DNA of 64,000 nucleotides, from contig NZ_FNOR01000021.1 of assembly GCF_900107095.1 (NCBI RefSeq), positions 1-64,000 on the forward strand. The letters run 5' to 3'. This DNA comes from Collimonas sp. OK242. GTDB taxonomy: Bacteria; Pseudomonadota; Gammaproteobacteria; Burkholderiales; Burkholderiaceae_D. Position numbers and translations under genes: made by a program. Below are positions 1 to 64,000 of the stretch, piece by piece (the stretch's first letter is position 1; each line of letters starts with the position of its first letter). Under the pieces are notes generated by a model. It saw nothing but the letters and a program-made list of their open reading frames with translations, made no database searches and was not told where the DNA came from.

Positions 1-48
1 TGCAGGCGCTTGCTGCATGATGCCCGCTCTCAAAACAAGTAGTCCTGA

Positions 49-1116
<1,068 letters not shown>

Positions 1117-1140
1117 TCAGCGCGCTGACTTATTGTTTGC

Positions 1141-1632
1141 TTAAACTTTGAGAATGCGTTCGCCGCGACCGATGCCGGAGCCACCGGTACGGACGGTTTC
1201 CAGAATCGCTGCACGATCGATAGAATCGATGAATGCGTCCAGCTTGCCCTTGTTGCCTGTCAGTTCCAGGGTATAGGACTTGTCGGTGACGTCGATGATG
1301 CGGCCCCGGAAAATATCCGCGGTACGCTTCATCTCCTCACGTTCCTTGCCGACCGCGCGCACCTTGATCAGCATCAGCTCGCGTTCGATATGTGCGCCTT
1401 CGGTCAGGTCGACCACTTTGACGACTTCAATCAGACGGTTCAGGTGCTTGGTGATCTGTTCGATCACGTCATCCGAGCCGCTTGTCACGATGGTCATGCG
1501 TGACAAGGTCGCATCTTCGGTCGGTGCGACCGTCAATGTCTCGATATTGTAGCCACGGGCCGAAAATAGACCGACCACGCGCGACAAGGCGCCCGCTTCA
1601 TTTTCCAGCAGTACAGAAACGATATGTCGCAT
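1141..1632 (-). CDS. ilvH: Acetolactate synthase small (regulatory) subunit
   Basis: Regulatory subunit of acetohydroxyacid synthase; in this family it raises catalytic activity of the large subunit and confers valine feedback inhibition. The 163-residue length is typical. An N-terminal ACT domain is visible (LLENEAGALSRVVGLFSARG, about residues 8-27, the valine-binding face), followed by the C-terminal domain characteristic of IlvH/IlvN. It starts 2 bp after the large-subunit stop, so the two subunits are probably translationally coupled and made together. Confidence 0.97.
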   Translation of the reverse strand: MRHIVSVLLENEAGALSRVVGLFSARGYNIETLTVAPTEDATLSRMTIVTSGSDDVIEQITKHLNRLIEVVKVVDLTEGAHIERELMLIKVRAVGKEREEMKRTADIFRGRIIDVTDKSYTLELTGNKGKLDAFIDSIDRAAILETVRTGGSGIGRGERILKV

Positions 1633-1634
1633 GA

Positions 1635-3362
1635 TTACAGATCCTCCGAACCGAGCAGCATTTCAGTCAAGCCCTTGCCCGCCTTGACCATAGGCCAGAC
1701 GTTTTCGGTTTGATCCGTAATGAAATTCATGAATACCAGGCGATCCTTCATGCCGAACGCCTCTTTCAGTGCACCGTCCACATCGGCCGGATTTTCGATC
1801 TTCATGCCGACGTGACCGAACGACTCGGCCAGTTTGGTGAAGTCCGGCAGCGAATCCATGTAGGACTCGGAATAGCGCGAACCGTAATCGATCTGCTGCC
1901 ATTGACGGACCATGCCGAGGAAGCGGTTGTTGAGCAGAATGATCTTCGGCGTCAGGTGATATTGCTTGCAGGTGGCAAGTTCCTGGATACACATCTGGAT
2001 CGATGCTTCGCCGGTGATACAGGCCACGGTCGCACCCGGATTGGCCATCTGCACGCCCATCGCATACGGCAAGCCGACACCCATGGTGCCGAGGCCGCCG
2101 GAATTGATCCAGCGGCGCGGCTTGTCGAAGCCGTAATACTGCGCCGCCCACATCTGGTGCTGGCCGACGTCGGAGGTGATGAATGCATCGCCATCAGTGA
2201 TCTGCCAGACCTTCTGTATCACGGACTGCGGCTTGATCACTTCTTTCGAATCGGCAAACTTGAGGCAATCGCGGCCGCGCCATTCGTTGATCTGCTTCCA
2301 CCAGTTGGACAAGGCCGCCGTATTTTGCCGGGTCTCGGCAGCATCCAGTTGCGCCAGCAGCTCCTGCAGCACATCCTTGACGTTGCCGACGATAGGAATA
2401 TCGACCTTGACGCGCTTGGAAATCGACGATGGGTCGATATCGATATGGATGATCTTGCGCGATGTCGAAGTGAAATGCTTAGGGTTGCCGATCACGCGGT
2501 CGTCAAAGCGGGCGCCGATCGCGATCAGCACATCGCTGTTCTGCATCGCCATGTTGGCTTCGTAAGTGCCGTGCATGCCGGGCATGCCGACAAACTTGTC
2601 GCTGGACGATTTGTAGCCGCCGAGGCCCATCAAGGTGGTGGTGCACGGGTAGCCCAGGCGATCCACCAGCTTGTTCAGCTCAGGCGAAGCATTCGCCAGG
2701 ATCACGCCGCCGCCGGCATAGATCATCGGCCGTTCGGCTGTCAGCAATAATTGCACTGCCTTGCGGATCTGACCGGAATGACCCTTGTCGACCGGCTTGT
2801 AGGAACGCATTTCGACTTCCTTCGGATAGTCGAAAACGTGGCGGTGCATGGTAATGTCTTTGGGGATATCCACCAACACCGGGCCGGGACGGCCGGTACT
2901 GGCGATAAAGAAAGCCTTCTTGATGGTCGATGCCAAATCCTTGACATCCTTGACCAGGAAGTTGTGCTTGACGCACGGGCGTGTAATACCAACCGTGTCG
3001 CACTCCTGGAACGCATCTTCGCCGATCGCATAGGACGGCACCTGACCCGAAATCACCACCATCGGGATCGAGTCCATGTAGGCCGTGGCCAGGCCGGTCA
3101 CCGCATTGGTGACGCCGGGACCGGACGTGACAATCGCCACGCCAACCTTGTTCGAACTGCGAGAGTAGGCATCGGCTGCGTGAATCGCAGCTTGCTCATG
3201 ACGTACCAGGATATGCTGGAATTTTTCTTGCTGGAAAATGGCGTCGTAGATGTACAGCACCGCGCCACCGGGATAGCCGAACACGTGTTCGACACCCTCT
3301 TCCGCCAGACAGCGCACCAGAATTTCCGCGCCGGTAACAGGCAAATTTGTATCTTTGTTCAT
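1635..3362 (-). CDS. ilvB: Acetolactate synthase large (catalytic) subunit
   Basis: Thiamine diphosphate enzyme condensing two pyruvates, or pyruvate with 2-oxobutyrate, as the committed step of branched-chain amino acid synthesis. The 575 residues show the TPP-activating glutamate in VRHEQAAIHAADAYSR, the central FAD/ubiquinone-fold domain, and the C-terminal TPP domain ending its metal motif at LLNN. The usual GDGS of that motif reads GEAS here (CITGEASIQM); I cannot tell from one sequence whether this is normal for the lineage. The start is the ATG with AAGGA about 10 nt upstream. The symbol could equally be ilvI. First gene of ilvBHC; a candidate promoter lies about 320 bp upstream. Confidence 0.96.
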   Translation of the reverse strand: MNKDTNLPVTGAEILVRCLAEEGVEHVFGYPGGAVLYIYDAIFQQEKFQHILVRHEQAAIHAADAYSRSSNKVGVAIVTSGPGVTNAVTGLATAYMDSIPMVVISGQVPSYAIGEDAFQECDTVGITRPCVKHNFLVKDVKDLASTIKKAFFIASTGRPGPVLVDIPKDITMHRHVFDYPKEVEMRSYKPVDKGHSGQIRKAVQLLLTAERPMIYAGGGVILANASPELNKLVDRLGYPCTTTLMGLGGYKSSSDKFVGMPGMHGTYEANMAMQNSDVLIAIGARFDDRVIGNPKHFTSTSRKIIHIDIDPSSISKRVKVDIPIVGNVKDVLQELLAQLDAAETRQNTAALSNWWKQINEWRGRDCLKFADSKEVIKPQSVIQKVWQITDGDAFITSDVGQHQMWAAQYYGFDKPRRWINSGGLGTMGVGLPYAMGVQMANPGATVACITGEASIQMCIQELATCKQYHLTPKIILLNNRFLGMVRQWQQIDYGSRYSESYMDSLPDFTKLAESFGHVGMKIENPADVDGALKEAFGMKDRLVFMNFITDQTENVWPMVKAGKGLTEMLLGSEDL

Positions 3363-3934
3363 GATGACTAGATCCTTTCAAGGTCCATTGGAAATTGATC
3401 GGATGCTCTTTCCTGACGAAATGGCGCAGCGTACCAGTGCCACGGCGTCCCTTTTTTGTGCGATCACGTCATTCCGTTGCGTAGCCGTAGATACGATTCA
3501 AAATGGCGCTAAACGCTACTCGTTCGGCCGAAAATTCTGATTCCACCGCTGCCTGTTTCTCGCGCTTGTGGCACGGGTTGGAGCAAACAGCTTACACATG
3601 TGAAGCATGCCTGTCCGTTGAGCAACATCTTGAGTCGTCAGCGAAAAGGCTTGCACTTCAGGGTTCTGAAGTGGATAGCTACCATAATGCGTAGTTTCAT
3701 TCCGGTCAAGCCAAATTACATGAAATCCAAGTTAAATCGTGTCTTTTGCTGCAGATTTACCCACAACCCTCCCCTTTTTTGCTAGCATTCGGCCAGTCTG
3801 GAAATTTATTGCAAGCCATTGCTTATCCGGACGCAGGCCAAGGGCGGCAAACGTAGACGAGTCAACATCGGGGCCTGCCCCAGGCGTGATCGTATTCCGA
3901 CTCGCAACAGAATCTTGAATCAGCAGTAGGTAGA
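3363..3934. other. Intergenic region upstream of ilvB without a gene
   Basis: About 570 bp with no convincing reading frame on either strand. It holds a candidate minus-strand sigma-70 promoter (3681-3709) and, at the predicted transcript start, a perfect 8-bp hairpin (CACTTCAG-GGTT-CTGAAGTG, 3654-3673). The resulting ilv leader would be about 310 nt. Short frames inside the leader carry few Leu/Val/Ile codons and no terminator follows them, so a classical ilv attenuator is not supported. The rest, to the edge of the palindromic element at 3935, shows nothing I recognise. Confidence 0.6.
3681..3709 (-). promoter_or_regulatory. Candidate sigma-70 promoter for ilvBHC
   Basis: On the minus strand TTGACC (3709-3704) is followed by exactly 17 bp and then TATGGT (3686-3681). 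Both hexamers are close to consensus and the orientation fits the ilv genes. Transcription would start near 3674, directly at the 8-bp hairpin at 3654-3673. This is a pattern match only. Confidence 0.5.
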
Positions 3935-4198
3935 AGGGCCTGTTAACAATTGATTTGGGAGTGCGAACGCGCGGCAGGCGTTGCGTGCCTAGGCGCAGCG
4001 ACGCGACGTAGCGGTGCTACGGCAAGGAGTTGCAACAACGGCATGCGACGCCTGCAGCCGTTCCCGGAGGGTTCAAACCAAAACGTGCGCTGGCCGCGTT
4101 GCGTGGCTTGCTGGGGCACCAGCCCCAGCAAGCCACGCGCCTTGCCACCACACGTTTTGGTTTGAACGCATCTCCCAAATTAATTGTTAACAGGCCCT
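3935..4198. mobile_element. MITE-like 264-bp element with terminal and nested inverted repeats
   Basis: The ends are 27-bp inverted repeats (3935-3961 and 4172-4198, one mismatch), beginning AGGGCCTGTTAACAATT. Inside the right half are two more perfect inverted repeats: 17-bp arms at 4071-4087 and 4151-4167, and 17-bp arms at 4101-4117 and 4122-4138 around the 4-nt loop ACCA. Together they would fold into one long hairpin. No transposase is encoded, so the element would be non-autonomous. No clean target duplication is visible. The right end lies only 27 bp before the sigma-factor start. A lone, diverged copy of the end sits at 33271-33292. Confidence 0.65.
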
Positions 4199-4225
4199 AG
4201 TGTATGACCCAATTCGCCGCGAAGC

Positions 4226-4795
4226 ATGGCCACAGATAAAGAACTTTCCGATTTCCTTGAAAACGTAGAACGCCGGGCTTTCAAGCAGGCGGTGTACGCC
4301 GTCCGTAAAGACGAGTCCGCCTTGGACATCGTCCAGGACGCCATGATCAAACTGGCGGAAAAATACGGCGACAAACCGGCGGCCGAGCTGCCGATGCTGT
4401 TCCAGCGCATCCTGCAGAACACCATCCATGACTATTTCCGCAGGGAAAAGGTACGCAATACCTGGGTCAGCCTGTTTTCCAGCATGGGGCATAACAATGC
4501 CAGCGACGAGGATTACGATGTCCTGGAAACCTTCGAGTCGGATGAAGATTCGCAAGCGACCGAATCCAGCGCCAATAAGCTGGAACGTGAGCAAATTCTT
4601 AACATGATCGACGAGGAAGTACAGAAACTGCCGGCGCGTCAACGAGAAGCCTTCCTGATGCGTTATTGGGAGGACATGGATGTTGCCGAGACCGCGGCCG
4701 CAATGGGATGCTCGGAAGGCAGCGTAAAAACGCACTGCTCTCGCGCAACGCACACTCTGGCGCTATCGCTCAAGGCCAAAGGAATCAGTTTATGA
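4226..4795 (+). CDS. ECF-type RNA polymerase sigma factor
   Basis: A 189-residue sigma-70 family protein of ECF architecture. Region 2 covers roughly residues 10-80 (DIVQDAMIKLAEKYG and the promoter-melting segment LQNTIHDYFRREKVRN). A charged linker rich in Asp/Glu/Ser is at about 95-120. Region 4 with its helix-turn-helix (LPARQREAFLMRYWEDMDVAETAAAMGCSEGSVKTH) is at about 137-172. It heads a tightly overlapping operon with DUF3619, DUF3106 and RDD genes. The ribosome site is weak (GCGAAGC before ATG), and the palindromic element immediately upstream may have displaced or supplied its promoter. Target genes are unknown. Confidence 0.9.
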   Translation: MATDKELSDFLENVERRAFKQAVYAVRKDESALDIVQDAMIKLAEKYGDKPAAELPMLFQRILQNTIHDYFRREKVRNTWVSLFSSMGHNNASDEDYDVLETFESDEDSQATESSANKLEREQILNMIDEEVQKLPARQREAFLMRYWEDMDVAETAAAMGCSEGSVKTHCSRATHTLALSLKAKGISL

Positions 4796-5202
4796 ACACT
4801 AAAGAAATCAATTTCGCTTTCAAGGTGCGGCACGCACTGAATGAAAACCTGGACAATTTGCCAGCCCCTACCGCTGACCGCCTGGCTGCCGCCCGCAAGG
4901 CGGCGATGGCGCGCAAGAAAAAAGATGCGCCGACCCGTGTGCTGGCGCATCAAGGCGTATTGGCAGGACACGCCGGCAGCTTCTTCGGCAATCGCCTGTC
5001 CTGGCTGATGCGGATCGGTGTTGCTGCGCCGATTCTGGTCGGCGTGGTGCTGCTGTCCGGTTTGTATCAATACGAACAGCAACATCGGATTACTGCCGCC
5101 GCCGACATCGATGCCGCCATGCTATCGGACGAATTGCCGCCATCGGCCTACCTGGACCGCGGTTTTAGCGCCTACCTCGCCCAGCAGCAAGAAGACCAAT
5201 GA
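4792..5202 (+). CDS. DUF3619 family single-pass membrane protein, possible anti-sigma factor
   Basis: A 136-residue protein starting at the ATG that overlaps the sigma-factor stop (ATGA), so translation is probably coupled. The first 65 or so residues are charged and predicted cytoplasmic (NFAFKVRHALNENLDNLPAPTADRLAAARKAA resembles the N-terminal helices of small anti-sigma factors). One membrane segment follows at about residues 73-92 (WLMRIGVAAPILVGVVLLSGLY), then a short periplasmic tail. The family is of unknown function; the anti-sigma role is inferred from topology and position directly after an ECF sigma gene. Confidence 0.8.
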   Translation: MNTKEINFAFKVRHALNENLDNLPAPTADRLAAARKAAMARKKKDAPTRVLAHQGVLAGHAGSFFGNRLSWLMRIGVAAPILVGVVLLSGLYQYEQQHRITAAADIDAAMLSDELPPSAYLDRGFSAYLAQQQEDQ

Positions 5203-5918
5203 CGTCAAACTCTTCCTCCAATCCGGGCGACCGCAAGCCCTCTGTCAACATGCTAGGCAGCCGCCGCAAGCGTTTCATCGGCGCCGCGTGTGCGTTGCTG
5301 GTGACCGGCGGCGCCGCGCTGGCGGTACTCGGCCCGATTGCACCGACCCAGGCTGCCGGCCGCCCGATTGCCGCCAGCGTCAAGGAAGTCTCAGGCAACC
5401 CGCCCAAGATGACCAAGGTGGTCGATAGTGCCGCTCCTGCCTGGAATGAACTGAGCGCCGTCCAGAAACATGTCCTGGAGCCGCTCGCCCCCGATTGGGA
5501 TAAATTAAAGCCGACCACCAGGAAGAAATGGCTGGAAATCAGCGGCCGCTACGCCAGCATGACGCCTGCCGAACAGGAAAGATTGCAGGCCAGGATGCGC
5601 GGCTGGGTAACGTTGACTCCCGAACAGCGCCGTATCGCCCGTGAGAATTACGCTCGCGCCAACAAGCTCGATACCGAGCAAAGAGCGTTGCGCTGGCAGC
5701 AGTATCAGCAATTGTCGGAGCAACAAAAGGAAGAGCTGGCTGAACAAGCCACGCCGCGCCACAAACGGGTAACTACCTTGCCGCCGGCCACGCTCAACAA
5801 ATCCAAACCGGCAGCGCCAGTCAAGCTGGCGCCCCCTGCCGGCCAGGAACAGGCTGCGGCAACCGCGCCGGGACCAGCGACGGCACCAGCGCCGATGCTG
5901 GCGCCTGCCACGAAATAA
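5199..5918 (+). CDS. DUF3106 family secreted or membrane-anchored protein
   Basis: 239 residues. An N-terminal hydrophobic segment at about residues 27-52, after RRKR, looks like a signal peptide or membrane anchor. The middle carries the DUF3106 pattern of Trp-rich helical repeats (WNELSAVQKHVLEPLAPDWD, KKWLEISGRYASMTPAEQER, RMRGWVTLTPEQRRIARENY), resembling periplasmic chaperone-like or stress-sensing helices. The tail is a low-complexity Ala/Pro-rich stretch. It overlaps the DUF3619 stop by 4 bp (ATGA). Function is unknown; the context suggests an envelope-stress or sigma-signalling module. Confidence 0.8.
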   Translation: MTSNSSSNPGDRKPSVNMLGSRRKRFIGAACALLVTGGAALAVLGPIAPTQAAGRPIAASVKEVSGNPPKMTKVVDSAAPAWNELSAVQKHVLEPLAPDWDKLKPTTRKKWLEISGRYASMTPAEQERLQARMRGWVTLTPEQRRIARENYARANKLDTEQRALRWQQYQQLSEQQKEELAEQATPRHKRVTTLPPATLNKSKPAAPVKLAPPAGQEQAAATAPGPATAPAPMLAPATK

Positions 5919-5923
5919 ACATC

Positions 5924-6472
5924 TTGAATCCTGCCGCAACCGAACAGCTTGCCAGCCAACAGCAGACGCCATCGCTGAAACGCCGTTTCGGCAGCATCAT
6001 GTATGAGGCCATGCTGTTGTTCGGCATCCTGTTTATTTCGGGATGGATTTTTTCCACCTTGCTGCAGCAGCGCAACGCGCTTTACCTGCGTCACGGACAA
6101 CAAGCCTGGCTGTTCATCGTACTCACCCTGTACTTCGTCTGGTGCTGGAGCCACGGCGGACAAACGCTGGCCATGAAAACCTGGCGCATCCGGCTCGTCA
6201 ACCGCGACGGCAGTGCGGTCAGAGCCGGCCGTGCCGCCGTCCGCTTCCTGCTCAGCTGGTGCTGGTTCCTGCCCGGACTGGCGCTGTCCTGGGCGCTAGG
6301 CGCGCATACCTGGATGCTGGTGTTGATCCCGGCGGCGAATTTCGTGCTCTGGGCCATGACTATCTATCTCGATCCGCAACGGCAATTTCTGCATGACCGT
6401 ATCGCCGGCACCAAGCTGGTGAATATGGCGGAAATCGTCAAACCCGCCGGCAAGCACAAGTGGTATCACTGA
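5924..6472 (+). CDS. RDD family integral membrane protein
   Basis: 182 residues with the RDD-family layout: PSLKRRFGSIMYEAMLLFGILFISGW as first membrane helix, a second helix around AWLFIVLTLYFVWCW, the conserved GGQTLAMKTWRIRLVNRDG loop, further helices, and the closing HDRIAGTKLV motif. The start is taken as TTG at 5924, 5 bp after the DUF3106 stop; no in-frame ATG occurs before the first helix. The family is poorly characterised, with some members proposed as ion transporters. It is the last gene of the sigma-factor operon. Confidence 0.82.
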   Translation: MNPAATEQLASQQQTPSLKRRFGSIMYEAMLLFGILFISGWIFSTLLQQRNALYLRHGQQAWLFIVLTLYFVWCWSHGGQTLAMKTWRIRLVNRDGSAVRAGRAAVRFLLSWCWFLPGLALSWALGAHTWMLVLIPAANFVLWAMTIYLDPQRQFLHDRIAGTKLVNMAEIVKPAGKHKWYH

Positions 6473-6497
6473 GATGACTAAAACCGCAGCCGGGCCC

Positions 6498-7340
6498 TTA
6501 GAGCGGCTTCGTTTCTTCTGACAGAGCCAGCAGTTCCGGTTCGGAAAATCCAGCCGCCCTCCGCGCCTCCAGATTGAACGGCCCGCGCAATACCGGCGCC
6601 TTGTGTTGCAGCGCCAAGGCGGTAAAGGTTGCCAGCGGCTCCAGCCGGCGCGCCTCGCAAAGCCAGCCATACCAGTGGTTGCCGATCGCCACATGGCCGA
6701 TCTCGTCGCGCAAGATAATGTCGATGATCGCTGCCGCACCGTCGTCGCCGGCCTGCGCCAGCTTGGCGCGGGTGCGCGGCGAGGCGTCCAGGCCGCGTGC
6801 TTCCATCATGCGCGGCACCAGCGCCATCCTGGCCAGGATGTCATGGCTGGTTTTCTCAGTCAGCTCCCACAAGCTGTTGTGCGCCGAAAAATCGCCATAG
6901 GCAAATCCCAGCGTCTGCAAGTGGCTTGCCAACAAGCTGAAGTGATAAGCTTCTTCCTTGGCGACCCGCAGCCAGTCGGCGTAGTAATCTTCCGGCATCC
7001 CGGCGAAACGCCAGATGGCGTCGAGCGCCAGGTTGATGGCATTGAATTCGATATGCGCCAGCGCGTGAATCATGGCGGCGCGCCCTTCCAGCGATGCCAT
7101 GGAGCGATGCTTGACTTCGCGCGGCGGCACCAGCGCCGGCAGTGGCGGGCGCCCCGGGATGCTTAAGCTTGCACTCAGCACGCGCTGCCTATCCAGTGTC
7201 ATTTCGGCATTTTTCCAGCTCGCCGCCAATGCCTCGACCCCTGCCACCTTGGCGGCAACATCGGCCTCGCACAGCCAATGCAGGGCGGCGGCACGCAACT
7301 CAAACTCGTCTGGCTTTGCGAGAAAGGGAGATTGCTTCAT
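6498..7340 (-). CDS. DUF455 family ferritin-like protein
   Basis: 280 residues of the DUF455 family, whose fold is a ferritin-like four-helix bundle. Likely di-iron ligands are visible in AHIEFNAINLALDAIW, AKEEAYHFSLLASHL and LRDEIGHVAIG, the last pattern being the ExxH of ferritin-like oxidases such as MiaE. It is convergent with the RDD gene, 25 bp apart, and divergent from the carbonic-anhydrase gene. The exact reaction is unknown. Confidence 0.85.
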   Translation of the reverse strand: MKQSPFLAKPDEFELRAAALHWLCEADVAAKVAGVEALAASWKNAEMTLDRQRVLSASLSIPGRPPLPALVPPREVKHRSMASLEGRAAMIHALAHIEFNAINLALDAIWRFAGMPEDYYADWLRVAKEEAYHFSLLASHLQTLGFAYGDFSAHNSLWELTEKTSHDILARMALVPRMMEARGLDASPRTRAKLAQAGDDGAAAIIDIILRDEIGHVAIGNHWYGWLCEARRLEPLATFTALALQHKAPVLRGPFNLEARRAAGFSEPELLALSEETKPL

Positions 7341-7464
7341 GTTGACAGCGGTAAAATGACGCTACAGTTGAAAAATCGCATTATGGACATATCTACAAGC
7401 ATTCAATAAGCTTCCCGCAAAAGGGCATCCGGCATGCCCGGCAACCAGCATTCTACGGAGATTT

Positions 7465-7989
7465 ATGGCCATCTACCAATTGGGCGAACATGCCCCCGAC
7501 ATCGCCCCTTCAGCATATATTGCGCCATCTGCCAATCTGATCGGCAAGGTCAAGATCGAAGCCGACGCCAGTGTCTGGTTCGGTGTCACGATCCGTGGCG
7601 ATAATGAATTGATCACGGTCGGCCAGGGCAGCAACGTGCAGGAAAGCAGCACGCTGCACACCGACATGGGCTTTCCGCTGACGCTAGGCAGGAACGTCAC
7701 CGTCGGCCACCAGGCAATGTTGCACGGATGCACGATCGGCGACGGCGCACTGATCGGGATTCAGGCCGTCATCCTGAATGGCGCCAAGATCGGCAAGAAT
7801 TGCCTGGTCGGCGCCGGTGCGCTGGTCACCGAAGGTAAGGAGTTCCCGGACAACTCGCTGATTATCGGTGCGCCGGCCAAAGCCGTGCGGACCCTGAGCG
7901 AGCAGGATATTGCAGCGCTGGCCGGCAACGCTGCGCATTACATAGAACGCGGGCGAGAGTACAAAACCAGCCTGAAACAAATCGGATAG
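7465..7989 (+). CDS. Gamma-class carbonic anhydrase-like protein
   Basis: 174-residue left-handed beta-helix protein with hexapeptide repeats, of the YrdA/PaaY/CaiE group. Three histidines expected to bind the metal are present (TLHTD, and [10 protein letters not shown]). GAPAKAVR near the C-terminus is typical of the group. ATG follows CGGAG at good spacing. Members have carbonic anhydrase or unknown thioesterase-like activities; the substrate is not determinable here. It precedes hslO in the same direction but with a 69-bp gap. Confidence 0.88.
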
Positions 7990-8058
7990 GCGCACAGCAG
8001 TTACCCGATCAAGCAATATAAGCAATATTCAAGTAGTAAATCAGCAACAAATTAGCGG

Positions 8059-9036
8059 ATGAAAAATATGGACGTAACAAAAATGATGGATGCCGGCGAG
8101 ATACACGGCGATAGCGATTCGCTACAGAAATTCATGGTGGAGAACGCTGCCGTGCGTGGCGAACTGGTACAGCTGTCCGCCACCTGGCAGCAGACGCTGA
8201 CGCACCACCAGTACCCGGCGCCAGTCACGACTTTGCTTGGTGAAATGATGGCCGCGGCGGCGCTGCTTTCCGCCAATTTGAAATTCAACGGCGTCATCGT
8301 CATGCAAATATACGGCGACGGCCCGATCCGGCTGCTGGTGGTTGAATGCGATTCGCAACTGCGGATGCGCGCCACGGCAAAGCTCGCGCCCGATGCCGTG
8401 ATCGACCTCGACGCGACCATGTCGCAGCTGGTTAATCTGAATGGCCAGGGGCGGTTTGCAATCACGCTGGATCCACAGGATAAAATGCCCGGCCAAAAGG
8501 CTTATCAAGGCGTCGTGCCGTTGGATGGCGAGAGTATCGCCACCGTCATCGAAAACTATATGCTGCGCTCGGAACAGCTCGATACCAGGTTGTGGCTGGC
8601 GGCGGACAACAAAGTTGCACGCGGTTTGCTGTTGCAGAAATTGCCGAATCACGGCGGCATCGATGTGCCCGTCAACGACGACCTGGAAACATGGAATCGC
8701 TTCCTGGCGCTGGGCGGCACTTTGCGTCCTGAAGAAATGCTGGCAACCGATATCCAGACGCTGCTGCGCCGCCTGTTTTGGGAAGAAACCATCCGTGTTT
8801 TCGAACCGCAGCAACCCAGCTTCCAGTGCAATTGCTCACGCGAGAAAGTTGGCAACATGCTGAAAATGCTGGGCCAGCCCGAGATCGAGGAAGCCCTCGT
8901 CGATTTGGGCAAGCTGGCGGTGAATTGCGATTTCTGCGGCAAGCACTATGAATTCGACAAAGTCGATTGCGCACACCTGTTTGCCAGCGCAGCACCGGTT
9001 GCAGCGTTGCTGCCTACTGGCAGCAGCAAGCATTAA
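8059..9036 (+). CDS. hslO: Redox-regulated chaperone Hsp33
   Basis: Cytosolic holdase chaperone activated when oxidative stress breaks its zinc site. The 325 residues contain the C-terminal zinc switch with its four cysteines: QCNCSREK and, about 30 residues later, NCDFCGK (CxC plus CxxC). The N-terminal region matches the Hsp33 core (LQKFMVENAAVRGELVQLSATW). An upstream in-frame ATG codes MKNMDV; the internal start MDV three codons later is also possible. Convergent with ftsB. Confidence 0.95.
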   Translation: MKNMDVTKMMDAGEIHGDSDSLQKFMVENAAVRGELVQLSATWQQTLTHHQYPAPVTTLLGEMMAAAALLSANLKFNGVIVMQIYGDGPIRLLVVECDSQLRMRATAKLAPDAVIDLDATMSQLVNLNGQGRFAITLDPQDKMPGQKAYQGVVPLDGESIATVIENYMLRSEQLDTRLWLAADNKVARGLLLQKLPNHGGIDVPVNDDLETWNRFLALGGTLRPEEMLATDIQTLLRRLFWEETIRVFEPQQPSFQCNCSREKVGNMLKMLGQPEIEEALVDLGKLAVNCDFCGKHYEFDKVDCAHLFASAAPVAALLPTGSSKH

Positions 9037-9133
9037 AGGCAGGTATTAAGGGCGGGTATCAGATCGGTAAAAGCGCGGCCAGGGCGGCAAGCAATAGCGT
9101 CGCCCTGCAGATTTCAGATATAGGCGCAGGAGA

Positions 9134-9514
9134 TCAGGGCTCTGATTTCTTGTTCTTTTCGGATGGCACGGCGACCGCGATCGTCTTTTCTATCGCCGTC
9201 AATGCTGCATTTGGCGGAGCCGGCGCGTCGGCCGGATTACCGTTCGGATCGAGAATCTGTATGAAAATCTCGTCTTTCTTAATCATGCCCAGCTCGGTGC
9301 GCGCCCGTTCTTCGACCGCGCCGGTGCCTTCTTTCAAATCATGCACTTCCGAATCCAGCTTGGCATTGCGGACTTTTAGTTCGTCGACCTTGTCATGCGC
9401 GGCGTGCACTTGCTGATCCATGTCCCACACACGCAGCCAGCCGCCCTTGCCTAGCCACAGTGGGTACTGGACCAGTATCAGCAAAGCGGTCAGGAAAATG
9501 GCAATCAGGCGCAT
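9134..9514 (-). CDS. ftsB: Cell division protein FtsB
   Basis: 126-residue bitopic divisome protein. A short cytoplasmic N-terminus is followed by one membrane helix (about residues 3-20, [20 protein letters not shown]) and then a leucine-zipper coiled coil ([28 protein letters not shown]). The conserved tail [19 protein letters not shown] is the FtsL/FtsQ-contact region of the family. Position after eno is the standard proteobacterial arrangement. The 128-bp gap to eno contains a copy of the palindromic repeat described at 9556-9628. Confidence 0.95.
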
Positions 9515-9555
9515 CGGGATAAACAGTCTTTAGTTGATTCGAACTTCGTCCCAGT

Positions 9556-9628
9556 CAGTTGAGGACAGAGTCGCCCCGAAAAGGGTAATTCGCCACGCTA
9601 CGGTGGCTCTTAAACTCTGTCCTCAATT
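9556..9628. repeat. REP-like palindromic repeat, copy 1
   Basis: A 13-bp perfect outer inverted repeat (TTGAGGACAGAGT at 9559-9571 with its complement at 9614-9626) encloses a second small palindrome (GCCAC...GTGGC). The core, read on the minus strand, is GAGCCACCGTAGCGTGGCG. Related copies occur at 51768-51822 and, inverted, at 57373-57430. It sits between eno and ftsB, inside a co-directional gene series. Confidence 0.75.
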
Positions 9629-9642
9629 TATTACACTTGCAA

Positions 9643-10959
<1,317 letters not shown>

Positions 10960-11040
10960 TTAAAACCATTTACGTGGGCAGACTGCAAGCGCCGCCACTT
11001 GTGTATATAGCGGCAGCGATATAGTCCGGGTCCCAAGCAA

Positions 11041-11895
11041 TCAACCGAAATTGCTTTCGATAAAGCCATTCTTTTTGACGACCCGGTCCAGGTCTATCAT
11101 GGTCGACAACAATTCTTTCATGCGTCCCAGCGGCACCGCATTCGGTCCGTCGGATTTGGCTTCTGCAGGATTTGGATGGGTTTCCATGAACACACCGGAA
11201 ACGCCGACCGCAATCGCGGCCCGTGCCAGCACCGGCACGAATTCGCGCTGGCCGCCGGAAGTGCTGCCTTGGCCGCCCGGCAATTGCACCGAGTGAGTGG
11301 CATCGAACACTACCGGGCAACCGGTTTCGCGCATGATCGCCAGCGAGCGCATATCGGATACCAGATTGTTGTAACCGAACGAGGCGCCGCGCTCGCATGC
11401 CATGAAATTATCTTCCGGCAAGCCGGCTTCGCGGGCGGCGGCACGCGCCTTGGCGATCACATTGATCATGTCGTGCGGGGCCAGGAACTGGCCTTTCTTG
11501 ATATTCACCGGCTTGCCTGATTGCGCGCAGGCATTGATGAAATCGGTTTGGCGACAGAGGAAAGCCGGTGTCTGCAAGACATCGACCACCGCCGCCACCG
11601 GCTTGATTTCATAGATTTCATGGATATCGGTCAGCACCGGCACGCCGATTTGCGCTTTGACTTCAGCCAGGATCTCCAGCCCTTTTTCCATGCCGAGGCC
11701 GCGGAAAGAAGTGCCGGACGAACGATTCGCCTTGTCGAAAGACGATTTGTAAATGAAGTTGATGCCCAGCGCGCTGGTGATCTCTTTCAATTGTCCGGCG
11801 GTATCGAGCGCCATCTGGCGCGATTCGATGACGCACGGGCCGGCGATCAGGAAAAACGGTTGATCCAGACCGACATCAAAGCCACAAAGTTTCAT
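11041..11895 (-). CDS. kdsA: 3-deoxy-D-manno-octulosonate-8-phosphate synthase (KdsA)
   Basis: Condenses phosphoenolpyruvate with arabinose-5-phosphate to Kdo-8-phosphate, the first dedicated step to lipopolysaccharide inner-core sugar. 284 residues. Motifs include [13 protein letters not shown] at the N-terminus, [11 protein letters not shown] (PEP site), and [11 protein letters not shown]. The stop is 9 bp beyond pyrG's reading end on the same strand, so the two are likely one transcript. The CMP-Kdo synthetase gene kdsB occurs in the same window at 49.3 kb. Confidence 0.97.
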
Positions 11896-11904
11896 GTTCT
11901 TTCC

Positions 11905-13605
<1,701 letters not shown>

Positions 13606-13850
13606 TCAAACAGCCGTTGCGGCAGCCGCCGGTGATCCTAAAAATAGCAGCTTTTGTTGGTAAGCCCGTCAGCAACCACAACAATCGCTGCGCTGATGCC
13701 TGCATGAAATTGTGCTTCATGTGATAATTCGCGGCTTCCGCCCCGGTCTATCAATGTTCCCCTGATTTTATTATTCATTTTATTGTTGACCTTGCCTACC
13801 TCGCCATTATTCCGTTCAAGTGTTGCGCCAAAGCCGCAGGAGCTCATTGC

Positions 13851-15263
13851 ATGAGCCGGCTGTTCGGCGACCTTCCAGAGGACGACGGCCTGCCGGGAGC
13901 AACCCGCCGGGTGGCGATTATCGTCATGATTCTTGGCACCAGCATGACCGTGCTGGACGGTTCCATCGTCAATGTTGCGCTGCCCATGATTGCCCGCAGC
14001 CTGCAGGTCGATGCGGCCGCCGCAGTATGGATAGCCAACGCCTACATCCTCGCCGGCGCCATGACCATGGTCGCCTTCGCCTCGCTGGGCGAGGTGCTCG
14101 GCTTTCGCCGTGTATATATGAGCGGCATTCTGGTATTCACTCTGGCGTCGCTAGGCTGTGCGCTATCGCCTTCGCTGGCGATGCTGAATGGCATGCGGCT
14201 GTTACAAGGTCTGGGCGGCGCCGCCGCCATGTGTATCGGTCCGGCGCTCTACCGCAATATATTCCCTACCCGCCTGCTGGGAGCGGCATTAGGCGTCAAC
14301 GCCCTGGTGGTGGCCTCCTCTACCGCTGCCGGGCCAGCGATTGGCGGCCTGATGCTGTCGGTACTGAGCTGGCCATGGCTGTTTGCGGTCAATGTCCCGA
14401 TCGGCATCGTCACCCTGCTGATGGCATGGCGCGTGCTGCCGCGCGATCCGGGACGCGGCGGCAAATTCGACGCCATCGGCGCCGTACTCTCGGCACTGGC
14501 CCTGGGCACCTTTGTCATGGCCGTCGATGGCTTATCGCGCCACGATAGCCGGGGCAAGGAATTGCTGCTCTTCGCGATCGCCCTGGTTTCGCTTGTTTTA
14601 TTTATCATCAGACAACGACGTTACGCCGCACCGTTATTGCCACTTGATATTTTTGCATCGCCACGGTTTTCCATGGCGGTAGCTACTTCGCTCTGTTCTT
14701 TTGTTGGCCAGGGAATTGCCTTTATTGCACTGCCGTTCCTGTTTCAAGGCGCCTATGGCTTTAGTCCGCTGCTATCGGCCGCCTTGTTTACACCCTGGCC
14801 GGTGGCGATTGCCATCACGGCGCCGATCGCCGGCCGTCTGGCCGACCACTATTCGGCGTCGCTGCTGTCAACCTGCGGCCTGCTGGTGCTGACGCTAGGC
14901 CTGGTATTGCTAGCCTGTCTCGGCGAACACGCTTCGGTGCCGGATATCTTGTGGCGCGCCTTTGTGTGCGGACTCGGTTTCGGCTTTTTCCAGAGCCCCA
15001 ACAATCGCGAAATGCTGAGCAACGCACCACGTGCGCGCAGCGGCACCGCGTCCGGCGTGCTGGCGATTGCCCGCACCTTCGGTCAATCCCTGGGCGCAGC
15101 GCTGGTCGCAGTGGTGCTGGCGGCAACCAGCATCGCCCAGGCTTCAGCCGACACCGCGCATATCGACGCCAGCGCGGTCCACTTGTCGCTATGGCTGGCG
15201 GCAGCCGCAACCTTGCTGGCCACCACTATCAGCGCGCTACGTATCAAGCACGGACGAAACTGA
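13851..15263 (+). CDS. MFS drug exporter, DHA2 (14-helix) type
   Basis: 470-residue inner-membrane proton-antiporter of the major facilitator family. Motif D1 of the 14-helix group is near the start (LDGSIVNVALPMIARSL), WIANAYILAGAM follows in helix 2, and the antiporter motif C (GPAIGGLML) is in helix 5. It is most similar in layout to EmrB/QacA-like multidrug exporters. AGGAG lies 8 nt upstream of the ATG. Divergent from pyrG. Its stop codon overlaps the CusR-like box at 15261-15275. Substrate not deducible. Confidence 0.88.
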   Translation: MSRLFGDLPEDDGLPGATRRVAIIVMILGTSMTVLDGSIVNVALPMIARSLQVDAAAAVWIANAYILAGAMTMVAFASLGEVLGFRRVYMSGILVFTLASLGCALSPSLAMLNGMRLLQGLGGAAAMCIGPALYRNIFPTRLLGAALGVNALVVASSTAAGPAIGGLMLSVLSWPWLFAVNVPIGIVTLLMAWRVLPRDPGRGGKFDAIGAVLSALALGTFVMAVDGLSRHDSRGKELLLFAIALVSLVLFIIRQRRYAAPLLPLDIFASPRFSMAVATSLCSFVGQGIAFIALPFLFQGAYGFSPLLSAALFTPWPVAIAITAPIAGRLADHYSASLLSTCGLLVLTLGLVLLACLGEHASVPDILWRAFVCGLGFGFFQSPNNREMLSNAPRARSGTASGVLAIARTFGQSLGAALVAVVLAATSIAQASADTAHIDASAVHLSLWLAAAATLLATTISALRIKHGRN

Positions 15264-15275
15264 CAGAATTGTCAT
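15261..15275. promoter_or_regulatory. CusR/CopR-like response-regulator box
   Basis: TGACAGAATTGTCAT matches the E. coli CusR box core (TGACAA-NN-TTGTCAT) at all but one fixed position. It lies about 160 bp upstream of the efflux operon whose distal genes encode a CusR/PcoR-type regulator and sensor, and it overlaps the MFS stop codon. The consensus is established for CusR/CopR; its use here is inferred. Confidence 0.55.
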
Positions 15276-15311
15276 ATTTGCGACAGCATCAGGTACCCCA
15301 GCAAGACTTAA

Positions 15312-15327
15312 AGTATTCCTGAATACT
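15312..15327. promoter_or_regulatory. Perfect dyad upstream of the efflux operon
   Basis: AGTATTC-CT-GAATACT is a perfect 7-bp inverted repeat with a 2-bp centre, about 105 bp before the outer-membrane-factor start. It could be a second operator. No known regulator was assigned. Confidence 0.35.
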
Positions 15328-15431
15328 GTCCGATGCTGCGATTGTTGTGACTGTTGCGATTATTGCAACCGCTGCTTGCCCGCCGTTCGGACACTCCATC
15401 CGATGTTCCGAACGTCAGACCAAGCAGACTC

Positions 15432-16943
15432 ATGAATTTCTCCTCCCCCCTAAGACCCCAGCGTTCGTTTACAACCAGCATCATGGCTGCCGCAGTTGCG
15501 CTCTCGCTGACAGCATGCGCAGTCGGCCCCGATTATGTGCGGCCGTCGATGGATGTGCCTGCCAGCTATAAAGAGAGCGGCCCGTGGAAACAGGCACAGC
15601 CGCAGCCAATCGACAGCAGCAACTGGTGGGAAGTCTATGGCGACGCCACCCTGAACAAGCTGGTACAGCAAGCCAACCAGGCCAACCAGAATATTCGCCA
15701 GGCGGAGGCCCAGTATCGCCAGGCACGTGCTGCGGCCGATGCGGCACGCGCCGGCTTCTGGCCGACGATCGGCGTCAACGCCGGCGTCGACCGCGCACGC
15801 ACCAACAGCAATGGCGTCAAGCTCGGCAATGGCTACAGCGCCGGCTTGCAAGGCAGCTGGGAGCCGGATGTCTGGGGCAGCGTGCGGCGTTCGGTGGAAG
15901 CGGGCGACGCCGGCACCCAGGCCAGCGCCGCCGACCTGGCCGCCGCCCGCCTCAGCATCCAGGCAACCTTGGCGCAAGATTATCTGCAGCTGCGCATCAC
16001 CGATCTGCTGAAAGATTTGTATGCGCGCACCACCGCCGCCTATACCCGCTCGCTGCAACTGACCAGGAGCCAGTACGCAGCCGGAGTCGCACTGCGCTCG
16101 GACGTGGCGCTGGCGGAAAGCCAGTTGAAAACCGCCGAAGCGCAAGCCATCGATTTGCAGGCGCAACGCAGCCAGCTGGAACACGCAATCGCCATCCTGA
16201 CCGGCCAGGCGCCTTCCGGATTCAATTTGGCGGCGAATTTGGCTACGCTATCGGCCGATACCCAAATGCTGGCCAAGATGCAGGCTGGTTTACCGCCGGT
16301 TCCTGCCGGCCTGCCCTCGGATCTGCTGGAACGCCGTCCCGATATCGCCAGCGCCGAACGCCATGTTGCGCTTGCCAACGCCAACATCGGCGTCGCCAAG
16401 GCCGCCTTTTTCCCGGCATTGATGCTGAGCGCCAGCGGCGGCTTCAACAGCGCCAGCCTGGCGCAGTGGTTCGACACGCCAAGCCGGGTCTGGTCGCTCG
16501 GGGCGGCGCTGGCCGCAACCATTTTCGATGGCGGCCTGCGGCGTGCGCACAGCGACCAGGCGATTGCGGCGTATGACGTTGCGGTAGCGCAATACAAGCA
16601 AACCGTACTGGGCGGCTTCCAGGAAGTGGAAGACAACCTGGCCACGCTGAACGTCCTGGATCAAGAGGCGATCGCCCAGAACCAGGCAGTGCAAGCCTCG
16701 CAACTGGCGGAACGGCTGGCGCTCAGCCAGTACCGCGCCGGCACCGCGACCTATCTGACGGTGGTCACGGCGCAGACGCTTGCCCTGAGCAATGAACGCA
16801 CTTTAGTGCAATTGCTGGGACGCCAGCTGCTGGCTAGCGTGGCGCTGATCAAGGCTGTCGGCGGCGGCTGGGATGCCAGCCAGCTGAGCGGCGCCGAGCG
16901 TCCAAGCCAAGCACAACAGGCACAAAACAATACAAGCAATTAA
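15432..16943 (+). CDS. RND efflux outer-membrane lipoprotein channel (NodT/OprM family)
   Basis: 503-residue TolC-like outer-membrane factor. The start is the ATG at 15432. A lipoprotein signal is clear: a hydrophobic stretch ending in the lipobox LTAC (about residues 24-27), followed by AVGPDYVRP, the hallmark of the NodT family. Two OEP repeats are visible, including LPSDLLERRPDIASAERHVALANANIGVAKAAFFP in the second. Forms the exit duct with the adaptor and pump encoded next; the gap to the adaptor gene is 17 bp. Confidence 0.94.
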   Translation: MNFSSPLRPQRSFTTSIMAAAVALSLTACAVGPDYVRPSMDVPASYKESGPWKQAQPQPIDSSNWWEVYGDATLNKLVQQANQANQNIRQAEAQYRQARAAADAARAGFWPTIGVNAGVDRARTNSNGVKLGNGYSAGLQGSWEPDVWGSVRRSVEAGDAGTQASAADLAAARLSIQATLAQDYLQLRITDLLKDLYARTTAAYTRSLQLTRSQYAAGVALRSDVALAESQLKTAEAQAIDLQAQRSQLEHAIAILTGQAPSGFNLAANLATLSADTQMLAKMQAGLPPVPAGLPSDLLERRPDIASAERHVALANANIGVAKAAFFPALMLSASGGFNSASLAQWFDTPSRVWSLGAALAATIFDGGLRRAHSDQAIAAYDVAVAQYKQTVLGGFQEVEDNLATLNVLDQEAIAQNQAVQASQLAERLALSQYRAGTATYLTVVTAQTLALSNERTLVQLLGRQLLASVALIKAVGGGWDASQLSGAERPSQAQQAQNNTSN

Positions 16944-16960
16944 TTCTCCGAGCAGACGAC

Positions 16961-18151
16961 ATGACCACCACACTCTCCAAACCACGTGCAACGCTGCTGA
17001 TTACCGCCGCGCTACTGGTCCTGATCGGCGCCGCCGGCTGGGGCATCGTTCACAAGGCCGGCGCCGTCGCCGCGCCAACCGCCGCTGCCAACGCAGTGGC
17101 GGTCACCACCGCAGCCGTCAAACAGCAAGACATGCCGATGTACCTGAGCGGAGTCGGCACCGTCACCTCGAATGCCAGCGTCACTGTCAAGGCGCGTATC
17201 GACGGCCAGCTGGACAAGGTCGGCTTTGTCGAAGGCCAGGACGTGAAAGCCGGCCAGTTGCTGGCGCAAATCGATCCACGCACCTTGCAAGCCCAATTGG
17301 ACCAGGCGCTGGCGCAAAAGGCCAAGGACCAGGCACAGCTGGCAAACTCCAGGCTCGATCTGCAGCGTTACACCACGCTGGTGCAACAGGATGCCGCGAC
17401 ACAACAGACGCTGGACGCCACGCGGGCGCAAGTCACGCAACTGCAAGCCGCCGTGCAAGCTGACGAAGCGCAGATCAATTACGCCAAGGTGCAACTCAGC
17501 TTTACCCGCATCCTGGCGCCGATCAGCGGCCGGGTCGGTGCGCGCCTGGTCGATCCTGGCAATATCATCCACGCTGCCGATGTCAATGGCCTGGTGGTGA
17601 TCAATCAGATCGATCCGATTGCGGTCGTGTTTACGCTGCCGGAAGAAACCTTCCAGAGCATCAATACAGCCTTGCATGGCAGCCAGAAGCCGTTGAGCGT
17701 GCAGACCTTCCCACGCGACAACTCGACCATGCTGGCCCAGGGCAATCTGACGCTGCTGAATAATCAGATCGACACCAGCAGCGGCACGGTGCAGCTGAAA
17801 GGTATTTTCCAGAATCCGTCGCATGTATTGTGGCCGGGCCAGTATGTCAATGTGAGACTGGTGCTGGGCGATCGCAAACAAGCTCTGACGATTCCTGCAG
17901 CTGCGGTGCAGCGGAGCCAGGATGGCATCTACGTCTACGTCGTCGGCGCCGATGACACGGTAAAGAATCAGCCGATTCAGCTCGCCAATATCCAGGACGG
18001 CGTAGCCGTGATCGACAAGGGCTTGAATCCGGGGCAACGGGTAGTGGTCGACGGCCAGTACAAACTGAAGCCCGGCATCAAGGTCGTCGAAGCCGGCGCT
18101 GCCGGCACCGGCACCGCGCCTGCCCCGGCCGCCAAAGGGGCAAGCAATTGA
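16961..18151 (+). CDS. RND efflux periplasmic adaptor (MdtA/AcrA type)
   Basis: 396-residue membrane-fusion protein. An N-terminal hydrophobic segment (about residues 11-32, LITAALLVLIGAAGWGIVH) serves as anchor or signal. The biotinyl-lipoyl halves flank a coiled-coil hairpin: VKARIDGQLDKVGFVEGQDVKAGQLLAQIDPR at the first and ILAPISGRVGARLVDPGNII at the second. The beta-barrel and membrane-proximal domains follow. The layout resembles MdtA. Its stop overlaps the pump start (TTGA), so translation is coupled. Confidence 0.94.
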   Translation: MTTTLSKPRATLLITAALLVLIGAAGWGIVHKAGAVAAPTAAANAVAVTTAAVKQQDMPMYLSGVGTVTSNASVTVKARIDGQLDKVGFVEGQDVKAGQLLAQIDPRTLQAQLDQALAQKAKDQAQLANSRLDLQRYTTLVQQDAATQQTLDATRAQVTQLQAAVQADEAQINYAKVQLSFTRILAPISGRVGARLVDPGNIIHAADVNGLVVINQIDPIAVVFTLPEETFQSINTALHGSQKPLSVQTFPRDNSTMLAQGNLTLLNNQIDTSSGTVQLKGIFQNPSHVLWPGQYVNVRLVLGDRKQALTIPAAAVQRSQDGIYVYVVGADDTVKNQPIQLANIQDGVAVIDKGLNPGQRVVVDGQYKLKPGIKVVEAGAAGTGTAPAPAAKGASN

Positions 18152-21100
18152 GCATCTCCGCGAACTTCATTAAACGTCCGATCGGCACCACGCTGCTTGC
18201 GATTGCGATTTTCCTGGTTGGCGCTGCGGTATGGCCGCTGCTGCCGGTGGCGCCGTTGCCGCAAGTCGATTTTCCGACGATCCAGGTCTCCGCCAACCTG
18301 CCCGGCGGCAATCCGGAAACCATGGCATCGAGCGTGGCGCAGCCGCTGGAACGGCAATTCTCGCTGATTGCCGGCCTGTCGCAAATGACCTCGACCAGCT
18401 CGCTCGGCTCGACGCAAATTACCCTGCAGTTCGATCTCAACCGCAGCATCGACGCTGCCGCGCTGGACGTGCAGGCAGCGATCACCGCCGCCAGCGGCCA
18501 GCTGCCGGCCAACCTGCCGAGCCCGCCGACCTTCCGCAAAGTGAATCCGGCCGATTCGCCTATCCTGGTGATGTCGGTGCAATCGGACGCATTGCCGCTG
18601 ATCCAGGTGAACGACTATGCCGATAATATTCTGGCGCAGCAGATTTCGCAGATTCCGGGCGTTGGCCTGGTCAACATCGGCGGCGTGCAAAAACCCTCGG
18701 TGCGGATCCAGGTAGATCCGACCAAACTGGCAGCGATCGGCATCAGCCTGGAAGATATTCGCGGCGTCATCGCCAACCTGACTGTAAATCAGCCGAAAGG
18801 CACGGTAGACGGCCCCAAGCAAAGCTTCACCGTCTACACCAACGACCAGCTGCTGAGCGCCGAGCCATGGAACGACATGGTGTTGGCCTACAAGAACGGC
18901 GCGCCGATCCGGGTGCGCGACATCGGCGTCGCCATCGACGCGGCAGAAAACCTCAAGGTTGCCGGCTGGGCCTATGCCGGCGCAGCTGCACCGGCCGGCA
19001 ACACGGTGATCAATGGCCGTTCGATCGTGCTGGCGGTCACCAAGCAGCCGGGCGCCAACGTGATCGAAACCGTGGACCGCATCAAAGCTGCCCTGCCGCG
19101 CCTGCAGGCGGCGATCCCGCCGACAGTGCACGTCAACACCTTGATCGACCGCACCCAGACCATTCGCGCCTCGGTGCTGGACGTGGAATTTACGCTGGTG
19201 CTGACCATCGCACTGGTGGTGCTGGTGATCTTCCTGTTCCTGCGTAACATCCCGGCTACCTTGATCCCGAGCGTGACCGTGCCGTTGGCTTTGCTCGGCA
19301 CCGCCGCTGTCATGTATCTGCTGGGCTTCAGTCTCGACAATTTGTCGCTGATGGCGCTGACTATCGCGGTCGGCTTCGTGGTCGACGATGCGATCGTGAT
19401 GCTGGAAAATATCTATCGCTATGTCGAAGAAGGCATGGCGCCGATGGAGGCCGCCTACAAGGGTGCGGGAGAAATCGCCTTTACGATTATTTCGATCTCG
19501 GTTTCGCTGGTTGCGGTGTTTATTCCACTGCTGCTGATGGGCGGCATCGTCGGCCGCCTGTTCCGTGAATTTGCCATCACCGTGACGTTGACGATTGTGG
19601 TTTCGGTCTTCATTTCGCTGACCCTGACGCCGATGCTGTGCTCGCGCTTCCTGAAGCCGCATACGGCTGAGTCGCACGGCCGCATGTATCAGATGTTCGA
19701 ACGCGGCTTCGATGCCATGCTCAATGGCTACAAGCGCGGCCTCAATATCGTGCTGCGCCATCAGTTCATTACCCTGATGGTGTTTTTCGCCACCATGGCT
19801 GCGACCGTGGCGCTGTTCATCGTGATCCCGAAAGGCTTCTTTCCGCAGCAAGACACCGGCTTCGTTTACGGCTTTGCCGAATCGGCCCAGGATTCGTCGT
19901 TTGCCTCGATGAACAAACGCATGCTGGCGCTGGCCGATGTGGTGCGCAAGGATCCTGATGTCACCGGTTTCGGCATGAGCGGCGGCTTCAGCACATTCAA
20001 TACGGGTAATTTTTTCATCAGTCTGAAACCAAAAGATCAAGGACGCACCGCCAGCGCCGACGAGGTGATTGCGCGCTTGCGGCCGCAGCTGGCCCAGGTG
20101 CAAGGGGTCAACTTGTTCCTGCAAGCGGGCCAGGATATCAACGTCGGCGGCCGTTTGTCGCGCTCCCAATATCAGTACACGGTGACTGACTCGAACCTGG
20201 ACGAACTGAACGTCTGGGCGCCGAAGCTGCTGAACCGCTTCCGTCAATTGCCGCAATTGACCGATCTCGCTTCCGACCAGCAAAACGCAGCGGCGGCGGC
20301 CAAGCTGACGATCGACCGGGCTCGCGCTTCCAGCTTCGGGATTTCACCGGCGCTGATAGATTCGACCATCTACGACGCCATCGGCCAGCGCCAGGTCGCC
20401 CAATATTTCACGCAGATCAACAGCTATCACGTGATCCTGGAAGTGACGCCCAAGCTGCAGCAAGATCCCGACCTGTTCAGCAAGATTTACCTGACCTCGC
20501 CGATCACCGGCCGGCAAGTGCCGCTGTCGACCTTTGTCAGCATCGATACCAGCAAGACTTCCTATCTCTCGATCAGCCATCAAGGCCAGTTCCCGGCGGT
20601 GACGATTTCCTTTAACCTGGCGCCGAACGTAGCGCTTGGCGAAGCGGTCGCGGCGATCCAGAAGGCGCAGCATGAGATGGGCGTGCCGGAGACCTTGACC
20701 GGTGCTTTCCAAGGCACCGCCAAGGCGTTTGGCGATTCGCTGTCGTCGCAGCCTTATCTGATTGCAGCCGCGCTGGTGGCAGTGTATATCGTGCTCGGTT
20801 TGCTGTATGAAAGCTATATCCATCCGTTGACGATCTTGTCGACCTTGCCTTCGGCCGGCGTCGGCGCCCTGCTGATTCTGATGATGGGCGGTTATGATCT
20901 CAGCGTGATTGCACTGATCGGTATCATCCTGCTGATCGGTATCGTCAAGAAAAACGGCATCATGATGATCGACTTTGCGCTGACGGCGGAACGCCAGCAC
21001 GGCATGAAACCGGAAGAGGCGATTTACCAGGCTTGCCTGCTGCGTTTCCGGCCGATCATGATGACTACCATGTGCGCATTGCTGAGCGGTCTGCCGCTGA

Positions 21101-21333
21101 TGCTGGGCCACGGCGCCGGCTCGGAATTGCGGCGTCCGCTGGGTTATGCGATGGTCGGCGGCCTGGTATTGTCGCAGGCGCTGACCTTGTTCACGACGCC
21201 GGTTGTGTATCTGTACCTGGACCGGGCCCACTACTGGTATATGAGCCGCAAGGAAGCGCGGCGGGCGCGCAAGGCAGACAAAGCCGGTATTGCTACAGAT
21301 GTTGGCGCGTCAAGCGTGACGGATTCAAAGTAA
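18148..21333 (+). CDS. RND efflux pump inner-membrane permease (HAE1, MdtB-like)
   Basis: 1061-residue proton-driven trimeric exporter. It starts at TTG overlapping the adaptor stop. The proton-relay aspartates are in GFVVDDAIVMLENIYR (helix 4), and the helix-10/11 segment ends GIVKKNGIMMIDFALTAERQHG. The N-terminus MSISANFIKRPIGTTLLAIAI and LPQVDFPTIQVSANLPGGNPETMA are characteristic of MdtB/MuxB pumps. Those families usually have two different pump genes; only one is present here. Substrates probably include drugs or metal chelates; the neighbouring metal-type sensor kinase leaves this open. Confidence 0.95.
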   Translation: MSISANFIKRPIGTTLLAIAIFLVGAAVWPLLPVAPLPQVDFPTIQVSANLPGGNPETMASSVAQPLERQFSLIAGLSQMTSTSSLGSTQITLQFDLNRSIDAAALDVQAAITAASGQLPANLPSPPTFRKVNPADSPILVMSVQSDALPLIQVNDYADNILAQQISQIPGVGLVNIGGVQKPSVRIQVDPTKLAAIGISLEDIRGVIANLTVNQPKGTVDGPKQSFTVYTNDQLLSAEPWNDMVLAYKNGAPIRVRDIGVAIDAAENLKVAGWAYAGAAAPAGNTVINGRSIVLAVTKQPGANVIETVDRIKAALPRLQAAIPPTVHVNTLIDRTQTIRASVLDVEFTLVLTIALVVLVIFLFLRNIPATLIPSVTVPLALLGTAAVMYLLGFSLDNLSLMALTIAVGFVVDDAIVMLENIYRYVEEGMAPMEAAYKGAGEIAFTIISISVSLVAVFIPLLLMGGIVGRLFREFAITVTLTIVVSVFISLTLTPMLCSRFLKPHTAESHGRMYQMFERGFDAMLNGYKRGLNIVLRHQFITLMVFFATMAATVALFIVIPKGFFPQQDTGFVYGFAESAQDSSFASMNKRMLALADVVRKDPDVTGFGMSGGFSTFNTGNFFISLKPKDQGRTASADEVIARLRPQLAQVQGVNLFLQAGQDINVGGRLSRSQYQYTVTDSNLDELNVWAPKLLNRFRQLPQLTDLASDQQNAAAAAKLTIDRARASSFGISPALIDSTIYDAIGQRQVAQYFTQINSYHVILEVTPKLQQDPDLFSKIYLTSPITGRQVPLSTFVSIDTSKTSYLSISHQGQFPAVTISFNLAPNVALGEAVAAIQKAQHEMGVPETLTGAFQGTAKAFGDSLSSQPYLIAAALVAVYIVLGLLYESYIHPLTILSTLPSAGVGALLILMMGGYDLSVIALIGIILLIGIVKKNGIMMIDFALTAERQHGMKPEEAIYQACLLRFRPIMMTTMCALLSGLPLMLGHGAGSELRRPLGYAMVGGLVLSQALTLFTTPVVYLYLDRAHYWYMSRKEARRARKADKAGIATDVGASSVTDSK

Positions 21334-21392
21334 TGCGTCAAAGTAGTGCATCAAAATAATGTATCGGCATAATGAAAATAGTAAAACGTGTT

Positions 21393-21426
21393 CCTGCATA
21401 TCGATCTGTTCTTGGCGATATGCAGG
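21393..21426. promoter_or_regulatory. Hairpin between pump and regulator genes
   Basis: CCTGCATATCG (21393-21403) is perfectly repeated in inverse at 21416-21426, with a 12-nt loop. It lies between the pump stop and the regulator's ribosome site and has no T-run after it, so it is not a standard terminator. It may be an mRNA-processing or stability stem, or an operator for the two-component genes. Confidence 0.45.
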
Positions 21427-21451
21427 AGACTAGCCAGGAGACAGGCTGCAC

Positions 21452-22156
21452 ATGAAAATCCTGATCGTCGAAGATGAACAGAAGACGGCCGACTACCTTT
21501 GCAAGGGCTTGACCGAGCAGGGTTGCGCTGTCGATGTCGCGCATGACGGCGTCGACGGCCAGCACCTGGCTTTGCAGCATGACTACGACGTCATCGTGCT
21601 CGATGTCATGCTGCCTGGCATAGACGGCTTTGCGGTGTTGCACGCCCTGCGCGCGATCAAGCAAACCCCGGTCATCATGCTGACCGCGCGCGACCGGGTG
21701 GAAGATCGCATCAAGGGCCTGCAAGGCGGCGCTGACGATTATCTGGTCAAGCCGTTTTCCTTTCTCGAATTGCTGGCACGCCTGCAAGCGCTGACACGGC
21801 GTGGCCGTGCCATGGAGCCGGCGCAATTGCGCATTGCCGATCTGCAGATCGACCTGATCAGCCGCAAGGCGCATCGCGCCAATGTCCGCATCGACCTCAC
21901 CGCCAAGGAGTTTTCCTTGCTGGCGGTACTGGCGCGGCGCCAGGGCGAAATCCTGTCCAAGACGGCCATCGCCGAACTGGTGTGGGACATGAATTTCGAC
22001 AGCAATACCAACGTCGTCGAAGTCGCCATCAAGCGCCTGCGCGCCAAGATCGATACGCCGTTCAGCCCCAAGTTGCTGCATACGATACGGGGCATGGGTT
22101 ATGTACTGGAACCGCGGGAACCGCGAGAGCCGCACATGCAAGAGAATAGCGAATGA
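21452..22156 (+). CDS. OmpR-family response regulator (CusR/PcoR-like)
   Basis: 234 residues. The receiver domain has acidic residues in VEDE (7-10), the phospho-acceptor Asp51 ([10 protein letters not shown]), and the KPF lysine near residue 102. The C-terminal winged helix ([46 protein letters not shown]) is typical of heavy-metal regulators. It overlaps the kinase gene by 4 bp (ATGA). It probably binds the CusR-like box in front of the efflux operon. Confidence 0.93.
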
Positions 22157-23550
22157 AGCGTTCGATCACTGTCCGCCTGGTGGCGATGTTTGCCCTGGCC
22201 GCGCTCCTGATTTTTTCCCTGATCGGCAGCGCGCTGTATGGCGTACTGCGGCGTGAACTGGCGCGTCATCAGCAAGACGAGCTCAACACGCGGTATCTGG
22301 ACACCAGCTACATGATCGGTCACAACGGCGACCCTGCACGGTGGCCGCGGGTGCAGGCCAAGCTGGATACCCTGTCGCCAGCCGACGGCAGCATCCGGTA
22401 CTGGGTGCTGAGCGACGATACCCGTTTTCAATACGGCAAAGGACTGGCTGAAATCGAGCAACTGGACCGCAATCCGAACGGCATGGGCATCATGATGCTG
22501 CATGGCCGCGAGTATCCGCTGCACACGATGATCGGCACCATCGAGCCGTTCCAGGATCGGCCCGCGGTGCGCCTGATCGTGGCGGTCGACGCGGCGCCAT
22601 ACATGCATACCCTGCACGCTTTCATGACAGCACTGGTCGGCTTGTCACTGCTGGGTGTGCTGCTGGTCATGCTGCTGGGCTACTGGATCGCGCAGGTCGG
22701 CTTGCGGCCGCTGAAGCAGCTGTCCAGCGCCGCCCAATCGCTCGGCCCCAGAACTTTATCGCAGCGCTTGCAAATTTCGCCGTTGCCGGGCGAGCTGTCG
22801 GATTTGACGATTGCCTTCAACGGCGCTCTGGAGCGTATGGAAGGCGCTTACAACCAGCTCGAAGCCTTCAACGCGGACGTCGCCCATGAACTGCGCACGC
22901 CTCTGGCAAACCTGATCGGCGAAACCCAGGTGGCGTTGTCGCGGCAACGCACCGCGCCGCAATTCGAGGAAGTGCTGCAGTCGAACCTGGAGGAACTGGA
23001 ACGCTTGCGTTCTATCATCAACGACATGCTGTTCCTGGCCCGCGCCGACCAGGGTGAAGCCGCCACCAGCCTGGTGCGCACCTCGATCGCGCTGGAAATC
23101 GACAAGACTGTGGAGTTCTTTGAATTCGTTCTGGATGATTTGAAAATGGCGGTCACGGTGGCTGGCGACGTCAACGCCGAAGCGTCCATCGAAACTTCGT
23201 TGTTCAAGCGTGCCATGAGTAATCTGCTGCATAACGCGATTCAGCATTCCAACCCTGGCGCCGCAATTGCAGTCACGATCACGCAGCAGCCGACGGCTAT
23301 CCAGATTGCCGTATCGAATCCCGGCAAACCGATCGCCGAGCATCATTTGCCACGTCTATTCGATCGTTTCTATCGGGTCGACGCTGCGCGTAACGACACC
23401 AATCAAAGCCAGCTGCACGGCCACGGCCTGGGGCTGGCAATCGTCAAGGCGATCGCCAAGATGCATGGCGGTGGCGTGTTTGCCGACAGCGTGGACGGCA
23501 TGACGACGATAGGCTTCAGCATTCCTGCCGGCGATGCGATCACGCCGTGA
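22153..23550 (+). CDS. Heavy-metal-type sensor histidine kinase (CusS-like)
   Basis: 465-residue inner-membrane kinase. Helix 1 is at about residues 9-30, a periplasmic sensor domain at about 31-155, and helix 2 at about 156-178. These are followed by a HAMP region ([23 protein letters not shown]), a HisKA domain with the phosphorylated His245 ([15 protein letters not shown]), and an ATPase domain with N and G boxes ([30 protein letters not shown]). The layout is that of the heavy-metal sensor kinase family. No His/Met-rich metal motif is obvious in the sensor domain, so the signal is uncertain. Confidence 0.92.
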
Positions 23551-23673
23551 GATAACTTGCTGGCTTGCATAGATGGTAACGCTTGACGAATAGGACGGTG
23601 TTGCGAGGATGTAAAGCGGGGGTGGAGCCGAGACTCAGCGGATATGACGCGAGCGTAATTAATACAAAGGAAA

Positions 23674-23772
23674 GAGGCGAGCCTTGTCTGCGGCACTTGC
23701 AGGAAATGGCTGTGGCTGCTTCGTTCCCGACCTGACCAGGTTGACCACGCCACAATGCGCAGGGGCCCGCCG
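23674..23772 (-). ncRNA. ffs: 4.5S signal recognition particle RNA (small bacterial type)
   Basis: Read on the minus strand, the invariant SRP core is present: GGTCAGGTC, then the GGAA tetraloop, then GAAGCAGCC. The 5' end (GGCGGGCCCCTGCGC) pairs with the 3' end (GCAGACAAGGCTCGCC) as in the helix-8 hairpin RNA of about 100 nt. In the usual sequence the tetraloop is closed by C-G; here it is G-C (TCGGGAACGA), a swap that keeps the pair. A -10 box TACAAT lies at 23784-23779, 7 bp before the predicted 5' end. Ends are estimated to a few bases. Confidence 0.93.
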
Positions 23773-23778
23773 GGGTGA

Positions 23779-23784
23779 ATTGTA
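23779..23784 (-). promoter_or_regulatory. -10 box of the 4.5S RNA gene
   Basis: TACAAT on the minus strand (preceded by TGCGG, an extended -10 feature) sits 7 bp before the predicted RNA start. No good -35 hexamer is visible at 17 bp. Confidence 0.6.
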
Positions 23785-23887
23785 CCGCATTGCGACAATG
23801 CTGGCAGCGCTTTTTTCATCCTTGCCGCCAGTTTTTGCCGTACTTCCTGCGAGCCTCGCCTGCAAACCCAGACTTACAAGCCCCGCG

Positions 23888-25372
23888 TCACAAACCCAAC
23901 TCCTGCCAGATCCGATCGACGCGCGTCTTTACCTCATCCGTCATGCTGATCGTGCGTCCCCACTCGCGGCTGGTTTCACCCGGCCATTTATTGGTGGCGT
24001 CGATCCCCATCTTGCTGCCCAGGCCGCTGACAGGCGAAGCGAAATCAAGATAGTCGATGGGAGTGTTATCGACCAGCGTGGTGTCGCGGATCGGATCGAC
24101 CCTGGTGGTGATGGCCCAGATGACTTCGTTCCAGTCACGGATGTTGACGTCCTCGTCGACCACCACAATGAACTTGGTATACATGAACTGGCGCAGGAAG
24201 CTCCAGACACCGAACATCACGCGCTTGGCATGGCCGGCGTACGCCTTCTTCATTTGCACCACCGCCATACGGTAGCTGCAGCCTTCGGGCGGCAAATAGA
24301 AATCGGTAATTTCTGAAAACTGCTTTTGCAGCAAGGGAATGAACACCTCGTTCAACGCCACGCCCAACACCGCAGGTTCATCCGGCGGCTTGCCTGTATA
24401 CGTAGAGTGATAGATCGGCGACTTTCGCATCGTGATGCGATCGATGGTGAACACCGGGAACCAGTCCTGCTCATTGTAATAGCCGGTGTGGTCGCCATAC
24501 GGTCCTTCCAGCGCCATTTCATAACCGGACGGATGAGACGGGTCGGGGTTGATGTGCCCTTCCAGCACGATCTCGGCCGAAGCCGGCACCCGCAACTCGC
24601 TGCCGATGGCTTTGACCAGCTCGGTGCGGCTGCCGCGCAGCAGGCCGGCAAACTGGTACTCGGACAAGCTGTCCGGCACCGGTGTCACTGCGCCTAATAT
24701 GGTTGCGGGATCGGCCCCCAGCGCCACCGCCACCGGGTACGGCTGGCCGCCGGTCGCGATCGCGTGCTCGCGGAAATCCAGCGCACCGCCGCGATGCGCC
24801 AGCCAGCGCATGATCACCTTGTTACGAGCAAGCACTTGCTGGCGGTAGATGCCTAGATTCTGCCGCTTCTTATGCGGCCCTTTGGTAATCACCAGGCCCC
24901 AGGTAATCAGCGGCGCCACGTCGCCCGGCCAGCAATGCTGAATCGGCAGCCTGGCCAGGTCGACGTCGCTACCTTCCCACACGATGTCCTGGCATGGCGC
25001 CGAGCGGTGCTCCTTGGGCGCCATGTCCCACAACGATTTAACCAGAGTGCCGAGGCCGAGGATGTCTTTGAAACCCTTAGGCGGCTCCGGCTCTTTCAGC
25101 ATTGCCAGCACGTGGCCGATACGCCGCAATTCACCGACGTCATCGGCCCCCATGCCAAGCGCAACGCGCCGCGGCGTGCCGAATAAATTACCCAACACAG
25201 GTATCGAATGCCCAACCGGATTTTCAAAAAGAAGCGCCGGTCCTGCCGCCCGCAAAGTGCGATCGCAGATTTCCGTCATCTCCAAATAGGTCGAAATCGG
25301 CGTCGAAACGCGTTTTAGCTCACCAATCTGTTCTAATTTGACAATAAAATCACGTAAATCTGAATATTTCAT
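23888..25372 (-). CDS. ubiD: 4-hydroxy-3-polyprenylbenzoate decarboxylase (UbiD)
   Basis: 494-residue enzyme using prenylated FMN (made by UbiX) to decarboxylate the ubiquinone precursor. The N-terminus [22 protein letters not shown] and the internal EIVLEGHIN and [12 protein letters not shown] are hallmark UbiD segments; the latter carries the catalytic Glu and metal/FMN contacts. Length is normal. It stands alone on the minus strand, with the 4.5S RNA promoter just downstream. Upstream lies the AT-rich region that also holds the transglycosylase promoter on the other strand. Confidence 0.96.
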
Positions 25373-25866
25373 GGGTTTTACAATGTATATGAATGTTAAT
25401 TCGACAATTAAGCCTTTTCGGCCAAGTGCTTGATTTTATTGGCTTGCGGCGGTAAACCGGCTCAATCGTTATACATAAAAGTTATTATTATTGATTTTCA
25501 TAGTATTGACTTGATATAAACAGCCCCCTACAATGCGTCCAGCTTGTAGAAGCCGCGTCGCCCAAAAAGCGAATTTTTGTCGGCTCTCAATTCTCACGGG
25601 ATCGGGGTCCCAAATGACATTTTAAGGAGTGTTTTCAAAAGGCGTCAGCCTTCTCCCCCGAACAAGCTGTTTGCCTGTAGCCGGCTACGCTCTACTGCGG
25701 CCGATTGATCCAAAGCTACTTAAGCGCAAACAGCAACGACGTATCGGCACACCGCAGACCAAATGCGATGCCTTGCGATATTGATTACGGTGCACGCAGC
25801 ATTCAGTATATTTGCTCCAGCTTTACCAGGGAGCCTGCTCGCACCGCGACGATTCAGGAGGTTCAA
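25373..25866 (+). other. Long structured leader and promoter region before the lytic transglycosylase
   Basis: This 494-bp stretch has no convincing gene. Its first 130 bp are AT-rich and end in a near-perfect sigma-70 promoter (25506-25534). The predicted transcript then carries about 325 nt before the TTG start. The leader can fold: GTAGA-AGCCG (25546-25555) pairs with CGGCT (25682-25686) and TCTAC (25691-25695). Within it TCGGGG (near 25602-25608) pairs with CCCCGA (near 25655-25661), around the small hairpin AAGGC-GTCA-GCCTT. It matches no riboswitch or RNA family that I recognise. Confidence 0.5.
25506..25534 (+). promoter_or_regulatory. Sigma-70 promoter for the lytic transglycosylase leader
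   Basis: TTGACT (25506-25511), a 17-bp spacer and TACAAT (25529-25534). Predicted start of transcription is near 25541. Confidence 0.7.
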
Positions 25867-26901
25867 TTGTTAGCAAGATCTACCAGAGCACTATCTAGTT
25901 GGGCTACGCTCGACTATGTAAGGAAATTCAGCAGTCAGTTCGTTAGCCGCGTGTTTTTCGCCCGCGACAGCGTCGGCGGTTTCATCGCCACCACCCGCAT
26001 CACCGTTTTGTTCAGCGGCTTGCTGGCCATCGTCGGCTTCACCACCATGATGGTAAAACCGGACCTGGCATACAAACTCCAGAATCTGCCAGTGTTTGCC
26101 GGCAGCGCCGGGCAAAACGTTGCGCCGCAAGCTATACCTGCACCGGCACCAGAACTTTCGGGCCAGGCCGGTACTGCACCTAAAGTTGCGACCCTGACCG
26201 TACCGACACCGGCAGCCGACAACAATCACGTGCTGCGCATGGATGGCTTGTCGAACCAGGCCATCAAGCCGCTCGACAGCTCGCGCCAGCAGCAATGGGT
26301 CACCAACTGGTTGTCCAAGCGCTATCGCGTGGCGGGCGACGCCACCAATATGTTTGTGACGGCAGCTTACAAGACAGCGCGGGAAACCAAGCTTGACCCG
26401 CTGTTGATCCTGGCCGTGATGGCGATTGAATCCGGCTTGAACCCGTTTGCCGAAAGCCCGGTGGGCGCACAAGGCCTGATGCAAGTCATGTCGAAGGTGC
26501 ACGAAGACAAGTTTGAAAATCTGGGCGGCATCAAGGCGGCCTTGAATCCGGCAGCCAATATCAAGGTCGGCTCCATGATCCTGAAGGATTATGTCACCCA
26601 GGGCGGTTCGGTTGAAGCCGGCTTGAAACGTTATGTCGGCGCCGCAGCTTTTGCCAATGACGGCGGGTATGGCTACAAGGTACTGGCTGAATATCGCCGC
26701 CTGCAAGACGTCGCCATCGGCAAGAACGTCCCATCGATCGGTTCGACAGCACCAATCGCAACACCGAAACCGCGTCAGATACAGGCAGTTTCGCCAAGCG
26801 ACGCCGGCCAGGTACCGGCTGAAGCCGCTGTCGGCGCAAGTGTGATAGAACATCGTATCCAGCAGTCTGACAATCAGCTCAATGCGCTGCCGCTGACCTG
26901 A
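25867..26901 (+). CDS. Lytic transglycosylase (SLT domain), membrane-anchored
   Basis: 344 residues. The start is taken as TTG at 25867 because a perfect AGGAGG lies 5 nt upstream; in-frame codons further upstream lack a ribosome site and code for unconserved residues. A membrane anchor at about residues 41-63 (TRITVLFSGLLAIVGFTTMMV) is followed by a Pro/Ala linker. The SLT domain has the catalytic Glu188 in AIESGLNPFA, then GAQGLMQVM and the NPAANIKVGSMIL segment. It cleaves peptidoglycan glycan strands in the periplasm. A terminator follows the stop by about 24 bp. Confidence 0.88.
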   Translation: MLARSTRALSSWATLDYVRKFSSQFVSRVFFARDSVGGFIATTRITVLFSGLLAIVGFTTMMVKPDLAYKLQNLPVFAGSAGQNVAPQAIPAPAPELSGQAGTAPKVATLTVPTPAADNNHVLRMDGLSNQAIKPLDSSRQQQWVTNWLSKRYRVAGDATNMFVTAAYKTARETKLDPLLILAVMAIESGLNPFAESPVGAQGLMQVMSKVHEDKFENLGGIKAALNPAANIKVGSMILKDYVTQGGSVEAGLKRYVGAAAFANDGGYGYKVLAEYRRLQDVAIGKNVPSIGSTAPIATPKPRQIQAVSPSDAGQVPAEAAVGASVIEHRIQQSDNQLNALPLT

Positions 26902-27245
26902 TCCGTTCTCAACCGTCAGTTATGAAAAAGAGCCTCTACGGCTCTTTTTTTTTCGCTCTGCTTCCTGCAATTGAAGATCTATCCCTGAGCGCCCGCCGGC
27001 GCATTCCACTGGCAGCGTGCCCTGCACCCCGCCACTTCTCGCGGAAAGCCGGATCTGCAGCCCCCTCTGGTAAGACATATCTCGTAATATTGGAACAAGA
27101 CTAGGCTTAACCCGCTCAGGATAAGAGCTGATGATTCGATCATAGCCTGCCGGAACCAGGGTTGGCGTGCTGGGAAGGCATTTCCGAATTCGATATCAAC
27201 TGCAAACAAAATATTCCTACAAGCAGCTGAGTTAGAGGAGACGCG
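26902..27245. other. Intergenic region with terminator, no gene
   Basis: 344 bp between the transglycosylase and glycosyltransferase genes. It begins with the terminator at 26925-26951. The remainder shows no reading frame with a ribosome site and no repeat that I recognise; it ends in GAGGAG ahead of the next ATG. Confidence 0.6.
26925..26951 (+). terminator. Rho-independent terminator after the transglycosylase gene
   Basis: AAAAAGAGCC (26925-26934), a short loop, then GGCTCTTTTT and further T residues. Confidence 0.85.
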
Positions 27246-28913
27246 ATGAACAATCCCCGACAAAGAATCAAGCTGCATATTCCATTGTGCTTGATCTGGG
27301 CGAGCGCTACCGGATTCGCATTTATCGGTCTCGGCAGTTTCGGCATCCTCGATAACAACGAGGGCTTGTATGCAGATATATCCCGCGAGATGCTTGTCTC
27401 GCGCGACTGGCGCATCTGGATAATCCCGCATCTGAACGGCTTGCCGTATATGGAAAAACCGCCTCTATTGTATTGGCTGACGGCGCTATCCTTTGTCATT
27501 TTTGGCGTATCGGAATGGTCTTCCAGACTGGTCCCCGCCTTATCGTCGTTAGCCTGCGTCGCCATGCTGCTGCAATTCGGCCGGCTTGTCGGGCGGCCGC
27601 GCGCCGGCCGTCTGGCGGCGTTGATGTTTGTCAGCAGCGTCGGCGTGATCGCGATGTCGCGGCTCTTAATGTTCGATATGCTACTGACGGCATTGCTGAC
27701 CGCGGCGCTGATGTACGCCTATCGCCATCTGCACGACGGCAAGACTAAATGGCTGCGCCTGGCCTATGCTTGCCTGGCCCTGGCCTCGCTCACCAAAGGA
27801 TCGGTCGCACTTGTCTTGTTCGCTCTGGTCGTACTGGGTTTTATACTGCTTAACCGCCGCCTGCGCGAATGGCGCACATGGTTCGAGCCAAATGCGATGT
27901 TGATTTTTTTTGCGATCGCCGCACCCTGGTATGTGATAGCGGGCTTGATCGACCCAGCGTATTCCTGGCTGTATTTTTATAACGAGCACATCTTGCGCTT
28001 TCTGGGAAGGCGCGAGCCACGAGACTATTATTCCGGCCCTTGGTGGTATTACCTGCCCCGCATGCTGGCCTATCTTTTCCCCTGGTCGGCCTTGTTGTCG
28101 GGCATATATTTTTCTGAGCGGCAGCCACTCCGCACCAGGCATCCCTCATTACAACGATTCTTGTGGCTGGCGTGGCTGCTGCCGCTGCTGTTCTTTTCGA
28201 TGTCCAGCGCAAAAGCCAATTACTACCTGATCGTCGCAGTGCCATTTGCGGCCTTTCATCTGGCAGCCGTGATCGAGAACCGCGGATTCCTGCGCGGGAT
28301 AGGTGGCGCCATCCCGGGACTGTTAATCGCCGGCTGCGCTGCCGGCCTATACATTCGAGTGGCGACCGGCGCAGAAAATATGCGTCCGGAAGTTGCTATC
28401 CTGGGACTGGCAATACCGGCGTTCGCGCTGGTAATGCTGGCTGGACTGGCGCTGCTGGCGCTAGGATCGGCATATTGCGCCTGGCGTAATCCCAGAGTCG
28501 GAATCTTGGCATACCTGGTTGTGCCGGCCTGGCTCACGGCGGGATTGATGGCGACCATGCTGGGAATCGAACCGCTGGTCTCGACCCGTGCCTTAGCTGC
28601 GCATATTCAAAAAACATTAGCGGATAGAGAGATATATCTGTATCGGGATTTTGAAGCAGTGTCGTCGCTGGGCTTATATCTCAACAAATCTCTCGTGGTG
28701 GTCGACTCACACAGTAACGATCTGTTCTGGGGTAACCGCTTACACGCGAATAACATCATCATTTCCGCAGATCAGTTCAACGCACAGCTATCAGGAAAGC
28801 CTGTTGCGATTGTAGTCACCGATAGGCAGCTCAAGAGCTTTCGAGAAAACATCTTCTTTCAACATTTCAAGACGCAGACACGAATAGGCGAGGTATCCGT
28901 GTTCGTCAATTAG
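27246..28913 (+). CDS. ArnT-like glycosyltransferase (GT39/PMT fold)
   Basis: 555-residue polytopic inner-membrane glycosyltransferase using a polyprenyl-phosphate sugar donor. The first periplasmic loop has the acidic catalytic pair in LDNNEGLYADISREML, as in ArnT and protein O-mannosyltransferases, followed by many membrane helices. Known members modify lipid A with aminoarabinose or transfer sugars to surface glycans; no arn operon is nearby, so the sugar and acceptor are unknown. AGAGGAG is placed 5 nt before the ATG. A strong hairpin follows. Confidence 0.88.
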   Translation: MNNPRQRIKLHIPLCLIWASATGFAFIGLGSFGILDNNEGLYADISREMLVSRDWRIWIIPHLNGLPYMEKPPLLYWLTALSFVIFGVSEWSSRLVPALSSLACVAMLLQFGRLVGRPRAGRLAALMFVSSVGVIAMSRLLMFDMLLTALLTAALMYAYRHLHDGKTKWLRLAYACLALASLTKGSVALVLFALVVLGFILLNRRLREWRTWFEPNAMLIFFAIAAPWYVIAGLIDPAYSWLYFYNEHILRFLGRREPRDYYSGPWWYYLPRMLAYLFPWSALLSGIYFSERQPLRTRHPSLQRFLWLAWLLPLLFFSMSSAKANYYLIVAVPFAAFHLAAVIENRGFLRGIGGAIPGLLIAGCAAGLYIRVATGAENMRPEVAILGLAIPAFALVMLAGLALLALGSAYCAWRNPRVGILAYLVVPAWLTAGLMATMLGIEPLVSTRALAAHIQKTLADREIYLYRDFEAVSSLGLYLNKSLVVVDSHSNDLFWGNRLHANNIIISADQFNAQLSGKPVAIVVTDRQLKSFRENIFFQHFKTQTRIGEVSVFVN

Positions 28914-28932
28914 CATCCGCCGGCTAACGAAA

Positions 28933-28977
28933 AACCCCGCCGCAACCGGAGCGTAGACTCCTTGTTGCGGCGGGGTT
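28933..28977. terminator. Bidirectional terminator between glycosyltransferase and livF
   Basis: A 14-bp perfect stem AACCCCGCCGCAAC / GTTGCGGCGGGGTT with a 17-nt loop. A run of T follows only on the minus strand, so it chiefly ends the liv transcript, though it lies between convergent genes. Confidence 0.8.
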
Positions 28978-28997
28978 GAAAGCGCTACGCTGTGCGC

Positions 28998-29720
28998 TTA
29001 CTCGCCCAGGTAGGCCGCCTTGACCTTGGGATCATCCAGCATGGCGTTGGCGTTGCCGCTCATCGTCACCAGGCCAGAATCCATCACATAGGCCCGATGC
29101 GCAGCTTCCAAAGCCAGCTTGGCGTTCTGCTCGACCAGCAGGATCGTGATCCCTTGCGCGGAAACGTTACGGATAACCTCGAAGATCTTTTCCACCATGA
29201 TCGGCGACAAACCCATCGACGGCTCATCCAGCAGCAATAGCTTCGGATGGCTCATCAATGCACGCGCCATCGCCAACATCTGCTGCTCGCCGCCGGACAA
29301 GGTGCCGGCCATTTGCGCGGCGCGCTCTTTCAAGCGTGGAAATACGCCAAACCACTTGTCGATGTCAGCCGCAATACCGGCCTTGTCGTCGCGTGTATAA
29401 GCGCCCATCAGCAAATTCTCCTGGATGCTCATGCGCGTGAACACGCCGCGCCCTTCCGGCACCATGGCCAGCTTTTGCTTGACCAGGCTAAACGAGGTAT
29501 GGCCCTTGGTATGCTGCCCCAGGTAATGCATCTCGCCTTCGACTTTACATTGCGGCAAAGTACCGGTGATGGCTTTCAGCGTGGTGGTCTTGCCGGCGCC
29601 GTTGGCGCCGATCAGCGTCACCAGCTCGCCTTCGTTGACGTCCAGGCTGATGCCCTTGACCGCCTGGATGCCGCCATAGGCAACTTTCAGATTGTTGACT
29701 TTCAGGATATTGGTTGCCAT
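28998..29720 (-). CDS. livF: Branched-chain amino acid ABC transporter ATPase LivF
   Basis: 240 residues from MATNILKVNNLKVAYGG; the frame is open further upstream but that part is coding sequence of livG. Walker A is GANGAGKTT, the ABC signature LSGGEQQMLAMARAL, and Walker B LLLLDEPSMGLSP. It pairs with LivG to energise uptake through LivHM. The ATG overlaps the livG stop by one base (TAATG). Confidence 0.96.
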   Translation of the reverse strand: MATNILKVNNLKVAYGGIQAVKGISLDVNEGELVTLIGANGAGKTTTLKAITGTLPQCKVEGEMHYLGQHTKGHTSFSLVKQKLAMVPEGRGVFTRMSIQENLLMGAYTRDDKAGIAADIDKWFGVFPRLKERAAQMAGTLSGGEQQMLAMARALMSHPKLLLLDEPSMGLSPIMVEKIFEVIRNVSAQGITILLVEQNAKLALEAAHRAYVMDSGLVTMSGNANAMLDDPKVKAAYLGE

Positions 29721-30490
29721 TAGTGACCACCTCCCAGATACGCTTCGATCACAGCCGGGTTCTTCTGGATTTCGGCCGGCAATCCTTCGGCAATCGGCTT
29801 GCCGTAGTCCAGCACGGTCAGGCGGTCGCACAAGCCCATCATCAGCTTGACATCATGTTCGATCAGCAAAATGGTCTTTCCTTCATTCTTGATTTTCACC
29901 AGCAGCTCGCGCAGCGCCAGTTTTTCGGTGGCGTTCATGCCGGCTGCCGGTTCGTCCAATGCCAGCAATTGCGGATCGGTAGCCAGCGCCCGGGCGATTT
30001 CCAGGCGGCGTTGATCGCCGTATGACAAATGCCGTGCGGTACGCTCGCCAAAACGGCCGATACCGACGAAATCCAGCAGCTCTTGCGAACGCTTGCGGAT
30101 AGCCACCTCCTCCAGGCGAGCAGCCTTGTGGCGGAACACAGCACCGAACAAGCCCTGTTTGGTACGCACGTGGCAACCCACCATGACGTTTTCCAGCACG
30201 GTCATCTCGCCAAACAGGCGAATGTTCTGAAATGTACGTGCAATCCCGGCCTTGGCCACCTCATGCGGCGCCGAAGGCGAGTATGGCTTGCCGGCCAGCT
30301 CAAAGGAGCCGGTATCGGCCTGGTACAAACCGGTAATCACATTAAAGAAAGTCGTCTTGCCGGCGCCGTTCGGTCCGATCAGGCCATAGATCTGGCCCTG
30401 CAGGATCTTGATATTCACTTCCGCCAGTGCCTGCAAACCGCCAAATCGTTTATTGACGCCGGAGATATTTAAAATAATTTGTGCGCTCAT
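29720..30490 (-). CDS. livG: Branched-chain amino acid ABC transporter ATPase LivG
   Basis: 256 residues. Walker A GPNGAGKTTFFNVITG, signature LSYGDQRRLEIARAL, Walker B QLLALDEPAAGMN; the NP-T-E-K-like insertion after Walker B (MNATEKLALRELL) is typical of LivG. It begins 9 bp after the livM stop and overlaps livF. It is one of two ATPases of the transporter. Confidence 0.96.
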   Translation of the reverse strand: MSAQIILNISGVNKRFGGLQALAEVNIKILQGQIYGLIGPNGAGKTTFFNVITGLYQADTGSFELAGKPYSPSAPHEVAKAGIARTFQNIRLFGEMTVLENVMVGCHVRTKQGLFGAVFRHKAARLEEVAIRKRSQELLDFVGIGRFGERTARHLSYGDQRRLEIARALATDPQLLALDEPAAGMNATEKLALRELLVKIKNEGKTILLIEHDVKLMMGLCDRLTVLDYGKPIAEGLPAEIQKNPAVIEAYLGGGH

Positions 30491-30499
30491 GTGATCTCC

Positions 30500-31714
30500 T
30501 TAAGCCTCTACCACGCCGGTTGCCAGCGTAGGTTTATCGATATCGGCATCCGGCCGATCCTCGTGCTTGGGCGCAGGCCACAAGCCGGCTGGACGGGTCA
30601 ACATGATCACTACCATCGCCAGGCCGTACAGCAGCTGGCGCAGCACTTCGGCGTCGATCAGGACCTTGCCGAAAACCGCCATCTGCATCGGCTCCACGGT
30701 GTGCCGCAGCACCTCAGGCAATGCCGCCAGCAATATGCCGCCCAGCACCACGCCCGGGATATGCCCCATGCCGCCCAGCACCACCATCGCCAGCACCGCG
30801 ATCGATTCGGTCAAGGAGAACGATTCGGGCGAGACGAAACCCTGGAACGAGGCGAACATGGCGCCGGCGACGCCGCCAAACGAGGCGCCCATCGTAAACG
30901 CCAGCAGCTTCATGTTGCGGGTATTGATGCCCATTGCCTTGGCGGCGATTTCATCTTCGCGTATCGCCACCCAGGCACGGCCCAGGCGCGAGTTCTGCAA
31001 GCGGATCGAAATAGTGATAATTGCAATGCACAGGATGAGGAACAGGAAGTAGTAGGCATTCACCGATGGCAGGCTGAAACTGCCCAGCTGGACCGTCGCA
31101 TTGGAACCGCGCTCCCCTGCCAGCGAGACGCCGAAGATGCGGATAGGATCGATCAGATTGATGCCTTGCGGACCGTTGGTGATATTGACCGGCGCATTCA
31201 GATTGTTCATGAAAATCCGGATGATTTCACCGAAACCCAGTGTCACGATAGCCAGATAGTCGCCGCGCAGCTTGAGTGTCGGAGCGCCGAGAATGGCGCC
31301 GAACATCCCTGCCAGCCCGGCTCCCAGCGGCACGATCACCCACAGCGACAAGTGGATGCCGTTCTGAACAATTTCCGGGCCGCAGATCATCACCAGGAAA
31401 TTGCCGATGGCCGGATAGGTATTGACGAAGGATTCCAGCACCGAAGCAAACTGCGGCGACGCCAGCAAGCCAGTCATGTAGGCGCCGATCGCATAGAACG
31501 CGATGTAGCCGAGGTCGAGCAGGCCGGCGAAACCGACCACGATGTTCAGACCTAGCGCCAGCATGATGTAGAGCAGCGCAAAGTCCATGATGCGGACCCA
31601 GGAATTACCGTAATTGGCGGCGATAAACGGGAAAATCACGAACAGGATAGCGAGGGCGACCAGGCTGGTGTAGGCCTTGGTCGGGTTCTTTTTAGTATCG
31701 AAAAAATGAGCCAT
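30500..31714 (-). CDS. livM: Branched-chain amino acid ABC transporter permease LivM
   Basis: 404-residue permease with multiple membrane helices; the family motif GxxxLxLRGDYLAIVTLGFGEIIR is clear (GAPTLKLRGDYLAIVTLGFGEI). The N-terminal cytoplasmic segment is short, followed by about 40 hydrophobic residues. It starts 14 bp after livH and ends 9 bp before livG. Its C-terminal tail (about 35 residues after LTRPAGLWP) is charged. Confidence 0.95.
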   Translation of the reverse strand: MAHFFDTKKNPTKAYTSLVALAILFVIFPFIAANYGNSWVRIMDFALLYIMLALGLNIVVGFAGLLDLGYIAFYAIGAYMTGLLASPQFASVLESFVNTYPAIGNFLVMICGPEIVQNGIHLSLWVIVPLGAGLAGMFGAILGAPTLKLRGDYLAIVTLGFGEIIRIFMNNLNAPVNITNGPQGINLIDPIRIFGVSLAGERGSNATVQLGSFSLPSVNAYYFLFLILCIAIITISIRLQNSRLGRAWVAIREDEIAAKAMGINTRNMKLLAFTMGASFGGVAGAMFASFQGFVSPESFSLTESIAVLAMVVLGGMGHIPGVVLGGILLAALPEVLRHTVEPMQMAVFGKVLIDAEVLRQLLYGLAMVVIMLTRPAGLWPAPKHEDRPDADIDKPTLATGVVEA

Positions 31715-31728
31715 GTGTCCTCCTCGGA

Positions 31729-32658
31729 TTAAGCGCGATCGGCGACACGTTCGCCCATGATGCCGGATGGCCGCAGCGTCAGTACGATGATCAGCACGAT
31801 GAAGGCAAAGATATCCTGGTAATTGCTACCGAAGAAATTGCCGGTCAGATCGCCGATATATCCAGCGCCGAGGCTTTCGATCAGACCCAGCAGGATACCG
31901 CCCAGCATGGCGCCGTAGATATTGCCGATACCGCCCAGCACCGCGGCGGAGAAGGCTTTCAAGCCGGGCACGAAACCCATGGCGAACTGCGCCGATGAAT
32001 AATTGGCGCCCCACATCACGCCGGCGACAGCCGCCAGCGCAGCGCCGATGGCGAAGGTCATGACGATGACGCGGTTGGAATCGACCCCCATCAGGCCGGC
32101 GACCCGCGGATTCTCGGCGGTTGCGCGCATGGCGCGGCCCATCTTGGTTTTTTCAACCAGCATCACCAGGCCGAACATCGATGCGGCAGCCAGCACCAGC
32201 AGCATGATCTGCGTCGGCGAGATCAAGGCGCCGAAGACATGCACAGGATCAGACGGCATGACTTGCGGCACCGGCAGCGGGCTGCGGCCCCAGATCATCA
32301 TGGCAAACGTCTGCAACAGGATGGAAACGCCGATCGCGGTGATCAGCGGCGCCAGGCGCGGCGCATTGCGCAGCGGCCGGTAGGCGACCCGCTCGATGAT
32401 CAGGCTGACGATGACGCAGACCGGGATGGCGCCGATGATGGCAATCGCCAACTGGACGATCCCGGGCAGATTCGGCGCCACGTGCTGCAGCAGCTTGAGG
32501 ATCGAGAGGCCAACCATGGCGCCTATCATCAAGATGTCGCCGTGGGCGAAGTTAATCAGGTTCAACACGCCGTATACCATCGTATAACCGAGGGCAATCA
32601 ACGCATACATGCTTCCCAGCACCAAGCCGTTGATAACTTGTTGGATAAAGATATCCAT
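31729..32658 (-). CDS. livH: Branched-chain amino acid ABC transporter permease LivH
   Basis: 309-residue permease. The N-terminus QQVINGLVLGSMYALIALGYTMVYGVLNLINFAHGD is the classic LivH opening. First structural gene of livHMGF. No livJ/livK-type binding protein is encoded in this window, so it must be supplied from elsewhere. Upstream lie a candidate leader peptide and terminator (32747-32874). GGAA precedes the ATG. Confidence 0.96.
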   Translation of the reverse strand: MDIFIQQVINGLVLGSMYALIALGYTMVYGVLNLINFAHGDILMIGAMVGLSILKLLQHVAPNLPGIVQLAIAIIGAIPVCVIVSLIIERVAYRPLRNAPRLAPLITAIGVSILLQTFAMMIWGRSPLPVPQVMPSDPVHVFGALISPTQIMLLVLAAASMFGLVMLVEKTKMGRAMRATAENPRVAGLMGVDSNRVIVMTFAIGAALAAVAGVMWGANYSSAQFAMGFVPGLKAFSAAVLGGIGNIYGAMLGGILLGLIESLGAGYIGDLTGNFFGSNYQDIFAFIVLIIVLTLRPSGIMGERVADRA

Positions 32659-32746
32659 AATTTCCTTGTTCTATGTGTGTTTTGGTTCAAATCGGTCAGA
32701 ACACTATTGCGACCATAGGTAGCACAGCAAAAATCATTCCCGATAC

Positions 32747-32780
32747 AAAAACGGCACCCGGGATAAATCCTAGTGCCGTT
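32747..32780 (-). terminator. Intrinsic terminator in the liv leader (possible attenuator)
   Basis: On the minus strand AACGGCAC pairs with GTGCCGTT (8 bp), with an inner GGAT-TT-ATCC stem, followed by TTTTTG. The stop codon of the 34-codon ORF lies inside the hairpin, immediately after its 5' arm, so a terminating ribosome would cover that arm. Confidence 0.75.
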
Positions 32781-32874
32781 GGGAGACACCCTTCTGCTCC
32801 TCCGGAAGATAGCTGGAAAGGTAATTTGGCCATGCGTGAACAGCCGAAATAAGTAAAATGAACTGGGTACACAT
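32770..32874 (-). CDS. Candidate 34-residue leader peptide upstream of livHMGF
   Basis: ATG with AGGAGA 9 nt upstream and TAG stop. The peptide begins MCTQFILLISAVHAW and ends PEEQKGVSQRH; the hydrophobic part is rich in Ile, Leu and Val. The stop is embedded in the 5' part of an intrinsic terminator about 110 nt ahead of livH. Two readings fit: a translational attenuator sensing branched-chain amino acids, or a separate small gene with its own terminator. I recognise no homologue. Confidence 0.5.
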   Translation of the reverse strand: MCTQFILLISAVHAWPNYLSSYLPEEQKGVSQRH

Positions 32875-32961
32875 ACTTGTTTGTCTCCTATACGTCTTCT
32901 GTAAAAACGTTTTTTATCTTAAGTGTATTACATCGAGGGCAATGCACCATGACTGTGCAGA

Positions 32962-32984
32962 TTATCGCTAACGTTGAGCGATAA
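32962..32984. promoter_or_regulatory. Dyad upstream of the liv leader
   Basis: Perfect 8-bp arms TTATCGCT and AGCGATAA separated by 7 bp. Its position roughly 90 bp before the leader ORF suits a regulator-binding site. No regulator was assigned. Confidence 0.4.
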
Positions 32985-33270
32985 ACAACTCCGACAGTAC
33001 TGCAATATTACCCTTCTGACCGCGGTTCGGACAGAGTTTTACAATCAAACCGCAGCGCCGCAATCATAGCTAGGAAAACAAAAAACTATCGATGGAAAAA
33101 TAGAGCTTCTTCGAAATATAATTTCGCGCCAGAATGAGGCAGGGAAGCCGCCGCGCGCGACTTTGTCGAAGAAGTTTTGACAGATAACAATCAGAAGTGA
33201 GCAAAGGTGAAATTGGCCCAAAACAGCATAGCCAATCAGCATCGATAGATGCTCATTGGCGGGCTGCTGC

Positions 33271-33292
33271 AGGGTCTATTAACAATTAATTT
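33271..33292. repeat. Solo diverged end of the MITE-like element
   Basis: AGGGTCTATTAACAATTAAT followed by TT matches the terminal repeat at 4172-4198 (reverse complement) with two differences over 22 bases. No partner end was found nearby. Confidence 0.5.
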
Positions 33293-33312
33293 CATTTATG
33301 CCATTTTTCAGG

Positions 33313-34245
33313 TCAGATGCGCGCCAGCCCCTTCGGCATAGGGAAAGTGACATTCTCTTCGGCGCCGTCCAGCGTCCGCACGTGCTTGGCGCCATAGGCC
33401 TTCAGACGGTCTATCACGGCTTGCACCAGTATCTCCGGCGCCGACGCGCCTGCGGTGACGCCGATGCGGTTTTTGCCCTGCAGCCAGGCCTGGTCTATCT
33501 GCTCTGCGTTGTCCACCATGTAGGCGACGGTGCCTTTTTTCTCCGCCACTTCGCGCAAACGGTTGGAATTCGAACTGTTCGGGCTGCCGACCACGATCAC
33601 CACATCGACCTGCGGCGCCATGAACTTGACGGCCTGCTGGCGATTGGTGGTGGCGTAGCAGATGTCGGCTTTCTTCGGTTCGGCAATCGCCGGAAATTTT
33701 TGCTTCAAGGCGGTGATCACATCAGCCGTATCGTCGACCGACAAGGTGGTCTGCGAGACATAGGCCAGCATGTCGGGATTCGCCACTTGCAGCCGATCGA
33801 CATCGGCCACGGTCTCGACCAGGTGCATGCCGCCCTCGGTCTGGCCCATGGTGCCCTCGACCTCAGGGTGGCCTTCATGCCCGATCATGACGATTTCACG
33901 CCCCTCGCGGCGCATCTTGGCGACTTCCATGTGTACCTTGGTCACCAGCGGACAAGTTGCATCGAATACTTTCAAGCCACGCACTTCGGCTTCTTCCTGC
34001 ACCGCCTTGGAAACACCGTGCGCAGAAAAAATCACGGTATTGCCGGTCGGGACATCCGCCAGTTCTTCAATGAAAATGGCGCCCTTATTGCGCAGATCCG
34101 CCACCACGTAAGCGTTGTGGACAATCTCGTGACGCACGTAAATCGGTGCGCCGAATTGCTCCAGCGCACGCTCGACAATTTCAATCGCGCGGTCGACCCC
34201 GGCGCAGAAACCGCGCGGTTGCGCCAATAAAATCTCTTTATCCAT
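33313..34245 (-). CDS. ispH: 4-hydroxy-3-methylbut-2-enyl diphosphate reductase (IspH)
   Basis: Last enzyme of the MEP isoprenoid pathway; a 4Fe-4S enzyme giving IPP and DMAPP. Start [17 protein letters not shown], with AAGGAAG 6 nt before; an ATG 21 bp upstream is in frame but not conserved. Cluster cysteines appear in GFCAGV, DATCPLV and [10 protein letters not shown]. 310 residues is normal. It lies 44 bp after fkpB, the same pairing as in enterobacteria. Confidence 0.96.
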
Positions 34246-34289
34246 ATTCACTTCCTTCAACCGCACACTACACGCGAACTACACGTGGA

Positions 34290-34745
34290 TTACAAAATAC
34301 CGATGATCTTCACTTCAAACTTGAGCGATTGCCCGGCCAGGGGATGATTGAAATCGAATAAGGCGCCCTGCTCGTCCATTTCACGCAGCACCCCGGCAAA
34401 CCGGCCGCCGCCCGGCGCCGCAAAATCCACCAGGTCGCCTATACGATACTCCTCTCCCAGCTGGGAGTTCTGGCGCAATGTGGCGCGCGAGACGCGCTGG
34501 ATCAGCTCGGGATTGCGCGGCCCGAAAGCTTGTTCCGGCGCCAGCTCGAAGGTTCGGTGCGTACCTTCCGGCAAGCCCAGCAAACAAGTTTCCAGAAACG
34601 GCGCCAGCTGGCCCATGCCGAACTGCAGCGTGGCTGGCGACTCCTTGAAAGTGCTGACAATATCTTCGCCCTCTTGCGAGGCCAGGCGGTAGTGCAAGGT
34701 CAGATAAGAAGCTTCGGTAACGACAGGGAGAGACGAATTAGGCAT
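34290..34745 (-). CDS. fkpB: FKBP-type peptidyl-prolyl isomerase (FkpB/SlpA-like)
   Basis: 151-residue cytosolic FKBP with a SlyD-like insert-in-flap domain. Visible elements are LTLHYRLASQEGEDIVSTF, the QFGMGQLAPFLETCLLGLPEGTHRTFEL core, and the C-terminal FDFNHPLAGQSLKFEVKI, diagnostic of the SlyD/FkpB group. There is no His-rich tail, which favours FkpB over SlyD. The adjacency to ispH supports the name. Confidence 0.9.
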   Translation of the reverse strand: MPNSSLPVVTEASYLTLHYRLASQEGEDIVSTFKESPATLQFGMGQLAPFLETCLLGLPEGTHRTFELAPEQAFGPRNPELIQRVSRATLRQNSQLGEEYRIGDLVDFAAPGGGRFAGVLREMDEQGALFDFNHPLAGQSLKFEVKIIGIL

Positions 34746-34857
34746 GATTAAGCAAAAGTACCATTAACAAAAAATTAACTACCAGGCGGAAGATGATATT
34801 GTAAGCCACCTTGAGCCATAAGGCTTAGCTGGCTTTACACCTGATCCTGATTACACC

Positions 34858-35532
34858 ATGGCAATTACCGACTGGCCGGCAGATCAAAGACCGCGCGAAC
34901 GCCTGATTAAATTCGGCTCGCAAGCACTGTCCGATGCAGAATTGCTGGCAGTCTTTCTCAGAGTCGGCGCTGCCGGCAAGAGCGCGGTCGACCTGGGACG
35001 CGAGATGACCACCCATTTCGGCTCGCTGAATCGCCTGTTTTCCGCTCCGCTCAGCGATTTCTGTACCATCAACGGCCTCGGGCCGGCCAAATTTGCCCAG
35101 TTGCAAGCCATACTGGAGCTCGGCAGGCGCTCGCTGGTGGAGGAACTGCAAACCGGCAGTAGTTTCGACGCCCCGGCCGCCGTCAAACAGTATCTGCAGC
35201 TGTTGTTGACCAACAAACCCTATGAATCGTTTCTGGTGCTGTTCCTGGATGTCAAAAATCGCCTGATCTGCGCTGAAGAATTATTCCGCGGCACCTTGAC
35301 CCATGCCAGCGTCTATCCGCGTGAAGTGGTCAAAGCGGCATTGGTGCACAATGCCGCCAGCGTCATGCTGGCGCATAACCACCCTTCCGGAACACTGGAG
35401 CCCAGCGCCGCCGATCGCAAATTAACCGATACGTTAAAGCAGGCGCTGGGCCTGATCGACGTCAGGATCCTTGATCACTTCATCGTAGCCGGGACGCAAG
35501 TGCACTCGTTTGCGGAGCATGGCCAGCTGTAA
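34858..35532 (+). CDS. radC: RadC family JAMM-domain protein
   Basis: 224 residues. Helix-hairpin-helix region at the N-terminus (FCTINGLGPAKFAQLQAILELGRR), then a JAMM/MPN domain with the metalloprotease-like motif HNHPSG...SAADRKLT (about residues 173-187). The family was named for a misassigned DNA-repair phenotype; its molecular role is unknown. radC-rpmB-rpmG order is conserved. Divergent from fkpB. Confidence 0.93.
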   Translation: MAITDWPADQRPRERLIKFGSQALSDAELLAVFLRVGAAGKSAVDLGREMTTHFGSLNRLFSAPLSDFCTINGLGPAKFAQLQAILELGRRSLVEELQTGSSFDAPAAVKQYLQLLLTNKPYESFLVLFLDVKNRLICAEELFRGTLTHASVYPREVVKAALVHNAASVMLAHNHPSGTLEPSAADRKLTDTLKQALGLIDVRILDHFIVAGTQVHSFAEHGQL

Positions 35533-35597
35533 ACCGGCCGATTTCAAATTGTTAAATCCAGGAAAGCGCACAAGACACAATTGTTTTTCGCAAGTCA

Positions 35598-35626
35598 TTG
35601 AAAAATCTCATTTTTTTATATATACT
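35598..35626 (+). promoter_or_regulatory. Sigma-70 promoter for rpmB-rpmG
   Basis: TTGAAA (35598-35603), a 17-bp AT-rich spacer, TATACT (35621-35626), about 42 bp before the rpmB start. It explains independent expression from radC. Confidence 0.75.
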
Positions 35627-35667
35627 CACCTTTTTTCCAGTTTCGGAAATCTTTTAGGAGTAAAAAC

Positions 35668-35904
35668 ATGGCACGTGTCTGCCAAGTCACCGGGAAGGGG
35701 CCGATGGTCGGCAACAACGTTTCCCATGCAAACAACAAGACGAAACGTCGCTTTTTGCCTAACTTGCAAAATCGCCGCATTTTCGTTGAGTCTGAAAATC
35801 GCTGGGTCTCCCTGCGCTTGTCCAACGCCGGCCTGCGCGTAATCGACAAAATCGGCATTGATGCCGTGTTGACCGATTTGCGCGCTCGTGGCGAAAAAGT
35901 CTAA
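35668..35904 (+). CDS. rpmB: 50S ribosomal protein L28
   Basis: 78 residues beginning [23 protein letters not shown], the canonical L28 start; [30 protein letters not shown] follows. It lacks paired zinc cysteines, so it is the zinc-free form. TAGGAG is 9 nt before the ATG. Co-transcribed with rpmG 22 bp downstream. Confidence 0.98.
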
Positions 35905-35926
35905 CTAGCAGAATAAAGGAAGAATC

Positions 35927-36094
35927 ATGGCGAAATCAGGCCGCGACAAAATCAAGCTGGAATCGACCGCAGGTACCGGTCATTTCTACACAACTACAAA
36001 AAACAAGCGTACAACCCCGGAAAAAATGTCGATCATGAAGTTCGACCCTAAGGTTCGTAAGCATGTTGAATACAAAGAGACCAAGATCAAGTAA
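35927..36094 (+). CDS. rpmG: 50S ribosomal protein L33
   Basis: A 55-residue basic protein starting [18 protein letters not shown] and containing [20 protein letters not shown], the L33 signature. No CxxC pair is present, so it is the zinc-independent form. AAAGGAAG precedes the ATG. A bidirectional terminator follows at 36110-36146. Confidence 0.98.
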
Positions 36095-36109
36095 TTGATC
36101 CTGCTCTGC

Positions 36110-36146
36110 AAAAAGCCCCGCAAGACAGCTGTCTGCGGGGCTTTTT
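36110..36146. terminator. Bidirectional terminator after rpmG
   Basis: AAAAAGCCCCGCA (36110-36122) and TGCGGGGCTTTTT (36134-36146) form a perfect 13-bp stem with T-runs on both strands; it separates convergent rpmG and the quinone oxidoreductase gene. Confidence 0.9.
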
Positions 36147-36195
36147 CACGTCCGGCCTTTGCACGATCTTTCCAGTTACGTTCTTCGATCGGTCG

Positions 36196-37188
36196 TCACG
36201 GGATCAGCAGCAGGCTGCCGGTGGTGCGGCCTGCTTCAAGATCGGCTTGCGCCCTGGCAGCTTCAGCCAACGGATATTCGCCGCCAATTTCAGCTACGAC
36301 CCCGGCTTGCATCATGGCGATGAGCGCCGCGGATGCAACTGAATAAGTATCCTGATCCGCCAGGTAAGCCATGATGCTGGGACGAGCCAGCGACAGCGAG
36401 CGGCGCGGCCCTAACTCTTCGACGCTGATCGGCGCTATAGGGCCAGCCGCTTGCCCTATGCTTGCGACCGTGCCGAATGGCCGCACGCAAGCCAGCGTCT
36501 TCAGGAGCATGCTGCCGCCGATACCGTCAATCGCGAAATCGACGCCCTTGCCGCCGGTCACGGCGGCAACCTCGGATACGATATCGGCATCGCGTCCTGC
36601 GATGACATGATCAGCGCCGTATGTCTTGGCAATTTGCGCCTTTTCGGCAGATCCGGCCGTGCCGATCACTGTCGCGCCAAGATGCTTGGCCCAGCGCACC
36701 AACAGCGCACCCAGGCCGCCGGCAGCAGCGTGGATGAGAATCGTGCTGCCCGCACTGACCTGGAAAGTGCGAGTGAGCAGCATATGCGCAGTTAACCCGC
36801 GCAGCATCGAAGCGGCAGCCAGGCGCGAACTGATGTTCTCTGGTAAAAGAATCGCCCTTGCCTGCGGCAGCAAACGCGTTGCAGCATAGGCACCGACCGG
36901 CGCACCGGCATAAGCGACACGGTCGCCGATAGCGAGATGTTCGACACCCTCCCCGACTGCATCGATCGTTCCTGCACCTTCGACGCCAAGGACCGCTGGC
37001 AACGCCGCAAGCGGATAAAGGCCGGTGCGATGATATATGTCGATGAAGTTGACGCCAATTGCCTCCTGCCTGATCCGCACTTCGCCCGGACCGGGCAACT
37101 GCGGCTCGCAGCTGACAACTTCGAGTTGATCTGTGCCGCCCACACCCGTCATTCTGACCATTTGATCCATTTTGTCCATTTTGTCCAT
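36196..37188 (-). CDS. NADPH:quinone oxidoreductase-like protein (MDR superfamily, zinc-free)
   Basis: About 330 residues. GroES-like N-terminal domain (GEVRIRQEAIGVNFIDIYHRTGLYP, quinone-oxidoreductase hallmark) and a Rossmann domain (AAAGGLGALLVRWAKHLGATVIGTAG). No structural or catalytic zinc ligands are seen. The start is uncertain: six ATGs lie within the first 51 bp because of a 9-bp tandem repeat. The second ATG (37188) has GGAGG 5 nt upstream and is preferred; the first is at 37200. Divergent from a LysR gene that probably controls it. Confidence 0.88.
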   Translation of the reverse strand: MDKMDKMDQMVRMTGVGGTDQLEVVSCEPQLPGPGEVRIRQEAIGVNFIDIYHRTGLYPLAALPAVLGVEGAGTIDAVGEGVEHLAIGDRVAYAGAPVGAYAATRLLPQARAILLPENISSRLAAASMLRGLTAHMLLTRTFQVSAGSTILIHAAAGGLGALLVRWAKHLGATVIGTAGSAEKAQIAKTYGADHVIAGRDADIVSEVAAVTGGKGVDFAIDGIGGSMLLKTLACVRPFGTVASIGQAAGPIAPISVEELGPRRSLSLARPSIMAYLADQDTYSVASAALIAMMQAGVVAEIGGEYPLAEAARAQADLEAGRTTGSLLLIP

Positions 37189-37199
37189 TTTGTCCTCCA
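37159..37199. repeat. 9-bp tandem repeat at the oxidoreductase start
   Basis: Units of TTTGTCCAT (minus strand ATGGACAAA) occur in a row with some variants, giving Met-Asp-Lys repeats. Each unit carries an in-frame ATG, so changes in unit number keep the frame. Confidence 0.75.
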
Positions 37200-37279
37200 T
37201 TAAGTTGGATTTATTCTGATCGATTGCGCTTTGTTTGAAAATTCCCTAATATTTGTCATCTTATGTGCAAATTTTAACA

Positions 37280-38137
37280 ATGGCTGACTGGGAAAATCTT
37301 CGGCATTTTGCCGCACTGGCGCAGGCTGGCAGCTTATCCGGCGCAGCGCGACAGCTCCATGTCGAACATGCGACCATAGCGCGCCGCATTGCTGCGCTCG
37401 AAGCTGAATTGAAGCTTAAACTGGTAGACCGACGTGGCCGCAGGCTGTCGTTGACGGCGGATGGCGAACGCATAGCAGCCTTGGTCGAGCATATGGAGAG
37501 GGACGCGCAGGCGATTCACCGCGCAGCCGATGGCGCACGCTCGGAAGTGGCCGGGCATGTCACCATCAGCGCACCGCCAGCCTTGGCTGCGGCGATGCTG
37601 GCGCGGCCACTTGTCGCCCTGCGCAAGCAACACCCCGACCTCAACCTCTGCATTCTGGGCGAAACACGCCAGGTCTCGCTGGAACGCCGGGAAGCCGACA
37701 TAGCCATCCGCCTCAACCGTCCCACCGATGGCGATTTCATTATCGTAAAGCTCGCAGAGCTTGCATTTCGCCTGTATGCCAGCCCGGCGTATCTCGACCG
37801 GACGCCGCCGGAGGACTGGGCCTACATTGGCTATGTCGAGAGCATGGACGCCGCGTCGCAGCAAGCCGCCCTTATCCGGCAAATGGCCGGTGGCTCCCTC
37901 AGCTTTCGGGCGACAACTCACGATATCCAGCACGCACTGGCGCGTGAAGGCGGCGGCGTGGCAATGCTGCCGACGTTCATGGCGGAAGATGATTCGACCC
38001 TGGCCCCGGCAATGCCGGATCAGCAGCCGGTGACGCGAGATGCGTGGCTGGTCTGGCATGCCGACTTGAAAGGCTCGACCGCCATACGTGCCGTCGTCAA
38101 ATCTATCCAGGAAGAATTCGGAAAAACCTTTAAATAA
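37280..38137 (+). CDS. LysR family transcriptional regulator
   Basis: 285 residues from MADWENLRHFAALAQAGSLSGAARQLHVEHATIARRIAALE, a standard LysR helix-turn-helix; an alternative TTG start 27 bp upstream is weaker. The C-terminal substrate-binding domain begins near residue 88 (VAGHVTISAPPALAAAMLARPL). It is divergent from the quinone oxidoreductase with a 91-bp gap, the usual arrangement for a LysR regulator and its target. Inducer unknown. Confidence 0.9.
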   Translation: MADWENLRHFAALAQAGSLSGAARQLHVEHATIARRIAALEAELKLKLVDRRGRRLSLTADGERIAALVEHMERDAQAIHRAADGARSEVAGHVTISAPPALAAAMLARPLVALRKQHPDLNLCILGETRQVSLERREADIAIRLNRPTDGDFIIVKLAELAFRLYASPAYLDRTPPEDWAYIGYVESMDAASQQAALIRQMAGGSLSFRATTHDIQHALAREGGGVAMLPTFMAEDDSTLAPAMPDQQPVTRDAWLVWHADLKGSTAIRAVVKSIQEEFGKTFK

Positions 38138-38164
38138 ATCTTGAAACGACTCGCCGGGTAAAAA

Positions 38165-38193
38165 AAAACGGTCCAATTTACATGGACCGTTTT
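38165..38193. terminator. Bidirectional terminator between LysR and desaturase genes
   Basis: AAAACGGTCCA (38165-38175) and TGGACCGTTTT (38183-38193) with a 7-nt loop; T-runs occur in both directions. Confidence 0.85.
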
Positions 38194-38269
38194 CTTGATG
38201 ATGATAAGCGCCTGCGGACGCAAGAATCTATTTACGTATTTGCGCAAGCGACCTGTCTTTTATCCTGTC

Positions 38270-39463
38270 TCAGGAATAACTACGCAGGCGCAACGAGAAA
38301 TCCTGCAAGGACTTGATGCCGGAAGCTTCGGCACGTGCGCACCAGTCCTGCAACTGATGCAGCAACTGATCGCGCGTGAAATGCGAACGCTCCCAGATTG
38401 CGCCCAGCTCAACCCGCATCTCGTGCATGGTCTGCAGCGCTTTGCTATGCAGGAACAACTCTGTCAGCTGCTGCTTTTGCGGCGCTTCCAGTTTGGTCGG
38501 CTCACGTTGCAACAATTTCTTCGACGACTTCAGGAAACCTGCTCCCAGTTTGGCCTTGTCGGTCAAATGGCCGCGTTCTTCGTGCCAGGCGCTCTTCAAC
38601 GATTTTGCATACTTTGCCATGACATCGTAACGATTGGCGATCACCGATTGCAGCGTATCCAGGTCCGGCACCAGCTTGGCGTGGTTGAATTTCGGTGCAG
38701 GAGCCACTTTCTTGACCTTGGCCAGGCCGCAGATCTCCAGAATCCGGATATACATCCAGCCGATATCGAATTCGTACCACTTCGACGACAATTTGGCCGA
38801 AGTGCCGAATGTGTGGTGGTTGTTGTGCAGCTCTTCGCCGCCGATGATGATACCGAACGGGATGATGTTGGTGGCCGCATCGTTACAGTCGTAGTTGCGA
38901 TAGCCCCAATAGTGGCCGATGCCGTTGATGATGCCAGCGGCGGTAATCGGAATCCAGACCATTTGCACAGCCCAGACGCTGAGGCCGACCACGCCGAACA
39001 GCATGACGTCGATAAACAGCATCAACACAATGCCCCAGGCGCTGCGTTTGGTATAGACGTTTCTTTCGATCCAGTCGTCCGGCGTGCCATGGCCAAATTT
39101 CTCCATGGTTTCCAGGTTCTTCGATTCTGCGCGATACAACTCCGCGCCTTCCCAGAATACTTTCTTGATGCCGCGGGTAACCGGGCTATGCGGATCTTCC
39201 TCGGTATCGCATTTTGCATGATGCTTGCGATGGATGGCTGCCCATTCCTTGGTGACCATGCCGGTTGTCAGCCACAGCCAGAAGCGGAAAAAATGACTTG
39301 GAATGGCGTGCAGATCCAAGGCGCGATGGGCCTGGCCGCGATGCAGGAAAATAGTCACTGCCGCGATCGTGATGTGCGTCACGACCAGCGTGAACACAAG
39401 CACTTGCCAGGCGCTGGCGCCTGTTACGCCATTCGATAAGAAATCGAGAATTGCATTGAACAC
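38270..39463 (-). CDS. Acyl-CoA/acyl-lipid delta-9 type fatty acid desaturase
   Basis: 397-residue integral membrane di-iron enzyme that introduces a double bond into fatty acyl chains. The three histidine boxes are HRGQAHRAL (HxxxxH), HRKHHAKCD (HxxHH) and HNNHHTFG (HxxHH), in the right order. Hydrophobic segments lie at about residues 18-36 and 150-190. About 130 residues follow the last box, a longer tail than in many members. Likely role: membrane fluidity. Last gene before the terminator shared with LysR. Confidence 0.92.
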   Translation of the reverse strand: MFNAILDFLSNGVTGASAWQVLVFTLVVTHITIAAVTIFLHRGQAHRALDLHAIPSHFFRFWLWLTTGMVTKEWAAIHRKHHAKCDTEEDPHSPVTRGIKKVFWEGAELYRAESKNLETMEKFGHGTPDDWIERNVYTKRSAWGIVLMLFIDVMLFGVVGLSVWAVQMVWIPITAAGIINGIGHYWGYRNYDCNDAATNIIPFGIIIGGEELHNNHHTFGTSAKLSSKWYEFDIGWMYIRILEICGLAKVKKVAPAPKFNHAKLVPDLDTLQSVIANRYDVMAKYAKSLKSAWHEERGHLTDKAKLGAGFLKSSKKLLQREPTKLEAPQKQQLTELFLHSKALQTMHEMRVELGAIWERSHFTRDQLLHQLQDWCARAEASGIKSLQDFSLRLRSYS

Positions 39464-39597
39464 TATGTGTACTCCATGTGTAGATATTGCTACTACTTTT
39501 TTACGGTGAGATAAGGGTGAAATGTGAGTAAGATACCAGCACGTTGACGGGTAGTTACCGAACAGTTACCCGAATTTCGAGTGCAATTGTACCCTTA

Positions 39598-41010
39598 TTA
39601 TTCGCTCTTTCGAGGTTTTGGCGCATCTTGTTGGCCATCTAATTGCAAACCGTGTTGTGTATCGGCGCTGAAATTGCCTTTATGTAAAACTGGATTGGCC
39701 GCGGCGTCGCCCGCCTCATCGGTTGCCATGGCCTGCACTACCCTGATATCTCGTTTCACTTGAGCAATCTTGATTTGACGGGCTTGCAACACGCGCCAGA
39801 TTGCCCGGTTAACATCGGACAACACATTCAGGCGACCGTTCTCCGGATCCGTGATCCAGAATCCGACCTCTAGCTCTAGTCCATCCGGGCCTATCTTCAG
39901 CAGCAGCGCTTGCGGCAAGGTTTCCTGCGAAACGCGATTAACCTCGACCACCGCCTGCTCCAACAGCAACAATACACTTTCGACATCATCCTGATGCTCA
40001 ATCATCACCTGTGTCGACAGGCGCAGGATCCGGTTGGTCAGCGAATAGTTCTGTACTGAATTGATCATGAAGATTTCATTCGGCACTACCGTATCGACCC
40101 CGTCCAGCCCTTGCAACACGGTATAGCGGCTATTGATCTGGACCACCTTGCCGTAAAAGGTGCTGACGCCGACCATATCGCCGATCGCCAGGCTGCGTTC
40201 CAGCAAGATCACGAAGCCTGATACATAACTGCTGGCGATCTTCTGTAAACCAAGACCCAGCGCGACACCCAGTGCGCCGCCGAAGACCGACAACACAGTC
40301 AGATCGATGCCGACCAGCGACAAACTGACCAATACAGCCACCAGTATCAGGAAGGCCCGCGCCATGCGCGCCACCACGGTGCGGATCGAGGAATGCACGG
40401 TGTTGACCCGCATCAGGCGCTCTTCCAGCGTGGCGCCGGCCCACAATGCAATCACCAGCGTCACCAGTACCGAGACCAGCGCTTGCAAGATTGCCAGCAG
40501 CGAAACCTGATAGCGGCCGATCGGCAGCACCGTGCTTTCCAGGTAATCGAACAGATCCGGCCACCAGCCGGTGATATAGAGCAGCAAGCCGATCCAGACC
40601 AGCGCGCCGAAACTCTTTTCAAACAACAGGAGGAAAGTACCGACGCCGCTATTGCGCGCGAAAACCCGGCGCAACACATAGAACACGAAGCGCATCAGCG
40701 CCAGCGAAGCTACCAGGGGAATCATCAGCCGCATGACATTCACCGGCTGATGCCATTTTTGCAGGGCCAGTTTGACCAGCGCCAGCAACAGCAAGGTGAT
40801 GACGGGCGTCAACACCTTGACGAAGCTGACAAGTCCGATCTGCATCGCCGGCGGCTGGGCGGCGTTGAGGTTGAAAGTACGGCGCAGCAGGCGGGCCAGC
40901 AACCAGCCCAGGCCGATACACGCCGCCAGCAAACCGACCTGCGCCAGCAAACCCGGCGCCCGCAGGTCGCTCAGCAAGTCGTTCAGCAGCTCAGTAAAAA
41001 TATCTGGCAT
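39598..41010 (-). CDS. Mechanosensitive ion channel (MscS family)
   Basis: 470 residues with about five membrane helices before the pore helix; the MscS core is FGGALGVALGLGLQKIASSYVSGFVILLERSLAIGDMV, followed by the beta domain (YTVLQGLDGVDTVVPNEIFMINSVQNYS). It is longer than E. coli MscS and of the extra-helix type. The tail is polar. It opens on hypo-osmotic shock; physiology here is inferred from family. 51 bp before it lies the rRNA methyltransferase gene on the same strand. Confidence 0.93.
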   Translation of the reverse strand: MPDIFTELLNDLLSDLRAPGLLAQVGLLAACIGLGWLLARLLRRTFNLNAAQPPAMQIGLVSFVKVLTPVITLLLLALVKLALQKWHQPVNVMRLMIPLVASLALMRFVFYVLRRVFARNSGVGTFLLLFEKSFGALVWIGLLLYITGWWPDLFDYLESTVLPIGRYQVSLLAILQALVSVLVTLVIALWAGATLEERLMRVNTVHSSIRTVVARMARAFLILVAVLVSLSLVGIDLTVLSVFGGALGVALGLGLQKIASSYVSGFVILLERSLAIGDMVGVSTFYGKVVQINSRYTVLQGLDGVDTVVPNEIFMINSVQNYSLTNRILRLSTQVMIEHQDDVESVLLLLEQAVVEVNRVSQETLPQALLLKIGPDGLELEVGFWITDPENGRLNVLSDVNRAIWRVLQARQIKIAQVKRDIRVVQAMATDEAGDAAANPVLHKGNFSADTQHGLQLDGQQDAPKPRKSE

Positions 41011-41061
41011 TGTTTTGAATGCAGTGTAACGTCCCGGCAGTCACCTGGCTAAGTCGCCTGC

Positions 41062-42315
41062 TTATTTACGCACAAACACTGCGGCAAAGAAGCCGTCGGT
41101 CTGATGCTTGTGCGGCAGCAATTTGAGATAGTCGCCCATCTCAAGTGCAATTTTCTGCTCGGCCAATACGTCTTTCATCGGCACCAGCGAAAAATCTTCG
41201 TGGCTGGCCAGGAATTGCGCAGCAATCGCTTCGTTTTCTTCATCCAGCAAACTGCAAGTACCGTACACCAGGCGGCCGCCGGACTTCACCAGACGCGCGG
41301 CGCTGGAGAGAATCGCGATTTGCTTGGTATTCATTTCGGCAATCGCTTCCGGCGTCTGCCGCCATTTGACGTCCGGATTACGGCGCAAGGTGCCGAGGCC
41401 GCTGCATGGCGCATCGACCAGCACGCGATCGATCTTGCCGGCCAGGCGCTTCACCTTGCCGTCATTCTCATGCGCGATCAACACCGGATGAATATTGGAC
41501 AAACCACTGCGCGCCATGCGCGGCTTGAGTTTTGCCAGGCGTTTCTCGGAAACGTCGAAGGCATACAAGCGGCCGGTGTTGCGCATGGTCGCGCCCAGAG
41601 CCAGCGTCTTGCCGCCGGCGCCTGCACAGAAATCGACCACCATCTCGCCGCGCTTGGCGCCGACGATTTGCGCCAGCAACTGGCTGCCTTCATCCTGCAC
41701 TTCGATCGCACCGCTCTTGAACAGCGGCAGGTTTTGCAAGGTCGGCTTCTTGATGACGCGCAAACCGAGCGGCGCATAAGGCGTCGGCACGCACAAGATC
41801 GGCGCTTCAGCCAAAGTGGCGATGACTTCTTCGCGAGTGGCCTTGAGCGAATTGACGCGCAGATCAAGCGGCGCCGGCTGATTCATCGCATGCGCCAGCT
41901 CCAGGGTGGCGGCTTCGCCGTCACGCGCCACCAGCTTGTCGAACAGCCATTGCGGCAGGTTGGAACGCATCAGCGGCGGCATCAGGTCGCGGTTGATTTC
42001 GGCAACCCGTTTCAGCCACTCGGTTTCTTCTTCCGACAAGCCGCCCAGGGATTCGATGCTGACCGCATCGGCCAGGCCCAGCAGGGTCATGCGGCGCATG
42101 GTCGGGCCGTTGCCGGATTCCGCAAAGCTGGTGTAGATGGCTTTGTTACGCAACAAGCCATATACCGCTTCCGCCACCACGCCGCGTTCACGCGAACCCA
42201 GCTTCGGATGATCACGGAAGTAGCGCGACAAAGTGCCGTCGGCCGGGCCGGTAAAACGTAGGATTTCGCGCAGGACTTCTTCGGTGTGGCCAATGATCGC
42301 GGGAGGCAATCTCAT
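41062..42315 (-). CDS. RsmB-like 16S rRNA m5C methyltransferase (Nop2/RsmB family)
   Basis: 417 residues. The SAM motif I VVDFCAGAGGKTLALG and the two cysteines of the RNA m5C mechanism are present: DAPCSGLGTLRRNPDVKW (motif IV) and YGTCSLLDEENE (motif VI). The N-terminal segment is shorter than that of RsmB, with a divergent NusB-like region. It probably methylates rRNA; the exact cytosine is not deducible. Follows purN in direction of transcription. Confidence 0.88.
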   Translation of the reverse strand: MRLPPAIIGHTEEVLREILRFTGPADGTLSRYFRDHPKLGSRERGVVAEAVYGLLRNKAIYTSFAESGNGPTMRRMTLLGLADAVSIESLGGLSEEETEWLKRVAEINRDLMPPLMRSNLPQWLFDKLVARDGEAATLELAHAMNQPAPLDLRVNSLKATREEVIATLAEAPILCVPTPYAPLGLRVIKKPTLQNLPLFKSGAIEVQDEGSQLLAQIVGAKRGEMVVDFCAGAGGKTLALGATMRNTGRLYAFDVSEKRLAKLKPRMARSGLSNIHPVLIAHENDGKVKRLAGKIDRVLVDAPCSGLGTLRRNPDVKWRQTPEAIAEMNTKQIAILSSAARLVKSGGRLVYGTCSLLDEENEAIAAQFLASHEDFSLVPMKDVLAEQKIALEMGDYLKLLPHKHQTDGFFAAVFVRK

Positions 42316-42397
42316 AGTAGATCTTTCATAAAATTCTTTTAATCTGTTGAACCTGCTCTCGGGCTAGCCAGAGCAAACGATCGTATTAGCGTTCGCG

Positions 42398-43006
42398 CTA
42401 GGCCGCACTGTTACGTACTCGTCCGTCTTCGATACTTAATCGATTTTCGACAAACCAGCGCACTGCACGTGGGTATAGCTGATGCTCTTCAATCAGCACT
42501 CGCTGCTCCAGCGACTGTTCGGTATCGTTTTCCAGCACCGGCACCACGGCTTGCGCTACGATCGGGCCGTGATCCAGCGCGGCCGTGACGAAATGGACGG
42601 TGGCGCCATGTACCTTGACGCCGGCTTCCAGCGCCCGCCTGTGGGTCGTCATTCCCGGAAAACTCGGCAGCAACGAGGGATGGATATTCAATATGCGGCC
42701 GGCATAATGCTCTACGAACGGCGCCGTCAAAATACGCATGAAACCCGCCAGCACTACCAGATCAGGGGAAAAACCATCGATCACGACGCGTAAGGCGGCG
42801 TCGAACTGTTCACGATCAGGATAGTCTTTGTTCGCTACTACTGCCGTGGGAATACCTTGAGCAGCAGCAAATTTCAAACCTTCGGCATCGGCCTTGCTGC
42901 TGATAATCGCGGCGATTCTGGCAGGCCATTGTTCGGTTTGAGCGGCACGGACGATGGCTTGCATATTGCTGCCACGCCCGGAAATCAGGATAACAATGCT
43001 TCTCAT
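42398..43006 (-). CDS. purN: Phosphoribosylglycinamide formyltransferase (PurN)
   Basis: Transfers formyl from 10-formyl-THF to GAR in purine synthesis. 202 residues from MRSIVILISGRGSNMQAIV, which aligns with the standard start; an ATG 9 bp upstream is also possible as neither has a clear ribosome site. The signature with catalytic His and Asp is present: ILNIHPSLLPSFPG and HFVTAALDHGPIVAQ. Confidence 0.95.
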   Translation of the reverse strand: MRSIVILISGRGSNMQAIVRAAQTEQWPARIAAIISSKADAEGLKFAAAQGIPTAVVANKDYPDREQFDAALRVVIDGFSPDLVVLAGFMRILTAPFVEHYAGRILNIHPSLLPSFPGMTTHRRALEAGVKVHGATVHFVTAALDHGPIVAQAVVPVLENDTEQSLEQRVLIEEHQLYPRAVRWFVENRLSIEDGRVRNSAA

Positions 43007-43199
43007 GGCGCGCATTGTACCCGTTGCACCGCCATTTTTGAGCAAACAGGCCGGCTAATTATCAAAATTGCAGACAATATCGCGTGGACTTGCCGGGAAG
43101 AATCGGAAATAGACGAGAAAGCGGCTCGCTTTACAACAGTAAAAAAACAGTTAAACCGGCTTTCCTGCCTTGCCTGGCGAGCCGACATCGCCGCTGCAG

Positions 43200-43598
43200 C
43201 TATTGGAATGAGTAAAAAACCCGGAACGCCACTTTCTTGTCAGCCCAGAAATCGGCGCTGTCGCGGAATACGTCGAGCAAGGTTTCCCGCGCTTCCTTGT
43301 CGAACTTGGGCGTATTTGGCAATTGTTCAATGACCACGATGAAACCTGGTTGCGGGCCCGATTTGTGGGCGAGATCGGTCAGGCAATCAGCTAGTGCGTC
43401 GAAATTCTTGCCAAAGTGCTTGGGAAAATGAAAGGCGTGGGCGATATTCGCCAGCACTTGTTGTTTAGTCGTTGCCTCTGCGCAATAAGCATACAGGAAA
43501 TGTTGTCCGAGTCGATTGGCCTCCGCCTGCAGATCGGTCACACGGAAGGCGCGGATGGACTGCACTACATTTGGCGGTACGGTTTTAAACAAACTCAT
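43200..43598 (-). CDS. Barstar family ribonuclease inhibitor
   Basis: 132 residues with the barstar fold pattern: a short strand, AFHFPKHFGKNFDALADCLTDL (the inhibitory helix, which plugs the RNase active site and includes the conserved Asp and Asn-Phe-Asp-Ala), and the closing VAFRVFYSF. It is immediately downstream (81 bp) of the secreted barnase-like gene on the same strand, so it is the probable cytoplasmic immunity protein. The family also contains orphan members. Confidence 0.9.
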   Translation of the reverse strand: MSLFKTVPPNVVQSIRAFRVTDLQAEANRLGQHFLYAYCAEATTKQQVLANIAHAFHFPKHFGKNFDALADCLTDLAHKSGPQPGFIVVIEQLPNTPKFDKEARETLLDVFRDSADFWADKKVAFRVFYSFQ

Positions 43599-43679
43599 TT
43601 TTCCCTCAGCTAGAGCAATGATGATGGATTGCTGTTGTCGTGCTGTATCTCAGTCACTCGCGTCATTCGCTCCTCTCAG

Positions 43680-44138
43680 TCACTCCTGAATGCGTCTGAA
43701 AGTTTGATAATGATTGTCGGTGTAATAATATTCGCCAGAAGTCAGGGGATTGCCGCCAGCAATGATACGGCGCGCGCCACGATTGCGGGCATACGGGGTT
43801 TTTACCGTAAATTCGTGATAATACCCGCGCCGCTGCTTGGGTAGCATCCCTTCATAATTGCCGAAGGTCACGCCATCTTTGGCGTACGGAAACGGTCCGC
43901 CTTGTTTAATCAACATCAATGTCGCCTGCGCTTCATGCGGCAATTGATTTACCGAAATCACATCCTGCGACGGGGTTTCCCGAGGGGTTTCCCGAAGGGT
44001 TTCCCGATAGGATTCCCGGGCAAAAACTTGAAATGACAGCAGCAAACCAAGCAGCAACAGCATCCCGTTACGCAGCATGGCGGTGGCGAAATCGGAACTT
44101 AGACCAAGGAAATGAAGCCGGGTTGCCTGGCTTTTCAT
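43680..44138 (-). CDS. Secreted guanyl-specific ribonuclease (barnase/N1-T1 family)
   Basis: 152 residues. A signal peptide ends near residue 40 (MLLLLGLLLSFQVFA-RES). The mature part shows the microbial RNase fold with catalytic Glu in GYYHEFTV, Arg in NRGARRIIAGG and His in YTDNHYQTFRRI. Between signal and domain are four RET-type repeats coded by a 12-bp tandem repeat (43974-44021). No good ribosome site precedes either ATG44138 or the alternative ATG44078, so the start is uncertain. Likely role: extracellular RNA degradation or killing of competitors. Confidence 0.88.
   Translation of the reverse strand: MKSQATRLHFLGLSSDFATAMLRNGMLLLLGLLLSFQVFARESYRETLRETPRETPSQDVISVNQLPHEAQATLMLIKQGGPFPYAKDGVTFGNYEGMLPKQRRGYYHEFTVKTPYARNRGARRIIAGGNPLTSGEYYYTDNHYQTFRRIQE
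43974..44021. repeat. 12-bp tandem repeat in the RNase gene
   Basis: Four units of GGTTTCCCGANN, the last degraded, coding Arg-Glu-Thr repeats just after the signal peptide. Unit changes would keep frame. Confidence 0.8.
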
Positions 44139-44272
44139 AAATTCAATATTTTATGGTTCTGATACCGTAGGGTAACGTGTTGATGAAAACGAATCAACCC
44201 GTATCCTTGCCCCGACTTCAGGTGTTGCAATATTTGATAATATTATTTGACAATATTAACCAATCACAAGTT

Positions 44273-45478
44273 CTACCTTTCTTCCTCAACGGCGGCTACG
44301 GGGCTGGAACCCGGGCCAAAAAAGTCGGCCACTTCATCGCGCCGCGCCAGCGTATCTTTCTGCCCCATGCGAATCAGCTCACGCGTATAGCCGGATTCGA
44401 ATAACAGATAAGACGCGAGGCCGCCGCCGCGCACATCGGTCGCACCCAAGCCCCCGAGCAAGGTCCGGATCGGCAGGGGTAAGCTTGAAAAATGCTTTGA
44501 GGCAATATCATCAATTTGTTCCGAAGGCGAAATAATCAGCATTTCCACCGGCTTCAGCGGCGTGAGCTGGCGTTGCTCCTCCGTCAAGAAAGAAAGCGTG
44601 TGATTGATACGCTCCAGGCGTTCGATATCCACCGCCAGTCCATCCAGGAAGATGCTGGACAAGGCATGGCTGGCAATTTGCGCCAGGCTGGGGTAACGGG
44701 CCAGCAAGGGCGTATCAGCCGGCGCCTCCTGGCGCCGCCCGGCGCCTACCACCATCACCTTGCTGGCGCCAAGGTGAATCGCCGGAGAAATCGGCGCCAG
44801 CTGGCGCATCGAACCGTCGCCGAAATATTCGCGACGGCCATCGCAATAAATCGGAATCGCTGGAAAGATGAAAGGAATCGCTGACGAGGCCAGCAAATGG
44901 CCGACGCCGATCTGATCCCGGACCGCCCGCCGCTGGCTGCGGGTCCAGCCCTGGATTTCGATAGCACTCTGGTAAAAGGTGATGTGCTGGCCGCCGCTAT
45001 AGGAGGAGGCGGTGATCGCCAGCGCCTGCAAGCTGCCGTTGGCCAGCGCCGCATCCAGTTTCTCAAGATCCAGCAGCCGGTGCAGCAAGGTGATCAGCGG
45101 CGTATTGTCGAGCAGGGAGGTGGGCGGGTGCGCATGCCATTTGCGCAGCAGCCAGCCAAAAGAAAGCAAGGACAACCAGCGTGCGCCGGAACGCAGCACG
45201 CCCAGGGAATCGGCGCGATACACCTGTTCGACCGTGAAGTGCTCCCAGACATCCATCAGTTTTTGCACGCCGTGGCCGAAATTTTCGCTCCGGCAAGCCA
45301 GCGCCGTCGCGTTGATGGCGCCTGCGGAAGTACCGCAAATGATGTCGAAGGGATTCTGTTCCGGCGCCCAGCCCTGCTCGCGCAAAATGGACGCCACTGC
45401 ATCCATCACGCCAACCTGGTAGGCAGCGCGCGCACCGCCGCCGGTCAAGATGAGGCCTGTTTTCTGTTTTGTCTCCAT
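44273..45478 (-). CDS. Patatin-like phospholipase
   Basis: 401 residues from METKQKTGLILTGGGARAAYQ; the frame is open 90 bp further upstream but without conservation. The oxyanion loop GGGARAAYQVG, nucleophile elbow GTSAG and catalytic Asp in GDGSMRQ complete the Ser-Asp dyad. The C-terminal half carries predicted helices, and no signal peptide is seen, so it is probably a cytosolic or membrane-associated lipid hydrolase. Substrate unknown. Divergence from the RNase gene is not seen; all are on the minus strand. Confidence 0.92.
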   Translation of the reverse strand: METKQKTGLILTGGGARAAYQVGVMDAVASILREQGWAPEQNPFDIICGTSAGAINATALACRSENFGHGVQKLMDVWEHFTVEQVYRADSLGVLRSGARWLSLLSFGWLLRKWHAHPPTSLLDNTPLITLLHRLLDLEKLDAALANGSLQALAITASSYSGGQHITFYQSAIEIQGWTRSQRRAVRDQIGVGHLLASSAIPFIFPAIPIYCDGRREYFGDGSMRQLAPISPAIHLGASKVMVVGAGRRQEAPADTPLLARYPSLAQIASHALSSIFLDGLAVDIERLERINHTLSFLTEEQRQLTPLKPVEMLIISPSEQIDDIASKHFSSLPLPIRTLLGGLGATDVRGGGLASYLLFESGYTRELIRMGQKDTLARRDEVADFFGPGSSPVAAVEEER

Positions 45479-45609
45479 GGCTATGAAGAGTAACAGGGAG
45501 AAGAAATTTGTGGGGGAGTTGGTGTAAGACTTTAGTGAAGCGAAGCAGCAAATGCATACATCTTGCACCTGCTACTTCGCGACATCAGTTGCATTGCTCC
45601 GACTGGCGG

Positions 45610-48111
45610 CTAGTGAACGCTGACTTCGACCCGTCGCGCCTGTGCGTTATCGCCGCTGCCGGTTGTCACCTGCGGCTTCTCCAGCACGATGGCGTCTTCG
45701 GCCACGCCGGCGATCAGCAGGATCGCTTTCACGCTTTTCGCGCGTTCCTTGGAAATCTCCTCGTTTTTAGCCGGATCGCCGGTGGTGTCGTGGAAGCCGC
45801 TGACCACTACTTTGGCATCGGCCTTGGCTTTGGCCGCATCCACGACGGCCGCCAGTTTTTCAGCGGTATCGGCCGGAGCTTCTACCTTGCCTGATTCAAA
45901 ATAGATGACGGCGGCGGGCGACGATGCCGCTGCAGCAAGACTTGCAGCAGCGCTGGCGCTGGCCGTGGCTTCTGCGGACGGCGCCGCAGTTGCCGCCGCA
46001 GTTGCCGCCGCGGTTGCCGATGTCGTTACCGGTACCGGCACCAACAAGATTTCCTGTCCCGTTGCTTGTTGCATCCCCGAAGCCGGCAGCAAGGGCACCA
46101 GCAACAAGGCCACGATATTGATGATCTTGATCAGTGGATTGACCGCAGGGCCGGCGGTATCTTTATAAGGATCGCCGACAGTATCGCCGGTGACCGCAGC
46201 CTTATGCGCTTCCGAACCTTTGCCGCCGTAGTTGCCATCCTCGATATATTTCTTGGCGTTGTCCCAGGCGCCGCCGCCGGTGGTCATCGAAATGGCGACG
46301 AACAAACCGGTCACGATGGTCCCCATCAATAAACCGCCCAGCGCGGCAGGTCCCAATATCAGGCCGACCAGAATCGGCACCACTACCGGCAACAGCGACG
46401 GGATGATCATTTCCTTGATGGCCGAAGAAGTCAGCATGTCGACCGCCTTGTCGTACTCAGGCTTGCCGGTGCCATCCATGATGCCTTTGATGTCGCGGAA
46501 CTGGCGGCGCACCTCAACCACCACCGCACCTGCTGCGCGGCCGACCGCTTCCATCGCCATGGCGCCGAACAGGTAGGGAATCAGGCCGCCGATGAACAAG
46601 CCGACAATCACCAGAGGATTGGACAAATCGAATACCGTGCTCTTCCCCACCGAATCCAGCGCGTGCGTGTAATCGGCAAACAGGACCAGCGCCGCCAAAC
46701 CGGCCGAGCCGATGGCGTAGCCCTTGGTGACTGCCTTGGTGGTGTTGCCGACCGCGTCCAGCGGATCGGTAATCGCGCGCACCGAATCAGGCAAACCCGA
46801 CATCTCGGCAATGCCGCCGGCGTTATCGGTAATCGGGCCGTAGGCGTCCAGCGCGACAATGATGCCGGCCATCGACAGCATGGCGGTAGCGGCAATCGCA
46901 ATGCCGTACAGGCCGCCCAGCCAGTAAGAAGCCAGGATGGCGACACATACCGCCAGCACCGGATACGCGGTCGATTTCATGGAAACGCCCAGGCCGGCGA
47001 TGATATTGGTGCCGTGGCCGGTGGTAGAGGCTTGCGCGATGTGGCGCACCGGTTTGAAATCGGTGCCGGTGTAGTACTCGGTGATATACACCATCAAGCC
47101 GGTCAGGATGATGCCGATCAGAGCCGAACCCATCATCGGCGCCCGCATCGGCGCCGGCAGGATCAGCCAGGTGACCGCCACGAACCCGATCAGGCTCAGG
47201 ATCGCCGCCCACCACAGCCCGGTATACAGCGCCGACATGATTTTCTTGCCAGGCTTGGCCTTCACCATCGAGCAGCCGACGATGGAAGCCAGGATCGATA
47301 CCCCGCCCAAAGCCAGCGGATACAACACCGCTTCCAATTCAGCGTCATGGATCAGCAAAGAACCTAACAGCATGGTGGCGATCAAGGTCACCACGTAGGT
47401 TTCGAACAAGTCAGCCGCCATGCCGGCGCAATCGCCGACGTTGTCGCCGACGTTATCGGCGATCACTGCGGGATTGCGCGGATCGTCCTCGGGAATGCCG
47501 GCTTCCACTTTACCCACCAGATCGGCGCCGACATCGGCCCCCTTGGTAAAGATGCCGCCGCCGAGACGCGCGAAAATGGAAATCAGGGACGCGCCAAAGG
47601 CCAGTCCGATCAGAGGCCGGATGATATCGTGCAGCGATAGCCCTGAAGGCCCCGCGAACGCCAGCAGCCACAAAAAGAACAGGGTTACGCCCAGCAGGCC
47701 CAGCCCGACCACCAGCATGCCGGTGATCGCCCCGCCGCGGAAAGCGACGTCAAGCGCTGGTCCCATGCCTTTGGTCGCAGCCTGTGCCGTGCGTACGTTG
47801 GCGCGCACCGAGACATTCATGCCGATGAAGCCGCAAGCCCCTGACAGCACGGCGCCGATCAGGAAGCCGGAGGCAGTGATCAAACCAAGTCCAGGCAGTA
47901 TCGCAATAATAATGAACAGCACCACGCCGACGATGGCAATGGTGCGGTACTGGCGCGCCAGATAGGCAGCCGCCCCTTGCTGGATCGCGGCAGCAATTTC
48001 CTGCATGCGGGCGTTCCCAGGGTCCTGCTTCAATATCCAGCTGCGCGAGACTAGCCCATAGACGACGGCAATGATGCCGCAAGCGACGGCAAACCATAGA
48101 CTTGATGCCAT
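45610..48111 (-). CDS. hppA: Membrane H+-translocating pyrophosphatase fused to an OmpA-like domain
   Basis: 833 residues; usual length of the family is about 670-720. The core has the substrate motif [47 protein letters not shown] has Lys where K+-dependent pumps have Ala, so it is K+-insensitive. After about residue 685 comes an Ala-rich linker and, from about 733, an OmpA-like domain ([31 protein letters not shown]), with the Asp and Arg of the peptidoglycan-binding motif. The C-terminus of these pumps faces the periplasm, so the domain could bind cell wall. It uses pyrophosphate energy to pump protons. Confidence 0.93.
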
Positions 48112-48341
48112 TGTTTACTCCTCCAGTTTTTTTGGTACGGCTTCACGACAAAGTAAGACAACTACACTAGGATCTGTGCACCTGCATCCATGGATCCCAA
48201 ATGGGTGGATTGCCGGCCAATACTGCGTAATGCATTTCTTTTCGCTGCCCTTTTTTTATTCTTGGAGAAATACCCGGGCTGGTTTGCTGTTTAGTTGTTT
48301 CCCTTGATGAATTCTAAATTAATTAATTTATTGATCAAAAG

Positions 48342-48373
48342 AAAAAGCGGACCGAGGTCCGCTTTTTTTTTTT
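48342..48373. terminator. Terminator between hppA and adk
   Basis: AAAAAGCGGA, loop CCGAGG, TCCGCTTTTT and more T; A- and T-runs make it functional in both directions. It lies just after the adk stop on the minus strand. Confidence 0.85.
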
Positions 48374-48378
48374 GCTTC

Positions 48379-49149
<771 letters not shown>

Positions 49150-49269
49150 CTATCTTTGCATGAAACTTACCATACAATTTTACCAAACAGCCAGTCCGCA
49201 ACACTATTTCTGTTGGTTCAACGATAATTTCCCGACATTTGCGTGACGCCTGCGCGTTTTCTTTGCACT

Positions 49270-50046
49270 TTATTCGGTACTAAAAAAGCGCCTTACCCGC
49301 TCCAGATCTTCCGGCGTATCGACGCCTGCCGCAGGCGTCGCCGCTGCAATATGCACCGCAATCGGGTAGCCATGCCAAAGCACGCGCAATTGCTCCAGCG
49401 CTTCGATCTGCTCCAACGGCGACACCGTCAGAGTCGGATAGGTTTGCAAAAAGCCGTTGCTGTATGCATACAGGCCGATATGCCGCAACGGCAAGTAGCC
49501 GGCCGGTAAATCCTGTCGTGACTGGGCGAAGCCATCCCTATGCCAAGGAATTGTTGCCCGTGAAAAATACAGGGCGCGCCCGGCCTGGTTCAAGACCACC
49601 TTGACCACATTTGGATTGAAAGCGTCGGCCGCGCAATCTATCGCATGCGCCGCGGTCGCCATCGGCACGTCGCCGGTGATCTGCGCCGCCGTAGCTGCGA
49701 TCAACGCGGGATCGATCATGGGTTCGTCGCCTTGCACGTTGACCACCACCGCATCGGCGGCCAGCCCCAATGCCGCCGCCACTTCGGCAATGCGGTCGGT
49801 ACCGGACGGATGATCGGCGCGCGTCAGCCGCGCGGCGATGCCATGCCGGGCGCACACTGCCAGGATTTCCGCATGATCGGTGGCCACGATCACCTGTGCC
49901 GCTCCCGATTGCGCAGCGCGCTCGGCGGTGCGCACGATCATTGGTTTGCCGCCGATATCGGCCAGCGGTTTGTTCGGCAGGCGAGTCGATGCCAGCCGCG
50001 CCGGAATGATGACAGTGAAAGGTCTGGTCGGATTCACAATATGCAC
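49270..50046 (-). CDS. kdsB: CMP-Kdo synthetase (KdsB)
   Basis: 258 residues. It activates Kdo with CTP before its transfer to lipid A. Nucleotide-binding start [22 protein letters not shown], and the [19 protein letters not shown] and [10 protein letters not shown] motifs are typical. The first methionine gives seven residues before FTVIIPARL. Located 12 bp after the Trm112-like gene on the same strand; with lpxK and kdsA it supplies lipopolysaccharide synthesis. Confidence 0.97.
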
Positions 50047-50058
50047 AATACGCGCCGC

Positions 50059-50268
50059 CTACGCCGCCGGCGACGCATCTGCAGCTGCCCCCGGTCCGGC
50101 CGGCATGGTCAGGTCACGCGCCTGATCGGCCCACATGATAGGGATGCCGTCGCGAATCGGGTAGGCCAGCCTGTCGGCGTTGCAAATCAGTTCCTGGGCT
50201 TTTTTATCGTAATGCAGCGGCCCTTTGCAGATCGGGCAAACCAGGATGTCAAGCAGTTGGGTGTCCAC
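50059..50268 (-). CDS. Trm112/YcaR-like small zinc-ribbon protein
   Basis: 69 residues from GTG at 50268, chosen because GGAGA lies 6 nt upstream and the reading begins with the family's [14 protein letters not shown]. It carries one CPIC pair and a second part ([19 protein letters not shown]) with a single Cys, so a full zinc ribbon is not assured. The family acts as a methyltransferase partner in eukaryotes; the bacterial role is unknown. It overlaps the lpxK end by 20 bp and is followed by kdsB. Confidence 0.9.
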
Positions 50269-51301
50269 GGAGTTTCTCCAGAATTTGATGTATTTGATGC
50301 GATAACGCGGCGTCAATCTGAGCTGTCACAGGAACGACCCAGATCCGCGGATCATTCTTGATGGAAGCTATTTGCCGACATTTTACTGCATCCTTTTCCG
50401 TAATCAGGATGAACTCGGCTTGCAGCGCTGCAAATGGCTTGTCGGAAAAATCATGATGATCGGGCAAGGCCAGCGCTTCGAATACCAATCCAGCCGCAGT
50501 CAGCATCGAAAAAAACCGTTGCGGATTGCCGATGCCGGCAGCGGCGGTAATCCGCAGTGCCGGGTCCTGCAAGCTGGCCAGCGCCCTCACCCGGCTCGCA
50601 TCGCCAAGCTGTACCGCTTGCTCGCCAACCAGCTGCATGCGGACAGTCGAAGCCGGCATCGAGGCTGGAATGGTTGCCGCATTCACCACGGTAAAATCAC
50701 GCCGGCGCGATGGCGGTTCACGCAAGGGCCCGGCCGGCAGCAGCCAGCCGTTGCCGACACCGCGCGCATCGAACAGCACGATTTCGATATCGCGTTGCAG
50801 ACGATAATGTTGCAAACCGTCGTCCGACAGAATCAGGTTGACCTCGGGGTGCGCTTGCAGCAATGCCTCGGCGGCGGCCACCCGGTCGCGGCCCACCACC
50901 ACCGGGCATAGCGCGCGGCCGGCAATCAGCACCGGTTCGTCGCCCACTTCGGCGGCCAGCGATGTGCCGCTTACATGGCGTACCGCGGGCTGTCCGGCGC
51001 CGGACTGAGCCGCATACCCGCGCGAGATCACGCCAGGCACATAGCCTGCTTCCCGCAGCGCTTGCACCAGCCAGATAGTCAGCGGCGTCTTGCCGGTGCC
51101 GCCGACAAAAATATTGCCTACCACGATCACCGGCACCGGCAAGCGTGTACTGGCTAGCCAGCCCGCTGCATACAGGCGGCGCCGCAGCGTCGCCACCAGG
51201 CCGAACAAGAGCGACAACGGCCATAACAGACAGGCCAGCAGACCGCGCCGCTGCCAGGCGGCGCTCAGCGTCGATTCAAGTGAAGATTTATTTGTGGCCA
51301 C
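50249..51301 (-). CDS. lpxK: Tetraacyldisaccharide 4'-kinase (LpxK)
   Basis: 350 residues. Inner-membrane kinase that phosphorylates the lipid A precursor. The start is GTG at 51301, inside the exbD end (14-bp overlap); the upstream frame is only exbD coding sequence. N-terminal membrane helix [22 protein letters not shown] and P-loop [18 protein letters not shown]. The [13 protein letters not shown] motif and the C-terminal PDHHDFSDK are LpxK hallmarks. Translationally coupled to exbD above and the Trm112-like gene below. Confidence 0.95.
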
Positions 51302-51731
51302 TAGTCTGGGCAGCAAACGTGATCTTGTCGAAACCGGCCAGACGCGCGGCTTCCAGTACATTGATCACAGTCTGGTGGGTAGCCATGGCGTCAGCGTTGA
51401 TGATCACCACCGGGTCGCCCTTTGATTGGCCAGTCCCGCTGCCGGCTTGCGCGGCATTCTTCAGATCGAGCGCCAATGACGCCGCATCTTTCGACGACAC
51501 CTGCACGTTATTGACGGCGTACTGGCCCTGCGGATTGACCGCCACGTTGATTTCCAGCGGCTGCACCATGGCCTTGTCGGCATCGGCAGTCGGCAAGGTA
51601 ATTTGCAGCGCTGTAAATTTACTGTAGCTGGTGGTGACCATCAGGAAAATCACGATCACCAGCAGTACATCGATAAACGGAATCAGATTGATTTCGGGGT
51701 CTTCGCGACCTTTTCCCTTACGGAAATTCAT
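51288..51731 (-). CDS. exbD: ExbD/TolR family biopolymer transport protein
   Basis: 147 residues. A single membrane helix at about 17-36 (INLIPFIDVLLVIVIFLMVTTSY) with the conserved proton-sensing Asp, then a periplasmic domain. It forms an energy-transducing complex with ExbB. The gap to exbB is about 100 bp and holds the repeat copy 2. In this lineage the pair heads the lpxK cluster; a TonB partner is not encoded here. Confidence 0.93.
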   Translation of the reverse strand: MNFRKGKGREDPEINLIPFIDVLLVIVIFLMVTTSYSKFTALQITLPTADADKAMVQPLEINVAVNPQGQYAVNNVQVSSKDAASLALDLKNAAQAGSGTGQSKGDPVVIINADAMATHQTVINVLEAARLAGFDKITFAAQTSGHK

Positions 51732-51767
51732 ATATTTATTTTCTATGCAATTTAACTATCTAATCAG

Positions 51768-51822
51768 TTGGGGACAGAGTAACTCGCCACGCTACGGTGG
51801 CTCTTAAACTCTATCCCGCAAT
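51768..51822. repeat. REP-like palindromic repeat, copy 2
   Basis: Same palindromic sequence as at 9556-9628, with TTGGGGACAGAGT at the left and a diverged right arm, and the GCCACGCTACGGTGGC centre intact. Lies between exbB and exbD on the same strand. Confidence 0.75.
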
Positions 51823-51832
51823 TGTTTTTGAT

Positions 51833-52438
51833 TTATTTACGCGCGCCGTGAACAGTATCGACAAATTTTACCGCCTGCTGCTCCATATCCACGATGAAGC
51901 TATCCACCAGCGCCCGGAAGTGCCGATAGAAAACCAGCGCAGGCATGGCAATCGCCAGGCCGAACCCGGTGTTGTACAGGGAGACAGAAATGCCGTGGCC
52001 CAATTGTGCAGGATCGGCGCCGGCGCCATTGGTTGCGCCAAAAATTTCGATCATGCCGACCACGGTGCCGAACAAACCCATCAACGGCGCCAGCGACGCA
52101 ATGGTGCCGAGCGTGGTCAGGAAACGCTCCAATTCATGTGCTGTGGCCTGGCCGGCTTCTTCAATCGACTCTTTCATCAGTTCGCGCGGTGCGTCGACGT
52201 TACGCAGGCCGGCAGCCAGCACCCGTCCCAGCGGCGAATTGGTTTCCAGATTGGTAAGAACTTCAGTATTGATCTTGCCGTTGTGATAAACCCGTATCAC
52301 TTCTTGCAATAACTGCGGCGGCAAAATGCGCGGCCGACGCAGGTATACCAGACGTTCGATAATCAATGCGGTGGCAATGATGGAGGCAATTAACAAAAAC
52401 CAGATCGGCCAGCCCGCAGCTTGAATAATGGCAAACAA
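51833..52438 (-). CDS. exbB: MotA/TolQ/ExbB family proton channel (ExbB)
   Basis: 201 residues. Three-helix proton-channel protein. Start taken as TTG at 52438 because AAGGAG is 6 nt upstream and the protein then opens FAIIQAAGWPIWFLLIASIIATALIIERL. The conserved APLMGLFGTVVGMIEIFGA and the final membrane helix (LGHGISVSLYNTGFGLAIAMPALVFYRHF) are typical. Partner of ExbD. Confidence 0.93.
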   Translation of the reverse strand: MFAIIQAAGWPIWFLLIASIIATALIIERLVYLRRPRILPPQLLQEVIRVYHNGKINTEVLTNLETNSPLGRVLAAGLRNVDAPRELMKESIEEAGQATAHELERFLTTLGTIASLAPLMGLFGTVVGMIEIFGATNGAGADPAQLGHGISVSLYNTGFGLAIAMPALVFYRHFRALVDSFIVDMEQQAVKFVDTVHGARK

Positions 52439-53114
52439 AAGAAACTCCTTGGTGAAATCGCATTCAATATCGACAAATGCAGATGAGGGGTTCATCAGCA
52501 TGGATGCAGAATGTAACTTGTTGAAGCCTTGTGAGCAAGCGCGAGTAGCGTTGCGAGGCGGAAATTTTACGACTAACTCATCAATGACGAAGCAATGACT
52601 GAGCAAGGCGCCAAGTTCCGCACATATTATGTGAACAAGATTGTGGACAAGTACCTAACTCAGCAGCGAAGTCCATGATTTCAAAGGATTTTTTTGTACT
52701 GCATGAAAAACGTGCAGACTTTGCCTGCGGCGCGCGGCCAAAGTTCTCCACAGATTTTGGGGATAACTTTGTGAACAAGCACACTGGAATCACACGAAGT
52801 CCTTGATTGGAAACGCTTTTCCGCTACTGTCACGGATAGCTGCAAATGCGCCTGAAACGGCGTTTTACGGATGGCGACTACGATTTTTTGCATCTTTCAT
52901 GATCGTTTTAGCATGGCGTGCCCTGCGGATATCCACAAAGTTTCGCCTACCCATAGTTACCCACAGATTATGTGGATAAGCTTGTGTGCAAGCACACTGC
53001 AATCTGAGCAAGCCCTTGATTTGTTTCGCTTTTCCATTGATGTTCAGCGACCGTGCTTTACAATGTCAACGCTGCGGCGCATCACCCGCGAATAAAGACT
53101 CCTTGAAAGCCCGT
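52439..53114. other. Intergenic region between exbB and xseA
   Basis: 676 bp between divergent genes without a convincing gene. Most of it is the diverged threefold repeat with DnaA-box-like sequences (52615-53035). The xseA promoter must lie in the last part; TTTACAATG near 53058 could be its -10. Confidence 0.6.
52615..53035. repeat. Three diverged repeats rich in DnaA-box-like sequences
   Basis: Cores at 52615 (A), 52743 (B) and 52956 (C). B and C match at about 62 of 80 positions by hand count; A is more diverged. Each core has a left box and a right inverted box. In C these are TTACCCACA (52957-52965) and a perfect TGTGGATAA (52971-52979); in B, TTCTCCACA and TGGGGATAA; in A, TTCCGCACA and TGTGAACAA. 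Extra boxes: TGTGGACAA (52642-52650), TGTGAACAA (52770-52778), ATATCCACA (52929-52937). The shared tail reads AAGCACACTG. Confidence 0.7.
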
Positions 53115-54476
53115 ATGAATTTTTCCAGCACCACCGACAACCATTCCAGCGGACCGCCAGTACTGACCGTCTCCGCCTTGAATCAAGCTGTTGCGCGCAT
53201 GCTGGAACGCAGCTTTCCACTAGCCTGGGTCTCAGGCGAGATATCGAATTTCAAAAGCTACGCCTCCGGCCACTGGTACTTCACGCTGAAGGACGACGCG
53301 GCGCAAGTGCGCGGTGTGATGTTCAAGGGCCGCGCCCAGCATGCCGGCTTCACTCCGCGCGACGGCGACAAGGTTGAAGTGCGGGCGCTGGTGACGCTGT
53401 ATGCTGCGCGCGGCGACTACCAGCTCAACGTCGAAGCGATCCGGCGCGCCGGGGTCGGCAATCTGTATGAAGCATTCCTACGCCTGAAAGAGAAGCTGAA
53501 TGCGGAAGGTTTATTCGATCCGGCCCGCAAACGGCCGCTGCCGCAATTCGCGCGCTGCATCGGCATCGTCACCAGCCTGCAGGCGGCGGCGCTGCGCGAC
53601 ATCTTGAGCGCACTGGCGCGCCGCGCGCCGCACGTGCGTGTGATCCTGTATCCAACGCCGGTGCAAGGCGACGGCGCGGCGGAAAAGATCGCGCGCGCCA
53701 TCAATACCGCCGCCGCGCGCGCCGAATGCGAACTGCTGCTGGTGTGCCGCGGCGGCGGCAGTATCGAAGACCTATGGTCGTTCAACGACGAAGCGGTAGC
53801 GCGCGCCATCGTCGCAGCGCCGATGCCGGTGATTTCCGGCGTCGGCCACGAAACCGATTTCACGATTGCCGATTTTGCCGCCGACTTGCGCGCCGCCACC
53901 CCCACTGCCGCCGCTGAACTGGCAACGGTGCCGCGTGCCGACTGGCTGGCGACGCTGGAGACGCATGCCGATGACCTGACACGCGCCTTGCGGCGCCAGC
54001 TCGGCGAAGCCAGCCAGACCCTGGACTGGCTGAGCCGTCGCCTGACCAGCCCGGCAACCACCATCGCCCATGAACGACTCAAGCTGCAAAGCCTGCAAGC
54101 CAGGCTGCTGCACGCCACCCGCATCCCGCTAACCCAGTCGCGTTACGCGCTGCTCAATCTGCGCACGCGCCTGGCCGCTCACATCCCCAGCACCGTGGCG
54201 CCACGCAATGCATTGCTGGAACAAAGCCGGCGCCTTAGCGGCGCCATGGCCGCGCAAAGCCGGCATGGCCGCCAGGCGCTGGCGGCGCTGAATGCGCAGC
54301 TGGAACTGCTCAATCCGCAACGCACGCTGGAGCGCGGCTACGCCATCATCTCGGATGCCAAGGGTCATGTGATCCGCACGCCGCAGGCCTTGCAACCGCG
54401 CCATGTGATCACGGTGCAATTGGCTGAAGGCAGCGCCAAGGTCGGCATAGACAGCGTGCAGGCTACACTCGGTTAA
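53115..54476 (+). CDS. xseA: Exodeoxyribonuclease VII large subunit
   Basis: 453 residues from [24 protein letters not shown]; the frame is open 129 bp upstream but unconserved. An OB-fold N-terminal domain ([38 protein letters not shown]) is followed by the catalytic domain ([64 protein letters not shown]) and coiled-coil helices. The nuclease partner is XseB, not encoded nearby. Degrades single-stranded DNA; part of DNA repair. Confidence 0.96.
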
Positions 54477-54637
54477 GACTGATTAGTAATTAGTAAAGGA
54501 TTAGTAAAGGCAAGAAGAATTCGTCAGCATGCTGCATGGATCAGCTAAGCGCTTTACAATAGCCCTTTCCTGGAAACTGTTCTGAGATGTATAGGCAACA
54601 GCTTCTTTGTAATCCCAATAAAACTATAGGACACAAT

Positions 54638-55216
54638 ATGGCACACACACTCCCGCCCCTGCCGTACGATATGGACGCATTGGCTCCACACATCTCCAAG
54701 GAAACCCTGGAATATCACTATGGCAAACATCACCAGACCTATGTGACTAACCTGAACAACCTGATTCCTGGCACAGAATTCGAAAACGCATCGCTGGAAG
54801 ACATCGTCAAGAAATCTTCCGGCGGCGTTTTCAACAATGCAGCGCAAATCTGGAACCACACTTTCTACTGGAACAGCCTGTCGCCAAAAGGCGGCGGCGC
54901 CCCGACCGGCGCATTGGCAGATGCGATCAACGCCAAGTGGGGTTCGTTCGACAAATTCAAGGAAGAACTGACCAAAACTGCAATCGGCACTTTCGGTTCC
55001 GGCTGGGCCTGGCTGGTAAAGAATGCTGACGGTTCGCTCGGCCTGGTATCGACTTCCAACGCAGCCACACCGCTGACCACCGACGCCAAGCCTTTGATCA
55101 CGGTCGACGTATGGGAACATGCTTACTACATCGACTACCGCAATGCCCGTCCAAAATACCTGGAAGCATTCTGGGCATTGGCGAATTGGGAATTTGCTTC
55201 GCAAAATTTCGCATAA
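54638..55216 (+). CDS. sodB: Superoxide dismutase [Fe] (SodB)
   Basis: 192 residues starting [36 protein letters not shown]. Metal ligands: His in YHYGKHH, His in IWNHTFYW, and Asp and His in [25 protein letters not shown] with the Gln in this position favours Fe. A -10-like TACAAT (54555-54560) precedes it. A strong terminator follows. Cytosolic. Confidence 0.97.
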
Positions 55217-55281
55217 AAATTTCGCATAAGACAAACTTGTGGCGGTCGATAAGGATTCAAAAACTCATCGACCTCACATGT

Positions 55282-55319
55282 AAAAATAGCGCTGGCTTTA
55301 CCGCCAGCGCTATTTTTTT
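55282..55319. terminator. Bidirectional terminator after sodB
   Basis: AAAAATAGCGCTGGC, loop TTTACC, GCCAGCGCTATTTTTTT; T-runs on both strands. It lies between convergent sodB and the TetR gene. Confidence 0.9.
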
Positions 55320-55962
55320 ATCCGCGCCTCGAATTTTCTTGAACCTGCTCCGGTCTGGCGATCGCCCGCCACAGCATTTTGAACAGTGCATTCGCCTGCA
55401 GCGCCAGCGGCTCCTTTTCGCCGCGCATCGTATGCATATGCACCAGCCTTTCCAGGATGCCGATGAAATAATCCAGCAGGATTTTTTCATCCACTTCATC
55501 AGTCAACACGCCTTGCGCACGGCCGTCGGTCAAGGTCTTCATCAATACTTCCATCATTTCCGGTTGCCGGAAAGTGCGGTCGCGCCCCCATGCGCTGATC
55601 TGCAGCGAACTCATGATGAGCTGGCTTACCTTGGGATTACGGTCAAAAAAATCCAGCACGACCCAGAACACCTTGCGCAATTTGTCCTGGCAACTCTCGA
55701 TGCCCTGCAAGTGATCGAGCATGCGCGAAGCCAGCGTGCCCAGCCAGGCTTCCAGACAGGCAAACAGCAGCGCCTCCTTGCTGCCGTAGTATTTATAAAT
55801 TGTCTGCAGGGAGACGCCGGCGGCGCTGGCGATCTCACCGAAACTGACGCTATGGAATCCGCGTTCTGAAAACAAATCCAGCACTGCGCTCTCTATCCTC
55901 TGCCTGATCAGAGGCTTGAGCAAGGCGCGGTCCAGTACGATTTTCTGTTTTTCCGATGGCAT
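55318..55962 (-). CDS. TetR family transcriptional regulator of the beta-oxidation locus
   Basis: 214 residues. The N-terminal helix-turn-helix spans about 18-62 (IRQRIESAVLDLFSERGFHSVSFGEIASAAGVSLQTIYKYYGSKEALL). The C-terminal ligand-binding part is helical. Divergent from the thiolase gene with a 201-bp intergenic region bearing two GTAAT-N4-ATTAC palindromes; two more lie ahead of the acyl-CoA dehydrogenase operon. Inferred to repress both arms and itself until an acyl-CoA-type ligand binds. Related in role to PsrA/FadR-type TetR regulators. Confidence 0.88.
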   Translation of the reverse strand: MPSEKQKIVLDRALLKPLIRQRIESAVLDLFSERGFHSVSFGEIASAAGVSLQTIYKYYGSKEALLFACLEAWLGTLASRMLDHLQGIESCQDKLRKVFWVVLDFFDRNPKVSQLIMSSLQISAWGRDRTFRQPEMMEVLMKTLTDGRAQGVLTDEVDEKILLDYFIGILERLVHMHTMRGEKEPLALQANALFKMLWRAIARPEQVQENSRRG

Positions 55963-55988
55963 GGGTTAATTGTGATTATGTTATATGT

Positions 55989-56002
55989 GTAATTATTATT
56001 AC
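55989..56002. promoter_or_regulatory. GTAAT-N4-ATTAC palindrome, site 1 (TetR gene side)
   Basis: GTAATTATTATTAC, 27 bp upstream of the TetR start. Positioned for autoregulation. Confidence 0.6.
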
Positions 56003-56050
56003 GTCTTTGACGCACGCAATTCAGCGCGCCGGTTTAGAGTGAATTACCAA

Positions 56051-56079
56051 TTGACGCTGGCCATTGCCTTCACTAAAGT
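56051..56079 (+). promoter_or_regulatory. Candidate promoter for the thiolase-fadB operon
   Basis: TTGACG (56051-56056), 17-bp spacer, TAAAGT (56074-56079). Transcription would begin near 56086, upstream of palindrome site 2. Confidence 0.4.
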
Positions 56080-56125
56080 GGGTGTTCAGCACGAGTCGGA
56101 CGCCAAGCGAGACATCAAGCAAAGT

Positions 56126-56139
56126 GTAATTTCAATTAC
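56126..56139. promoter_or_regulatory. GTAAT-N4-ATTAC palindrome, site 2 (thiolase side)
   Basis: GTAATTTCAATTAC with 6-bp perfect arms, 25 bp before the thiolase ATG. Confidence 0.6.
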
Positions 56140-56163
56140 CAGAACATACAAGCCGGAGACGCT

Positions 56164-57369
56164 ATGACTGAAGCCTATATTTTCGATTCCGTACGAACCC
56201 CGCGCGGCAAGGGCAAGAAAGACGGCCGCCTGCATCAGGTAACGCCGGTCAATTTGCTGGCCCAGTTGCTGCAAGCGCTGGAACAACGCAACCGCCTTGA
56301 TACCTCGCAGGTCGACGACGTGGTACTCGGCTGCGTGACGCCGCTCGGCGAGCAAGGCGCGGACATCGCCCGCACCGCAGTGCTGTATGCCGGCTGGGAC
56401 CAGTCGGTGCCGGGAGTGACGCAATCGCGGTTTTGCGCCTCGGGCCTGGAATCTGTCAACCTGGCGGCGATGAAAGTCATGTCTGGCCAGGAACAGCTGG
56501 TGGTGGCTGGCGGCGTTGAAAGCATGTCGCGCTGGGCCATGGGCTCGGATGGCGGGGCCTGGTTCATGGATCCGCGGGTCAACCAGATCACCGGCTTTGC
56601 GCCGCAAGGCATAGGCGCCGACCTGATCGCGACGCTGGAAAACTTCTCACGCAGCGACGTCGATAATTTTGCGCTGCAATCGCAACAGAACGCTGCGCGC
56701 GCCCGCGCCGAAGGCCGTTTCAACAAATCCCTGATTGCAGTCAGGGACCTGAATGGCATGGTGATACTGGATCATGACGAATACATCCGCGCCCAAACCA
56801 CGATAGAGAACCTGGCGGCGCTGAATCCGGCCTTCGAGCAAATCGGCCAGATGGGCTTCGATGCGACGGCGCTGCGTAAATACACTACTGTCGAAAAGAT
56901 CAACCATGTCCATCATGCCGGGAATTCCTCCGGCATCGTCGATGGCGCCGCGCTGGTATTGGTCGGCAGCAAAGAAATGGGCCAGAAACTGGGATTGAAA
57001 CCGCGTGCCAGGATCGTCGCCGCCGCCGTCACCGGCTCGGAGCCGACCATCATGCTGACCGGCATCGCCCCCGCCGCACGCAAAGCGCTGGCCAAGGCCA
57101 AGATGGCGGCGCAGGATATCGACCTGTTTGAAATCAATGAAGCGTTTGCCGCAGTTGTCATGCGCGCCGTCCGCGATCTCGATATCGACCCGGGCCGGGT
57201 CAACGTCAACGGCGGCTCCATCGCCATGGGGCATCCGCTGGGTGCGACCGGCGCCATGATTCTCGGCACCGCGCTGGACGAGCTGGAACGCAGCGGCAAG
57301 GCGACGGCCTTGATCTCGCTGTGCGTCGGCGGCGGCATGGGTATCGCCACCATCATCGAACGAATTTGA
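56164..57369 (+). CDS. Acetyl-CoA C-acyltransferase (thiolase)
   Basis: 401 residues. Catalytic Cys in [18 protein letters not shown] (about residue 91), [11 protein letters not shown], His in [15 protein letters not shown], and the second Cys in [11 protein letters not shown] near the C-terminus. It cleaves 3-ketoacyl-CoA in beta-oxidation. GGAGA is 4 nt before the ATG. It is followed by repeat copy 3 and then a FadB-like multienzyme; together they resemble a fadAB pair in reversed order. Confidence 0.94.
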
Positions 57370-57372
57370 TCA

Positions 57373-57430
57373 TTGAGGGCAAGAGTTTAAGAGCCGCCGC
57401 AGCGTGGCGGATTACCCTGCCCCCGACACC
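57373..57430. repeat. REP-like palindromic repeat, copy 3 (inverted)
   Basis: TTGAGGGCAAGAGTTTAAGA followed by GCCGCCGCAGCGTGGCGG; inverse orientation relative to copies 1 and 2. It sits between thiolase and FadB genes within an operon. Confidence 0.7.
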
Positions 57431-57445
57431 TTAGAAAGCCAGATC

Positions 57446-59578
57446 ATGAGTGTAAATTTCCAAAAAGATGCGGACAATATCGTCACCTTGACCCTCGACA
57501 TGCCCGGGCGTTCGATGAATGTCTTGAACGAGGCGCTGACCGCGCCGTTCATGGCAGCGATTGCCAATATCGAAGCCGATCCCGCCATCGCCGGCGTCAT
57601 CATCACCTCGGGCAAGGCGGATTTCGTCGCCGGCGCCGACATTGAAAAACTGTTTCAAATCACCGAAGCGCAAGCCGCTTTCGATCTGGCGCAGGAATTC
57701 AAAGGCTTGCTGCGGCGCCTGGAACTGTGCGGCCGGCCGGTAGTGGCTGCACTCAACGGCACCGCACTGGGCGGTGGACTGGAGCTGGCGTTGGCCTGCC
57801 ATTACCGCATCGCCATCGACAATCCGAAAGCCAAATTCGGCCTGCCCGAAGTCAAGCTCGGCCTGCTGCCAGGAGGCGGCGGCACGCAGCGCTTGCCACG
57901 CATGATCGGCATCCAGAGCGCATTGCAGCTGATGCTGGAAGGCAAGGAGCTACGCGCCGAAGAAGCGCTGCAACAAGGAATCGTGCAAGAGCTGGCAAGC
58001 GACAGGGAAGATCTGCTGGCAAGAGCCAAAGCCTGGTGCCTCGCCAACCCCAAGGCAAAGCAACCATGGGACGACAAGAAATTCCGCTGGCCGGGCGGCG
58101 ACTCGAGAAGCCCGGGCAACGGCCAGCTGTGGGCGATCGCGCCCTCGATGGCAAGCGCCAAGACCCATGGTAACTATCCGGCAGCCACCAACATCATGAG
58201 CTGCGTATTCGAAGGCGGCATTGTCGATTTCGATACCGGCTGCGAAATCGAATCGCGCTACTTCGTCAACTGCGCCTTGTCGCCGGTCGCGAAGAACATG
58301 ATCGGTACGCTGTGGTTCCAGCTCAACGCCATCAACAAGGGCAAGTCGCGGCCGCAAGGCATTGCTCCATCCAAAGTCCGTAAGGTCGGGATACTTGGCG
58401 CCGGGATGATGGGCGCCGGCATTGCCTACGCCTCGGCCAAGGCAGGCATAGAAGTGGTGCTGCTGGATAACAGCATGGCAACCGCGGAAAGCGGCAAGGA
58501 CTACTCCGGCAAACTGCTCGACAAGGCGATCCGGCGCAAGCAGCAAACTGCGGAAGGCAAGGAAACTTTGCTGAACCGTATCAGGCCGACCGTGGATTTC
58601 AACGATCTGGCAAGCTGCGATCTGATTATCGAGGCCGTCTTTGAAGATCGCCAGGTCAAGGCAGAGGTCACCCGGAAAACCGAGGCGTTGATCAGTCCAG
58701 ACGCGGTGTTCGCATCGAATACCTCAACCTTGCCGATCACCGGCCTGGCGCAAGCCAGCGTGCGGCCGGAAAACTTCATCGGCCTGCATTTCTTTTCACC
58801 GGTAGACAAGATGCCGCTGGTTGAAATCATCATCGGCCAGCATACCAGCCCGCAAACGCTGGCGCGTGGTTTCGACTATGTGCAGCAGATCAAGAAAACC
58901 CCGATCGTGGTCAACGATTCGCGCGGCTTTTACACCTCGCGGGTATTTGGCACTTACGTGATGGAAGGCTTGAAACTGCTGATGGAAGGCCAGCATCCGC
59001 GCGCGATCGAAATGGCCGGCCTGCAGGCCGGCATGCCGGTTGGCCCGCTGGCGGTGCATGACGAAGTCAGCCTGTCCTTGTCGCTCCACATCCTGGAACA
59101 GACCCGCAAGGATTTCGCCGCGGCTGGCCAGACTTTTGCCGGCCATCCGGCCGATCCCGGGCTGGAAAAAATGGTGAAGCAACTAGACCGTAAAGGGAAG
59201 AAAGCCGGCAAGGGGTTTTATGATTACCCCGAGAATGCAAGCAAGCATCTGTGGCCCGGTTTGCAGCAGGCCTTTCCGCTCGCTGCAACACAGTTGCCGC
59301 AAAAGGATTTGATTGAGCGCATGATGTTTGTGCAAGCCAACGAAGCGGCCAAATGCTATGAGGAAAAGGTGGTGATGACTGTCGCCGACACCAATATCGG
59401 CAGCATTTTCGGCTGGGGCTTTGCGCCGTTTCAAGGCGGCGCACTGCAATACATCAATGCCTATGGCGTCGCCAATTTTGTCAAACGGGCGCATCAGCTC
59501 TCGGCGCAATTCGGCAGCTATTTCGCGCCGGCGGCAATATTGGTGAAAATGGCGGAACAAGGCAAGCACTTTGAATGA
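57446..59578 (+). CDS. FadB/FadJ-like multienzyme: enoyl-CoA hydratase and 3-hydroxyacyl-CoA dehydrogenase
   Basis: 710 residues from MSVNFQKDADNIVTLTLDMP; the frame is open 42 bp upstream inside the repeat. Hydratase domain at about 1-190 with oxyanion GGGLELALACHYRIA and PEVKLGLLPGGGGTQRLPR carrying a catalytic Glu. The NAD domain begins near 311 (VGILGAGMMGAGIAYASAKAG), then HFFSPVDKMPLVEII and the C-terminal dehydrogenase domains. It performs hydration and oxidation of enoyl-CoA to 3-ketoacyl-CoA. Confidence 0.95.
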   Translation: MSVNFQKDADNIVTLTLDMPGRSMNVLNEALTAPFMAAIANIEADPAIAGVIITSGKADFVAGADIEKLFQITEAQAAFDLAQEFKGLLRRLELCGRPVVAALNGTALGGGLELALACHYRIAIDNPKAKFGLPEVKLGLLPGGGGTQRLPRMIGIQSALQLMLEGKELRAEEALQQGIVQELASDREDLLARAKAWCLANPKAKQPWDDKKFRWPGGDSRSPGNGQLWAIAPSMASAKTHGNYPAATNIMSCVFEGGIVDFDTGCEIESRYFVNCALSPVAKNMIGTLWFQLNAINKGKSRPQGIAPSKVRKVGILGAGMMGAGIAYASAKAGIEVVLLDNSMATAESGKDYSGKLLDKAIRRKQQTAEGKETLLNRIRPTVDFNDLASCDLIIEAVFEDRQVKAEVTRKTEALISPDAVFASNTSTLPITGLAQASVRPENFIGLHFFSPVDKMPLVEIIIGQHTSPQTLARGFDYVQQIKKTPIVVNDSRGFYTSRVFGTYVMEGLKLLMEGQHPRAIEMAGLQAGMPVGPLAVHDEVSLSLSLHILEQTRKDFAAAGQTFAGHPADPGLEKMVKQLDRKGKKAGKGFYDYPENASKHLWPGLQQAFPLAATQLPQKDLIERMMFVQANEAAKCYEEKVVMTVADTNIGSIFGWGFAPFQGGALQYINAYGVANFVKRAHQLSAQFGSYFAPAAILVKMAEQGKHFE

Positions 59579-59623
59579 CATGATGCGGCTCTTCATCGAC
59601 GCCGATGAAGGACCGCAGGTAAT

Positions 59624-59941
59624 TCAGGCAATCTTGCTGGCGTCAAACAAAGTAGGAATCCGCTGGGCGAGCATCATGTCGCCCTTCAGTTTCAGCTTGC
59701 CGCTCATGAACGCCATGGCACCGTTCAGCTCCCCCTTCAGCATCGCCTTCAAATCCTCATCCGCCATCGTCAGCGCTACGTCTGCAGTATCGAGCACGCC
59801 TTCATGCGCGGTGCATGTTCCGTGATCGATCAGCAGGTACATCGGGTTAGCAATATCGAATTGTATGCTTTTTTCCATATCCGCCGCGGCGACCGTATTC
59901 AAGCCGGACGGCATGAGTTTGATGATGTCGTTGACTGTCAT
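59624..59941 (-). CDS. SCP2 sterol-carrier domain protein
   Basis: 105-residue single-domain SCP2 protein (IQFDIANPMYLLIDHGTCTAHEG; DVALTMADEDLKAMLKGELNGAMAFMSGKLKLKGDMMLAQRIP), a lipid/acyl-CoA-binding fold. In eukaryotes such a domain is part of MFE-2 and of SCPx thiolase. It is the last gene of the minus-strand arm of the locus, convergent with FadB. Confidence 0.93.
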   Translation of the reverse strand: MTVNDIIKLMPSGLNTVAAADMEKSIQFDIANPMYLLIDHGTCTAHEGVLDTADVALTMADEDLKAMLKGELNGAMAFMSGKLKLKGDMMLAQRIPTLFDASKIA

Positions 59942-59973
59942 TTCATTTCCTCTGGTTAATTAAAAAATCTGTT

Positions 59974-61122
59974 TCAAATCGCACCACTGGCGGACAATGC
60001 CGCCAAGGCGGCTTCATCCAATCCCAGCTCTGCCAGCACGTTGTAGGTATCCGCTCCCAATGCCGGGCAGTCGCCGCTGCCGGCGCCAAGTGCATCGCTG
60101 AACTTGATCGGCAAATCCGATAAGGGCTTGCCGTCTTCCATCCGGATCAGGCCGCGCGCCTTGACTTGCGGATTGTCCAGCGCCTCCTGCGGCGTATAAA
60201 TGCCTGACACGCAGCAGTCGCGGTCCGCCAGCAGCAGCTCCCATTCATCGCGCGAGCGGGTCTTGAACAATTCGCTCAGAGCCGTCCTCAGGGTTGCGCC
60301 TGCCGGTCCCGGCACCAATGGCATGGCGGCCAGGTCGAGGCGGCCGACCGCGTTACAGAAATTGAGGAAGAATTTGGGTTCCAATGCCGCCATTGCGACG
60401 TGTTTCCCATCGGCGCAGGCGTAGATGCTGTAGTTGGCCAGGCCGCCGCTCAACATGTCGTTGCCGCGCGCCCTGCCCTCGCCCAACGTGCGGATAGTGG
60501 CCAGCGATAAGGTCTGTAGCGCCAGCGTGCCGTCAAGCATGCCGACGTCGACCATGGTGCCCTGCCCCGAGGCACGCGCGCCAATCACTGCCGCCAGAAT
60601 GCCGAGGGCGCAGGTCAAGGCGCCGCCGGCCAGGTCCGCGCTTTGGAAATTCGACAGCACCGGCGCGCCGTCGGCAGCGCCGGTTTGATCCAGCAAACCG
60701 GCATACCCGCAGTAGTTCATGTCGTGCCCGGCCCTGTCTTTATAAGGGCCGGTCTGCCCATAACCGGTCAGCGCAGCGTAGACCAGGCGCGGGTTGAGCA
60801 GCTTCAAGCCTGGATAACCGCACCCCAGTTTATCCATCACGCCGGGCCGGAACGATTCGATCAGGACGTCGGCCTGGGCCGCCATCTTTTTAAGAATCGC
60901 GACAGCCTCCGGCTGCCGCAGATCCAAGGTGACCGATTGCTTGCCGCGATTGAGCAGAGTGAATAATTCCGGCGCCAGCATGCGGGCGTAATCACCGCCT
61001 TGCGGCTCTTCCAGCTTGATGACCTCGGCTCCCAGTTGCGCCAGGTAAAAACTGCAAAAGGGGCCAGGCAGCAAACGGGTCAGATCAAGCACCCGGATGC
61101 CGGACAAAAGCGGATTAGCCAT
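59974..61122 (-). CDS. Alpha-methylacyl-CoA racemase-like CoA-transferase family III protein
   Basis: 382 residues of the CaiB/BaiF family. The AMACR-type sequence AGHDMNYCGYAGLL carries the catalytic His, ADLAGGALTCALGIL the Asp and ALEPKFFLNF the conserved Glu of racemases of this fold, suggesting epimerisation at C2 of 2-methylacyl-CoA rather than CoA transfer. The N-terminus PLLSGIRVLDLTRLLPGPF is standard. Spaced 6 bp from the SDR gene. Confidence 0.88.
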   Translation of the reverse strand: MANPLLSGIRVLDLTRLLPGPFCSFYLAQLGAEVIKLEEPQGGDYARMLAPELFTLLNRGKQSVTLDLRQPEAVAILKKMAAQADVLIESFRPGVMDKLGCGYPGLKLLNPRLVYAALTGYGQTGPYKDRAGHDMNYCGYAGLLDQTGAADGAPVLSNFQSADLAGGALTCALGILAAVIGARASGQGTMVDVGMLDGTLALQTLSLATIRTLGEGRARGNDMLSGGLANYSIYACADGKHVAMAALEPKFFLNFCNAVGRLDLAAMPLVPGPAGATLRTALSELFKTRSRDEWELLLADRDCCVSGIYTPQEALDNPQVKARGLIRMEDGKPLSDLPIKFSDALGAGSGDCPALGADTYNVLAELGLDEAALAALSASGAI

Positions 61123-61128
61123 TGTGGA

Positions 61129-62049
61129 TCAGGGCTTACCTTGACCGAATGGCGAGCCTGCACCCTGCACGATAGACATCAACGACTCGCCTATGTTCCT
61201 GGGATAGGTGACGTCATCGAAATCGCAGATCTGTTGCCATCTCTCTGCCACCTCTTCGGGGCCGAAGGCCTGTCCCTGGAAGTGCTGGCCTTGCGTACGC
61301 TGCCAGCGCAGCTTGGCATGGAAACCGGCGCCGACCTCGAACAAGCTGCCGTTCTCCTTGCAGCTTGCGTGACATAGATACGCCGCCAGCGGCGCGACAT
61401 ACTCAGGCTTGAGCGCTTCCAGCATTTGCGGCGGCATCACCGTTTCCGAGATACGCGAACCGGCCAGCGGTGCAATCGTGTTGACCAGCACGTTTTTGGC
61501 GGCGCCTTCAATCGCCAGCGTATTCGCCATGCCGATCAAACCCATCTTCGCCATGCTGTAGTTGGCTTGACCGAAATTGCCGTAGATCCCTGCCGCCGAG
61601 GTGGTCATGACGATGCGGCCGAAGCCTTTGTTGCGCATATGCGGCCACGCGGCATGGGTGACGCGGAAAGCGCCGAGCACGTGAATCCGATAGATCAGAT
61701 CCCAGTCGTCCTCTGTCATCTTGGCAAAACTGCTGTCGCGCAAAATGCCGGCATTGTTGATCACGATGTCGATGCCGCCAAAATGATCGAGGGCGGTCTG
61801 CACGATCCGGGCGCCGTCTTCCACCGAATCGTAGTTGGCAACCGCGATGCCGCCGGCCGCCTTGATCTCTGCCACCACCTGATCGGCAGCCGCACTGGAC
61901 TTGCCGCCGCCATGGACGTCGCCGCCCAGGTCATTCACCACCACCTTGGCGCCGCGCGCTCCCAACAGCAAAGCGTGTACCCGTCCCAAGCCGTTGCCGG
62001 CGCCGGTGATAATCGCCACGCGACCGTCGTAACGCAATTCGTTTTGCAT
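61129..62049 (-). CDS. SDR-family 3-hydroxyacyl-CoA dehydrogenase-like (MFE-2 N-domain type)
   Basis: 306 residues. NAD-binding [15 protein letters not shown] and [25 protein letters not shown], the latter pattern typical of the (3R)-hydroxyacyl-CoA dehydrogenase part of peroxisomal MFE-2/HSD17B4. Catalytic Ser-Tyr-Lys in [22 protein letters not shown]. In the operon it stands between the acyl-CoA dehydrogenase and racemase genes. (3R) specificity is an inference from this resemblance. Confidence 0.9.
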
Positions 62050-62112
62050 AGCTATGTCTTTATTTATTGAGATATTTATATATTAATTTATTGAAAATCG
62101 AAAAACCGGGAT

Positions 62113-63252
62113 TCATATTGACCGAGAAATAATCTCTTTCATGATTTCATTGGTGCCGCCATAAATGCGCTGGGCACGGGCATCGACATAAGCGCGCGCG
62201 ATAGGATATTCTTGCATGAAACCGTAACCGCCATGCAATTGCAGGCACTGGTCCAGCACTTTCCCCTGCAAGTCGGAGCACCAATATTTGGCGGCGGCGG
62301 CGGCATCGACCCGCAACTCGCCCGCGACTTCCAGCTCGATGCAACGATCGACGAACACACGGGCGATCTGCAATTCGGTTTTCATCTCGGCCAGCTTGAA
62401 GCGCGTGTTCTGAAACGACGACACGGAACGGCCGAAGGCCTGCCTGTCGCGCGTGTACTCGATAGTTGCAGTGAGCATCGCTTCGGCGTTGGCCACCGAC
62501 GTGATCGCAATCAGCAAGCGCTCCCAAGCCAGCTCCTGCATCAGCATGCTGAAACCGGCGCCGACCTGGCCAACGATATTGCTCTTCGGGACCCGCACAT
62601 TCTCAAAGAACAGCTCACAGGTATCCTGGGCTTTCATGCCGATCTTCTTCAAGGGCTTGCCTTTGCTGAAACCGGGCCGGTCGGCTTCGATCACCAGCAA
62701 CGACACATTCTTGGCGCCGCGGGCCTTGTCGCCGACCTTGACCGCCACCACCACCATGTCGCTGTTATAGCCGTTGGTAATGAATATCTTGGAGCCGTTG
62801 ACGATGTAGTCGTCGCCATCTTCCAGCGCCGTGGTTTGTATCGCCTGCAAATCCGATCCGGTGCCGGGTTCAGTCATCGCGATCGCCGTGATCGCCGTGC
62901 CGGCGGCCATCTTCGGCAACCAGGTTTGCTTCAATTCTTCGCTGCCGTAGCGCAGCAGGTAAGGCGCCACGATGTCGGAATGCAGCGGCCAGCCGATGCC
63001 CGAGGCGTTGCTGCTGGCCAGTTCTTCCAGCACGATGGTGCTGAACTTGCGGTCGACACCGGAGCCGCCGTAGTTTTCCGGCATATTGGTGCACAGGAAG
63101 CCCAGTTCGCCGGCGCGCCGCCAGATATCGCGATCGACAAAACCCTGCTCTTCCCAACCGGCGTGGCGCGGCAACACCTCGGCCTGCAGAAAGCGCCGCA
63201 GGCTTTGGCGAAACTCTTCGTGGTCTGAATTGAATAACTGACGCGGGATCAT
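62113..63252 (-). CDS. Acyl-CoA dehydrogenase
   Basis: 379 residues, FAD-dependent; introduces the 2,3 double bond of acyl-CoA. The start ATG at 63252 has GGAG 6 nt upstream and overlaps the stop of a 29-codon ORF (ATGA). Motifs MTEPGTGSDLQAI, KIFITNGYNSD and the closing IYGGTNEIMKEI. Where many members have the base as YEGT, this has YGGT. The Glu of LAWERLL (helix G) is at the position used by isovaleryl- and long-chain-type enzymes, suggesting a branched or long substrate. Confidence 0.93.
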   Translation of the reverse strand: MIPRQLFNSDHEEFRQSLRRFLQAEVLPRHAGWEEQGFVDRDIWRRAGELGFLCTNMPENYGGSGVDRKFSTIVLEELASSNASGIGWPLHSDIVAPYLLRYGSEELKQTWLPKMAAGTAITAIAMTEPGTGSDLQAIQTTALEDGDDYIVNGSKIFITNGYNSDMVVVAVKVGDKARGAKNVSLLVIEADRPGFSKGKPLKKIGMKAQDTCELFFENVRVPKSNIVGQVGAGFSMLMQELAWERLLIAITSVANAEAMLTATIEYTRDRQAFGRSVSSFQNTRFKLAEMKTELQIARVFVDRCIELEVAGELRVDAAAAAKYWCSDLQGKVLDQCLQLHGGYGFMQEYPIARAYVDARAQRIYGGTNEIMKEIISRSI

Positions 63253-63338
63253 GCGCAGCTCCGGCAAACGGCGGCATGGCCGCAGATGAGCTTGCCGGCG
63301 GTGCGGCAGATAAGCGCACAGGCAGTCGCTTGGTTCAT
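63249..63338 (-). CDS. Candidate 29-residue Cys-rich small protein
   Basis: ATG with AGGAGA 4 nt upstream (better than that of the downstream gene), and a TGA that overlaps the acyl-CoA dehydrogenase ATG. Cysteines are at positions 7, 11, 19, 25 and 28 with a His at 21 (ends CGHAAVCRSCA). It begins just after the operator-promoter of the operon. It may be a translated leader coupling initiation, or a small metal- or thiol-binding protein. No homologue recognised. Confidence 0.5.
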   Translation of the reverse strand: MNQATACALICRTAGKLICGHAAVCRSCA

Positions 63339-63362
63339 GGTGTCTCCTGATATTCTTATTGT

Positions 63363-63376
63363 GTAATTTAATTTAC
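63363..63376. promoter_or_regulatory. GTAAT-type palindrome, site 3 (overlaps the -10 of the acyl-CoA dehydrogenase operon)
   Basis: GTAATTTAATTTAC, one mismatch in the right arm but with outer GTGTAA/TTACAC arms perfect (63361-63378). It covers the predicted -10 hexamer of the minus-strand promoter. Confidence 0.6.
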
Positions 63377-63398
63377 ACTTACATCGATTCCAAGTCAA
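63370..63398 (-). promoter_or_regulatory. Promoter of the acyl-CoA dehydrogenase operon
   Basis: On the minus strand TTGACT (63398-63393), a 17-bp spacer, TAAATT (63375-63370), about 32 bp before the 29-codon ORF. Confidence 0.6.
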
Positions 63399-63474
63399 AA
63401 ATAAGCTGGAAATAGGGTATTTGAGAATACACCGGTTTTCAATATGAAAGCTAGAGACCTGTCTCGAACTAAAG

Positions 63475-63488
63475 GTAATTTTTATTAC
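63475..63488. promoter_or_regulatory. GTAAT-N4-ATTAC palindrome, site 4
   Basis: GTAATTTTTATTAC, perfect 5-bp arms, about 77 bp upstream of the -35 of the acyl-CoA dehydrogenase operon. Confidence 0.6.
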
Positions 63489-63636
63489 ACAAATGTCCAT
63501 CTTCGACGCCATGCACATCCAGCCGTGGCAGGCGACAAATAAGGTCCGCATGGCTGCTTCGATTGTGCAATGGAAAACAAACATTGCGCCGCCTGCAAGG
63601 TCACCTATAGAATCCGGCTTTATAGCGAGGCGACAG

Positions 63637-63654
63637 CTGTCACGCGGTCGTCAC
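63637..63654 (+). promoter_or_regulatory. Pho box upstream of ugpB
   Basis: CTGTCAC-GCGG-TCGTCAC: two 7-bp direct repeats spaced by 4 bp as in the PhoB consensus CTGTCAT-N4-CTGTCAT. A -10-like TACCAT (63665-63670) follows after 10 bp, the usual layout in which the Pho box replaces the -35. Confidence 0.65.
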
Positions 63655-63692
63655 ATCGATTCGCTACCATTAAAAATTTTACGGGGGCCCTG

Positions 63693-64000
63693 ATGAAATT
63701 GAAATTCAAAGCACTTGCCATCGCCTGCACGCTGGCGACCATGAGTATTTCAGCCCATGCCGCCACCGAGATATCCTGGTGGCATTCGATGGCCGGCGCG
63801 CTCGGCGATCGGGTCAACGGCCTGGCCGACGAATTCAACAAGAGTCAGACCGAATACAAGGTAGTCCCGGTATACAAGGGCGCCTACGACGAAGCCATGG
63901 CTGCGGCAACCGCCGCGTACCGCGCCGGCAACGCCCCCGATATATTGCAGGTATTCGAAGTCGGCACCGCCACCATGATGTATTCCAAGGGCGCCATCAA
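63693..64000 (+). CDS. ugpB: sn-glycerol-3-phosphate ABC transporter binding protein UgpB (partial)
   Basis: The first 102 codons; the gene runs off the window. A signal peptide ends at AHA-A (about residue 23). The mature start TEISWWHSMAGALGDRVNGLADEFN and KGAYDEAMAAATAAYRAGNAPDILQVFEVGTATMM are typical UgpB. Periplasmic binding protein for glycerol-3-phosphate uptake; the family is part of the Pho regulon, in accord with the Pho box upstream. The rest of the ugp operon presumably follows. Confidence 0.95.
   Translation, partial: MKLKFKALAIACTLATMSISAHAATEISWWHSMAGALGDRVNGLADEFNKSQTEYKVVPVYKGAYDEAMAAATAAYRAGNAPDILQVFEVGTATMMYSKGAI

Follow-up and report, generated by a model that had tools for sequence, protein, structure and literature searches.

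The described systems closest to the locus analysed here are three TetR-family regulators of fatty-acid degradation: FadR (YsiA) of Bacillus, FadP of the Burkholderiales and PsrA of Pseudomonas. FadP is reportedly due to Kazakov et al. 2009. It is described in the excerpts of PMC5343134 and PMC12543098, the latter proposing it for most Burkholderiales and giving 12 operons in Ralstonia solanacearum. The palindromic operator of PsrA is given in the excerpt of PMC13104628 as C/GAAACN2-4GTTTG/C. Control of fatty-acid degradation is ascribed to Bacillus FadR in the titles of its structure entries.

Here, a window of 64,000 nt from the soil bacterium Collimonas sp. OK242 was analysed (contig NZ_FNOR01000021.1, forward strand; all coordinates are those of the window). 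Four palindromes in it, S1 to S4, are very probably the operators of an adjacent, FadR-like TetR repressor of the thiolase-fadB genes, of an acyl-CoA dehydrogenase operon and of tetR itself, which acyl-CoA would release (Table 1). The sites, their pairing and conservation, the co-occurrence with TetR and the identity of the targets are read from sequence; binding, repression and the acyl-CoA inducer are inferred.

Table 1. Features of the tetR locus and its predicted targets. The start codon of the fadB-like gene is the presumed one, its ORF being open from 57404.
Feature	Position	Strand	Basis
tetR, TetR-family regulator, 214 aa, FadR(Bacillus)-like fold	55318..55962	-	Pfam domains, structure model, structural matches
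Operator S1 (predicted), 26 bp before tetR start codon; upstream half of S1/S2 pair	55989..56002	.	motif match; 14/14 TetR-bearing Collimonas genomes
Candidate thiolase promoter TTGACG-17-TAAAGT, between S1 and S2	56051..56079	+	promoter scan; Collimonas alignment
Operator S2 (predicted), 24 bp before thiolase start codon	56126..56139	.	motif match; 14/14 TetR-bearing Collimonas genomes
Acetyl-CoA acyltransferase (thiolase)	56164..57369	+	NCBIfam PRK08242 678 bits vs cut-off 514
FadB/FadJ-like enoyl-CoA hydratase / hydroxyacyl-CoA dehydrogenase	57446..59578	+	Pfam ECH_1, 3HCDH_N, 3HCDH
SCP2 lipid-carrier domain protein, last gene of acyl-CoA dehydrogenase operon	59624..59941	-	Pfam SCP2; PDB sterol carrier protein 2
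CoA-transferase family III, alpha-methylacyl-CoA racemase-like	59974..61122	-	Pfam CoA_transf_3; best PDB match alpha-methylacyl-CoA racemase 5e-61
SDR, (3R)-hydroxyacyl-CoA dehydrogenase of peroxisomal multifunctional-enzyme-2 type	61129..62049	-	best PDB matches 2et6 (8e-160), 17-beta-HSD type 4
Acyl-CoA dehydrogenase, long-chain (LCAD)-like	62113..63252	-	Pfam; PDB long-chain acyl-CoA dehydrogenase 5e-121
Possible 29-aa leader ORF after GGAG ribosome site; stop overlaps dehydrogenase start (ATGA)	63249..63338	-	
Operator S3 (predicted), 24 bp before operon's first start codon	63363..63376	.	motif match; 14/14 TetR-bearing Collimonas genomes
Candidate acyl-CoA dehydrogenase promoter TTGAAA-17-TACCCT, between S3 and S4	63414..63442	-	genus alignment
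Operator S4 (predicted), upstream half of S3/S4 pair	63475..63488	.	motif match; 14/14 TetR-bearing Collimonas genomes

Results

Membership of the regulator in the TetR family is evident from a helix-turn-helix domain over its cut-off (TetR_N, PF00440, 54.3 bits vs 24), a nearly all-helical predicted structure (pLDDT 87) and top structural matches that are TetR-family regulators. The best of these are the FadR proteins of B. subtilis and B. halodurans (Z 20.7 and 20.6 over 187-188 aligned residues), of which one structure contains stearoyl-CoA; a profile search is in line with this kinship. The TetR_C_4 (YsiA-like) domain also scores above its cut-off (23.5 bits). Differences from Bacillus FadR are that identity is about 20%, the equivalog model NF053878 gives 59 bits vs a cut-off of 200, and the operator consensus of Bacillus FadR differs from the Collimonas sites. 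An acyl-CoA is the likely inducer of the Collimonas TetR because its nearest solved relatives are the Bacillus FadR proteins. Some credence is also due to another effector acting through the same regulator and operators, such as a branched, dicarboxylic or short-chain acyl-CoA or a free fatty acid. The regulated LCAD-like, racemase-like, (3R)-dehydrogenase and SCP2 set resembles that for 2-methyl-branched acyl chains, and the fold does not reveal ligand specificity, whereas the presence of a stearoyl-CoA complex among the nearest folds speaks for the long-chain acyl-CoA.

The four palindromes noticed in the initial annotation are borne out, three as exact copies of GTAAT-N4-ATTAC (S1, GTAATTATTATTAC; S2, GTAATTTCAATTAC; S4, GTAATTTTTATTAC) and one with a single mismatch (S3, GTAATTTAATTTAC). 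The flanks noted with them also hold, as each site has GT before GTAAT or AC after TTAC on at least one side. The predicted operator consensus is GTAAY-N4-RTTAC with the core GTAA-N6-TTAC, plus flanking GT/AC in Collimonas. The bare 14-mer is not rare: with at most one mismatch it was found 66 times in the genome against 50 for the reversed control, and with at most two mismatches 20 times in the window against a shuffle mean of 11, a mild enrichment (1 of 100 shuffles as high). Exact copies number six in the genome, three at the locus and three elsewhere (L004-L006); the latter and two looser matches (L077, L078) fall within ORFs as delimited by a simple GC3 criterion and were therefore not counted as targets. 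A genome-wide scan had been proposed as a check, and in it the extended form GTGTAAT-N5-TTAC is not frequent elsewhere, occurring exactly four times in the 4.98-Mb genome, always at S1-S4.

Conservation in relatives, proposed as a further check, was confirmed: wherever the genus keeps the TetR gene, the motif is kept too, and in the corresponding control regions. TetR is encoded by 14 of 15 Collimonas genomes, and all four sites are present in each of the 14 (stray matches, two in total); the single genome without TetR has none of them. Outside Collimonas the TetR relatives are 46-73% identical and mostly adjoin thiolase-fadB. Over 46 loci, 78 GTAA-N6-TTAC sites fall in the 15.7 kb upstream of tetR vs 18 in 834 kb outside, 14 of these 18 being the Collimonas dehydrogenase pairs. 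At least one such site lies within 340 bp upstream of tetR in 41 of the 46 loci; the exact form is missing there in five, with L057 and L070 having a one-mismatch site. Three Hydrocarboniphaga loci among the 46 showed no upstream site even at two mismatches, and upstream GTAA-N6-TTAC was likewise not found at a 47%-identity Burkholderiales homologue (L163).

The weak excess of the bare motif over its control would be expected of chance palindromes in AT-rich intergenic DNA. This explanation has almost nothing left to it and was rejected by the genome-wide and cross-species counts: the sites are kept in 14/14 Collimonas genomes though the DNA between S3 and S4 drops to 49% pairwise identity, two or more sites occupy 34 of 37 thiolase-tetR intervals, and when 37 other genomes with the TetR were searched for paired sites, 13 places came up vs none in the control. 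Five of the 13 are at tetR and eight before an acyl-CoA dehydrogenase gene; that dehydrogenase pairs were found in only 8/37 of these genomes counts against the regulon reading. Single GTAAYN4ATTAC sites, searched in 12 genomes, gave 17 places away from tetR. Among the 11 inspected, two lie before an acyl-CoA dehydrogenase gene, one before an acyl-CoA synthetase gene and one near an SDR gene, while seven are without evident fatty-acid link.

It is very improbable that the neighbouring TetR is coincidental and that the sites are bound by some other regulator, be it a TetR paralogue or a global factor. The genome does hold 11 further TetR-like matches (E<=1e-3), but the best paralogue matches over only 69 residues at 38%, and sites of the S1-S4 type track the adjacent TetR across genomes, also where its homologues stand beside other beta-oxidation genes (L164, L166-L168).

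The earlier reading of four sites is refined here in that the predicted operators occur as pairs bracketing a conserved promoter. The thiolase promoter candidate is kept in 8 aligned Collimonas sequences, its -10 varying between TAAAGT and TACAGT. Between S3 and S4, the -35 is TTGAAA or TTGACA in 13/14 aligned genomes and the -10 varies around (T/C/A)ACC, although TTGAAA-17-TACCCT scores under the promoter-scanner threshold in the window. Site 3 had been said to cover the predicted -10; the -10 TAAATT of a second candidate, TTGACT-17-TAAATT, does lie under S3, but this is the less conserved promoter, its -35 being poorly kept in the genus. A leader ORF of 17-29 codons precedes the dehydrogenase gene in 7/14 Collimonas genomes. 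S4 could in principle serve the divergent ugpB-like gene, but the UgpB ISWWH motif is 280-308 bp off in 14/14 genomes, and a role as the upstream member of the dehydrogenase pair accounts better for S4.

Two TetR dimers per pair might cooperate across the promoter, either by looping the DNA or within a bridged complex, a reading that we consider unlikely. Such looping or bridging is, to our knowledge, unusual for the TetR family. The operator gap at dehydrogenase promoters is about 97-119 bp over Collimonas and other genomes; S3 and S4 lie 98-99 bp apart in 14/14 Collimonas genomes, the DNA between them averaging 71% identity, and the gap between S1 and S2 ranges over 107-124 bp at 76% identity. 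Helical phasing of the spacings was weak (fraction of jittered sets reaching the observed value 0.009 for 40 values, and 0.05 to 0.70 after thinning of related genomes) and was set aside as not robust. The constant S3-S4 gap and the recurrence of pairs at dehydrogenase promoters in 8/37 other genomes were counted in favour of looping; the weak phasing speaks against it, as does the point that the spacing could be held by a fixed intervening promoter alone.

Discussion

The Collimonas TetR resembles FadP, as far as the excerpted sources describe the latter, in adjoining a beta-oxidation operon and in belonging to the same bacterial order. Unlike FadP it is predicted to control two operons plus itself, and its orthologue was found in 3 of 399 sampled Burkholderiales genomes (E<=1e-40), two of them Collimonas. 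By distribution, identity with FadP, described as widespread in the order, is rejected. Identity with PsrA is rejected as well: the NCBIfam PsrA model, named for Vibrio, gives 36.6 bits vs a cut-off of 300, and the GTAAYN4RTTAC-like sites are unlike the PsrA operator as excerpted, in agreement with the difference suggested initially. Horizontal transfer seems to account for the thiolase-fadB-tetR module that Collimonas has in common with Nevskia/Solimonas-type gammaproteobacteria.

Since the same repressor and paired sites recur in distant bacteria, a real control circuit is likely. The proposal that TetR represses both arms and itself is supported, autoregulation and control of both arms following, as a prediction, from the position of the sites. 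When fatty acid is lacking, repressor dimers would occupy both members of each operator pair, S1 and S4 upstream of the promoter and S2 and S3 in the leader, immediately ahead of the first gene. The bound repressor would thereby block thiolase-fadB and the operon of acyl-CoA dehydrogenase, (3R)-dehydrogenase, racemase and SCP2 genes; occupancy of S1 would block tetR itself. Imported fatty acid, converted to long-chain acyl-CoA, would enter the C-terminal pocket and release the repressor.

The protein looks like a regulator of familiar type for which no published account was found among the matches listed. The same holds for the motif, and this absence is a weak one, the scope being papers outside subscription. 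The excerpt of a Collimonas pratensis paper (PMC12542777) gives several tetR genes by accession, none of which was matched to this tetR. A description of beta-oxidation control in Collimonas or in Nevskia/Solimonas-type gammaproteobacteria was not found in the searchable literature; for both, the analysis puts forward a likely fatty-acid regulator together with its operator and core targets. The predicted operator and trans-targets are open to direct testing, and the thiolase-fadB-tetR module might find use in sensing acyl-CoA as a biosensor.

Candidate operators and their conservation in Collimonas

The four palindromes on which a TetR-controlled beta-oxidation regulon had been proposed (S1 and S2 between tetR and the thiolase gene, S3 and S4 before the acyl-CoA dehydrogenase operon) are present; S1, S2 and S4 are exact copies of GTAATN4ATTAC, and S3, correctly placed, carries one mismatch. 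The bare 14-mer by itself is no strong signal: with up to two mismatches it occurs 20 times in the window against a shuffle mean of 11, and with up to one mismatch 66 times in the whole genome against 50 with a reversed control. Six exact copies exist genome-wide, three at the locus and three within open reading frames called by a simple rule. With the flanking GT added, the genome-wide scan found exactly four exact matches to GTGTAATN5TTAC in 4.98 Mb, and these are S1–S4, in line with the initial annotation that had seen the sites only in the two control regions.

Features of the locus and of a related locus
Feature	Sequence	Position	Strand
tetR (214 aa)	window	55318..55962	-
Inverted repeat between sodB and tetR	window	55283-55318	
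S1	window	55989	
S2	window	56126	
Leader ORF	window	63249-63338	-
S3	window	63363	
S4	window	63475	
Pho box-like sequence	window	63637-63654	+
AMP-binding acyl-CoA synthetase gene	L033 (C. fungivorans MAG)	4341-5993	+

The TetR of the window is 91–96% identical to named Collimonas records and is encoded in 14 of 15 genomes of the genus, over which the extended motif has 58 matches and its reversed control 28. Two matches are strays (G001:C82 and G007:C24); the remaining 56 are the locus sites, to which every genome encoding the TetR (14 in all) contributes four. In G011 (1.7 Mb), the only one of the 15 in which the TetR is missing, no match was found and all four sites are absent. G011 is 99% complete, is placed in the same genus and is probably a reduced lineage.

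Homologous loci outside Collimonas

A contig scan with the TetR as query yielded 47 loci: seven from Collimonas, one from an Oxalobacteraceae MAG (73% identity), one distant locus from Pleionea (L076, 27%), and the remainder at 46–63%, mostly from Nevskia, Solimonas, Sinimarinibacterium, Panacagrimonas and their relatives. A thiolase gene is found in 37 loci, an acyl-CoA dehydrogenase-like gene alone in seven, and neither in the available DNA of three. Non-Collimonas thiolase and FadB are 74–88% and 63–80% identical, respectively, to the copies of the window.

The Pleionea locus left out, the core GTAA-N6-TTAC occurs within 340 bp upstream of tetR in 41 of 46 loci, with 78 cores in these 15.7 kb against 18 in the 834 kb outside; the control pattern AATGN6CATT is absent inside these spans and occurs three times outside. 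The outside cores are the Collimonas dehydrogenase pairs before the acyl-CoA dehydrogenase gene (14), a thiolase pair in L058 (two), one in L052 between the conserved tetR start and a start call that is probably over-extended, and one in L067 without explanation. L057 and L070 have no exact core, and each has a one-mismatch GTAATN4ATTAC site, while three Hydrocarboniphaga loci (L071, L072 and L073) have no upstream site even at up to two mismatches. The Hydrocarboniphaga homologues retain the recognition helix, with a recognisable upstream operator missing.

A class-wide search matched in 4 of 369 genomes, that of the window included, and added five remoter TetR homologues (L164–L168, 49–57% identity) with one upstream core each; L163, a Burkholderiales homologue at 47%, has no core upstream. 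L167, with thiolase- and SDR-like neighbours, and L168, with a FadB-like neighbour, are second TetR homologues in genomes G593 and G700, each having its own upstream GTAA-N6-TTAC site.

Paired sites and further candidate targets

At least two cores are present in 34 of the 37 thiolase–tetR intervals, among which that of L058 is 3.3 kb long and holds two pairs. Two cores at a start spacing of 84–114 bp or 115–145 bp were searched for genome-wide in 37 TetR-bearing non-Collimonas genomes. Since this search employs the motif only and is blind to gene identity, it tests the regulon independently. The shorter spacing gave eight places in eight genomes and the longer five places in four; the reversed control gave none. 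Five of these 13 places are at tetR, and eight are directly before an acyl-CoA dehydrogenase gene. In one of the eight (L196, from the Oxalobacteraceae MAG) the dehydrogenase is the counterpart of that in the window (82% identity) and a racemase-like gene follows (84% over 74 residues), on a contig different from the one bearing the tetR of this MAG. No exact dehydrogenase pair was found in the spacing range searched in the other 29 genomes. A looser search for single sites (GTAAYN4ATTAC, 12 genomes) was noisier, with 17 places away from tetR; among the 11 inspected, two precede an acyl-CoA dehydrogenase gene, one is near an SDR gene, one (L143) immediately precedes an AMP-binding acyl-CoA synthetase gene, and seven have no evident link to fatty acids.

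Candidate promoters and gene content

Between S1 and S2, TTGACG-17-TA(A/C)AGT is found in the eight aligned Collimonas sequences. Between S3 and S4, 13 of 14 genomes retain a −35 element (TTGAAA or TTGACA), and the candidate −10 at 17 bp is variable and ACC-containing. By our coordinates, the putative downstream operators, S2 and S3, would be 24 bp ahead of the first start codon and about 37–47 bp past the presumed transcription start. The window does contain the candidate promoter under S3 to which the initial annotation had pointed (TTGACT-17-TAAATT), but conservation of its −35 is poor. The window also has a Cys-rich leader ORF of 29 codons with its own ribosome site and an ATGA overlap with the acyl-CoA dehydrogenase start; leaders of 17–29 codons occur in seven of the 14 Collimonas genomes, and in the other seven the dehydrogenase itself begins at that ribosome site.

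The second operon encodes an LCAD-like dehydrogenase, an alpha-methylacyl-CoA racemase-like protein, a (3R)-hydroxyacyl-CoA dehydrogenase of the peroxisomal multifunctional-enzyme-2 type and an SCP2 protein, and by analogy resembles a gene set which we take to be used for branched acyl chains. The C. fungivorans MAG has the synthetase gene listed in the table between the racemase-like and SCP2 genes; the operon of the window is without it.

Two flanking elements were spotted by eye. The sequence before the divergent ugpB-like gene, which resembles a Pho box, would suggest that this gene is under phosphate and not fatty-acid control. The strong inverted repeat with A and T runs at its flanks is probably a bidirectional terminator.

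The regulator and the origin of the module

The TetR_N and TetR_C_4 domains score above their cut-offs, and the protein falls below both the FadR and PsrA equivalog cut-offs. The best structural matches of its AlphaFold2 model (pLDDT 87) are the FadR proteins of B. halodurans and B. subtilis, the latter also as its complex with stearoyl-CoA, and a profile search of PDB sequences likewise ranked FadR best; this similarity suggests an acyl-CoA as the likeliest effector.

Among 399 Burkholderiales genomes sampled, 3 encode the TetR; a close thiolase is present in 6 of 300. Two are Collimonas in either case. The Collimonas thiolase is 88% identical to the Oxalobacteraceae MAG copy, 74–82% to copies in the non-Burkholderiales loci and 66–75% to the remaining four copies detected in Burkholderiales. 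Collimonas and its near kin probably share the module with Nevskia/Solimonas-type bacteria through horizontal transfer.
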